From Cycloclasticus sp. (GTDB lineage: Bacteria; Pseudomonadota; Gammaproteobacteria; Methylococcales; Cycloclasticaceae), in contig DUCS01000013.1 in NCBI GenBank assembly GCA_012959695.1, forward strand, positions 1 to 35,623: a DNA stretch of 35,623 bases, written 5' to 3'. The notes under the pieces are model-generated. The model worked only from the letters and a program-made list of their open reading frames with translations. It was not told the DNA's origin and did not search any database. Position numbers and translations under genes: made by a program. How positions within the stretch are numbered: the first letter of the stretch is position 1; each line of letters opens with the position of its first letter. Below, one piece after another: positions 1 to 35,623 of this stretch.

Positions 1-246
1 GCTATCGATAATTCGTTGAGTCGCTTCAATGCCCACGTCTGCACTGAGTAACAGCATTTCTAGCTCTTCAAACAAATCATCGTCGATTTGCTTTTTGCCT
101 AAAAAGAGGTTGCCCAAACCACCGGTTAACCCGGTACGTGTTTTTGTTAGTTGGTTCTTCAGTCGGCCAAAGAAGCCTTCTTTGGTTTCTTCAGTCGGTT
201 CTTGTTGAGGAACGTCGGTGTTTTTTTTCTTGCCAAATCCAAACAT
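1..246 (-). CDS. ftsY: Signal recognition particle receptor FtsY, N-terminal part (truncated by window edge)
   Basis: The reading frame starts at an ATG on the complement of 244-246 and stays open for 82 codons to the window edge. The protein begins MFGFGKKK, followed by an acidic, glutamine-rich linker and then the stretch GFFGRLKNQLTKTRTGL, typical of the start of the FtsY NG domain (N domain helical bundle). The GTPase part lies outside the window. FtsY is the membrane-associated GTPase that receives ribosome-SRP complexes for cotranslational insertion. The gene is divergent from an M16 peptidase-rsmD-coaD run, and ftsY near rsmD is a common gammaproteobacterial arrangement. The short charged N-terminus suggests a FtsY with a short A domain. 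Confidence 0.9.
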   Translation of the reverse strand, partial: MFGFGKKKNTDVPQQEPTEETKEGFFGRLKNQLTKTRTGLTGGLGNLFLGKKQIDDDLFEELEMLLLSADVGIEATQRIIDS

Positions 247-319
247 GATATCGTGTCTTTCCGAGGGAATTTTCGTAAAATGCCCGTTCTAAATGAGTTT
301 ATGGTTACGTGAGAACAAA

Positions 320-1693
320 ATGAGAAAACTATCAGCAACTATTTTTATTCTGACAATTTTTTATTCGTTAAGCAGTTTTGCTTCACCCAAAATTGTGCCT
401 AATATGGTACACGAAAAAGTGCTAAAAAATGGCTTAAAAGTCCTTGTTAAGGAAGACCGTCGTGCGCCGGTTATGGTGTCGCAAGTTTGGTATAAAGTGG
501 GTGCCAGTTATGAACACGACGGCATAACGGGCTTATCGCACGTGCTGGAACATATGATGTTTCAGGGAACGCAGGATTTAAAGCCAGGCGAGTTTTCTAA
601 AATTATCGCCGAGAATGGCGGGCGTGAAAATGCGTTTACCGGCGCAGACTACACAGCGTACTTTCAAACCATGGAGGCGTCTCGTCTAGAAGTGAGTATG
701 CGCTTAGAGGCCGAACGCATGCAGAAATTAAAGCTACAAGAAAAAGAGTTCGTTAAAGAATTACAAGTGGTGATGGAAGAACGCCGTATGCGGACAGAAG
801 ATAAACCACAAGGGCAGACGTACGAGTACTTTAAAGCCTTAGCGTATACCAGTAGCCCATACCGCAACCCTATTATCGGTTGGATGCAAGACTTAGAGGA
901 TATGAAACTAGCCGATCTGGAAGTTTGGTATAAGCGTTGGTACGCACCTAATAATGCCACATTGGTGGTCGCTGGAGATGTCCAAGCAGCTGAGGTCTTT
1001 AAGTTGGCAGAGCAATACTTCGGGCATATTCCGGCAGTAAAGTTTGACGCGATTAAGAAAAGAGTCGAAGTGCCGCAATTAGGCGTTCGCCGTGGCATCG
1101 TAAAGCAGAAGGCTAAGGCACCGTATTTATTGATGGGGTATAAAGTGCCGGTACTAAATTCAACAGACAATGAGCAAGAGGTGTATGCGTTAGAAGTATT
1201 ATCGGGCATTTTGAGTGGTGGTGGCAGTTCACGCCTGGCGTCGAATTTAATTCGAGGCAAACAAGTGGCGGCAAGCGTTAGTGCTGGCTACGACATGAAT
1301 GCGCGTTTACCTACGTTGTTTTTGTTTGACGGTATTCCAGCCGAAAGTAAAACCCTAGAAGACTTAGAAATGGCCATAAATGGGCAAATTAAATTATTGC
1401 AGAACACCCCGGTAACAACGAAAGAATTAGACCGAATCAAAGCGCAGGTCATCGCCTCAGCGGTGTACGAAAAAGATTCGAATTTTTATCAAGCCATGCA
1501 GTTAGGCATGTTGGAAACAGTGGGTATTGGCTGGCAAAAAGAGTCTGAATATGTGGATAAGGTTAAATCAGTGACCGCTGCACAAATTCAAGCAGCGGCA
1601 CATAAATACCTGGTCGAAGACCATTTAACAGTCGTGCAAATGCTACCGCAGAGCAATGTTATGGCGGCAAAGGAGTCAGCACATGTACGTTAA
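320..1693 (+). CDS. M16 family zinc metallopeptidase, catalytic member, exported
   Basis: A 457-residue pitrilysin/MPP-type (M16) peptidase. I chose the ATG at 320 because it begins a clean signal peptide (MRKLSATIFILTIFYSLSSFA, cleavage before SPKIV); an in-frame ATG at 293 would put nine extra residues before it. The inverted zinc motif HxxEH is present (HVLEH, H74, E77, H78), and a downstream acidic stretch (VVMEERR) probably supplies the third zinc ligand. The protein is therefore predicted to be a functional zinc protease in the periplasm. It overlaps by 11 bp with a second M16 gene that lacks the zinc motif. The two resemble the active/inactive subunit pairs known in this family (for example MPP beta/alpha). 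The substrate is unknown. Confidence 0.9.
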   Translation: MRKLSATIFILTIFYSLSSFASPKIVPNMVHEKVLKNGLKVLVKEDRRAPVMVSQVWYKVGASYEHDGITGLSHVLEHMMFQGTQDLKPGEFSKIIAENGGRENAFTGADYTAYFQTMEASRLEVSMRLEAERMQKLKLQEKEFVKELQVVMEERRMRTEDKPQGQTYEYFKALAYTSSPYRNPIIGWMQDLEDMKLADLEVWYKRWYAPNNATLVVAGDVQAAEVFKLAEQYFGHIPAVKFDAIKKRVEVPQLGVRRGIVKQKAKAPYLLMGYKVPVLNSTDNEQEVYALEVLSGILSGGGSSRLASNLIRGKQVAASVSAGYDMNARLPTLFLFDGIPAESKTLEDLEMAINGQIKLLQNTPVTTKELDRIKAQVIASAVYEKDSNFYQAMQLGMLETVGIGWQKESEYVDKVKSVTAAQIQAAAHKYLVEDHLTVVQMLPQSNVMAAKESAHVR

Positions 1694-3002
1694 TCAACGG
1701 GTTGTCATTGGTTTTATTTTAGCGTTAGTCAGTACCATAAGCGCGGCATTACCAAGCATTCAGCATTGGCAAACTAAGAATGGCGCGAAGGTGTTTTTTG
1801 TGCCAACAAAAGGGCTACCCATATTAGATGTTCAACTGGTGTTTGACGCTGGTAGCGCGCGCGACGGCAGTAAGAAAGGCTTAGCCGCATTAACCAGTAC
1901 CATGCTAAACGAGGGTGCTGGTGGGCTAACGGCTCAAGCTATTGCTGAAGAATTGGAAAGCGTCGGGGCGCAACTAGGTGCTTCATCTTCTAGGGATTTT
2001 ACGACAATAAAGTATAGAAGTTTAACCGACAAATCGGCATTAATGACATCGTGGGCAGTGCTAAAAAAAGTACTTAATGAGCCTGAATTTACTCTATTAG
2101 ATTTTAAGCGTGAAAAAGAGCGCATATTATTACGTATTAAAAGGCGCGAAGAATCGCCGGGTACCTTGGCTCAACTTGCCCTATATAAGGCGATGTACAA
2201 AGATCATCCCTACGCGAATGCGATTTCAGGAGAGCTAGAATCTGTCAGCAATATAAACGTTGATGACTTAATTGGTTTTTATAAAACGCATTACGTAGCA
2301 AAGAATTTGATGGTGGTGCTGGTGGGAGGTGTCTCGCGTGAGCAAGCCGAAGCATTGGTCGATGATTTAGTAAAAGATCTGCCAGAAGGAAAAAAAACAG
2401 CTAAGATTCAAGCAGTTAAAGACATTGTGAAAGGCGCTGAAATTCACCAAGAATACTCGTCGCAACAAACGCATTTGATGTATAGCTTGCCTGTGCTAAG
2501 GCATAACGACGAGGACTATTTCGCCTTGTATGTTGGAAATCACATTTTGGGCGGCAGCGGGTTTAGTTCTCGAATCGTTAAAGAAATTCGTGAAGAAAGA
2601 GGCTTGGCGTATAGCGCTTACAGTTATTTTCACCCGATGATCGAAAAAGGCCCGTTTCTAATGGGCCTGCAAACACGAAATGAAAAAGTAGCTGAAGCGT
2701 CGACGGCAGTTAAGGCCGTGTTGCAAAAGTTTATTGAACATGGCCCAAGCGAAGAAGAGCTGATAGCAGCAAAGAAAAATATCAGTGGTGGCTTTGCGCT
2801 AAAGCTAGACAGTAACAAAAAGCTGTTGGGTAATGTTGTGAGTATTGTCGCCAGTGGCGCACCGTTGGATTATTTAGATAATTACCTACAAAAGGTTAAG
2901 GCGACAACGCGCAAACAAATACAAGATGCGTTTAAACGCCGTGTGGAGATGGACAAAATGACATTGGTAACGGTTGGAAAAACCGTTGCAGAACAACAGT
3001 AA
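1683..3002 (+). CDS. M16 family peptidase-like protein, non-catalytic partner, exported
   Basis: A 439-residue M16-fold protein. The start at 1683 is supported by AGGAG at 1671-1675 and gives an N-terminal signal segment (MYVNQRVVIGFILALVSTISAALP). The region corresponding to HxxEH reads LAALTSTMLNEGAGG, so the zinc ligands are missing. The C-terminal substrate-binding R/Y motif of the family is intact (KEIREERGLAYSAYSYF). It is therefore likely the structural, substrate-gripping subunit of a heterodimer with the upstream catalytic M16 protein. It overlaps that gene by 11 bp, and its stop codon overlaps the rsmD start (TAATG at 3000-3004), consistent with one transcript. Confidence 0.88.
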   Translation: MYVNQRVVIGFILALVSTISAALPSIQHWQTKNGAKVFFVPTKGLPILDVQLVFDAGSARDGSKKGLAALTSTMLNEGAGGLTAQAIAEELESVGAQLGASSSRDFTTIKYRSLTDKSALMTSWAVLKKVLNEPEFTLLDFKREKERILLRIKRREESPGTLAQLALYKAMYKDHPYANAISGELESVSNINVDDLIGFYKTHYVAKNLMVVLVGGVSREQAEALVDDLVKDLPEGKKTAKIQAVKDIVKGAEIHQEYSSQQTHLMYSLPVLRHNDEDYFALYVGNHILGGSGFSSRIVKEIREERGLAYSAYSYFHPMIEKGPFLMGLQTRNEKVAEASTAVKAVLQKFIEHGPSEEELIAAKKNISGGFALKLDSNKKLLGNVVSIVASGAPLDYLDNYLQKVKATTRKQIQDAFKRRVEMDKMTLVTVGKTVAEQQ

Positions 3003-3575
3003 TGGTCGCTAAAGACAATAAAGTTCGCATCATCGCCGGGCAATGGCGTGGGCGAAAGCTCGATTTTCCGACGGCAGACGGCTTGCGCCCCACAACAGAC
3101 CCAATAAGGGAAACATTGTTTAGTTGGCTACAAGCGTATTTGCCATCAGCACAATGTTTAGACTTATACGCTGGCAGTGGCGCGTTGGGTTTTGAAGCAG
3201 CCTCAAGAGGGGCAAAAAACGTTGTATTGGTAGAAAATGACCGAGCTAGCGCGAGTTATCTAAAGAAGAATAAGGCGGTATTTCAAGCTGAGAACCTACA
3301 AATTAAACAAATAGCTGCGTTAAGTTACATTGATATGTGTCAGAAAGGCGTGCAGGGCTTGTTCGACATTGTTTTTGTAGACCCGCCGTTTAGAGATAAC
3401 ATCTTGGCAGAATGCGTTGAAAAACTTGAGCAAAGCGGCTGTTTAGCAGATGATGCTCTTATCTACTTAGAATGTGAGCGGAAATTAGATTTAGACTTTA
3501 TACCGGCCAACTGGCAAGAACACCGCAGTAAAACACGCGGACAAGTTAAATTTAGTCTCTACAAAAGAGAAAATC

Positions 3576-3583
<8 letters not shown>
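3002..3583 (+). CDS. rsmD: 16S rRNA (guanine(966)-N(2))-methyltransferase RsmD
   Basis: A 193-residue SAM-dependent methyltransferase. The N-terminus contains VRIIAGQWRGRKL and GLRPTTDPIRETLFSWL, the conserved RsmD opening. The SAM-binding loop is LDLYAGSGALGFEA (about residues 53-66), and the N6/N2-type catalytic motif is DPPF at 127-130. Length matches the family. In other bacteria the enzyme methylates G966 of 16S rRNA in the 30S particle. The start ATG overlaps the stop of the preceding M16 gene, and the end overlaps coaD by 8 bp, so translation of the three is probably coupled. Confidence 0.95.
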
Positions 3584-4317
<734 letters not shown>

Positions 4318-4318
<1 letters not shown>

Positions 4319-5991
4319 TGCAACGACACCTATCCCTTGTGCTGATTTGCACACTACTTTTTGGTTGTGCTAACAACACCATAAAACCAAACGGCCATGC
4401 CATTGCCAGTGCTCACCCGGCGGCAACGCAAGCTGGGTTAACTATTCTTAATAAAGGCGGTAACGCGTTTGATGCGGCTATAGCCGTTAGCGCTGCTTTG
4501 GCGGTTGTTGAACCAAGGGGTTCTGGGCTTGGTGGCGGTGGGTTTTGGTTATTACATGAGGCAAAAACAAAGCGGCAAGTGATGATTGATGGGCGAGAGG
4601 TTGCCCCTAAGGCCGCGCATAAAGATATGTTTCTTGATGAGTTCGGTACACCGATTAGAAACGCATCCGTTAATGGCGTCTTGTCGGCGGGTATTCCGGG
4701 TGTGCCAGCTGGCTTGGTTCACTTATCAGAAAATTATGGTGTGTTGCCCTTATCAACTAGTTTGCAACCTGCTATATCGTTGGCTGAACAAGGTTTTAGG
4801 GTCAACGGGGATTATCACCGCACAGCGACGGTTAGGCAAAATGTGTTGGCAGCTAACAAATCAGCCCGCGATATTTTTCTAATTGATGGGAAAGCACCCG
4901 CGATCGGTAGCGTAATAAAACAAGCCGATTTAGCGAATACATTAAGGTTGATAGCGGCACATGGGTTTGATGGCTTTTACCGAGGCGAACTAGCTAAAAA
5001 ACTGGTTAATGGGGTGAGAGAAAATGGCGGCATTTGGACTGAGCAAGACCTAGCAACTTATACGATTAAGGAGCGAAAGCCAGTTGTCATCAACTACAAC
5101 GGTATGAAGATTACCAGTGCTGTATTGCCGTCGTCGGGTGGTTTGGTATTATCGATTGCGTTAAATATTCTTGAGCAATATGACTTGTCAACGATGAATG
5201 AGGCAACGCGTGCTCACGTTATTGTTGAAGCGATGAGAAGAGCCTATCGAGACAGAGCTTTATACATGGGTGATACTGACTTTGTTGAAGTGCCTATTAA
5301 TATGATGATGCAGAAGTCTTACGCGATAAATAAGATGGCTGACTTTCACTTAGACAAGGCAACAGCCAGCGAGAGCTTAACAGGTTTGAATGCAACAGAA
5401 GCTCGTGACACCACGCATTTCTCAGTGATCGATAATGAGGGTAACCGTGTTGCTGCAACGCTGTCTGTTAATTATCCATTTGGTTCTTGTTATGTGCCGC
5501 CAGGTACCGGTGTTTTGCTGAATGATGAAATGGATGACTTTTCTAAAAAACCGGGTGTGCCCAATATTTACGGCTTGGTTGGTGGCGCAGCAAATGCCAT
5601 ACAGCCCGGAAAGCGAATGTTATCCAGTATGTCCCCCACGTTTATAGAAACGGATGATATTGTGGGCATACTCGGCACCCCAGGTGGCAGTCGCATTATT
5701 AGTATGGTGCTACTGGCTATATTAGACGCTGAAAGTGGGAATGGCCCCACATCATGGGTATCACTGCCTCGTTTCCACCATCAATACTTGCCCGATGAAA
5801 TTCAATACGAGCCCAATGCATTAACCGATGATGCCGTCTTAGCGTTAAAACAAAAAGGCCATCACTTGAAGCGCTTAAAGCGGGGGTATGGAAATATGCA
5901 TGCTGTGATGTGGGATAAAAAGTCTAACCGCATTCAAGCAGCAAGTGACCCTAGGCTTTTTGGTCAAGCTAAGGTGGAAAATAAGCCGTAG
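4318..5991 (+). CDS. ggt: Gamma-glutamyltransferase, lipoprotein form
   Basis: A 557-residue Ntn-hydrolase of the gamma-glutamyltranspeptidase family, close to full family length. The N-terminus is a lipoprotein signal with lipobox LFGC (C17). The family motif PRGSGLGGGGF follows at about 60-70. The autoprocessing/catalytic threonine is the first T of TTHFSV (T365), followed by the small-subunit core (NEGNRVAATLSVN) and the oxyanion motif GTPGGSRI. The enzyme hydrolyses or transfers the gamma-glutamyl group of glutathione and related peptides. The signal places it in the periplasm, anchored to a membrane. The start overlaps the ferredoxin stop (TAATG). The next gene encodes a phytochelatin-synthase-like lipoprotein, another glutathione-acting fold. 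Confidence 0.93.
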
Positions 5992-6032
5992 TGTTATACG
6001 GGTTATCAATCATTGAACAGTTAACTTAAGAG

Positions 6033-6842
6033 ATGCTTATGTTTAGAAGTTTTTTCATAATAACGATTATCGCCCTCACAGGCTGCGCAACGCATACCGT
6101 TTCTTCCCAGCAGCAGGTCATTTCTTGGACTACGCCCGAGGGGGTTCAACGACTTTCTTCATCAAAGCACAACGTTGACTTTTTTAAATTAGCGAACCAC
6201 TTCGAAAGCCAATCAAATAAACTTTTTTGTGGGCCAACGTCGGCCACCATCGTTTTAAACGCATTACGATTACGTCAGTCACCAGTTGAGTTACCCAAAG
6301 GGTTAGCGTTACTGAGTCAGCAAGATTTAGCGTACTTGCCTAAAAGGGAGGGTTGGTCACCTTATTACAAACGATATACACAAGATAATATTTTGGACCT
6401 AAGCCCAAAACCCAGAGCCGTTATTTTAGGTCAGCCCATTGGGGAAAAAGAAGGTAAGCCAATTAAAGACTACGGTATCCAACTGCATCAACTAGCAATG
6501 ATATTTAAGGCACACCGGTTGAAAGTGGACATGCACGTCGTAAGCAATAATGCAGATCAAAAGAGTTTAAAACAAATAATGGTCGCCAGTTTAGAAAATG
6601 CCAAGGATTACTTAGTCGTTAACTATCAACGTGCGGTTCTTAAGCAACTTAAAGGTGGGCATATTTCCCCCATTGGTGCATACCACGAACTAAGCGATTC
6701 TTTTTTAATTTTGGATACGGCGCCTAATAAAGCCGACTGGGTTTGGGTGAAAGCAGATGTGTTAATTAAGGCAATGCAAACGTACGATACGATAGAAAAT
6801 CGAGGTTTTTTAATCGTTAGTGAGCAGGAAAAACTGCATTGA
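6033..6842 (+). CDS. Phytochelatin-synthase-like cysteine peptidase, lipoprotein
   Basis: A 269-residue protein with a lipoprotein signal (lipobox LTGC, C18). It has the phytochelatin synthase fold signature: FCGPTSATIVLNAL with nucleophile C66, GGHISPIGAY with H210, and ILDTAP with D228, giving the papain-like Cys-His-Asp triad. Bacterial and cyanobacterial single-domain relatives mostly remove glycine from glutathione and make little phytochelatin. It lacks the Cys-rich C-terminal domain of plant enzymes. It sits 41 bp after ggt, so the pair may process glutathione or thiol-metal conjugates outside the cytoplasm. An in-frame ATG at 6039 is an alternative start. Confidence 0.85.
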   Translation: MLMFRSFFIITIIALTGCATHTVSSQQQVISWTTPEGVQRLSSSKHNVDFFKLANHFESQSNKLFCGPTSATIVLNALRLRQSPVELPKGLALLSQQDLAYLPKREGWSPYYKRYTQDNILDLSPKPRAVILGQPIGEKEGKPIKDYGIQLHQLAMIFKAHRLKVDMHVVSNNADQKSLKQIMVASLENAKDYLVVNYQRAVLKQLKGGHISPIGAYHELSDSFLILDTAPNKADWVWVKADVLIKAMQTYDTIENRGFLIVSEQEKLH

Positions 6843-6856
6843 GAGACGGTTTTATA

Positions 6857-7252
6857 TCAATCAGCTGCCGGCTGTCCTTTCATTTTTAACAACCAACCAT
6901 CCACGCCATTGCAACGATTGGTGGTTATAGCGCTAACATCGATTCTAACGTACTTCTTTTTAATAGTAGCGGGTAGTTTCCCTGTCACGACATAACCTTT
7001 ATTTATTTCACGAATCGTGATTTCAACAGGAAGTTTATTAGCAACCACCTGAATACTGTTCGATACGGTGGATGATGACGTTTGGAACGAAAACTCAGAT
7101 TGTGGTGCAACCGTAGTTAAGGCCACTGGAGTGATATTCGTTAACGTGGGTTTACTGCAAGCTTTTTTACTGCTACTGGTACTGCCATAAGCGAGTGCAT
7201 GGGTACTTAAAACAGTCAGCATTAGTGCCATCAATAAATGCAGTGGATACAT
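6857..7252 (-). CDS. Small exported protein of unknown function
   Basis: I do not recognise the family. The 131-residue product has a signal peptide (MYPLHLLMALMLTVLSTHALA) and a mature part of about 110 residues rich in Ser, Thr and Val. Two Cys (in KKACSK and TNRCNG) could form a disulfide. The pattern of alternating hydrophobic residues suggests a small beta protein in the periplasm. A strong Shine-Dalgarno (GGAGG) lies on the complement of 7259-7263, which supports the start. It is convergent with the phytochelatin-synthase-like gene (14 bp between stops) and lies downstream of the DUF1538/PII-like module, from which it is separated by 73 bp. Confidence 0.7.
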   Translation of the reverse strand: MYPLHLLMALMLTVLSTHALAYGSTSSSKKACSKPTLTNITPVALTTVAPQSEFSFQTSSSTVSNSIQVVANKLPVEITIREINKGYVVTGKLPATIKKKYVRIDVSAITTNRCNGVDGWLLKMKGQPAAD

Positions 7253-7325
7253 AATAGTCCTCCAAAAATGGGTAGGTAGCTAAGTTAAACATAAAATTCA
7301 GCAAGCAAAAACGTTTAAGGCTTAA

Positions 7326-7739
7326 TTAGCAAACCCCTGATAATTCGCATAACCCATCTAGCACTAATTGAACAGGACTAACCACGCCGATAATTTTGCC
7401 GTTTTCCATAACAGGGGCTCGCATTAGACCGTATCTTGCGAATAAGCGTGAGCAGTAACGGATGTCCATATCGGGTGAGACTGAAATAAGCGGCTTTTCG
7501 TTTATTTCATATACGTTTACACGGTCAGGTGCCTTGTCTTTTGCTAAGACTTGCTTTGCGATGGTGCCGGCATTTATAACACCGTACTCATCATCGTCGT
7601 GAAATTTTTCGACGAATAACACAGATGTTTTATGCCGCTTCATTTCTCGAACGGCTTCGGTCACATTCATTCGTCCGTCAATAATATGAAATTCTGTTTT
7701 CATTACGTCACGTACGCGGATTGTTTTTTTATCACTCAT
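7326..7739 (-). CDS. CBS-domain-pair protein
   Basis: A 137-residue protein made almost entirely of two CBS motifs. The first covers about residues 8-65 (VRDVMKTEFHIIDGRMNV, then SVLFVEK), and the second about 75-132 (ISVSPDMDIRYCSRLF, then RAPVMENGKIIGVVSPVQLV). Paired CBS domains usually bind adenine nucleotides and regulate an attached or partner protein. This one is free-standing. Its start overlaps the stop of the PII-like gene by 4 bp, and it is the last gene of the DUF1538-DUF1538-PII-like-CBS set. It is therefore a likely nucleotide-sensing accessory of that membrane system. The ligand is not predictable here. Confidence 0.85.
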   Translation of the reverse strand: MSDKKTIRVRDVMKTEFHIIDGRMNVTEAVREMKRHKTSVLFVEKFHDDDEYGVINAGTIAKQVLAKDKAPDRVNVYEINEKPLISVSPDMDIRYCSRLFARYGLMRAPVMENGKIIGVVSPVQLVLDGLCELSGVC

Positions 7740-8086
7740 AATTCTTCCTCAATAATTTGTGTTATTTCTTTGGCTTGGTGCAGTACGCCAATGGCGTCTT
7801 CTACGTCAATTTGAAGGGCGATGCCGCTACCGGGTTCTTCGTCAAACCGTCCCGCTCGAGCTACTTCTTCGATTATTTTTCGGCTTAAATGTTGTTCGAC
7901 TAAAAAGAGAATCACGTCTCGTTGGGCGTCTAAGTTCAGCCCCATAAACGTTTTCTTTTTTTCTATCCCTTCGCCACGCGCGTTGTTGATAATCGTTGCG
8001 CCTGTGGCGCCAATGTTTCTAGCGGCCTCAAGAACCGTGTCGGTTTTGTTGACATCAACAAATACTAAAATAAGTTTGAAATGCAT
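7736..8086 (-). CDS. PII-like regulatory protein
   Basis: A 116-residue protein with the ferredoxin-like pattern of PII (GlnB/GlnK) proteins: beta strand KLILVFVDV, helix TVLEAARNIGATGATIINNARGEG (as in the PII beta1-alpha1-beta2 region leading to the T-loop), then a second beta-alpha-beta (RDVILFLVEQHLSRKIIEEVARAG) and a C-terminal strand and helix. It lacks the canonical T-loop Tyr context of GlnB, so it belongs among the divergent PII-like proteins. Members of this superfamily commonly sit next to a membrane transporter and gate it in response to nucleotides. Here it is 2 bp from a DUF1538 membrane gene and overlaps the CBS gene, which supports that role by inference. Confidence 0.75.
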   Translation of the reverse strand: MHFKLILVFVDVNKTDTVLEAARNIGATGATIINNARGEGIEKKKTFMGLNLDAQRDVILFLVEQHLSRKIIEEVARAGRFDEEPGSGIALQIDVEDAIGVLHQAKEITQIIEEEL

Positions 8087-8088
8087 AA

Positions 8089-8883
8089 TTAATCTCCTTC
8101 TTCGGGGCGTTTAAGTTGTGCCCTGCGCGTTAACCACTCAGTTATTTGAGCGTATGCAAGCACGGCTATTATAGGGAATAGACTGGCAAAGGCAATTAGC
8201 CCAAAGCCGTCCAGTAATGGGTTTCTACCGGGTATCGCGGTGGCTAAACCAATACCCAAGGCGGTGACCAATGGAACGGTCACGGTAGACGTTGTTACGC
8301 CACCGGAGTCGTAGGCTAAACCAATAATCATTTTTGGTGCAAACATAGTTTGGATGATGACGATAACGTAGCCAGCAATGATGTAGAGGTATAATTCGGT
8401 ACCGCTAACGATGCGATAAGTGCCTAGAGCAATACCCACGGAAACGCCTATGGATACGGCAAGCCGTAGATACCAAGCTTTAATATTACCGGCGGATATA
8501 GTTTGTGCTTTTATGGCGACGGCTATTAGTGCTGGTTCGGCCAAGGTGGTTGCAAAACCGATACAGGCTCCAAATATATACACCCAAGTATAGTCTTGCC
8601 AAGCGATAGAGATTGATTGGTCGGTCGTAGGGTTAATAAAGCTTTTACTGGTGAGTTGTTCAGCCATAAGTGTTCCGAGCGGGAATAGTGCTTTATCTAA
8701 GCCGACCAAAAAAAAGGTAATACCCAAAATGACGTACACCATGCCAACCATTAAATTCTTAAGCTGGGCAAATTGACGTTTGATAACGAACAACTGAAAA
8801 AATACGATGATAATCAGAATAGGCGCAACGTCTTTAATGGTGGACAGCAAGACACTGAAAATTTCGGTGATCCAGCTCATCAT
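8089..8883 (-). CDS. DUF1538 family integral membrane protein (second copy)
   Basis: A 264-residue hydrophobic protein with about six to seven predicted membrane segments. It carries the two conserved DUF1538 motifs: a [12 protein letters not shown] stretch near residue 120 and [19 protein letters not shown] near residue 190, followed by [16 protein letters not shown]. The same motifs recur in the adjacent gene at 8880-9614, so the two are paralogues. In other genomes both units are often fused in one polypeptide. The conserved Glu/Asp and Gly/Ser/Thr motifs inside membrane segments suggest a transporter or channel of unknown substrate. The start overlaps the upstream copy by 4 bp, and the PII-like gene starts 2 bp after the stop. 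Confidence 0.85.
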
Positions 8884-9614
8884 ATAACCATCCCATACGC
8901 CATAACGAAAATCATCGGCGTGAGCGAGGCGAAAGCGATAAGACCAAAGCCATCGGTTAATGGATTGCGTCCTTGAATAGCAGAGGCAAGCCCAACACCT
9001 AGGGCTGTGACTAGCGGTACGGTAATGGTGGAAGTGGTTACGCCGCCTGAGTCATAGGCAATGCCGATAATGGCATCGGGTGCGAAGAACGTCATAATCA
9101 CCACGCCAATGTAGCCTGGGATAATGAGGTAATGCAGTGGCCAGCCGCGAATAATTCGTAGCACCCCAAGTAGAATCGCAAAGCCCACGGAGGCGGCAAC
9201 GGTAAAGCGTAACCCAGTGGCATAACTAATTTTGGCTTGTTCTGATGCTTGTATCATGCCACCGTCTGCAGCGATTCTTGCAGCTTCATTGGCAACGGCA
9301 ATTAACGCAGGTTCTGCCGCGGTGGTGCCAAAACCCAGTGAAAACGCGAAGGCGAGTAACCATGGAACGCTACCCTTTTTAGCAAAAGCATATGCCATGT
9401 TTTCGCCAATAGGAAAGAGGCTTTTTTCAAGCCCTTGAATAAACAAGGTTAAGCCCAATACAACAAAAATTGTGCCGATGGCAATATCTGCAACGTTAGG
9501 AATAGGTTGTTTAAGAACGAAGAGTTGAAAAATAAAAATAACAACAAAGATAGGCAGTAAATCTAAAATACTGCCGATTATTTGTTTTAAAAATTTATTT
9601 TTAACGTGAAACAA
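8880..9614 (-). CDS. DUF1538 family integral membrane protein (first copy)
   Basis: A 244-residue membrane protein, first gene of the module. The start is a TTG on the complement of 9612-9614, preceded at good spacing by AGGGAGAG (complement of about 9620-9627), which decides the start. It has the same motif pair as its neighbour: [16 protein letters not shown] and [19 protein letters not shown], then [16 protein letters not shown]. Between the motifs it has a longer soluble loop ([17 protein letters not shown]) than the second copy. Function is unknown for the family. The two halves probably assemble as a pseudo-symmetric dimer in the inner membrane. Confidence 0.85.
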
Positions 9615-9678
9615 TATTGCTCTCCCTGTAGCTATAACTCTATAGGAAAAGGGGTTTCATATCTAATGTAGATTGCTT

Positions 9679-10494
9679 CTAATGTTGGCAGCGCGGGCAG
9701 TAGAAGGTGGAACGTTGGCCAATTGTTATTTGCTTGATGGGGGTTCTGCAATTTGTGCAAGGTTGTTTTGCTCGTCCGTATACATTGAGTGTTTGTTGAA
9801 AGTAGCCGGGCTTGCCTTCGCTGTTAACAAAATCTTTAAGCGTGGTGCCGCCTTGTTCAATGGCTTGGGCCAAAATATCTTTAATGGCCAATACTAAATT
9901 GTTAAGTCGGGCTTTAGAGATGTTATTCGCTGCGCGTTTAGGGTGAATGCCTGCTTTAAATAGCGCTTCGCTGGCATATATATTGCCAACACCAACAACA
10001 ATATGACCATCCATAATGAGGCTTTTAATCGGCACTCTTTTCGCTTTGGCTTTTGGCAGGAAATCATTAATATCAAATGCGTCTGATAAGGGTTCTGGCC
10101 CCAAGTGTTGAATTAATTTATGTTCACCGATGGGGCCTGATGACCATAGTAAGCAGCCAAAACGACGCGGGTCTTTATACCGTAAACAATTGTTATTGTT
10201 AAAAATAATATCAATGTGCTCGTGTTTTTCAGGTGCTGTGTCGGCATTTACAACACGTAAACTACCGGACATGCCAAGGTGAATGATTAGCGTTCCTTTG
10301 TCGGTATTAATCAGCAAGTATTTGGCGCGTCGTTTAACGCTGTTTATGCGTAAGCCGGGGAGAAGCGTTGATATTTCCGCACTAATCGGCCAACGCAATT
10401 TAGGCTGCCGAACAATAACGCCGGTAACACGTTTACCTTCAATGTGTGGAGCGATGCCGCGGCGTGTTGTTTCTACTTCTGGTAATTCAGGCAT
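9679..10494 (-). CDS. mutM: Formamidopyrimidine-DNA glycosylase
   Basis: A 271-residue Fpg/MutM, the standard length. The N-terminus MPELPEVETTRRG contains the catalytic P2 (the amino group after Met removal) and E3. HLGMSG occurs near residue 75 and VGNIYASEALF near 170. The C-terminal zinc finger has four Cys (CTNC and CPRC). It excises 8-oxoguanine and formamidopyrimidines and nicks the strand by beta/delta elimination. The start overlaps the DUF4340 gene by 8 bp, so mutM is the last gene of the ABC operon, an arrangement that could co-express repair with an unrelated envelope system. Confidence 0.96.
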   Translation of the reverse strand: MPELPEVETTRRGIAPHIEGKRVTGVIVRQPKLRWPISAEISTLLPGLRINSVKRRAKYLLINTDKGTLIIHLGMSGSLRVVNADTAPEKHEHIDIIFNNNNCLRYKDPRRFGCLLWSSGPIGEHKLIQHLGPEPLSDAFDINDFLPKAKAKRVPIKSLIMDGHIVVGVGNIYASEALFKAGIHPKRAANNISKARLNNLVLAIKDILAQAIEQGGTTLKDFVNSEGKPGYFQQTLNVYGRAKQPCTNCRTPIKQITIGQRSTFYCPRCQH

Positions 10495-11344
10495 CGTCTT
10501 CGTCGAGTTTGGGTAAGGTGGTCATTTTTTTATACTTGGCTTTGCTGAACGTATACGCCAGATGTGAGTCCTTAGCGATGAGTATGACGTCGTTTTTATT
10601 TTCAATCAGCGTAAAGACGAGAGTTTGCTGTTTATTAAAAGTGACAATAATGTCGCGTGCTTTTATCTCATTAAGCTGATGGTTCACTGTTATGGCACGG
10701 GCGAAACGCCATTCATCCAGTAACATTTGAACGCTGTCTGATGATAGTTCGATAGAGGGGGCTAATAGGTTTTTCCAAATATAACCGTCGTTTTGTTGCA
10801 GATTGATATGGGGCGTTTGCAATCCTGTAATTTGAACACTGCCTGGTAATAAACGGCTGTCTATATAAGCATCAATGGGCGCTGTTAGGTGATGTAAAAA
10901 CGTGTCATCCAGCAGAAAAAGCTGTTTGTCGTTGCTGGCGTAACGGCGAGAGTTCACGCTTTCTGTGTCGCCAAGGGAAAGTGTTTGATTATTGAAGGTG
11001 ATGCTAGCAGTTGGTTTATCCAAACCAAAACGTGAAAAATCAGCGGTGTTAAGCGGGTAACTAACGGACGGTTTGATTTGAGAAATTTTAAGTAAGCGCT
11101 CTATTTTACCTACCAACGCAGGCGCCTTAAACGGCTGCGCTATATACCACTGCTGATTCGTTCGTTTTAATGTGATGGACTTGGTGTTTTTTCGATCGAT
11201 GCGCAGGGTGTTAATCGCATTGATGTTGAGAGGGATAACTGCCGTTTCCTTAGGCGTTTCTTGGCCCGGTTTAAGCCAAGCAACAGCGCCCAGTGCAATC
11301 ACCAGTACCGCGAGCAATAGGTTGATGATTAAACGATTTTTCAT
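10487..11344 (-). CDS. DUF4340 domain protein, membrane-anchored
   Basis: A 285-residue protein with an N-terminal membrane anchor (IINLLLAVLVIALGAVAWL). A periplasmic part follows, with the DUF4340 pattern of repeated short beta units (INTLRIDRKN, ITLKRTNQQWYIAQPF, FSRFGLDKPTASITFNNQTLSLGD). The family is regularly encoded next to GldG-type ABC genes, as here (3 bp after the GldG-like stop), so it is probably an extracytoplasmic component of the same complex. No catalytic motif is visible. It overlaps mutM by 8 bp. Confidence 0.82.
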   Translation of the reverse strand: MKNRLIINLLLAVLVIALGAVAWLKPGQETPKETAVIPLNINAINTLRIDRKNTKSITLKRTNQQWYIAQPFKAPALVGKIERLLKISQIKPSVSYPLNTADFSRFGLDKPTASITFNNQTLSLGDTESVNSRRYASNDKQLFLLDDTFLHHLTAPIDAYIDSRLLPGSVQITGLQTPHINLQQNDGYIWKNLLAPSIELSSDSVQMLLDEWRFARAITVNHQLNEIKARDIIVTFNKQQTLVFTLIENKNDVILIAKDSHLAYTFSKAKYKKMTTLPKLDEDDA

Positions 11345-11347
11345 GGC

Positions 11348-12694
11348 TTAATATTTTTTGCGTTTAAGCCAAATAACAATGCCGGTGACGATGAAGGCAA
11401 GCGGTAAGAAAAACAGAAACCCCAGTCCAAATATCAAGGACCAGGTATCGGTAATATTTAACGCGGTGTCAGGTGCTGTTTTTGCGGGAATATCAATCAA
11501 CGAATCGTCGTGGTTTAACCATTGGATTAGGCTGATGCCCAAATCAAGGTTTGCGCCATTACCTAAAAATGAATTCGATAGAAAATCGGCATCGCCCAGC
11601 ACAGCGATGCGTTGGTTAGTGCCTTCAATTTGTTTGTTAAGTGCGTAGCCAATGGTGATGGGCCCCTGTTCTTCTTCGCTGTTGGCGTCAAATTGAATGT
11701 TTCCCTCAATACTGCCGGTTTCTGTCCATGAGCGGTCCAGTGTGGCGAGTAAGGTGCTAGTGGTATAGGCGCTATTTTTTTTGACTGTAAGCCCAGCCGC
11801 ACCGGGAAACAAGCTCATGGCTTGTAGATGACGAGTTGCAAGGTGGCTAGGATATTGTGTGACCAAGGCAAAGGTTGGGTCATCTATGCCAAACATTTGA
11901 GTGGTGGCGTCTACAACGGTGCCGGGTAATAGATTAACGCCCAAGGTGTCCAACAGTGGCTGTATGTGGGCTGCTTTATCGGGTTCGGCTAACAGGAGTA
12001 ATTGTTTGCCCGCTGATAAGTAATCGTTAATGAGGCTTATTTCACCGGCCAGCAAATCAGTTTGTGGGTCTGCAATCACCAGTAATGACGTGTTGTTAGG
12101 AATAGTTGGGGTGTCAATCAGGTTAATGGTTTGGCTGTTGATACCTTTGTTTTTAAGTTCGCGAGCAAACACGTTCAAATCAAAATTAGCTTGGCCAGCG
12201 GGGTTACGTTCCCCATGTCCGCTAAGGAAAACTACCCAACGTTGTTGGCTGTTAGCTAAACGTTGCAAGGCATTTGTTAGCGCTTGTTCGTTCAGTTGTT
12301 GCAAGGACTCTCGTTTGCCGTTGTAACGAATAATCAGTTCGCCGTCGGTGGTAATGCCTTCTTCTCGAGCTTGGTCTGGCCGCATGTCGGGGTTGATAAA
12401 ACTCAGCGATATATCGGTTTTATGTCGAGAGTACTTGGCAATTAACTCGCTAATTTGTCGACGTAAAATATCATTTTCGGATGTGTAAGCGGTTACTTCG
12501 ATGACTTGGTCGAGCTTTTTAAGCAAAGTAATGCTGGGAGCGGACAATGAATTGCGACCATTGGACGTCCAATCTGATTGAACACTGTACTGCGTGCTAA
12601 GCCATGCGAGTAATGCCAAAATACCAATAAACAGGCCGGTAAAAACGATGTTTTGCAGACGGATAAATCGGTGAGCTTGTCGGGATATTTTCAT
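11348..12694 (-). CDS. GldG-like ABC-system auxiliary protein
   Basis: A 448-residue membrane protein. It has a membrane helix near the N-terminus (IVFTGLFIGILALLAWLS), a large extracytoplasmic domain, and a C-terminal helix (SLIFGLGFLFFLPLAFIVTGIVIW) ending in RKK. The middle carries GldG/ABC-type auxiliary features: SLSFINPDMRPDQAREEGI, VVFLSGHGERNP and LLLLAEPDK, plus RIAVLGDADFLSN. The family accompanies GldA/GldF ATPase-permease pairs. In Bacteroidetes these serve gliding, but homologues occur in many non-gliding bacteria with unknown substrate. It overlaps the permease gene by 4 bp. Confidence 0.85.
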   Translation of the reverse strand: MKISRQAHRFIRLQNIVFTGLFIGILALLAWLSTQYSVQSDWTSNGRNSLSAPSITLLKKLDQVIEVTAYTSENDILRRQISELIAKYSRHKTDISLSFINPDMRPDQAREEGITTDGELIIRYNGKRESLQQLNEQALTNALQRLANSQQRWVVFLSGHGERNPAGQANFDLNVFARELKNKGINSQTINLIDTPTIPNNTSLLVIADPQTDLLAGEISLINDYLSAGKQLLLLAEPDKAAHIQPLLDTLGVNLLPGTVVDATTQMFGIDDPTFALVTQYPSHLATRHLQAMSLFPGAAGLTVKKNSAYTTSTLLATLDRSWTETGSIEGNIQFDANSEEEQGPITIGYALNKQIEGTNQRIAVLGDADFLSNSFLGNGANLDLGISLIQWLNHDDSLIDIPAKTAPDTALNITDTWSLIFGLGFLFFLPLAFIVTGIVIWLKRKKY

Positions 12695-13446
12695 TTTTGC
12701 AAACGGTCGTTATCAAGCCGGCGTATGCTTAAAATTAAGAATCCTACGATAAATAGAACAAAGTAAAACACATCGCTTGAATTTATCAGCCCGCGCAATA
12801 AATTTTCAAAGTGACGCATGATGGAGATATATTCAAATAAGCTGCTGCTATTTCCACTGTTAATACCTGCCCAATCGACAATCCACAGTAACAACAGCGC
12901 GCCAAAACTTGCGACCGCAGCGACGGTGGGTTGCGATGCAATCGCCGACATATAAAGCCCCAATGCATTGAACGATGCCATGAGTAACGCCATGGCTAAT
13001 AAGCAGGCCAAAAATTTACCGATATCCAATTCGCCAACGGTTAATAAAGATAGAGGCATTAGGGCAATAAAAAACAGAATAATCAGCAAAAACGCGAAGA
13101 TAGCCAAAAATTTACCCAGTACAATTTCAGTGATGCTGATGGGCGCTGAAAATAATAGGCTGATGGTTTTATTGCGCCGTTCATCACTAATTACGCGCAT
13201 GGTGAGTAACGGCGTAATCAGCAATAAAATGACTGCAGCATTGCCAAATAGCGGCGCAACAATCAGGTCAGTCACACCAGGCGCGCCGGGTATGCCAACC
13301 AGTTTAGGTTGAATGCTCAAATAATAATCGATTTGGGTTAAAAACATGTACGCAAGAATGAGCTGTGTTACACCGAGCATGGTCCATGCAAGGGGTGATA
13401 AAAATAGGTTGCGAAACTCCCTGCCCGCAATAATGAAACTATTCAT
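12691..13446 (-). CDS. GldF-like ABC-2 transporter permease
   Basis: A 251-residue ABC-2 permease with six predicted membrane segments (for example FLLIILFFIALMPLSLLTV and AVASFGALLLLWIVDWA). The N-terminal AGREFRNLFLSPLAWTML and the cytoplasmic loop RVISDERRNKTISLLFSAPISITEIVLGKF are the classic ABC-2/GldF signatures, the latter being the coupling-helix region that contacts the ATPase. It overlaps the ATPase gene by 8 bp and the GldG-like gene by 4 bp. It is predicted to form the membrane channel of the complex in the inner membrane. Confidence 0.9.
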   Translation of the reverse strand: MNSFIIAGREFRNLFLSPLAWTMLGVTQLILAYMFLTQIDYYLSIQPKLVGIPGAPGVTDLIVAPLFGNAAVILLLITPLLTMRVISDERRNKTISLLFSAPISITEIVLGKFLAIFAFLLIILFFIALMPLSLLTVGELDIGKFLACLLAMALLMASFNALGLYMSAIASQPTVAAVASFGALLLLWIVDWAGINSGNSSSLFEYISIMRHFENLLRGLINSSDVFYFVLFIVGFLILSIRRLDNDRLQK

Positions 13447-14371
13447 GGTCGTTTGATGGCTGCGTTATAGAAAGAAAAATCTGTTCCATGTCGTGTTTTT
13501 CGGGTCGAAGTTCTTGTAGTCCCCAACGCTGATTAACGGCTAATTCGGCTACCGCTTCGGCGATGTTGCTGCCTTGTTCGTGATGAATGCGCAGTTGATG
13601 ACTGTCGAGCACATCAATATAGTCCACGCCATTTATTGCTTCGAGTTGATTTAAATCTGCCGGGTTGCGGAAATCAACCACGAGGCTTGAAGAGGTCATG
13701 CGACGAGATAACCCCTCAACGCTTTCATTCAGTACCAATTTACCGTGGTGAATAATTTGTACACGACTACACGACTGTTGCACTTCCGGCAAAATGTGGG
13801 TGGAAAGAATAACACTGTGTTGCTGGCCTAATTCACGAATCAACTCGCGTATTTCTAATATTTGAATCGGGTCTAAGCCAACGGTTGGTTCATCTAAAAT
13901 AATAACCGCTGGGTTGTGCAAAATAGCTTGAGCTATACCCACTCGTTGTTGGTAGCCTTTAGATAAATTGCTGATAAGGCGTTTGCCCATATCGCTTAAG
14001 CCGCATTTTTCTTTGCCCTGATCAACGGCCTTTTTTATGGCCGTTTTTTTAAGCCCGTGCAGTTTTGCGCAATAGGTTAAAAACTCATCGACGGTTAAAT
14101 CGGGGTGCAGCGGTGGAATTTCGGGCAAAAACCCTAGTTCGGCTTTGGCTAACTTGGGTTGTTCGATAATGTCATAGCCGTTGATTTTAATTTCACCAAC
14201 GGTAGGCGTTAAGTTGCCACAAATCATTTTCATGGTCGTGGATTTCCCCGCACCATTAGGGCCTAAAAAGCCCAATACTTCGCCTTTATCGAGCGAAAAA
14301 CTGACATCGTTTACAGCACAATGGTCACCAAATTGGCGGCTTAAATTATTAACTTCGATTAATGTGCTCAT
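13439..14371 (-). CDS. GldA-like ABC transporter ATP-binding protein
   Basis: A 310-residue ATPase of the ABC-2/GldA type. Walker A is GPNGAGKST (37-45), the signature is LSKGYQQRVGIAQ, Walker B is VIILDEPTVGLDP, and the H-loop is STHIL. A C-terminal extension of about 80 residues (from about 220) is usual for this subfamily and may be regulatory. It is the first gene of a five-gene minus-strand operon (ATPase, permease, GldG-like, DUF4340, mutM), with overlaps of 8, 4 and 8 bp. It is divergent from the hydantoinase-like gene across 134 bp. Confidence 0.93.
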   Translation of the reverse strand: MSTLIEVNNLSRQFGDHCAVNDVSFSLDKGEVLGFLGPNGAGKSTTMKMICGNLTPTVGEIKINGYDIIEQPKLAKAELGFLPEIPPLHPDLTVDEFLTYCAKLHGLKKTAIKKAVDQGKEKCGLSDMGKRLISNLSKGYQQRVGIAQAILHNPAVIILDEPTVGLDPIQILEIRELIRELGQQHSVILSTHILPEVQQSCSRVQIIHHGKLVLNESVEGLSRRMTSSSLVVDFRNPADLNQLEAINGVDYIDVLDSHQLRIHHEQGSNIAEAVAELAVNQRWGLQELRPEKHDMEQIFLSITQPSNDHE

Positions 14372-14505
14372 CCAATGAGTATACGTGATGTTAGTGGGCG
14401 TTGACGTGGGAAAGCTTAATACGTGAATGGATTTCTTTCAAGCGGCATGATGCGTCAAATAAAGCTGTTTTCATTGGCAAGTCATGTAAAAATAATCTTT
14501 TTAAA

Positions 14506-16464
14506 ATGCAAATTTACAACATGTTATTAGGCGTAGATACCGGCGGCACGTTTACCGATTTTGTGTACATCGACAAAGCAGGCGTGCGTATTCATAAAGT
14601 GCTTTCAACACCTCATGCGCCAGAGGAAGCTATTTTGCAGGGCATTGAAGAGTTGGGAGTTGATGGCGAGCAATTATTGATTGTTCATGGCTCAACCGTG
14701 GCAACCAACGCCGTGTTGGAGAAAAAAGGTGTGCGCTGCTGTTTTGTAACTAATCATGGTTTGGCTGATATGTTAACCATAGGTCGGCAAGCAAGAAAGG
14801 AGCTGTATAACCTAAACCCAAAGCCGCAGCAGCCACCTGTGCCAGTTGAACTTTGCTTAGAAACAGGTGGCCGAGTGGCAGCAACAGGTGAGGTGATTGA
14901 ACCGTTAACGGATGAACAGGTAGAACAGCTGATTGCGCAAATTAAGCAATTGGCGCCCAGTGCGGTTGCTATCAATTTATTGTTCTCGTTTTTAAATGAT
15001 GAAGCTGAAAAGCGCCTTGAACAGGCAATGCCAGAGGGTCTATTTGTGTCGCGTTCATCCAAGGTGTTGCCGGAATATAAAGAATACGAACGGGGTATGG
15101 CCACGTGGTTAAACGCCTATGTTGGGCCGTTGGTAACCGGGTATTTGAAGCGATTAACGGCGTCGGTAAAAGCATCATCGGTGTCGGTAATGCAAAGTTC
15201 TGGTGGAACCATTGCGGCGGAACTAGCAGGCGAGCAGGCGGTGCGGATGTTGTTGTCGGGCCCAGCGGGCGGTTTAATGGCAGCCTTACATATGGGTAAA
15301 TTAGCCGGTTTTGAACGTTTATTAACCTTGGATATGGGCGGTACGTCGACCGATGTTGCGTTGTTGGATGGCGCTATCGCGCTGACCAATGAAGGTAAAG
15401 TTGAAGGTTATCCAGTCGCCGTGCCAATGGTCGATATGCATACGATTGGTGCAGGTGGTGGCTCTATTGCGCATGTGGATGCCGGCGGCTTGTTGTGCGT
15501 TGGCCCTGAATCTGCGGGTGCATCGCCTGGCCCCGCTTGTTATGGCCGAGGCGGCCAAAAAGTGACCGTGACAGATGCTAATTTGTATTTAGGCCGAATC
15601 AGTAGTAAACATTTCTTGGGTGGTGAAATGACCTTGGACCTGGCCGCTACTATACAAGCCATAAAAGCCTTAGCTGACGAGTTAGGCTGCGAGCCACCTC
15701 AGGCAGCGAAAGGCGTTATTAAATTAGCCAACGAACACATGGCGCGGGCGTTGCGGGTTATTTCAATTCAACGGGGCATCGACCCCAGGCCGTATGCACT
15801 GATGACCTTTGGCGGTGCCGGCAGTTTGCACGTGTGTGCCTTGGCCGATGCGCTGGGCATGACAACGGCCATTGTGCCGATTCACTCTGGGGTGTTATCG
15901 GCATTTGGTATGTTGACCGCACCCCGTTCACGTGAATTGTCGCGAAGCTTGCTGGGCAATCTTTCCGAACTATCGCTAGACGATATTGAGCAAGCCTTTG
16001 ATGCGATGGTGGAGCAAGGTCAAGAAGAACTACAAGCAGAAGGTGTTTGCGCTGATGATATTGACATTCGTTATTTGGTGGACTTACGTTATGTTGGCCA
16101 GTCGTATACGTTACCTATTATTTGGAATGATGCTGAGTCAGCGATTCAAGAGTTTCATAAGTTGCACAAAAGCCGCTATGGACACGATTTAGATTTGCCA
16201 GTTGAACTAGTGAATTTACGCGTTACATTGTCGGGCGAAATGCCTAAGCCTAGCTTAGCGAAGCAAAAAAATCGTTTAGCAGGTGACGCCTTACCGTTAG
16301 AAATGGATAAGGGCTTGAGGCTGTATCAACGCCAACATTTAAAACCAAACGATATGATTAACGGTGAGGCGTTAATTGTTGAGCAGGTGGCCACAACTTA
16401 CCTCGCACCGCATTGGCGGTGCGAGGTAGATGATTATGGCAACCTGGTACTAACTAAAGATTAG
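14506..16464 (+). CDS. Hydantoinase/oxoprolinase family protein, HyuA-type subunit
   Basis: About 652 residues from the ATG at 14506; an ATG at 14521 is equally possible, since neither has a clear Shine-Dalgarno and the family starts right at the ATP-binding motif. That motif is LGVDTGGTFTDFVY at the N-terminus. A second ASKHA phosphate motif is LDMGGTSTDVALL, followed by MHTIGAGGGSIAHVDAGG and SAGASPGPACYGRGG, all typical of HyuA/OplA-type ATP-dependent ring-opening amidohydrolases. Family members act on hydantoins, 5-oxoproline or ketones (acetone/acetophenone carboxylase subunits), usually with a HyuB partner. No HyuB gene is in the window, so the substrate stays open. Confidence 0.88.
   Translation: MQIYNMLLGVDTGGTFTDFVYIDKAGVRIHKVLSTPHAPEEAILQGIEELGVDGEQLLIVHGSTVATNAVLEKKGVRCCFVTNHGLADMLTIGRQARKELYNLNPKPQQPPVPVELCLETGGRVAATGEVIEPLTDEQVEQLIAQIKQLAPSAVAINLLFSFLNDEAEKRLEQAMPEGLFVSRSSKVLPEYKEYERGMATWLNAYVGPLVTGYLKRLTASVKASSVSVMQSSGGTIAAELAGEQAVRMLLSGPAGGLMAALHMGKLAGFERLLTLDMGGTSTDVALLDGAIALTNEGKVEGYPVAVPMVDMHTIGAGGGSIAHVDAGGLLCVGPESAGASPGPACYGRGGQKVTVTDANLYLGRISSKHFLGGEMTLDLAATIQAIKALADELGCEPPQAAKGVIKLANEHMARALRVISIQRGIDPRPYALMTFGGAGSLHVCALADALGMTTAIVPIHSGVLSAFGMLTAPRSRELSRSLLGNLSELSLDDIEQAFDAMVEQGQEELQAEGVCADDIDIRYLVDLRYVGQSYTLPIIWNDAESAIQEFHKLHKSRYGHDLDLPVELVNLRVTLSGEMPKPSLAKQKNRLAGDALPLEMDKGLRLYQRQHLKPNDMINGEALIVEQVATTYLAPHWRCEVDDYGNLVLTKD
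16399..16428. repeat. Perfect 13-bp inverted repeat (hairpin) inside the 3' end of the HyuA-type gene
   Basis: The 13 nt at 16399-16411 (TACCTCGCACCGC) are the exact reverse complement of 16416-16428, with a 4-nt loop (ATTG). The stem is GC-rich and lies about 33 nt before the stop codon of the HyuA-type gene and downstream of the convergent DUF1269 gene. No T-run follows on either strand, so it is not a standard intrinsic terminator. It may block transcription or RNase from either side of the convergent junction; this is inference. Confidence 0.75.
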
Positions 16465-16988
16465 TAAACGCCGCCCAGTGGGTGCGCTGGAATATCGGAG
16501 TCACAGGCGTGTATATCAACTTCAGGGTGATGCTCCTGCACGCTATTAGTGATTTCTTCAACTTTCTTCACGGGGACATCAACCATCATTAAATATTGCC
16601 CATCCTCGACTGCTTTTTCAAACGATTTTAGTCTAGAATTCGGCGCGCTAATACCAATCATCGCGGAACCCCAAGAACCAACACCTGCGCCCGCTAAGGC
16701 AATACCGAGAACAGCGCCGCCACCTAATACTAAACCGGCGGGGGGGAATGTCATCGCCGCAAGACCCGCTAGAATTCCAGTGACACCGCCTACAGCAGCG
16801 CCAGTTTCTACGCTGTGAATAAAGTCGCTGGATTGGAGTAAGTTGGCTTCAGGTAAGGCCTTCATGTCTGAGCCGGCTTTGGCAAGAACATGAATGTTTG
16901 ACTCGGTGATTCGAGCAATAAGCATCTCGTTAACAACTTGTTCAGTTGTATCGTGATCAGGCAATAAAAAATACAAACGTCGTTTCAT
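16461..16988 (-). CDS. DUF1269-type glycine-rich membrane-associated protein
   Basis: A 175-residue protein. The N-terminal MKRRLYFLLPDHDTTEQVVNEML and RITESNIHVLAK match the small DUF1269-type proteins of proteobacteria. A central Gly/Ala-rich hydrophobic stretch (about residues 62-110, for example GGVTGILAGLAAM) could insert in the membrane as a hairpin. The C-terminal part (YLMMVDVPVKKVEEITNSV, then HHPEVDIH) forms a second alpha/beta unit. Function is unknown; relatives are often described as stress-associated. The start is supported by GGGAGG on the complement just upstream of 16988. It is convergent with the HyuA-type gene, overlapping it by 4 bp. Confidence 0.75.
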   Translation of the reverse strand: MKRRLYFLLPDHDTTEQVVNEMLIARITESNIHVLAKAGSDMKALPEANLLQSSDFIHSVETGAAVGGVTGILAGLAAMTFPPAGLVLGGGAVLGIALAGAGVGSWGSAMIGISAPNSRLKSFEKAVEDGQYLMMVDVPVKKVEEITNSVQEHHPEVDIHACDSDIPAHPLGGVY

Positions 16989-17096
16989 TAGAACTACCTC
17001 CCATGTCGTTATGGAAATATAAAACTACCACATATTTAGGCTGTCGACGTGATTTTTAGTTCAATTTAATGGCCGAGATGTTTTAAGGCTGTGAAT

Positions 17097-18551
17097 TTAC
17101 TGCATCTCACCAAAACATAAATATTTAATTTCAACAAAATCATCAATACCGTATTTGGAACCTTCGCGGCCAATGCCAGACTCTTTTATTCCGCCAAAAG
17201 GCGCGACTTCAGTAGAAACGATACCGCTGTTGATGCCAACAATGCCAACTTCCAGCGCTTCTGCTATGTGCCAAATACGTTTAATATTTTGTGAATAGAA
17301 GTAAGCTGCTAAGCCGTAAGGTGTGTCATTTGCTAGTTTTATCACCTCATCATCGTGACTAAAACGATATAAGGGTGCGACTGGGCCAAAGGTTTCTTCA
17401 TGACTGATTAACATGTCGGTTGTCACGTCTCCTAAAACGGTGGGCTGAAAATATTGACCTCCCAGTTCATGTTGTTGCCCGCCAAGGATGACAGTGGCGC
17501 CTTTCTCGGTAGCGTCCTTAATATGTTCTTCAACTTTCTTAACAGCATCAGCGTTGATTAAAGGGCCTTGTTGAGCGGCTGGGTCTAAACCATTAGCCAC
17601 AATTAATTGGCTGACTTTCTCTGTCAGTTTGCGGGCAAATTCGTCGTATACGGCATCGTGTACAAAAATGCGGTTGGCGCATACACAGGTTTGGCCAGTG
17701 TTTCTGAATTTACTGGCCATTGCGCCGTCTACTGCCGCATCAATATCCGCATCGTCAAATACAATGAAGGGTGCGTTGCCACCTAATTCCAAGCTGATTT
17801 TTTTGACCGTATCAGCACATTGGCGCATGAGTGTTTTGCCCACCTCGGTTGAGCCAGTAAACGAAAGCTTGCGTACGGTTGGGCTGGCAGTTAGTTCACC
17901 ACCAATGATTTTAGCATTGCCGGTGATAACGTTTAATACGCCTTTTGGAAAGCCGGCTTGCTGTCCTAGTTCAGCCAGTGCAAGGGCTGAAAATGGTGTT
18001 TCAGATGCAGGCTTAACAATAACCGGACAACCTGCCGCGAGCGCAGGAGCGCATTTTCGGGTGATCGTAGCATTGGGAAAGTTCCAAGGGGTAATGGCCG
18101 CAACGACCCCGATAGACTGCTTGATAACGACGATACGTTTGTCTTGGCTAGGTGCAGGGATGGTGTCACCATACACGCGTTTGGCTTCTTCGGCGTACCA
18201 CTCTACAAAGCTTGCGCCGTATAGAATTTCACCACGTGCTTCACTAATCGGCTTACCTTGTTCTAAGGTCATGATAGTCGCGAGGTCGTCTTGATTTTCA
18301 ATAATCAAATCGAACCATCGCCGTATGATGGCGGAGCGTTCTTTTGCGGGTGTGTCGCGCCAGCCTTGCCATGCCATATCCGCCGCTTCGATAGCTTGCT
18401 GAACTTGTTCGGCAGTTATGCTGGGCACGTGTCCTAAGATAGATTGGTTTGAAGGGTTAGTGACGTTTAGCTGTTCGCCATTAGCACTATCAACCCATTG
18501 CCCATTGATAAAAGCGTGCTGCCTAAAAAGATTTTTATTTTGAATGTTCAT
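17097..18551 (-). CDS. gabD: Succinate-semialdehyde dehydrogenase, GabD type
   Basis: A 484-residue aldehyde dehydrogenase of the GabD subfamily. It has FVEWYAEEAKRVYGDTIP (about 115-132), typical of succinate semialdehyde dehydrogenases. The catalytic residues are C289 in TGQTCVCANR and E255 in LELGGNAP, with N157 in PWNFP. A second Cys (C291) two residues on is the redox-switch Cys of GabD. It oxidises succinate semialdehyde to succinate with NAD(P)+. The nearby HpaI-like aldolase would produce succinate semialdehyde if it acts on 4-hydroxy-2-oxoheptanedioate, so GabD plausibly closes that route. It is divergent from the DapA-family aldolase, with overlapping predicted promoters. Confidence 0.9.
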   Translation of the reverse strand: MNIQNKNLFRQHAFINGQWVDSANGEQLNVTNPSNQSILGHVPSITAEQVQQAIEAADMAWQGWRDTPAKERSAIIRRWFDLIIENQDDLATIMTLEQGKPISEARGEILYGASFVEWYAEEAKRVYGDTIPAPSQDKRIVVIKQSIGVVAAITPWNFPNATITRKCAPALAAGCPVIVKPASETPFSALALAELGQQAGFPKGVLNVITGNAKIIGGELTASPTVRKLSFTGSTEVGKTLMRQCADTVKKISLELGGNAPFIVFDDADIDAAVDGAMASKFRNTGQTCVCANRIFVHDAVYDEFARKLTEKVSQLIVANGLDPAAQQGPLINADAVKKVEEHIKDATEKGATVILGGQQHELGGQYFQPTVLGDVTTDMLISHEETFGPVAPLYRFSHDDEVIKLANDTPYGLAAYFYSQNIKRIWHIAEALEVGIVGINSGIVSTEVAPFGGIKESGIGREGSKYGIDDFVEIKYLCFGEMQ

Positions 18552-18562
18552 GATTTAAGGCA

Positions 18563-18591
18563 TTGATTTATTAAACATCAGACGTTAATAA
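18563..18591 (+). promoter_or_regulatory. Predicted sigma70 promoter for the DapA-family aldolase gene
   Basis: The -35 TTGATT at 18563-18568 and -10 TAATAA at 18586-18591 are separated by 17 bp, with the start codon about 58 bp downstream. The match is by eye and untested. The -10 overlaps that of the opposite-strand promoter for gabD. Confidence 0.45.
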
Positions 18592-18617
18592 TATTGAAAA
18601 TAATAATACGGTATCAA
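18588..18617 (-). promoter_or_regulatory. Predicted sigma70 promoter for gabD
   Basis: Read on the minus strand, -35 TTGATA (18617-18612) and -10 TATTAT (18593-18588) are separated by 18 bp, with the gabD ATG about 37 bp further. The two divergent -10 boxes share 18588-18591, so polymerase cannot occupy both at once. Confidence 0.45.
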
Positions 18618-18649
18618 CCGGTAAATAACGAGTTTTAAAGGAGAGGAAC

Positions 18650-19612
18650 ATGAAATATACCAGAGAGACAGCAAAACAATGGGCAGGTGAGAATATTAGG
18701 GGCCTGTTTATGTGCCCTATCTCCCCGATGAATGATGACTTTACGTTTAACGAAGCAGGTATTCGTGAAAATATTGAAGCGTTTATCGACATGGGCGTAG
18801 ACGGTTTGGTGGTGGGTGGTTTTATTGCCGAGTGCTGGAATGCCACCTTAACGGAATGGTACCGTTACCATGAAGTAGTCGCCGATGCGGTCAATGGCCG
18901 AATTCCTTTGTTCTCAATTTTGTTGGACCCCAGTGCCTACCAAACGATTGAAAAGATGAAACGTTTGGAAGAATTAGGATACGACGGCGCTGAGGTGATT
19001 AACCCAGTAGTGCAACTGAAAAGCGATGACGAAGTTTACGATTGGTTCAAGTTTATTACCGACCACTCTGACTTGGCGGTTGTGTTGTATAGAACGCCGG
19101 TATCGGGGAAAGTGTTGGGTTGGGACTTAATGCAGCGCTTGGCGGATATACCGACCGTTGTAGGCACGAAACAGGGCGTTATGAACCGCGTAGAAACGTT
19201 AAAGTTACGTAGCCTTATCCGCAGTGATTTTATTGTTGCTGACCCATTTGAATCAGTATTTTGCGATGACTTACGAAAAGGTGGTCAAACAGTATTTGGT
19301 GAATTGTCGTATATTCTTTACGGTAAAAAACGCCATATAGTTAAGGACTACATGGCTTTGTCAGCAGCTGGTAAGTGGGAAGAAGCCTACCAAGTGAGTG
19401 AACAATTGAATGATATTCGGGAGTTTTATAACGAAGTATTTATTTGGGACGTGGTGCAAACATTCACTTACGCTAGTGCACTCGCTAGTATGAAAGCTTG
19501 GTTTGAGGAAATTGGCTTAAACGCTGGCCCCATTCGCCCACCCGTACGGCAATGTACGCCCGAGTTAAGGCAAACCATTCACACAAGATTAAAAGAGTTA
19601 GGTGTTAGTTAA
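18650..19612 (+). CDS. DapA-family class I aldolase / hydratase-aldolase
   Basis: A 320-residue (beta/alpha)8 lyase of the dihydrodipicolinate synthase superfamily. The Schiff-base lysine is K174 in VVGTKQG, and the general-acid tyrosine is Y147 in VLYRTP. The C-terminal AGPIRPPV resembles the AGPxRPP end of the aromatic hydratase-aldolases (NahE and 2'-carboxybenzalpyruvate types). The substrate-loop region GGFIAECWNATLTEWYRYH differs from NahE, so I do not assign NahE. It probably makes or cleaves an aldehyde-pyruvate bond in aromatic breakdown. The start has AGGAGAGG upstream. It is divergent from gabD and upstream of the meta-cleavage genes. Confidence 0.82.
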   Translation: MKYTRETAKQWAGENIRGLFMCPISPMNDDFTFNEAGIRENIEAFIDMGVDGLVVGGFIAECWNATLTEWYRYHEVVADAVNGRIPLFSILLDPSAYQTIEKMKRLEELGYDGAEVINPVVQLKSDDEVYDWFKFITDHSDLAVVLYRTPVSGKVLGWDLMQRLADIPTVVGTKQGVMNRVETLKLRSLIRSDFIVADPFESVFCDDLRKGGQTVFGELSYILYGKKRHIVKDYMALSAAGKWEEAYQVSEQLNDIREFYNEVFIWDVVQTFTYASALASMKAWFEEIGLNAGPIRPPVRQCTPELRQTIHTRLKELGVS

Positions 19613-19791
19613 AAACGGGTGAACCCACAATAAAAATATTAGGGTTTGTGATGCAATGGTTTGATTGTGATATTAGTCATTATGGTTAAGGTTAAATTGT
19701 TTGAGTGTTATAAAGACACATCCAAGCGCTTTAATTTATGATAAAACTAACAGGTGTAAGGTAAGCTGGAAAACCACAAACAAAATATAGG

Positions 19792-19818
19792 CTAACTCAA
19801 AGAGTTTATTTGAGTTAG
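19792..19818. repeat. Perfect 10-bp inverted repeat in the leader of the hydrolase-hydratase-aldolase genes
   Basis: CTAACTCAAA (19792-19801) and its exact reverse complement TTTGAGTTAG (19809-19818) flank a 7-nt spacer. The repeat lies 17 bp before the Shine-Dalgarno AGGAG (19835-19839) and 27 bp before the ATG. It is AT-rich and has no T-run, so a protein-binding operator or an mRNA leader hairpin is more likely than a terminator. It lies downstream of a weak candidate promoter (TTAAGG at 19686-19691, TATAAA at 19709-19714, 17-bp spacing). Confidence 0.6.
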
Positions 19819-19845
19819 ATTCGTAATAATAATCAGGAGAATAAG

Positions 19846-20694
19846 ATGAGTTTTGACGTAGTAGAAAAAATGATCCCATCAGGTGAACTAACCAGTAATT
19901 GTATGATTGGTGGTGACCCTAAAAATCCACCGTTATTACTATTACACGGTGCGGGTCCAGGTGCTAGTGCCATGTCAAATTGGGCGCAATGTGCCCCTAT
20001 TTTGGCTAAAGACTTTTATGTTATTGCCCCTGATGCCATTGGTTTTGGGCAGTCAGAAATGCCGAAGGAAATACCTACTAAAATTGCACGATGGATGGGT
20101 TACCGTGTTGAACAAGTTCAGGGTTTGATGGATGAGTTAGGTATCGAAAAAATCAACATTATTGGTAATTCAATGGGTGGAGCGCTTGCTTTGCAATGTG
20201 TTGTTGAAATGCCAGACCGCTTTGAGAAATGTATGCTGATGGGCGCTATTGGTGCGCCGTTTAAGAAATCAGCAACGCTAAATCGGATGATGACATTTTA
20301 TGATGATCCTAGAAAAGCACGTTACCGTGAGTTGATTCAAAGCTTTGTTTACGATCCAAGCATTTTTGAAGATTTAGAAGCGGTAATGCAAGACCGTTTT
20401 GACAAAGCGATGGACCCTGTTATGCGTCCTATTCAAGAGATTATGTTTAAAGCCATGAACGAAGATATGGATAACTTAATTATTCCTCCACCGGTATTAG
20501 CCGCGATGGATCAAGAGTGGGCAATTATTCATGGTCGCCAAGACAAGGTAGTGCCAATGGAAACGAGTTTATATTTCTTAGAACACCTGAAGCGTGCTGA
20601 GTTGCATGTTTTAGATCGCTGTGGACATTGGGCGCAAACACAACGTTGGGATGCTATGTATCCCATCATCATGTCGCATTTTTTGGGCAGATAA
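19846..20694 (+). CDS. Alpha/beta-fold meta-cleavage product hydrolase
   Basis: A 282-residue C-C bond hydrolase of the MhpC/BphD/DmpD group. The signature LLHGAGPGASAMSNW (oxyanion region), the nucleophile elbow GNSMGG with S109, D233 in GRQDKV and H261 in CGHWAQ complete the triad. Such enzymes cleave the C5-C6 bond of 2-hydroxy-6-oxo-dienoates left by extradiol ring cleavage, giving a 2-hydroxypenta-2,4-dienoate-type product and a carboxylic acid. The hydratase and aldolase that would act next follow immediately. The substrate side chain is not predictable here. The start has AGGAG at 19835-19839. Confidence 0.9.
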   Translation: MSFDVVEKMIPSGELTSNCMIGGDPKNPPLLLLHGAGPGASAMSNWAQCAPILAKDFYVIAPDAIGFGQSEMPKEIPTKIARWMGYRVEQVQGLMDELGIEKINIIGNSMGGALALQCVVEMPDRFEKCMLMGAIGAPFKKSATLNRMMTFYDDPRKARYRELIQSFVYDPSIFEDLEAVMQDRFDKAMDPVMRPIQEIMFKAMNEDMDNLIIPPPVLAAMDQEWAIIHGRQDKVVPMETSLYFLEHLKRAELHVLDRCGHWAQTQRWDAMYPIIMSHFLGR

Positions 20695-20697
20695 AAC

Positions 20698-21501
20698 GTG
20701 TTTGATCAAAAAACATTAGAAGCCTCTGCGCTAGCGCTTGATAAAGCGCTGGCCAGCGGCAACACCATTCCGCAGTTCTCTCAGCTGTACCCAGAGATGA
20801 CGATTGAAGATGGTTACGCGATACAAGCTGAGTGGACAAAATTGCGGCTGGCTCAAGGCCGTAAAATTGTTGGCCGCAAAATTGGTTTAACGTCACGAGC
20901 TATGCAGATAGCCTCTGGCATTACCGAGCCAGATTACGGTACATTGCTTGACGACATGGTGTTTTCAGATAATTCTGAAATCCCATTTGATCGCTTTATT
21001 GCGCCCTTGGTGGAAGTTGAAATTGCTTTTGTTTTGGGTAAGCGCTTAGAAGGTGAGAATATCACCTTAACTGATGTTCTTGCAGCAACAGATTATGTGT
21101 GTCCAGCGATAGAAATTGTTGATTCGCGGGTTATTCGGGTGGATCCTGAAACAGGTAAGCGCCGTAAAGTATTTGATACGATTGCGGATAACGCGGCCTG
21201 TGCTGGCCTTATTACAGGTGGCTTGCCAGTTAAACCAACGGATGTAGATCTACGTTGGATTGGTGCTATTGTGTCGCGTAATGGCTTGATTGAAGAAACA
21301 GGTGTATCAGCAGGCGTGTTGAATCACCCGGGTAATGGTATTGTGTGGCTGATGAAACGGTTTGCACCGCACGGTATTGCGCTGGAACCAGGGCAAGTTA
21401 TTTTAGGCGGTTCGTTTACGCGTTTGTTGTCTGTTGAGCGGGGTGATACATTCCACGCAGATTTTGGTCCATTAGGGAGTATTGGCTTCCGTTTCGTTTA
21501 A
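20698..21501 (+). CDS. hpaH: 2-oxo-hept-4-ene-1,7-dioate hydratase-like protein (HpaH/MhpD family)
   Basis: A 267-residue hydratase of the fumarylacetoacetase-like fold. The start is a GTG, 3 bp after the hydrolase stop. Conserved residues include [10 protein letters not shown] (about 61-70) and the Mg2+ ligands E106 and E108 in VEVEIAF plus E139 in AIEIVD, at the same spacing as in HpaH/Hpc[15 protein letters not shown] also matches that branch rather than MhpD. It adds water to 2-hydroxyhepta-2,4-dienedioate or the shorter 2-hydroxypenta-2,4-dienoate, giving a 4-hydroxy-2-oxo acid. The HpaI-like aldolase follows 23 bp downstream. Which dienoate is used depends on the upstream ring-cleavage chemistry, which is not in the window. 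Confidence 0.88.
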
Positions 21502-21524
21502 CTAGCAGTAATAGGTATTAATAG

Positions 21525-22292
21525 ATGGCATTAGCAATGAGCGTTAATCATTTTAAGAAAGCAGCGCAAGCTGGTGATCGTCAATTAGGTGCCTTCATGG
21601 CATTAGCTGACCCTGTGTCAGCAGAACTAATGGCGACAACAGGCTTTGATTGGTTGTTAATAGACGGTGAGCATGGGCCTAACGATATAAAAAGCGTGAT
21701 GGGGCAGTTACAAGCCTTGGCAGCTTATCCGGTTAATGCGGTTGTGAGGATGCAAGATCATAATGTTGCCGATATTAAGCGCGTACTCGATGTGGGCGGC
21801 CAAACATTGTTAATACCAATGGTTGAATCGGCTGAGCAAGCACAGCAACTGGTTCAAGCGGTTCAATACCCACCAAAAGGCGTTCGTGGTATGGGCGGCG
21901 GCTTAACTCGCGCAACACGTTGGGGCTCAATACAAAATTATCTAGAAAAAGCAGATGAAAATATTTGCTTGATTCTGCAATTAGAAAGCCCAGAGGGCAT
22001 TGCAGAATTGGATGCTATAACCAATACGGATGGTGTAGATGCCATTTTTATTGGGCCAGCTGATTTAGCTGCTGCGATGGGGCATATAGGTCAACCGGCT
22101 CATCCTGAAGTTCACCAAATTGTAGAAAACGCTATAAAACGCATTCATGCTGCTGGCAAACCGGTGGGTGTGTATTGTGGTGATTCAGAACAAGTTAAAG
22201 CGTATCAAAAAATGGGTGCCAGTTTCTTTCTGATAGCCGCAGACACTATGTTGCTTAAGCAAGCCGCCGGTGGGTTGCTTAAGGCGTTTTAA
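21525..22292 (+). CDS. hpaI: 4-hydroxy-2-oxoheptanedioate aldolase-like protein (HpaI family)
   Basis: A 255-residue class II aldolase of the HpaI/HpcH family. The catalytic residues align with HpaI: H50 in IDGEHGPND, R75 in VVRMQD, and the metal ligands E154 in QLESPEG and D180 in GPADLAAAMG. It would cleave a 4-hydroxy-2-oxo acid to pyruvate plus an aldehyde. With the C7 diacid the aldehyde is succinate semialdehyde, which gabD could oxidise. The start at 21525 gives MALAMSVNHF; the ATG at 21537 (MSVNHF) is an alternative that aligns slightly better with known HpaI starts. It is the third gene of the hydrolase-hydratase-aldolase set. Confidence 0.9.
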   Translation: MALAMSVNHFKKAAQAGDRQLGAFMALADPVSAELMATTGFDWLLIDGEHGPNDIKSVMGQLQALAAYPVNAVVRMQDHNVADIKRVLDVGGQTLLIPMVESAEQAQQLVQAVQYPPKGVRGMGGGLTRATRWGSIQNYLEKADENICLILQLESPEGIAELDAITNTDGVDAIFIGPADLAAAMGHIGQPAHPEVHQIVENAIKRIHAAGKPVGVYCGDSEQVKAYQKMGASFFLIAADTMLLKQAAGGLLKAF

Positions 22293-22371
22293 CTCTTACC
22301 TGCGCACTTCATTTATTGCCATAACCCATTGCCTTAATCTAAGGTAAGTCGTCCTTAGGAAGTTTTTATTG

Positions 22372-23259
22372 ATGTCGAGCATCCCTTCATATATTTGGCT
22401 AACGCTTGTAGCCTCGGTGTTACACGCCTTTAGTTTTACCTATACCAAGCAGTTTTTAGCGCACTCTGATAACCGCGTTAAGTTGGCTTTCTACAGCCAG
22501 TACGCCGTTGGCTTAGTTGCCTTTTGTTTACTGCCCTGGGTAGATTTGAATCAATTGTGGGCGAATATCGAGTTAATCGTCTTGATGTGTGGTTTTATTT
22601 TAATCGCGCAAACCTCCTATTTAAACGCCTTGCGCCACGGTGATGCATCATTCGTTGTACCGATGTTAGGGTGCAAAATGTTCGCAGTGGCAGGGTTGTC
22701 GGTGTTGTTTCTTAATGAAACGTACAGCCCGATTGTTTACCTCGGTGCAGCGGGTGCTTTTGCCAGTTTGTTTTTTCTGAATGATGGAAAACTACACGGT
22801 TCACCCAAAGCATTGGGCTTTGTATTGCTCACGTGCATGTTGTTTGCTTTTGCAGATATTGCCGTTGTTTTGTTATTAAATAAAGGTATGGGCGGATTGG
22901 ACTTGGCAGTGTTCGTGTTTATTGTGCCAACGGTTCTGTTAATGCCACTATCGCCGATTATTTTTAAACGAGATTGGCAGGTGTCTAAGCCGTTTGGAAA
23001 AACGTTGTTTATTTACGCTGTCGTGCAATTGGTTGGCATCATTATTTTGATGGTTGCCTTTAAACAAGCACAGCAAGTTACGGTGATTAACATCGTACAA
23101 TCATCGCGTGGGCTTATCGCGGTGGGCGTGGTTTATCTTATGGCTCGATTTGGGTTTAGCCATATTGAGCGGCTGTCAAAACAACAGTTAATAAACCGTT
23201 CTTTTGGTGGCGTTTTAATGTTTGTTTCATTGGCGGTGGCAGTATTGGGTTTGTCGTAA
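22372..23259 (+). CDS. DMT/EamA-family transporter
   Basis: A 295-residue protein with about ten predicted membrane helices in two similar halves, as in EamA (drug/metabolite transporter) carriers. Examples are ALRHGDASFVVPMLGCKMF in the first half and VVQLVGIIILMVAF in the second. I chose the ATG at 22372, preceded by AGGAAG at 22357-22362, rather than the TTG at 22369. It lies 80 bp after the aldolase and could import or export an aromatic substrate or intermediate, but the family transports varied metabolites. A terminator-like hairpin lies just downstream on the other strand. Confidence 0.8.
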   Translation: MSSIPSYIWLTLVASVLHAFSFTYTKQFLAHSDNRVKLAFYSQYAVGLVAFCLLPWVDLNQLWANIELIVLMCGFILIAQTSYLNALRHGDASFVVPMLGCKMFAVAGLSVLFLNETYSPIVYLGAAGAFASLFFLNDGKLHGSPKALGFVLLTCMLFAFADIAVVLLLNKGMGGLDLAVFVFIVPTVLLMPLSPIIFKRDWQVSKPFGKTLFIYAVVQLVGIIILMVAFKQAQQVTVINIVQSSRGLIAVGVVYLMARFGFSHIERLSKQQLINRSFGGVLMFVSLAVAVLGLS

Positions 23260-23277
23260 AGGCACATAAAAAAATAA

Positions 23278-23303
23278 CCGAGATACTAATAAAAGCATCT
23301 CGG
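23278..23303 (-). terminator. Intrinsic terminator for the NahF-like dehydrogenase gene
   Basis: Read on the minus strand, a 7-bp stem CCGAGAT/ATCTCGG with a 12-nt loop is followed by TTATTTTTTT. It sits about 35 bp after the dehydrogenase stop. On the plus strand the same hairpin lies after the DMT transporter stop but lacks a T-run after it. Confidence 0.7.
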
Positions 23304-23338
23304 CTATGAGCGTTAAAGCGTACGTTTTAAGTGACGCG

Positions 23339-24796
23339 CTAGAATGGATAATGAACGTGGTCTGGCGCAACGGTTATCCAGCGTAATTCAGTAAATTCAT
23401 CAATCATGGCGCGACCATCGAAGCGGCCATACCCCGTGGCTTTTGTACCACCGTAAGGTGCTTGAGCTTCCGCATTAACCGTGGCGCTATTGATATGGCA
23501 AATACCCGATTCAATATGTTTTGCCATTTTCATGGCTCTAGGGAAGTTGCGACTAAACACAGCGCCCGCTAATCCATACTCTGTGTCGTTGGCAACAAAC
23601 AAGGCTTCTTCATCGTTTTTAACGCGGATAATGGAAATAAGAGGTCCGAAAGATTCTTCCTCATAGGTTCTCATGCTGCTATCAACGTGATCAAGAATGG
23701 TTGCTGGCATTGATGACCCATCTGCTTCGCCGCCATTAACTAAGGTAGCCCCTTTACTAACCGCATCTTTAACGATTTCATTAAGTCGTGCGCCAGAGCT
23801 TGAATCAACCAACGGGCCAATAATACATTGTGCGTGTTCTTCTTCAACTGGGTTGCCAGACGTTAATTGTTGCGCGGCTACTGAGAATTTTTCAATAAAT
23901 TCATCGGCTACTTTTTCGTCAATAACAATTCGGCCAGTCGTCATGCAAATTTGCCCTTGGTAAAGGAAGCAACCAAATACTGCTGCTCTAACGGCTTCAT
24001 CAATGTTTGCGTCATCCAAAATAACCAGAGGTGATTTGCCGCCGAGTTCTAGCAAGCAACGCTTTAAATGTTTGCCAGCTTGTTGGGCAATGATGCGGCC
24101 AACACGTGTAGAGCCGGTAAAGTTAATACGTCGTATTGCTGGGTGTGCAATCAGAGCTTCGGTAATCTGCGGTGCATCTTCAGAGGCGTGAGTTATTACA
24201 TTAAGAACACCTGCTGGCAAGCCTGCCTCAATTAATGAATCGGCCACTAACATATGTGTTTTAGGGCTGACTTCCGACGCGCGGAAAACAACGGTGTTAC
24301 CACACGCTATTGGGTAAGCAATGGCGCGTGCCGCCAATACAATAGGGCCGTTCCACGGGGCCATGCTGAAAATAACACCAACGGGTTGGCGAAAGGTCAT
24401 CGATAAAGTGTCCGGCTTATCAGTGGGGATAGTTTCACCCTGAATTTGAGTAGTCATGCTGGCTGCTTCACGGAATAAACCGGCTGCCGCCATGACGTTA
24501 AAGCCAGACCAAAGCGCCGAAGAACCAACTTCAGCAGCCATCACTTGAATAAACTCGCCTGATTTACTTTCTAAAATATCGGCTGCCTTTAATAGTAAAA
24601 GGCGACGTTCTGTTGGCCCTGTTTCAGACCATGTTTTGAATGCTATAGCGGCTGAACCGACGGCCTTATTAGCATCATCTACGGTCGCGGCAGCACCTTG
24701 AGTGACTGTTTTATTGGTGACTGGGTTAAGTCGTTGAAAGGTAGCGCCATTTGATGCGTCTACAGCTTCATTGTTAATAATTAGTTTAGTTTCCAT
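23339..24796 (-). CDS. nahF: Salicylaldehyde dehydrogenase-like aldehyde dehydrogenase (NahF type)
   Basis: A 485-residue aldehyde dehydrogenase with strong NahF-like sequence: FIQVMAAEVGSSALWSGFNV, then FREAASMTTQIQGETIPTDK, and a C-terminal GRFDGRAMIDEFTELRWIT with terminal YPF. The catalytic Cys is C284 in GQICMTTGR, the general base is E250 in LLELGGKSP, and N149 lies in PWNG. It would oxidise an aromatic aldehyde (salicylaldehyde in naphthalene breakdown) to the acid with NAD+. It lies downstream of a beta-class GST on the minus strand, with a hairpin between them, and ends at a clear intrinsic terminator. Substrate specificity is by similarity only. Confidence 0.83.
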   Translation of the reverse strand: METKLIINNEAVDASNGATFQRLNPVTNKTVTQGAAATVDDANKAVGSAAIAFKTWSETGPTERRLLLLKAADILESKSGEFIQVMAAEVGSSALWSGFNVMAAAGLFREAASMTTQIQGETIPTDKPDTLSMTFRQPVGVIFSMAPWNGPIVLAARAIAYPIACGNTVVFRASEVSPKTHMLVADSLIEAGLPAGVLNVITHASEDAPQITEALIAHPAIRRINFTGSTRVGRIIAQQAGKHLKRCLLELGGKSPLVILDDANIDEAVRAAVFGCFLYQGQICMTTGRIVIDEKVADEFIEKFSVAAQQLTSGNPVEEEHAQCIIGPLVDSSSGARLNEIVKDAVSKGATLVNGGEADGSSMPATILDHVDSSMRTYEEESFGPLISIIRVKNDEEALFVANDTEYGLAGAVFSRNFPRAMKMAKHIESGICHINSATVNAEAQAPYGGTKATGYGRFDGRAMIDEFTELRWITVAPDHVHYPF

Positions 24797-24838
24797 TGTA
24801 CCTCTGTGGTTATGCTAAGTAGGGAGTGCTAAAAACCT

Positions 24839-24863
24839 TCGAGGTGCTTCAATAGAACCTCGA
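24839..24863 (-). terminator. Hairpin between GST and NahF-like genes (terminator or attenuator)
   Basis: Read on the minus strand, TCGAGGT and ACCTCGA pair in a 7-bp stem with an 11-nt loop, followed within 3 nt by TTTTT. It lies 15 bp after the GST stop and 43 bp before the dehydrogenase start, so it could end or attenuate the GST transcript. The T-run is short. Confidence 0.5.
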
Positions 24864-24877
24864 GTTATGTGTTTAAC

Positions 24878-25483
24878 TTACGCTAAACCTTCTTCTTTTA
24901 AGGCTTGTTGTACAGCTGCGCGTGCGCCAACACGTTCTTGAAATGCTTTCAGCGTAGGCCATGCTGATGCATCAAAGTCGAAGTATGGGTGCCAGCTTAA
25001 GATAACGAACAAGTAAATATCCGCAACTGAATATTGTTCGCCTAATAGGTAATTTTTATCGCCTAAGGCATCTGCTAATTGCCCTAAACGGTTGCTATAA
25101 CCTGCTACAAGAATAGCTTTAGCTTCATCAGGCATCGCTGGGTTAAACAACGGTGCAACACCTTTGTGTAGCTCTGTTGATAAGAAGTTTAACCACTGTT
25201 GTAGCTTTGCACGTTCAAACGTATCAGCAGCAGGCGCTAGGTTCTTTTCAGGAGCTAGGCCAGTAAAGTATTGAACAATAGCGGGGCCTTCAAACAAAAA
25301 TTCACCGTTATCAAGTTCCAGTGCAGGTACGTAACCACACGGATTAATGTCTAGGTAATTGTCGCCATTTTCAAGCGTGTGAGATGCCAGGTCTACTTTA
25401 ACGAGTTCAACGTTTAAGCCAGTTTCGCAAATAGCAATGTGTGGAGATAAAGAACAAGATCCAGGTGAGTAATATAGTTTCAT
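24878..25483 (-). CDS. Beta-class glutathione S-transferase (BphK-like)
   Basis: A 201-residue bacterial GST. The N-terminal thioredoxin-like domain starts MKLYYSPGSCSLSPHIA, with C10, the mixed-disulfide Cys of the beta class, and VPAL at about residue 52. H106 in the helical domain (STELHKG) is the second conserved active-site residue of that class. BphK-type GSTs are encoded in biphenyl and PAH operons and can act on chlorinated or reactive intermediates. The neighbours (AhpD-like protein upstream, NahF-like dehydrogenase downstream) fit a protective role in aromatic breakdown. An AAAGGA Shine-Dalgarno on the complement near 25492-25497 supports the start. Confidence 0.9.
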   Translation of the reverse strand: MKLYYSPGSCSLSPHIAICETGLNVELVKVDLASHTLENGDNYLDINPCGYVPALELDNGEFLFEGPAIVQYFTGLAPEKNLAPAADTFERAKLQQWLNFLSTELHKGVAPLFNPAMPDEAKAILVAGYSNRLGQLADALGDKNYLLGEQYSVADIYLFVILSWHPYFDFDASAWPTLKAFQERVGARAAVQQALKEEGLA

Positions 25484-25595
25484 TCGTGTTAATCCTTTTA
25501 GTTAAGTTGTGAATATAAAGCCGAAGCGAGCAAATTGTACTTGTCCATTTGGTGTTAACCAATCGGTAATAGCTGATAAAGTGACTGATGCAATA

Positions 25596-26189
25596 TTAGC
25601 GGTGCTTGCCAACACTCCAACCTTTATCGGCAATAAGGTGTTCGGCAGCGGCTAAAGGCTCTTCTTCAAGAGGTGTTGCCATAGAGTCGTTCCAGCGGTT
25701 AAAAAAGCCGAACATGCCAATGACGCCTAATAGCTCAACAATTTCTTCCTCATTCCAATGTTCACAGAGGTGGCCGTATAGCTCGTCGGTAACGTCATTG
25801 GGAACGGCTGCTGCTAATGCATAATCAAGCGCGATACGCTCTTTCTTACTAAATAATGGGCTTTGGTTATAGGTGTATACATCCCTCATTTTCTCCTCGC
25901 TAATACCAAAGCGCGTAGCGCTAACTGAGGTATGTGCTTTGCAATATTGGCAACCGGCCGCTTGACTAGCGATATGAGCAACAAGGCGTTTAAATCCCAG
26001 ATCAACTTGTCCATTGGGAGAAAACACAGCCTTATTCATTTGAATAACCGACTTGGCAATAGCGGGAACACGTTGCATGGTTAATAAACTATTGGGTACA
26101 AAGCCAAGCGTGTTCATAAAGTGGGCAAATTCTTTCTTTAACTCTTCGTCTTGGCAATCATCAATGGACAGTGGTTTCATTCGCGACAT
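25596..26189 (-). CDS. AhpD-like carboxymuconolactone decarboxylase-family protein
   Basis: A 197-residue protein of the CMD/AhpD fold. The redox motif GCQYCKAHT gives C80, C83 and H86 (CxxC with His three residues on), as in AhpD-type alkylhydroperoxidases. The N-terminal part (LGFVPNSLLTMQRVPAIAKSV) and C-terminal ELLGVIGMFGFFNRWNDSM match the peroxidase-related branch. It is more likely an antioxidant enzyme than a decarboxylase. It starts with a clear AGGAG on the complement just upstream of 26189 and is the first gene of a minus-strand set with the GST and aldehyde dehydrogenase. Confidence 0.8.
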   Translation of the reverse strand: MSRMKPLSIDDCQDEELKKEFAHFMNTLGFVPNSLLTMQRVPAIAKSVIQMNKAVFSPNGQVDLGFKRLVAHIASQAAGCQYCKAHTSVSATRFGISEEKMRDVYTYNQSPLFSKKERIALDYALAAAVPNDVTDELYGHLCEHWNEEEIVELLGVIGMFGFFNRWNDSMATPLEEEPLAAAEHLIADKGWSVGKHR

Positions 26190-26242
26190 AAAAAACTCCT
26201 AAATATTGAGTTGTATTAGAGGGGGCTTGCTTGATCAGCTAT

Positions 26243-26711
26243 TTAATATGGTGCGGGCAAGCGCAGTACTTTTTTTACAATATAACATAAGGCTAATTGT
26301 GGGTGAGCAGGTGGAATTCGTGGTATCAGCGATTTGCGTATATAACGCAACATGATGTTTTTTTACATAACTAAAGCCACTATGAGTCATAACAGCAGTT
26401 TCGCAGGCGTGGAAGTCAGCTTCAGCTGCAAGGTATTTGGAGGCATTAGTAGCTGCGCCGCAAGCGAGGTCATTGTCATATTGTGAAGCAGCAGACATTA
26501 ACGTTAACTAAGCGGCTTCAAGCTCGGTCCAACAGACGGCAAGAGGGTGTTGAGTGCTCTGGTTTCGACCGGTTGGGCGGTTAAAAGCAATGCGTTCTAG
26601 GCTCATGCCATGGAGAATGTATTCAAAACTGCGGCCTTCTTCACTTATACGCTCTTCAACTGGTATCTCTAAACTATCAATAAATAATTTATTTGAATCG
26701 GCGTTAGGCGC
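26243..26711 (-). pseudogene. Decayed acyl-CoA dehydrogenase (C-terminal half)
   Basis: The stretch 26190-26953 holds no intact gene. On the minus strand, residues match the C-terminal half of acyl-CoA dehydrogenases: first NADSNKLFIDSLEIPVEERI and SEEGRSFEYILHGMSLERI, then FNRPTGRNQSTQHPLAV and CWTELEAA, then KYLAAEADFHACETAVMTH and SGFSYVKKHHV. The lesions are a missing segment of roughly 25 codons after SLERI (in frame), a TAG at 26510-26508, and a 1-nt frameshift near 26340-26345. After the shift the other frame continues IPRIPPAHPQLALCYI and ends VLRLPAPY with a stop at 26245-26243, like the family's C-terminus. The N-terminal half is absent. An open frame continues to about 26771 without clear similarity. 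Confidence 0.85.
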
Positions 26712-26895
26712 ATTTTCTGTCGGCGAGTTAGCTAAGAATTTAAATGCTGGTGATAGGCTTTGTTTCGGTCACTTAAATTTTGCGACAGAGTTGGGGCTAA
26801 CAAACACAGAGCCATGTATTGGTTCTATTCACTGTCATATCAAGGTTATTAAATATTATTCATTAAAGCAGTGTGCTTTACAAACATGTGGCTGC

Positions 26896-26925
26896 TTGTT
26901 AAGTTTGCTGAAGATTCTGCATAAT
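26896..26925 (+). promoter_or_regulatory. Possible promoter for the PanE-like gene
   Basis: TTGTTA at 26896-26901 and CATAAT at 26920-26925 with 18-bp spacing lie 28 bp before the ATG at 26954. The match is by eye and untested. Confidence 0.3.
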
Positions 26926-26953
26926 TAAGGCAGGCGTACATTTAGGATAAAGA

Positions 26954-27979
26954 ATGAACTCAACATTACATATATGCATACACGGCGCAGGTGGTTTAGG
27001 GTCTGTGATTGGTGGTTATCTTGCGAATTCGGGCCATAAAGTAACGCTGATTAGTCGTAAAGCGCATGCTGATGCCGTTAATAAACACGGGTTGAATATT
27101 TTTGGTCGACTAGGCGATATGGTTATTAAGGATAATCTAACGGCAGTGACAACGCCGGATCAGGTTGTTGGGGATATTGATTATTACATTTTATTGACTA
27201 AAGCCAAGGATGCAGCGGGTGCTATCAGTGACGCATCAGCGATATCCAAACAAATTAAATGTGCGTTAACGATGCAAAATGGCGTGGGGAAAGAGTCGCT
27301 ATTGATTGATGCGTTTGGTAAAGAGCGTGTGATAGGTGGGTCGATTATTGAAGGCGCAACGTTGATTGAGCCGGGTAGGGTCAATAACCACGTAACCGCA
27401 CCAACAACCGCTTATTTTGGTGAGCTAGGCGGCGGTAGCACGCCAAGAATAGAGATGTTGGCGCAGGCGTTTACGAATGCAAATTTAAATGCAAAATCGG
27501 TAGAAGACATTGATAATGTTCTATGGGAAAAGGTGGTGCAAGTATCGGGGGCTTCTTCATGGTCTGCGAGCACATTAGGCTCTATTCCTGCGTTAGATTA
27601 TTGGGATGGTATTTCCATAAAAGAAGGTGCCGAGCACTATGTAACGATTGCTCAAGAGCTGATTAATGTATACAAAGCAATGGGCTATGAGCCGCAAGAT
27701 TATTACGCGCCGTTTTCATTTTTAAAAATGATTGATGAATCATCATTTGAAACAGCGGTACAAGCTTGTATAAAGATGGGTGTAACGATGAAGCCAAAAA
27801 CACCGGGCGTTAGAACATCTATGCACGAAGATTTAGTGAATGGCAAAGAAACAGAGGCGGATACGTTGTTCATGCCGTTGGTTCACGAAGCTAAAAAATA
27901 TAACATTGCGATACCTACATTTTTAGGCGCGTATCGGGTGATAAAAACAATTGATAGTAATTTAAATAAAAGGAATTAA
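26954..27979 (+). CDS. Ketopantoate reductase-family (PanE/ApbA-like) dehydrogenase
   Basis: A 341-residue two-domain dehydrogenase. The Rossmann motif HGAGGLGSVIGGYLANSG is at about residues 10-27, followed by VTLISR. The middle has ALTMQNGVGKESLL and VIGGSIIEGAT, as in 2-dehydropantoate 2-reductases (NxG loop). The C-terminal helical domain carries SMHEDLVNGKETEADTL, typical of the family's catalytic region. Many such paralogues sit in catabolic clusters and reduce or oxidise other 2-oxo or hydroxy acids, so a role in pantothenate synthesis is not assumed. It forms a plus-strand set with the next two genes (2 bp and 32 bp spacing). Confidence 0.82.
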   Translation: MNSTLHICIHGAGGLGSVIGGYLANSGHKVTLISRKAHADAVNKHGLNIFGRLGDMVIKDNLTAVTTPDQVVGDIDYYILLTKAKDAAGAISDASAISKQIKCALTMQNGVGKESLLIDAFGKERVIGGSIIEGATLIEPGRVNNHVTAPTTAYFGELGGGSTPRIEMLAQAFTNANLNAKSVEDIDNVLWEKVVQVSGASSWSASTLGSIPALDYWDGISIKEGAEHYVTIAQELINVYKAMGYEPQDYYAPFSFLKMIDESSFETAVQACIKMGVTMKPKTPGVRTSMHEDLVNGKETEADTLFMPLVHEAKKYNIAIPTFLGAYRVIKTIDSNLNKRN

Positions 27980-27981
27980 AA

Positions 27982-28374
27982 ATGACAATACAAACACAAA
28001 AAGACACTGTTAGAGAATTTTGTTCGGCATGGGAGCAGCTAGATACAAATAAAATTATGTCATTTATGAGTGAGGATGCTGTGTATCACAATATGCCAAT
28101 AGCGCCATTAAAAGGTCAACAGGAAATAGCTGGCTTTATTGGTGGCTTTTTTGAATTAACTGATTCGTGTGAATTTAAAATATTAAACCTTGTGGCAGAC
28201 GAACATCGGGTAGTAACGGAGCGGGTTGACACCTTTGGGATGAAAGATGGCTCTACAATTGATGCTTTACCTGTTCTAGGTATATTTGAGTTTGATGATA
28301 ATGGCAAAATTTGTGCTTGGCGTGAATATTGGGATCTACAAGATTGGATAGCCAGAGGTGGTCCTGCTTTATAA
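27982..28374 (+). CDS. Limonene-1,2-epoxide hydrolase-like (SnoaL/NTF2-fold) protein
   Basis: A 130-residue NTF2-fold protein close to limonene-1,2-epoxide hydrolase. The water-orienting residues are Y35 and N37 in YHNMP, and the catalytic R81 and D83 are in TERVDTF. The other catalytic acid, Asp in the LEH motif WRDYFD, is Glu here (E115 in AWREYWDL). The rest of the motif is intact. If active it would open an epoxide by a general acid/base mechanism. The Shine-Dalgarno AAAGGA is just upstream, 2 bp after the PanE-like stop, so co-expression is likely. Alternatively it is a non-epoxide SnoaL-type isomerase or hydrolase. Confidence 0.8.
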   Translation: MTIQTQKDTVREFCSAWEQLDTNKIMSFMSEDAVYHNMPIAPLKGQQEIAGFIGGFFELTDSCEFKILNLVADEHRVVTERVDTFGMKDGSTIDALPVLGIFEFDDNGKICAWREYWDLQDWIARGGPAL

Positions 28375-28406
28375 TGATGGAAACAGAGTAAAGAGATATA
28401 CAGACA

Positions 28407-29027
28407 ATGAAAATAGATCCTAAAACACAAGATAAATTCTTTAACGTTTTAAAGGCGGTGGTTATTCCTCGCCCGATTGCGTTTATATCATCACAATCCA
28501 AAGAGGGTGGGCTAAATTTAGCACCGTTCTCATTCTTTAATGGCGTTTGCTACGATCCACCAACGGTGAGTGTGGCGATTGCCCGTTTTGCAGGCAAGAA
28601 ACCAAAAGACAGTTTAGTTAATATTGAAGAGACTGGTGAGTTTGTCATTAATTTGGTAAATCGGGATATGGCGGAGGCAATGAATCAAACTGCTGCTGAA
28701 TACCCCGCAGATGTGAATGAGTTTGAGTTGGCTGGTTTTACGACGGCACCTTCAGAAATAGTAAAAGCACCGCGTGTTGCAGAATCTCCCGTTAGCCTTG
28801 AATGTAAATTGATTCAAGTCGTGCCCGTTAATGAAGGCAGCCAGAAAGAGTGCGGTTTAGTACTAGCAGAAGTAGTATATTGCCACATTAAAGATGGTCT
28901 GTTCGATGGGCGCTATGTGGACATGGAAGGCCTTAACCTTATTGGTCGATTGGGTGGTCACGATTACTGCGAATTAGGTGATTTCTTTAAGATGAAATTA
29001 CCGGTGTACAAGCCAAAGGGCGAATAA
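28407..29027 (+). CDS. Flavin reductase-like FMN-binding protein
   Basis: A 206-residue flavin reductase-like (split-barrel) protein. It starts with KAVVIPRPIAFISSQSKEG, followed by NLAPFSFFNGVCYDPPTVSV, the classic FMN-binding signature of this family, and KDSLVNIEETGEFVINLV. Members reduce FMN or FAD with NAD(P)H for two-component monooxygenases, or bind FMN in other reductions. No oxygenase partner is in the window, so its partner is unknown. It is convergent with the DUF2889 gene (2 bp between stops). Confidence 0.85.
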   Translation: MKIDPKTQDKFFNVLKAVVIPRPIAFISSQSKEGGLNLAPFSFFNGVCYDPPTVSVAIARFAGKKPKDSLVNIEETGEFVINLVNRDMAEAMNQTAAEYPADVNEFELAGFTTAPSEIVKAPRVAESPVSLECKLIQVVPVNEGSQKECGLVLAEVVYCHIKDGLFDGRYVDMEGLNLIGRLGGHDYCELGDFFKMKLPVYKPKGE

Positions 29028-29029
29028 GA

Positions 29030-29590
29030 CTATTCTTTATTAGTTTTATCGTTACCCGTGTAAAAAGTAGGATAAAACTGCTTAACTTGTTCGCCGTTCG
29101 TGTCCCAAGCATGGCAGCCATTAAGAAAAAATGGCTTGGGCTGAACATTTGATTGCTGCTTTTTACTCATGCTGGACATGGTCTGAAAAAGAGTTGTCGT
29201 GGCGGGGCCAAGCAAATCGGTTAAATGCGTACAACCTTGTAATCCACCGACTAATTTCTTTACGCGCATCGTCCAACCAGCAGCAATTTTTTGGCCGATT
29301 AACTTTCTGAAAATTGGGTTAATGTCTGGGCAACAAGCAAAAGGGGACTTGTCCGTAACTGATATGCAGTCACGTACGATAAATTGCTCATCAATCGTGA
29401 TGCGAATTTTCATATCATGTATGGGTTCACCCGCCTCAATACCATCTCGGTAAGTGTTATCAACGTGGTAAGTTTTAATGTCCGTTAGTCGTGCATCCAC
29501 TTCCCATAAGCCGTCATCACGTTGGTAACCATCGCAGGTAATTTGGCGAGTATGAAGGTGTTTTCTGGCAGTACTATCGGGTAATGGCAT
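29030..29590 (-). CDS. DUF2889 domain protein
   Basis: A 186-residue protein. The pattern HLHTRQITCDGYQRDDGLWE, VDARLTDIKTYHV, AGEPIHDMKIRITID, then GGLQGCTHLTDLLGPATTT matches DUF2889, a family of unknown function repeatedly found near aromatic and fatty-acid-like degradation genes. Conserved His and Cys residues (H in the HTR and IHDM motifs, C/H in GCTH) could bind a metal; this is inference. It is divergent from the copper ATPase gene and convergent with the flavin reductase gene. Confidence 0.8.
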   Translation of the reverse strand: MPLPDSTARKHLHTRQITCDGYQRDDGLWEVDARLTDIKTYHVDNTYRDGIEAGEPIHDMKIRITIDEQFIVRDCISVTDKSPFACCPDINPIFRKLIGQKIAAGWTMRVKKLVGGLQGCTHLTDLLGPATTTLFQTMSSMSKKQQSNVQPKPFFLNGCHAWDTNGEQVKQFYPTFYTGNDKTNKE

Positions 29591-29692
29591 GAGTTATCTC
29601 TTACTTAAAATAAAATGTCTCGAAATGAAACTTTCTTTAATGTTATTAGACTAATTATACTTAAAGTAGAAATCTTAAATAGGAAACCTTAC

Positions 29693-32134
29693 GTGAGTAA
29701 AGATCAAAGTTGTTGTCATTCAATCCATCCGCAAGAGGCTGAAAAGCTGACTGATCCTGTGTGTGGGATGAGCGTGAATAAAGATGCTAAGCACCATACA
29801 GAATATAACGGGCAATGGTTTGGTTTTTGTTGTGAAGGTTGCTTAACGAAATTCACTAAAGATCCTGAATTATATTTGTCCGACGAGCCGCGCCCTGAAC
29901 CCATTGCCATAGCAGGCGCTAAATATATCTGCCCTATGTGCCCGGGCATTGAAAGCGACGGCCCTGATATTTGTTCGAAATGTGGCATGGCGTTAGAGCC
30001 TGAAACCTTTGTGCCGCCCGAAACGCATACCGATTATATTTGCCCAATGCACCCTGACGTGGTTGAAGATAAGCCCGGTTCTTGCCCTATTTGTGGAATG
30101 GCGCTTGAGTCGAGAACAGTGGTATTGGAGGAAGGTAATTCTGAATTGGATGACATGTCACGCCGGTTTAACATTAGTTTAATATTTACTGTGCCGTTGT
30201 TTATTATTGCCATGTCCGAGATGGTTGTAGGCAGTTCCATATTGCAATTAGTGTCTGCGAAAACTTTGCAATGGGTGCAGTTATTGTTAGCTGCGCCGGT
30301 TGTGCTTTGGGCAGGTTGGCCATTTTTTGAACGTGCGGTGCAATCAGTTAAAAGCTGGAATTTAAATATGTTTACGCTGATTGGCTTGGGCGTGTCAGTG
30401 GCCTGGTTGTATAGCTTGGTGGCGGTTCTTGTGCCGTCAATATTCCCTCAGTCGATGTTGAGTGAGCACGGTGCCGTGGCTGTGTATTTTGAAGCAGCGG
30501 CAGTGATTATTACCTTGGTGTTACTGGGGCAGGTGTTAGAGCTAAAAGCGCGCGGCCAAACCAACAAGGCCATCCATTTATTGTTGGGCTTATCGCCCAG
30601 TACTGCAAAACGGGTGAATGCGGAGGGCGTGGAAGAGGACGTGCCGTTGGAGGATGTACAAGTAGGCGATGTGCTACGTGTGCGCCCCGGTGAGAAAGTG
30701 CCCGTGGATGGAGTGGTGTTAGACGGCAATAGCTCCATTGACGAATCAATGGTGACGGGCGAGCCCATACCGTCTGAAAAAATGGTAGGTGACGCCGTTG
30801 TAGGCGGTACAGTGAATGGCACGGGCAGCTTTACGTTAACCGCACAACGGGTGGGTGGTGAAACGTTGTTATCGCAAATCATCCAAATGGTGAGCAATGC
30901 GCAACGCAGTCGTGCGCCTATTCAGCGCGTGGCAGATGTTGTGGCATCTTGGTTTGTGCCTATTGTGGTGAGTGTATCTGTCATCACGTTTATTGCTTGG
31001 TACACATTGGCAGCGGAACATGCGCTGGCGTTAGGTGTCGTGAATGCGGTGGCGGTATTAATAATCGCGTGCCCATGCGTGTTAGGTTTAGCTACCCCTA
31101 TGTCCATTATGGTGGGAATGGGGCGCGGAGCGAGCATGGGCGTGCTGATTAAAGATGCGGAGATGCTAGAAACACTGGAAAAAGTAGACACCTTGGTGGT
31201 GGACAAAACAGGCACGCTCACGGAAGGCAAGCCAAGTGTCGTCGCCTTTGAGACGTTGGATGGTATTGATGAAAATCAAGCGCTTATTCTAGCGGCTAGC
31301 CTAGAGAAGGTTAGTGAACACCCATTGGCTGAGGCGGTTGTTCGTGCGGCACAAGAGCATGTGTTACATGATGTGATTGACTTTGATTCAACACCTGGAA
31401 AAGGCGTATTTGGTGTCGTCAATGGGCAGCATATCTTGTTAGGTAACGCCCTGTTTTTGGAAGATAAATCCATTGATATTAGTGGCTTGCTAGCCTTGCA
31501 ACAAGCACGTGAGTCTAACGCTGAAACGGCCTTATTTATGGCGATAGATGGCAAAGCAACCGGCGTTCTTTATCTAAAAGATGAGATTAAAAACTCAACG
31601 GCTGAGGCAATTCAGCAATTACACGACAGTGGCATCAAGGTGGTGATGTTAACGGGCGATCAACAAGGCGCTGCTGAACAAGTGGCGAAAAAGCTCCACA
31701 TTGATGACTATAGAGCGGGCGTATTGCCTGCTGAAAAAGCAAATGTAGTGAAAGCATTACAAGCGCAAGGCCATATCGTTGCGATGGCAGGTGATGGCGT
31801 CAATGATGCGCCGGCCTTAGCGCAAGCGAATGTAGGTATTGCCATGGGTAATGGTTCGGATATTGCGATTGAAAGCACCGGCGTGATTTTAGTAAAGGGT
31901 GATTTACGCGGCATTGTGCGCGCTCAAAAACTCAGTAAAGCGACGATGAAAAACATTCGCCAGAACCTTGTGTTTGCCTTTCTTTATAACAGTTTAGGCG
32001 TGCCGATAGCGGCGGGTGTGTTGTACCCGTTCTTTGGATTGTTACTGTCACCCATGTTAGCGGCGGCAGCGATGAGTTTAAGCTCGGTATCGGTTATTGG
32101 CAATGCGTTACGGTTGAAAAAAGTTCGCCTTTAA
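29693..32134 (+). CDS. copA: P1B-type Cu(+) ATPase with YHS and heavy-metal-binding domains
   Basis: The chosen start is the GTG at 29693, preceded by AGGAAA (29681-29686); an upstream in-frame ATG at 29615 would add 26 residues without similarity. About 813 residues. In order: a Cys-rich N-terminus; a YHS/TRASH domain (DPVCGMSVN, then FCCEGC); two heavy-metal-binding modules (YICPMCPG...[10 protein letters not shown] and [25 protein letters not shown]); eight membrane helices; [12 protein letters not shown] (C460-P-C462) in [11 protein letters not shown]; phosphorylated D504 in [21 protein letters not shown]. The final helices carry YN and MSLSS, the Cu(+) set. No classical GMxCxxC HMA domain is present. 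It exports copper or silver from the cytoplasm. Confidence 0.92.
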
Positions 32135-32171
32135 TTTGTAGCAATAACGGCTTGTAAGCAGTTGGCTGATG

Positions 32172-32186
32172 GCACTAATATAGTGC
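32172..32186. repeat. Small inverted repeat just before the glnE start
   Basis: GCACTA (32172-32177) pairs with TAGTGC (32181-32186) over a 3-nt loop, ending one base before the GTG start at 32188. There is no clear Shine-Dalgarno here, so the hairpin could lower glnE translation; this is speculative. Confidence 0.35.
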
Positions 32187-32187
32187 T

Positions 32188-35046
32188 GTGAAGATACTAA
32201 TAACAGATAAAGCGATACAGTCTATCCCTACTTTGTTGCAGGACGAGGTAATGGATGTTGTTATTGCCTTATCTAGTGCTTCGGGTATAGGCGAACCTTC
32301 CTTTTCTAAAAGTCAGCAACAGGCCTTTTGCCGTGCATTAGCGTGTAGTTTATTTATCCAAAAGCAATTGCTTCGTTTCCCAACGCTTGTTGCTGAGGTA
32401 TTTGATGATAAAGGTTTATCTGGGGGCAGCAATAGTCTGACGTTAGATATTAGTTCGCTGACAGATGAAGCCACCGTTATGCGTGTTTTGCGCTTATACC
32501 GTAATCAATCGATGTTACGTATTGCCTGTCAAGATCTAGCTGGTGTAGACGTAGATACCACTTTAAAACAGTTGTCGACGCTAGCAGATGGCTTGATTAA
32601 TTGCGCGGTTGATTGGGCGTATCAAGTGATATGTCAGCGATTCGGCACACCCCGTGATGAGGTGGGTCGTGAGCAAAAACTCATGGTGATTGGCATGGGT
32701 AAGCTGGGTGCCCACGAGCTAAATTTCTCATCCGATATTGATCTTATTTTTTGTTACCCCAGCACGGGTGAAACGGATGGTTCGCGTTCCATTAGTAACG
32801 AGGAGTTTTTTACTCGCGTGTGTCGGCAAGTTGTAAAGCTGCTGGATAAACAAACAGCCGATGGTTTTGTGTTTCGTGTGGATACGCGTTTGCGGCCATT
32901 TGGCGATAGCGGCGCGCTGGTTTTAAACAGCGATGCGATGGAGCTCTATTACCAAAGCCATGCGCGTGAATGGGAGCGCTATGCGATGGTGAAAGCACGT
33001 TTGATTACAGGTAGCCCAGATGATAAAGCCAGCTTGGCGTCGATGATTCGTGCGTTCGTCTTTAGGCGCTACTTGGATTACGGCGTGTTTGATTCCATCC
33101 GTGTGATGAAGCGTCAGATTGAGGCCGAGCTTCAAAGAAAAGGCGTAGAGCATAACGTAAAGCTTGGCCCGGGCGGCATTCGAGAGATTGAATTTATCGG
33201 TCAGGCGTATCAGTTAATACGCGGTGGGCGCGATACCACGTTACAAGTGCGCGGCATTTTAGACGTGTTGGCGTTGCTGGCGGACAAGGGACATATTTCG
33301 ACCAATGCCGCAAACGAATTAACGGCTGATTACAATTATTTGCGGCGGTTGGAAAACCACCTTCAAGAAATTGATGACAAGCAAACGCATGAATTGCCCA
33401 CAAATGAGCGAGATCAGGCGCGCTTAGTATTGGCAATGAACACACGTGATTGGGCTGAACTGCTGGATAAAACGCATCAAGTGATGGCGCGAGTGCATGC
33501 GTACTTTGAGGTGTTGGTTGATTTTTCGCCCACAGACCAGACAAGCAATGCTATTGATTGGTTGAGTATTGACGAAACGGTGCTAACGCAATTGCTTGAA
33601 TCTAAAAATATCGCGGCAAGCAACGCGGTGTCGCAAGATATTATTCAATTTTGCCACAGCTACCCTGTGCGGCAGTTGCAGGAAAAAGGCAGGCAGTATT
33701 TTATGCGCTTAATGCCGCTGTTAATTGATGCGATGTTGTTGGGCGGCCAGCATGAGCGTACGCTGTCGACTTTTTTAAAGATGCTGGAGAAAATTTGTAA
33801 TCGTAGTGTGTATTTGGTGTTATTAGTTGAAAATAAATCGGTGTTTAATCAATTGATTCGGCTGGCAAAATTAAGCCCTTGGATTATTACGCAGGTGACT
33901 CAAACGCCTATTCTATTGGATGAGCTGATTGATCCGGCAAGCTTATATAACCCTCCCTCAAAAGAAGACTTGGCAGTGGAATTAAACACGATGTTAGCTG
34001 GTGTGGGCGGTGATGATATTGAGGGGCAAATGGATGCGCTGCGCTTATTTAAGCAGGTTAATGTGTTGCGTGTTGCCGCGGCGGATTTAACGGACGTTAT
34101 TCCGCTGATGGTCGTGAGCGATAAATTAACGGCGATAGCGGAAGTGATCGTCGAAAAAGTGCTTACGTTGTGTTGGCAGGCGGCATGTTTGCAATACGGT
34201 ACGCCGGTTAATGCAAACAGCAATGTGGTCAGTGGCTTTTCGGTGATAGGCTTTGGCAAGATGGGCGGTATTGAGCTGGGCTTTAGTTCTGATTTAGATG
34301 TTATCTTCTTGCATAACGATGCCGACATAGAAGAGCTAACAACGGGCGATAAAGCGATTCCCTTGAGTGAATTTTATATGCGGCTGGGGCGTAAAGTAAT
34401 CACCTTTATGACGACTAGAACCTACTTGGGTAAATTATATGAGATGGATTTACGTTTACGACCCAACGGAAATTCAGGTTTATTAGTTACCAGTGAGTCG
34501 TCGTTTAGAAACTATCAAGAAAATAAAGCATGGACATGGGAGCATCAGGCACTTATTCGTGCACGTTTTGTGGCGGGTTGCGGTGAATTGGAGGCTAAGT
34601 TTTCAGCTATTCGTGAGGCAGTATTAGCAAAACCAAGGGATGTGGCTGTGCTTAAAGATGATGTATTAGACATGCGACATAAAATGCGTACGTCGTTATT
34701 AAAAACAAAGGCAGGGTGTTTTGACTTAAAACATGGTGTTGGTGGTATTGTCGATATTGAGTTTATTGTACAATTCGGGGTTCTGGCAAATGCCAGTCAG
34801 CACAAAGTATTGTTGGCCCATACGGACAACATTCGATTACTGCTTGCCCTGCAAACCATCGGTTTTATCACCAATGCCCAGCAACAAGCATTGCAAAGCG
34901 CTTATCAAGCGTATCGGCAAGCCTCTCATCATGCGTCATTAGCTGAAGGTTTAATGATGATTGAGTCAAATTTGCTGGACGACCATATTCAATGCGTGAG
35001 CAATATATGGAATGATATTATTTTAAATAGCCCAGCGACGAAATAA
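32188..35046 (+). CDS. glnE: Bifunctional glutamine synthetase adenylyltransferase/deadenylase
   Basis: A 952-residue protein of standard GlnE length. The nucleotidyltransferase motif occurs twice: SSDIDLIF with D183 and D185 in the N-terminal (deadenylylase) half, and SSDLDVIF with D702 and D704 in the C-terminal (adenylylase) half. VIGMGKLGAHELNFSSD and VIGFGKMGGIELGFSSD show the duplication. The linker helices (RRLENHLQEIDDKQTHELP) and the C-terminal GVGGIVDIEFIVQ are conserved. It adds and removes AMP on glutamine synthetase in answer to nitrogen status signalled by PII. The start is a GTG with a small hairpin in front. ilvE follows. Confidence 0.96.
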   Translation: MKILITDKAIQSIPTLLQDEVMDVVIALSSASGIGEPSFSKSQQQAFCRALACSLFIQKQLLRFPTLVAEVFDDKGLSGGSNSLTLDISSLTDEATVMRVLRLYRNQSMLRIACQDLAGVDVDTTLKQLSTLADGLINCAVDWAYQVICQRFGTPRDEVGREQKLMVIGMGKLGAHELNFSSDIDLIFCYPSTGETDGSRSISNEEFFTRVCRQVVKLLDKQTADGFVFRVDTRLRPFGDSGALVLNSDAMELYYQSHAREWERYAMVKARLITGSPDDKASLASMIRAFVFRRYLDYGVFDSIRVMKRQIEAELQRKGVEHNVKLGPGGIREIEFIGQAYQLIRGGRDTTLQVRGILDVLALLADKGHISTNAANELTADYNYLRRLENHLQEIDDKQTHELPTNERDQARLVLAMNTRDWAELLDKTHQVMARVHAYFEVLVDFSPTDQTSNAIDWLSIDETVLTQLLESKNIAASNAVSQDIIQFCHSYPVRQLQEKGRQYFMRLMPLLIDAMLLGGQHERTLSTFLKMLEKICNRSVYLVLLVENKSVFNQLIRLAKLSPWIITQVTQTPILLDELIDPASLYNPPSKEDLAVELNTMLAGVGGDDIEGQMDALRLFKQVNVLRVAAADLTDVIPLMVVSDKLTAIAEVIVEKVLTLCWQAACLQYGTPVNANSNVVSGFSVIGFGKMGGIELGFSSDLDVIFLHNDADIEELTTGDKAIPLSEFYMRLGRKVITFMTTRTYLGKLYEMDLRLRPNGNSGLLVTSESSFRNYQENKAWTWEHQALIRARFVAGCGELEAKFSAIREAVLAKPRDVAVLKDDVLDMRHKMRTSLLKTKAGCFDLKHGVGGIVDIEFIVQFGVLANASQHKVLLAHTDNIRLLLALQTIGFITNAQQQALQSAYQAYRQASHHASLAEGLMMIESNLLDDHIQCVSNIWNDIILNSPATK

Positions 35047-35081
35047 TCGTTGGGGATAACTGAAAAACTGGGGAATTAAAT

Positions 35082-35623
35082 ATGGGAATGGATGACAGAG
35101 ATGGCGTCATTTGGTTGGATGGTGAGTGGGTGGATTGGCGTGAAGCTAAAGTCCACGTTTTAACACATACCTTGCATTATGGCATGGGCGTTTTTGAAGG
35201 CACGCGCGCGTATGAAACATCTGACGGTCCGGCTATTTTCAGGCTTCAGGACCATACCGATCGTTTATTTAGGTCGGCACATATTTTGAATATGAAAATT
35301 CCGTTTGATAAAGACACGCTGAACCAAGTTCAGCGTGAAGCCGTTTCTCGAAATAAGCTGAAATCCGCTTACCTTCGCCCGATGTGTTTTTACGGCTCAG
35401 AAGGCATGGGTATTCGCGCAGATAGCCTAAAAGTTCACGTGATGGTCGCTGCATGGGAATGGGGTAAATACCTGGGTGAAGATGGCATTGAAAAAGGCAT
35501 TCGCATTCGCACGTCTTCTTATACACGCAATCACGTCAATAGCGTCATGTGCAAAGCCAAAGCGAATGGAAACTACATGAATTCCATTTTGGCGTTACAA
35601 GAAGCCATTTCCTGTGGCTACGA
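35082..35623 (+). CDS. ilvE: Branched-chain amino acid aminotransferase, N-terminal part (truncated by window edge)
   Basis: The first 180 codons of a fold-type IV PLP aminotransferase. VIWLDGEWVDWREAKVHV, then THTLHYGMGVFEGTRAY, match IlvE, and the PLP-binding lysine is predicted as K160 in KAKANGNYMNSILALQEA. The gene starts 35 bp after glnE with GGGGAA upstream. It transfers the amino group between glutamate and the 2-oxo acids of Leu, Ile and Val. The order glnE-ilvE is common in gammaproteobacteria. The C-terminal third is outside the window. Confidence 0.94.
   Translation, partial: MGMDDRDGVIWLDGEWVDWREAKVHVLTHTLHYGMGVFEGTRAYETSDGPAIFRLQDHTDRLFRSAHILNMKIPFDKDTLNQVQREAVSRNKLKSAYLRPMCFYGSEGMGIRADSLKVHVMVAAWEWGKYLGEDGIEKGIRIRTSSYTRNHVNSVMCKAKANGNYMNSILALQEAISCGY

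Follow-up and report, generated by a model that had tools for sequence, protein, structure and literature searches.

A candidate PII-gated cation/proton antiporter module built around paired DUF1538 proteins in Cycloclasticus and other bacteria

Introduction

Four minus-strand genes at positions 7,326-9,614 of a Cycloclasticus sp. contig encode two DUF1538 membrane proteins followed by a PII-like protein and a free-standing pair of CBS domains. The contig was analysed over its whole length of 35,623 nt, referred to here as the window. What does such a membrane pair transport, and why should two soluble proteins of sensor type be encoded with it? The initial annotation proposed a nucleotide-gated ion or metabolite channel whose substrate was unknown. 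Both terms need to be corrected, as a DUF1538 pair, UmpA and UmpB of Halomonas zhaodongensis, was published in 2017 as a heterodimer which, when co-expressed, carries out pH-dependent Na+(Li+,K+)/H+ antiport (PMC5484666).

The same paper reports co-immunoprecipitation of UmpA with UmpB and shows that the two proteins alone confer antiport in one heterologous host, E. coli; the PII-like and CBS proteins are therefore not needed for the basic activity. The cloned Halomonas fragment consisted of a truncated ORF1 and ORF2-4, with UmpA as ORF3 and UmpB as ORF4, and neither 'P-II' nor 'CBS' occurs in the text of the paper (0 matches). Elsewhere, DUF1538 is among the 20 weightiest Pfam families in a model of growth pH, beside cation-transport families (PMC13255231), and UmpAB homologs have been named among the likely salt adaptations of cable bacteria. 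No printed link between DUF1538 and PII or CBS proteins was found in open-licence full texts. The antiporter family and the type of regulator are known, and their combination is new as far as the literature found extends. We consider it fairly probable that the operon encodes a UmpAB-type DUF1538 cation/proton antiporter together with dedicated soluble regulators, with a PII-like trimer gating the transporter.

Gene order and identity of the products

The genes are transcribed in the order UmpA-like (8,880-9,614, minus strand, 244 aa), UmpB-like (8,089-8,883, minus strand, 264 aa), PII-like (7,736-8,086, minus strand, 116 aa) and CBS pair (7,326-7,739, minus strand, 137 aa). The UmpA-like ORF has a TTG start with GGGAGAG upstream. 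The compact arrangement described in the initial annotation was recovered, with a 4-nt overlap at the UmpA/UmpB junction, a 2-nt gap between UmpB and PII and another 4-nt overlap between PII and CBS.

Pfam matches also bore out the proposed make-up for all four proteins. DUF1538 was matched by the UmpA-like (E 1.6e-70, 237 bits) and the UmpB-like protein (E 7.2e-69, 232 bits), both against a curated cut-off of 22.6 bits; P-II was matched by the 116-aa protein (E 1.2e-8, 35.7 bits, cut-off 25) and CBS by two stretches of the 137-aa protein (E 2.2e-15). The two DUF1538 proteins of the window are about 48% identical (tblastn), and AEPALIAVA and the second, 11-letter motif said to be shared by them are present in both. 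Their best NCBIfam matches are UmpA and then UmpB of the Na,Li,K/H+ antiporter, in the right order. As neither reaches its equivalog cut-off (366 against 490 bits for UmpA, 311 against 500 bits for UmpB), the pair was assigned to the DUF1538 family and not to the UmpAB equivalog. In common with Halomonas UmpAB as described, there are two overlapping homologous DUF1538 genes with seven predicted transmembrane (TM) segments each and a hydrophilic UmpB C-terminus; the difference is that the Halomonas fragment comprised ORF1-4 only, with no PII-like or CBS gene named in the text of the paper.

The sensors probably accompany the characterised UmpAB branch too. The NCBIfam UmpB model, which judging by its name stands for the Halomonas type, was scored on 369 genomes of the class; its top locus is in G592 (470 bits, cut-off 500), where the gene order is UmpA, UmpB, PII-like, CBS.

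The NCBIfam models themselves (NF041627 and NF041628, 243 and 252 positions) have cut-offs of 490 and 500 bits that are very hard to reach. Nothing in those 369 genomes passed the NF041628 cut-off, and NF041627 is passed by a fusion (L012) whose two halves together add up to 507 bits. Under such strict cut-offs, annotation may leave many homologs without a name.

Recurrence of the four-gene module

The initial annotation expected the four genes to occur together in other genomes. Three samples of loci were chosen by their DUF1538 genes. Sample 1, the best 80 of 581 loci confirmed in a contig profile search with 12 UmpA-type rows, covers the nearest part of the DUF1538 family and is nearly all gammaproteobacterial by record title. 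Samples 2 and 3 were drawn from the matches listed in 299 genomes of the phylum, at least 116 of which have DUF1538; sample 2 (L003-L031) took the best-scoring of these matches and sample 3 (L166-L205) forty further regions, and divergent DUF1538 types are under-represented in both. The counts leave out the window (L001-L002), loci chosen by PII (L112-L119), hand-picked loci (L120-L165) and L206 onward. A block was assessable when it had both DUF1538 halves and room downstream, and a gene was counted as next when it lay within 400 nt. Room was too short for PII in 4, 0 and 1 blocks of samples 1, 2 and 3 and for CBS in 0, 5 and 1, and two sampled loci had only half a DUF1538 block.

A PII-like gene lies directly downstream of DUF1538 in 138 of the 142 assessable blocks (74/74 among the best 80 of 581 loci, 28/29 and 36/39 in samples 1, 2 and 3), and CBS comes next after PII in 116 of 132 (73/74, again among the best 80 of 581 loci, then 20/23 and 23/35). 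No CBS was detected after PII in 15 of the 132, a point against our reading. The blocks without an adjacent PII-like gene are L030 (G121), where only 697 nt of downstream sequence is available, L198 (G093), L200 (G084) and L203 (G116). All four genomes have a strong PII-like match elsewhere, and in G084 and G116 a PII-CBS pair is found on another contig (L136, L137).

Across the 299 genomes, 110 have both DUF1538 and the PII-like gene, 6 DUF1538 only, 7 the PII-like gene only and 176 neither, with a PII-like profile cut of E <= 1e-9 that was chosen post hoc to fall between the module type and canonical PII. Two of the DUF1538-only genomes do show a PII-like match of lesser strength, at 2.5e-9 in G272 and 6e-7 in G281, and two PII-like-only genomes (G256, G259) are borderline at about 1e-10. 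The corresponding Fisher p of 9e-65 is not a true probability, because the genomes share ancestry and DUF1538-adjacent PII genes were the source of the profile. The expected co-occurrence is thus seen both in gene neighbourhoods and at the level of whole genomes.

ORFs of at least 90 aa lying within 4 kb were compared by blastp (E 1e-8) over the 74 loci with UmpA and CBS. Any further gene family recurred in 16 of these loci at most, so the conserved unit consists of UmpA, UmpB, PII-like and CBS.

A gamma-glutamyltranspeptidase gene (4,318-5,991, plus strand, Pfam 2.8e-156) and, downstream on the same strand, a bacterial phytochelatin synthase gene (6,033-6,842, Pfam 3.8e-42) are also present in the window and form a glutathione or metal-related pair.

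Riboswitches for Na+, Li+ or c-di-AMP were sought with Rfam at the gathering threshold. None was detected in 11 gammaproteobacterial loci and the window, and 17 diverse loci gave one tRNA and no riboswitch. A riboswitch link to the module therefore has no support from the scans of these loci and the window.

Architecture variants and plasmids

A second architecture was seen in nine hand-picked loci, which have a DUF1538 fusion of roughly 570-600 aa with two PII-like frames after it and no CBS gene. The first PII-like frame of L156 matches Pfam P-II (2.8e-10), while of three second frames given to Pfam one had a weak match below the cut-off (0.00019) and two had none. L153-L155 carry a fused DUF1538 gene with PII and CBS.

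PII adjoins DUF1538 in 9 of 9 plasmid records with a DUF1538 match. Six clostridial plasmids (H3-H6, H8, H9) encode a fused DUF1538 and, by our own profiles, a tandem PII-PII protein, two of which were given to Pfam and matched P-II in the C-terminal half only. Three alphaproteobacterial plasmids (H1, H2, H7) have two DUF1538 genes, one PII gene and no CBS. L211 (H4) and L210 (H2) were assigned from annotation alone, and the two-domain state of H4 was taken from its near twin H3. In the six clostridial plasmids the second PII domain occupies the place of CBS.

The pairing is kept through splitting, fusion and domain change, which counts for the PII-like protein as a dedicated partner of DUF1538. 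The recurrence across Gammaproteobacteria, with a modified form in Alphaproteobacteria and Clostridia, places the arrangement beyond chance. It is an even call whether this is a widespread and so far undescribed class of PII-gated cation/proton antiporters, in which an antiparallel UmpA-UmpB pair with a fold absent from the PDB would be joined by a non-canonical PII-like trimer and a further sensor, which in many Proteobacteria would be CBS and in Clostridia a second PII domain.

One locus (L138:2,496-6,687) carries two back-to-back modules on one strand, in the order fused DUF1538, PII, CBS, PII, UmpA, UmpB.

Topology and fold of the membrane pair

The UmpA-UmpB membrane pair is ANTIPARALLEL, and from the sequences its subunits should sit antiparallel. 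Seven TM segments are predicted in each, with the N-terminus of the UmpA-like protein inside and its C-terminus outside, and with the N-terminus of the UmpB-like protein outside and its C-terminus, which has a basic tail, inside. Lysines and arginines were counted in the loops of 80 UmpA and 76 UmpB proteins (the best 80 of 581 loci plus the window), with loop borders taken from the helices of the UmpA AlphaFold2 model and alternate loops compared. The excess of K+R falls in the N-terminus, L23, L45 and L67 in 80/80 UmpA proteins and in L12, L34, L56 and the C-terminus in 75/76 UmpB proteins; by net charge the inversion is seen in 80/80 and 76/76. The K+R contrasts between UmpA and UmpB are strongest at the N-terminus (2.15/0.17), L12 (0.42/2.87) and the C-terminus (0.12/4.11).

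By the positive-inside rule, these inverted charges place UmpA N-in/C-out and UmpB N-out/C-in, hence antiparallel. With the UmpA C-terminus and the UmpB N-terminus outside, the linker of natural fusions should be outside as well, and in the 23 fused rows analysed, to which two genomes contribute twice, the linkers have 0-2 K/R against 2-7 D/E. Against the antiparallel reading, however, the charge alternation is not clear in UmpB loops L34 and L67, and the C-tail has no K or R in 8 of the 23 fused rows. The words 'topology', 'inverted' and 'antiparallel' do not occur in PMC5484666 (0 matches), and the loop-charge inversion between UmpA and UmpB is new here. It agrees with the split, pseudo-symmetric transporter proposed in the initial annotation.

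The AlphaFold2 model of UmpA (mean pLDDT 88.7, pTM 0.81) had no PDB match at E <= 0.001 in Foldseek (best 0.69, TM 0.16), and a sequence search for solved relatives of DUF1538 gave none at a useful E-value. A new fold for DUF1538 is provisional, since the model was built for one subunit alone from 62 aligned rows that mix UmpA and UmpB. D18, E101, R136, R153, D188, R216 and D221 are conserved in both subunits; E101 (in AEP) and D188 (in DSGGVTTST) coincide with breaks in the modelled helices.

To our knowledge, transporters with a PII partner carry ammonium or bicarbonate. This would fit another explanation, in which the true substrate is a different one (e.g. bicarbonate or an organic anion) taken up under the control of the PII-like protein, much as SbtB controls SbtA, and the antiport measured in E. 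coli is secondary. Comparison of the UmpA model with the PDB gave no match from which a substrate could be named, and the unrelated UPF0118, RDD, MFS and CDF families have likewise been reported as Na+/H+ antiporters, UPF0118 having been found with the same E. coli KNabc selection. Even so, we regard another substrate as unlikely given the pH-dependent exchange of Na+, Li+ and K+ and the co-immunoprecipitation (PMC5484666) and the fact that the model of growth pH lists DUF1538 together with families for cation transport (PMC13255231), all of which speak for the antiporter.

The PII-like protein

AlphaFold2 gave the PII-like protein a PII fold (pLDDT 80.5, pTM 0.68), and PII and GlnK were the best Foldseek matches of this model (E 6.6e-7), with CPII at rank 15. 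The model is of low confidence in the T-loop, with a pLDDT of 58-69 over residues 31-50. This genome also encodes two canonical PII proteins, to which the PII-like profile is only weakly similar (hhalign probability 20.6%, E 0.0011). Aligned with them, the PII-like protein retains T31 and two GxG motifs, one following strand 2 and one in the B-loop, has a shorter T-loop and lacks Q39, Y51, K90, R101 and R103. We take these five to be the 2-oxoglutarate, triphosphate and uridylylation residues of canonical PII, so that the protein shares with canonical PII the fold and the Pfam P-II match and not these sites. The partner encoded next door is DUF1538 and not SbtA, which sets it apart from SbtB, and the 116 residues include no Cys and hence no CGPxGC loop.

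Among 144 distinct PII-like sequences of the module, T46 is present in 97%, F47 in 99%, G49 in 100% and L50 in 96%. TFxGL is thus a near-invariant hydrophobic T-loop motif of these proteins, and together with the fold it upholds the assignment of a PII-superfamily partner.

Nucleotide binding, which the initial annotation expected of this protein, is not assured since K90, R101 and R103 are missing. It is possible, though we would put it below an even chance, that the antiporter is gated as we propose by a non-nucleotide ligand or a cyclic dinucleotide instead of AMP, ADP, ATP or cAMP, a reading compatible with the others. The loss of the canonical phosphate ligands and the reported binding of c-di-AMP by the PII-like protein PstA favour it. 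The protein does, however, retain T31, G38, G40, G86 and G88. These align with what we presume to be the adenine side of the canonical PII site, which argues for an adenine nucleotide.

PII-like copies away from DUF1538 were also observed (L120-L135, L150-L151), a few of them in genomes without a DUF1538 match. By eye, their neighbours include genes for an ETF-ubiquinone oxidoreductase-type flavoprotein, glutamate-cysteine ligase and MutS, as well as DUS and response-regulator genes. Loss of the T-loop motif away from the transporter was not borne out, as 14 orphan copies of the same type keep much of it (G49 100%, T46 and F48 85% each, L50 71%, F47 42%). The motif is therefore not tied to a DUF1538 neighbourhood; most of the 14 orphans are in genomes with DUF1538 elsewhere, so this comparison does not discriminate.

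Such copies could mean that the PII-like and CBS proteins act on other targets without touching the transporter, and that co-transcription only reflects shared conditions. The flavoprotein oxidoreductase, glutamate-cysteine ligase and MutS neighbours, a PII-like copy in G022, a genome without DUF1538, and the 4 of 142 blocks that have no adjacent PII-like gene all point this way. We nevertheless hold it to be improbable, because the overlapping genes, and an adjacency that is almost always kept however different the architecture, agree with a complex, and PII acting on transporters is a known mode (PMC8352866).

The CBS protein

The nearest solved sequence to the CBS protein is CBS-CP12 (PDB 5nmu, E 4.1e-18), from which it differs in having no CP12 part and in the replacement of the Asp of both CBS motifs. 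The window protein has two CBS motifs, with T59 and Q124 at the two ribose-Asp positions. One Asp per motif presumably makes the ribose contact in adenine-nucleotide binding.

The CBS pair proposed as a nucleotide sensor is present, then, but its sensing of nucleotides is doubtful in the window, as both ribose Asp are replaced. Over 73 CBS rows and the window, the Asp is found in motif 1 in 67/74, in motif 2 in 31/74 and in both in 31. Only 7 of the 74 have neither: the window together with L055 and L032-L036, a set whose record titles are mostly Cycloclasticus. As the loss is confined to the window and its six nearest relatives, it belongs to this lineage, in which CBS may be a structural or differently tuned partner.

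Proposed mechanism

The proposal builds on the gene order, its conservation, the PII fold and the loop-charge inversion, and on the antiport reported for a family member (PMC5484666). UmpA and UmpB would be homologous halves inserted in opposite directions to make one inverted-repeat transporter, with E101 and D188 as the likely ion/proton site. The PII-like trimer would dock at the cytosolic face, probably through the hydrophobic TFxGL T-loop, and would throttle or release the exchange according to the ligand bound in the cleft between its subunits, an adenine nucleotide or something similar. The CBS protein would be a second, lineage-specific input, which in this genome may act without nucleotide binding.

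Docking, ligand and direction of control are modelled on SbtB acting on SbtA and GlnK on AmtB. In SbtA-SbtB, a hydrophobic T-loop inserts in the transporter cleft with AMP bound, and in AmtB-GlnK the PII T-loop is inserted into the transporter (PMC8352866, and cited therein for AmtB-GlnK). The likeness to SbtA-SbtB lies in a transporter gene beside a PII-like gene, in inverted repeats and in the hydrophobic T-loop by which SbtB makes contact. In contrast, SbtA carries bicarbonate and is a single chain made up of two 5-TM repeats, whereas here two genes of another family are involved, the PII-like protein is without the CGPxGC loop present in some SbtB, and a CBS protein is added. The difference from AmtB-GlnK is that Q39, Y51, K90, R101 and R103 of canonical PII are missing here.

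Transport of ammonium and of bicarbonate is known to be under PII control. If a Na+/H+ antiporter also had a PII-type partner, direct contact would link salt and pH homeostasis to metabolic signals, so that, if the proposal is true, pH and sodium homeostasis are tied directly to metabolic state. A role would also follow for genes annotated only as 'P-II family nitrogen regulator'.

Occurrence of the module

Two scans of viral contigs for a virus- or phage-borne module gave no relative. Six records labelled phage (H10-H15) have DUF1538-like frames, and these may be bacterial contigs filed as phage. By record title, the module is found in marine, methane-oxidising and sulfur-oxidising Gammaproteobacteria, and it is also present on the clostridial plasmids, two of which are from human samples.
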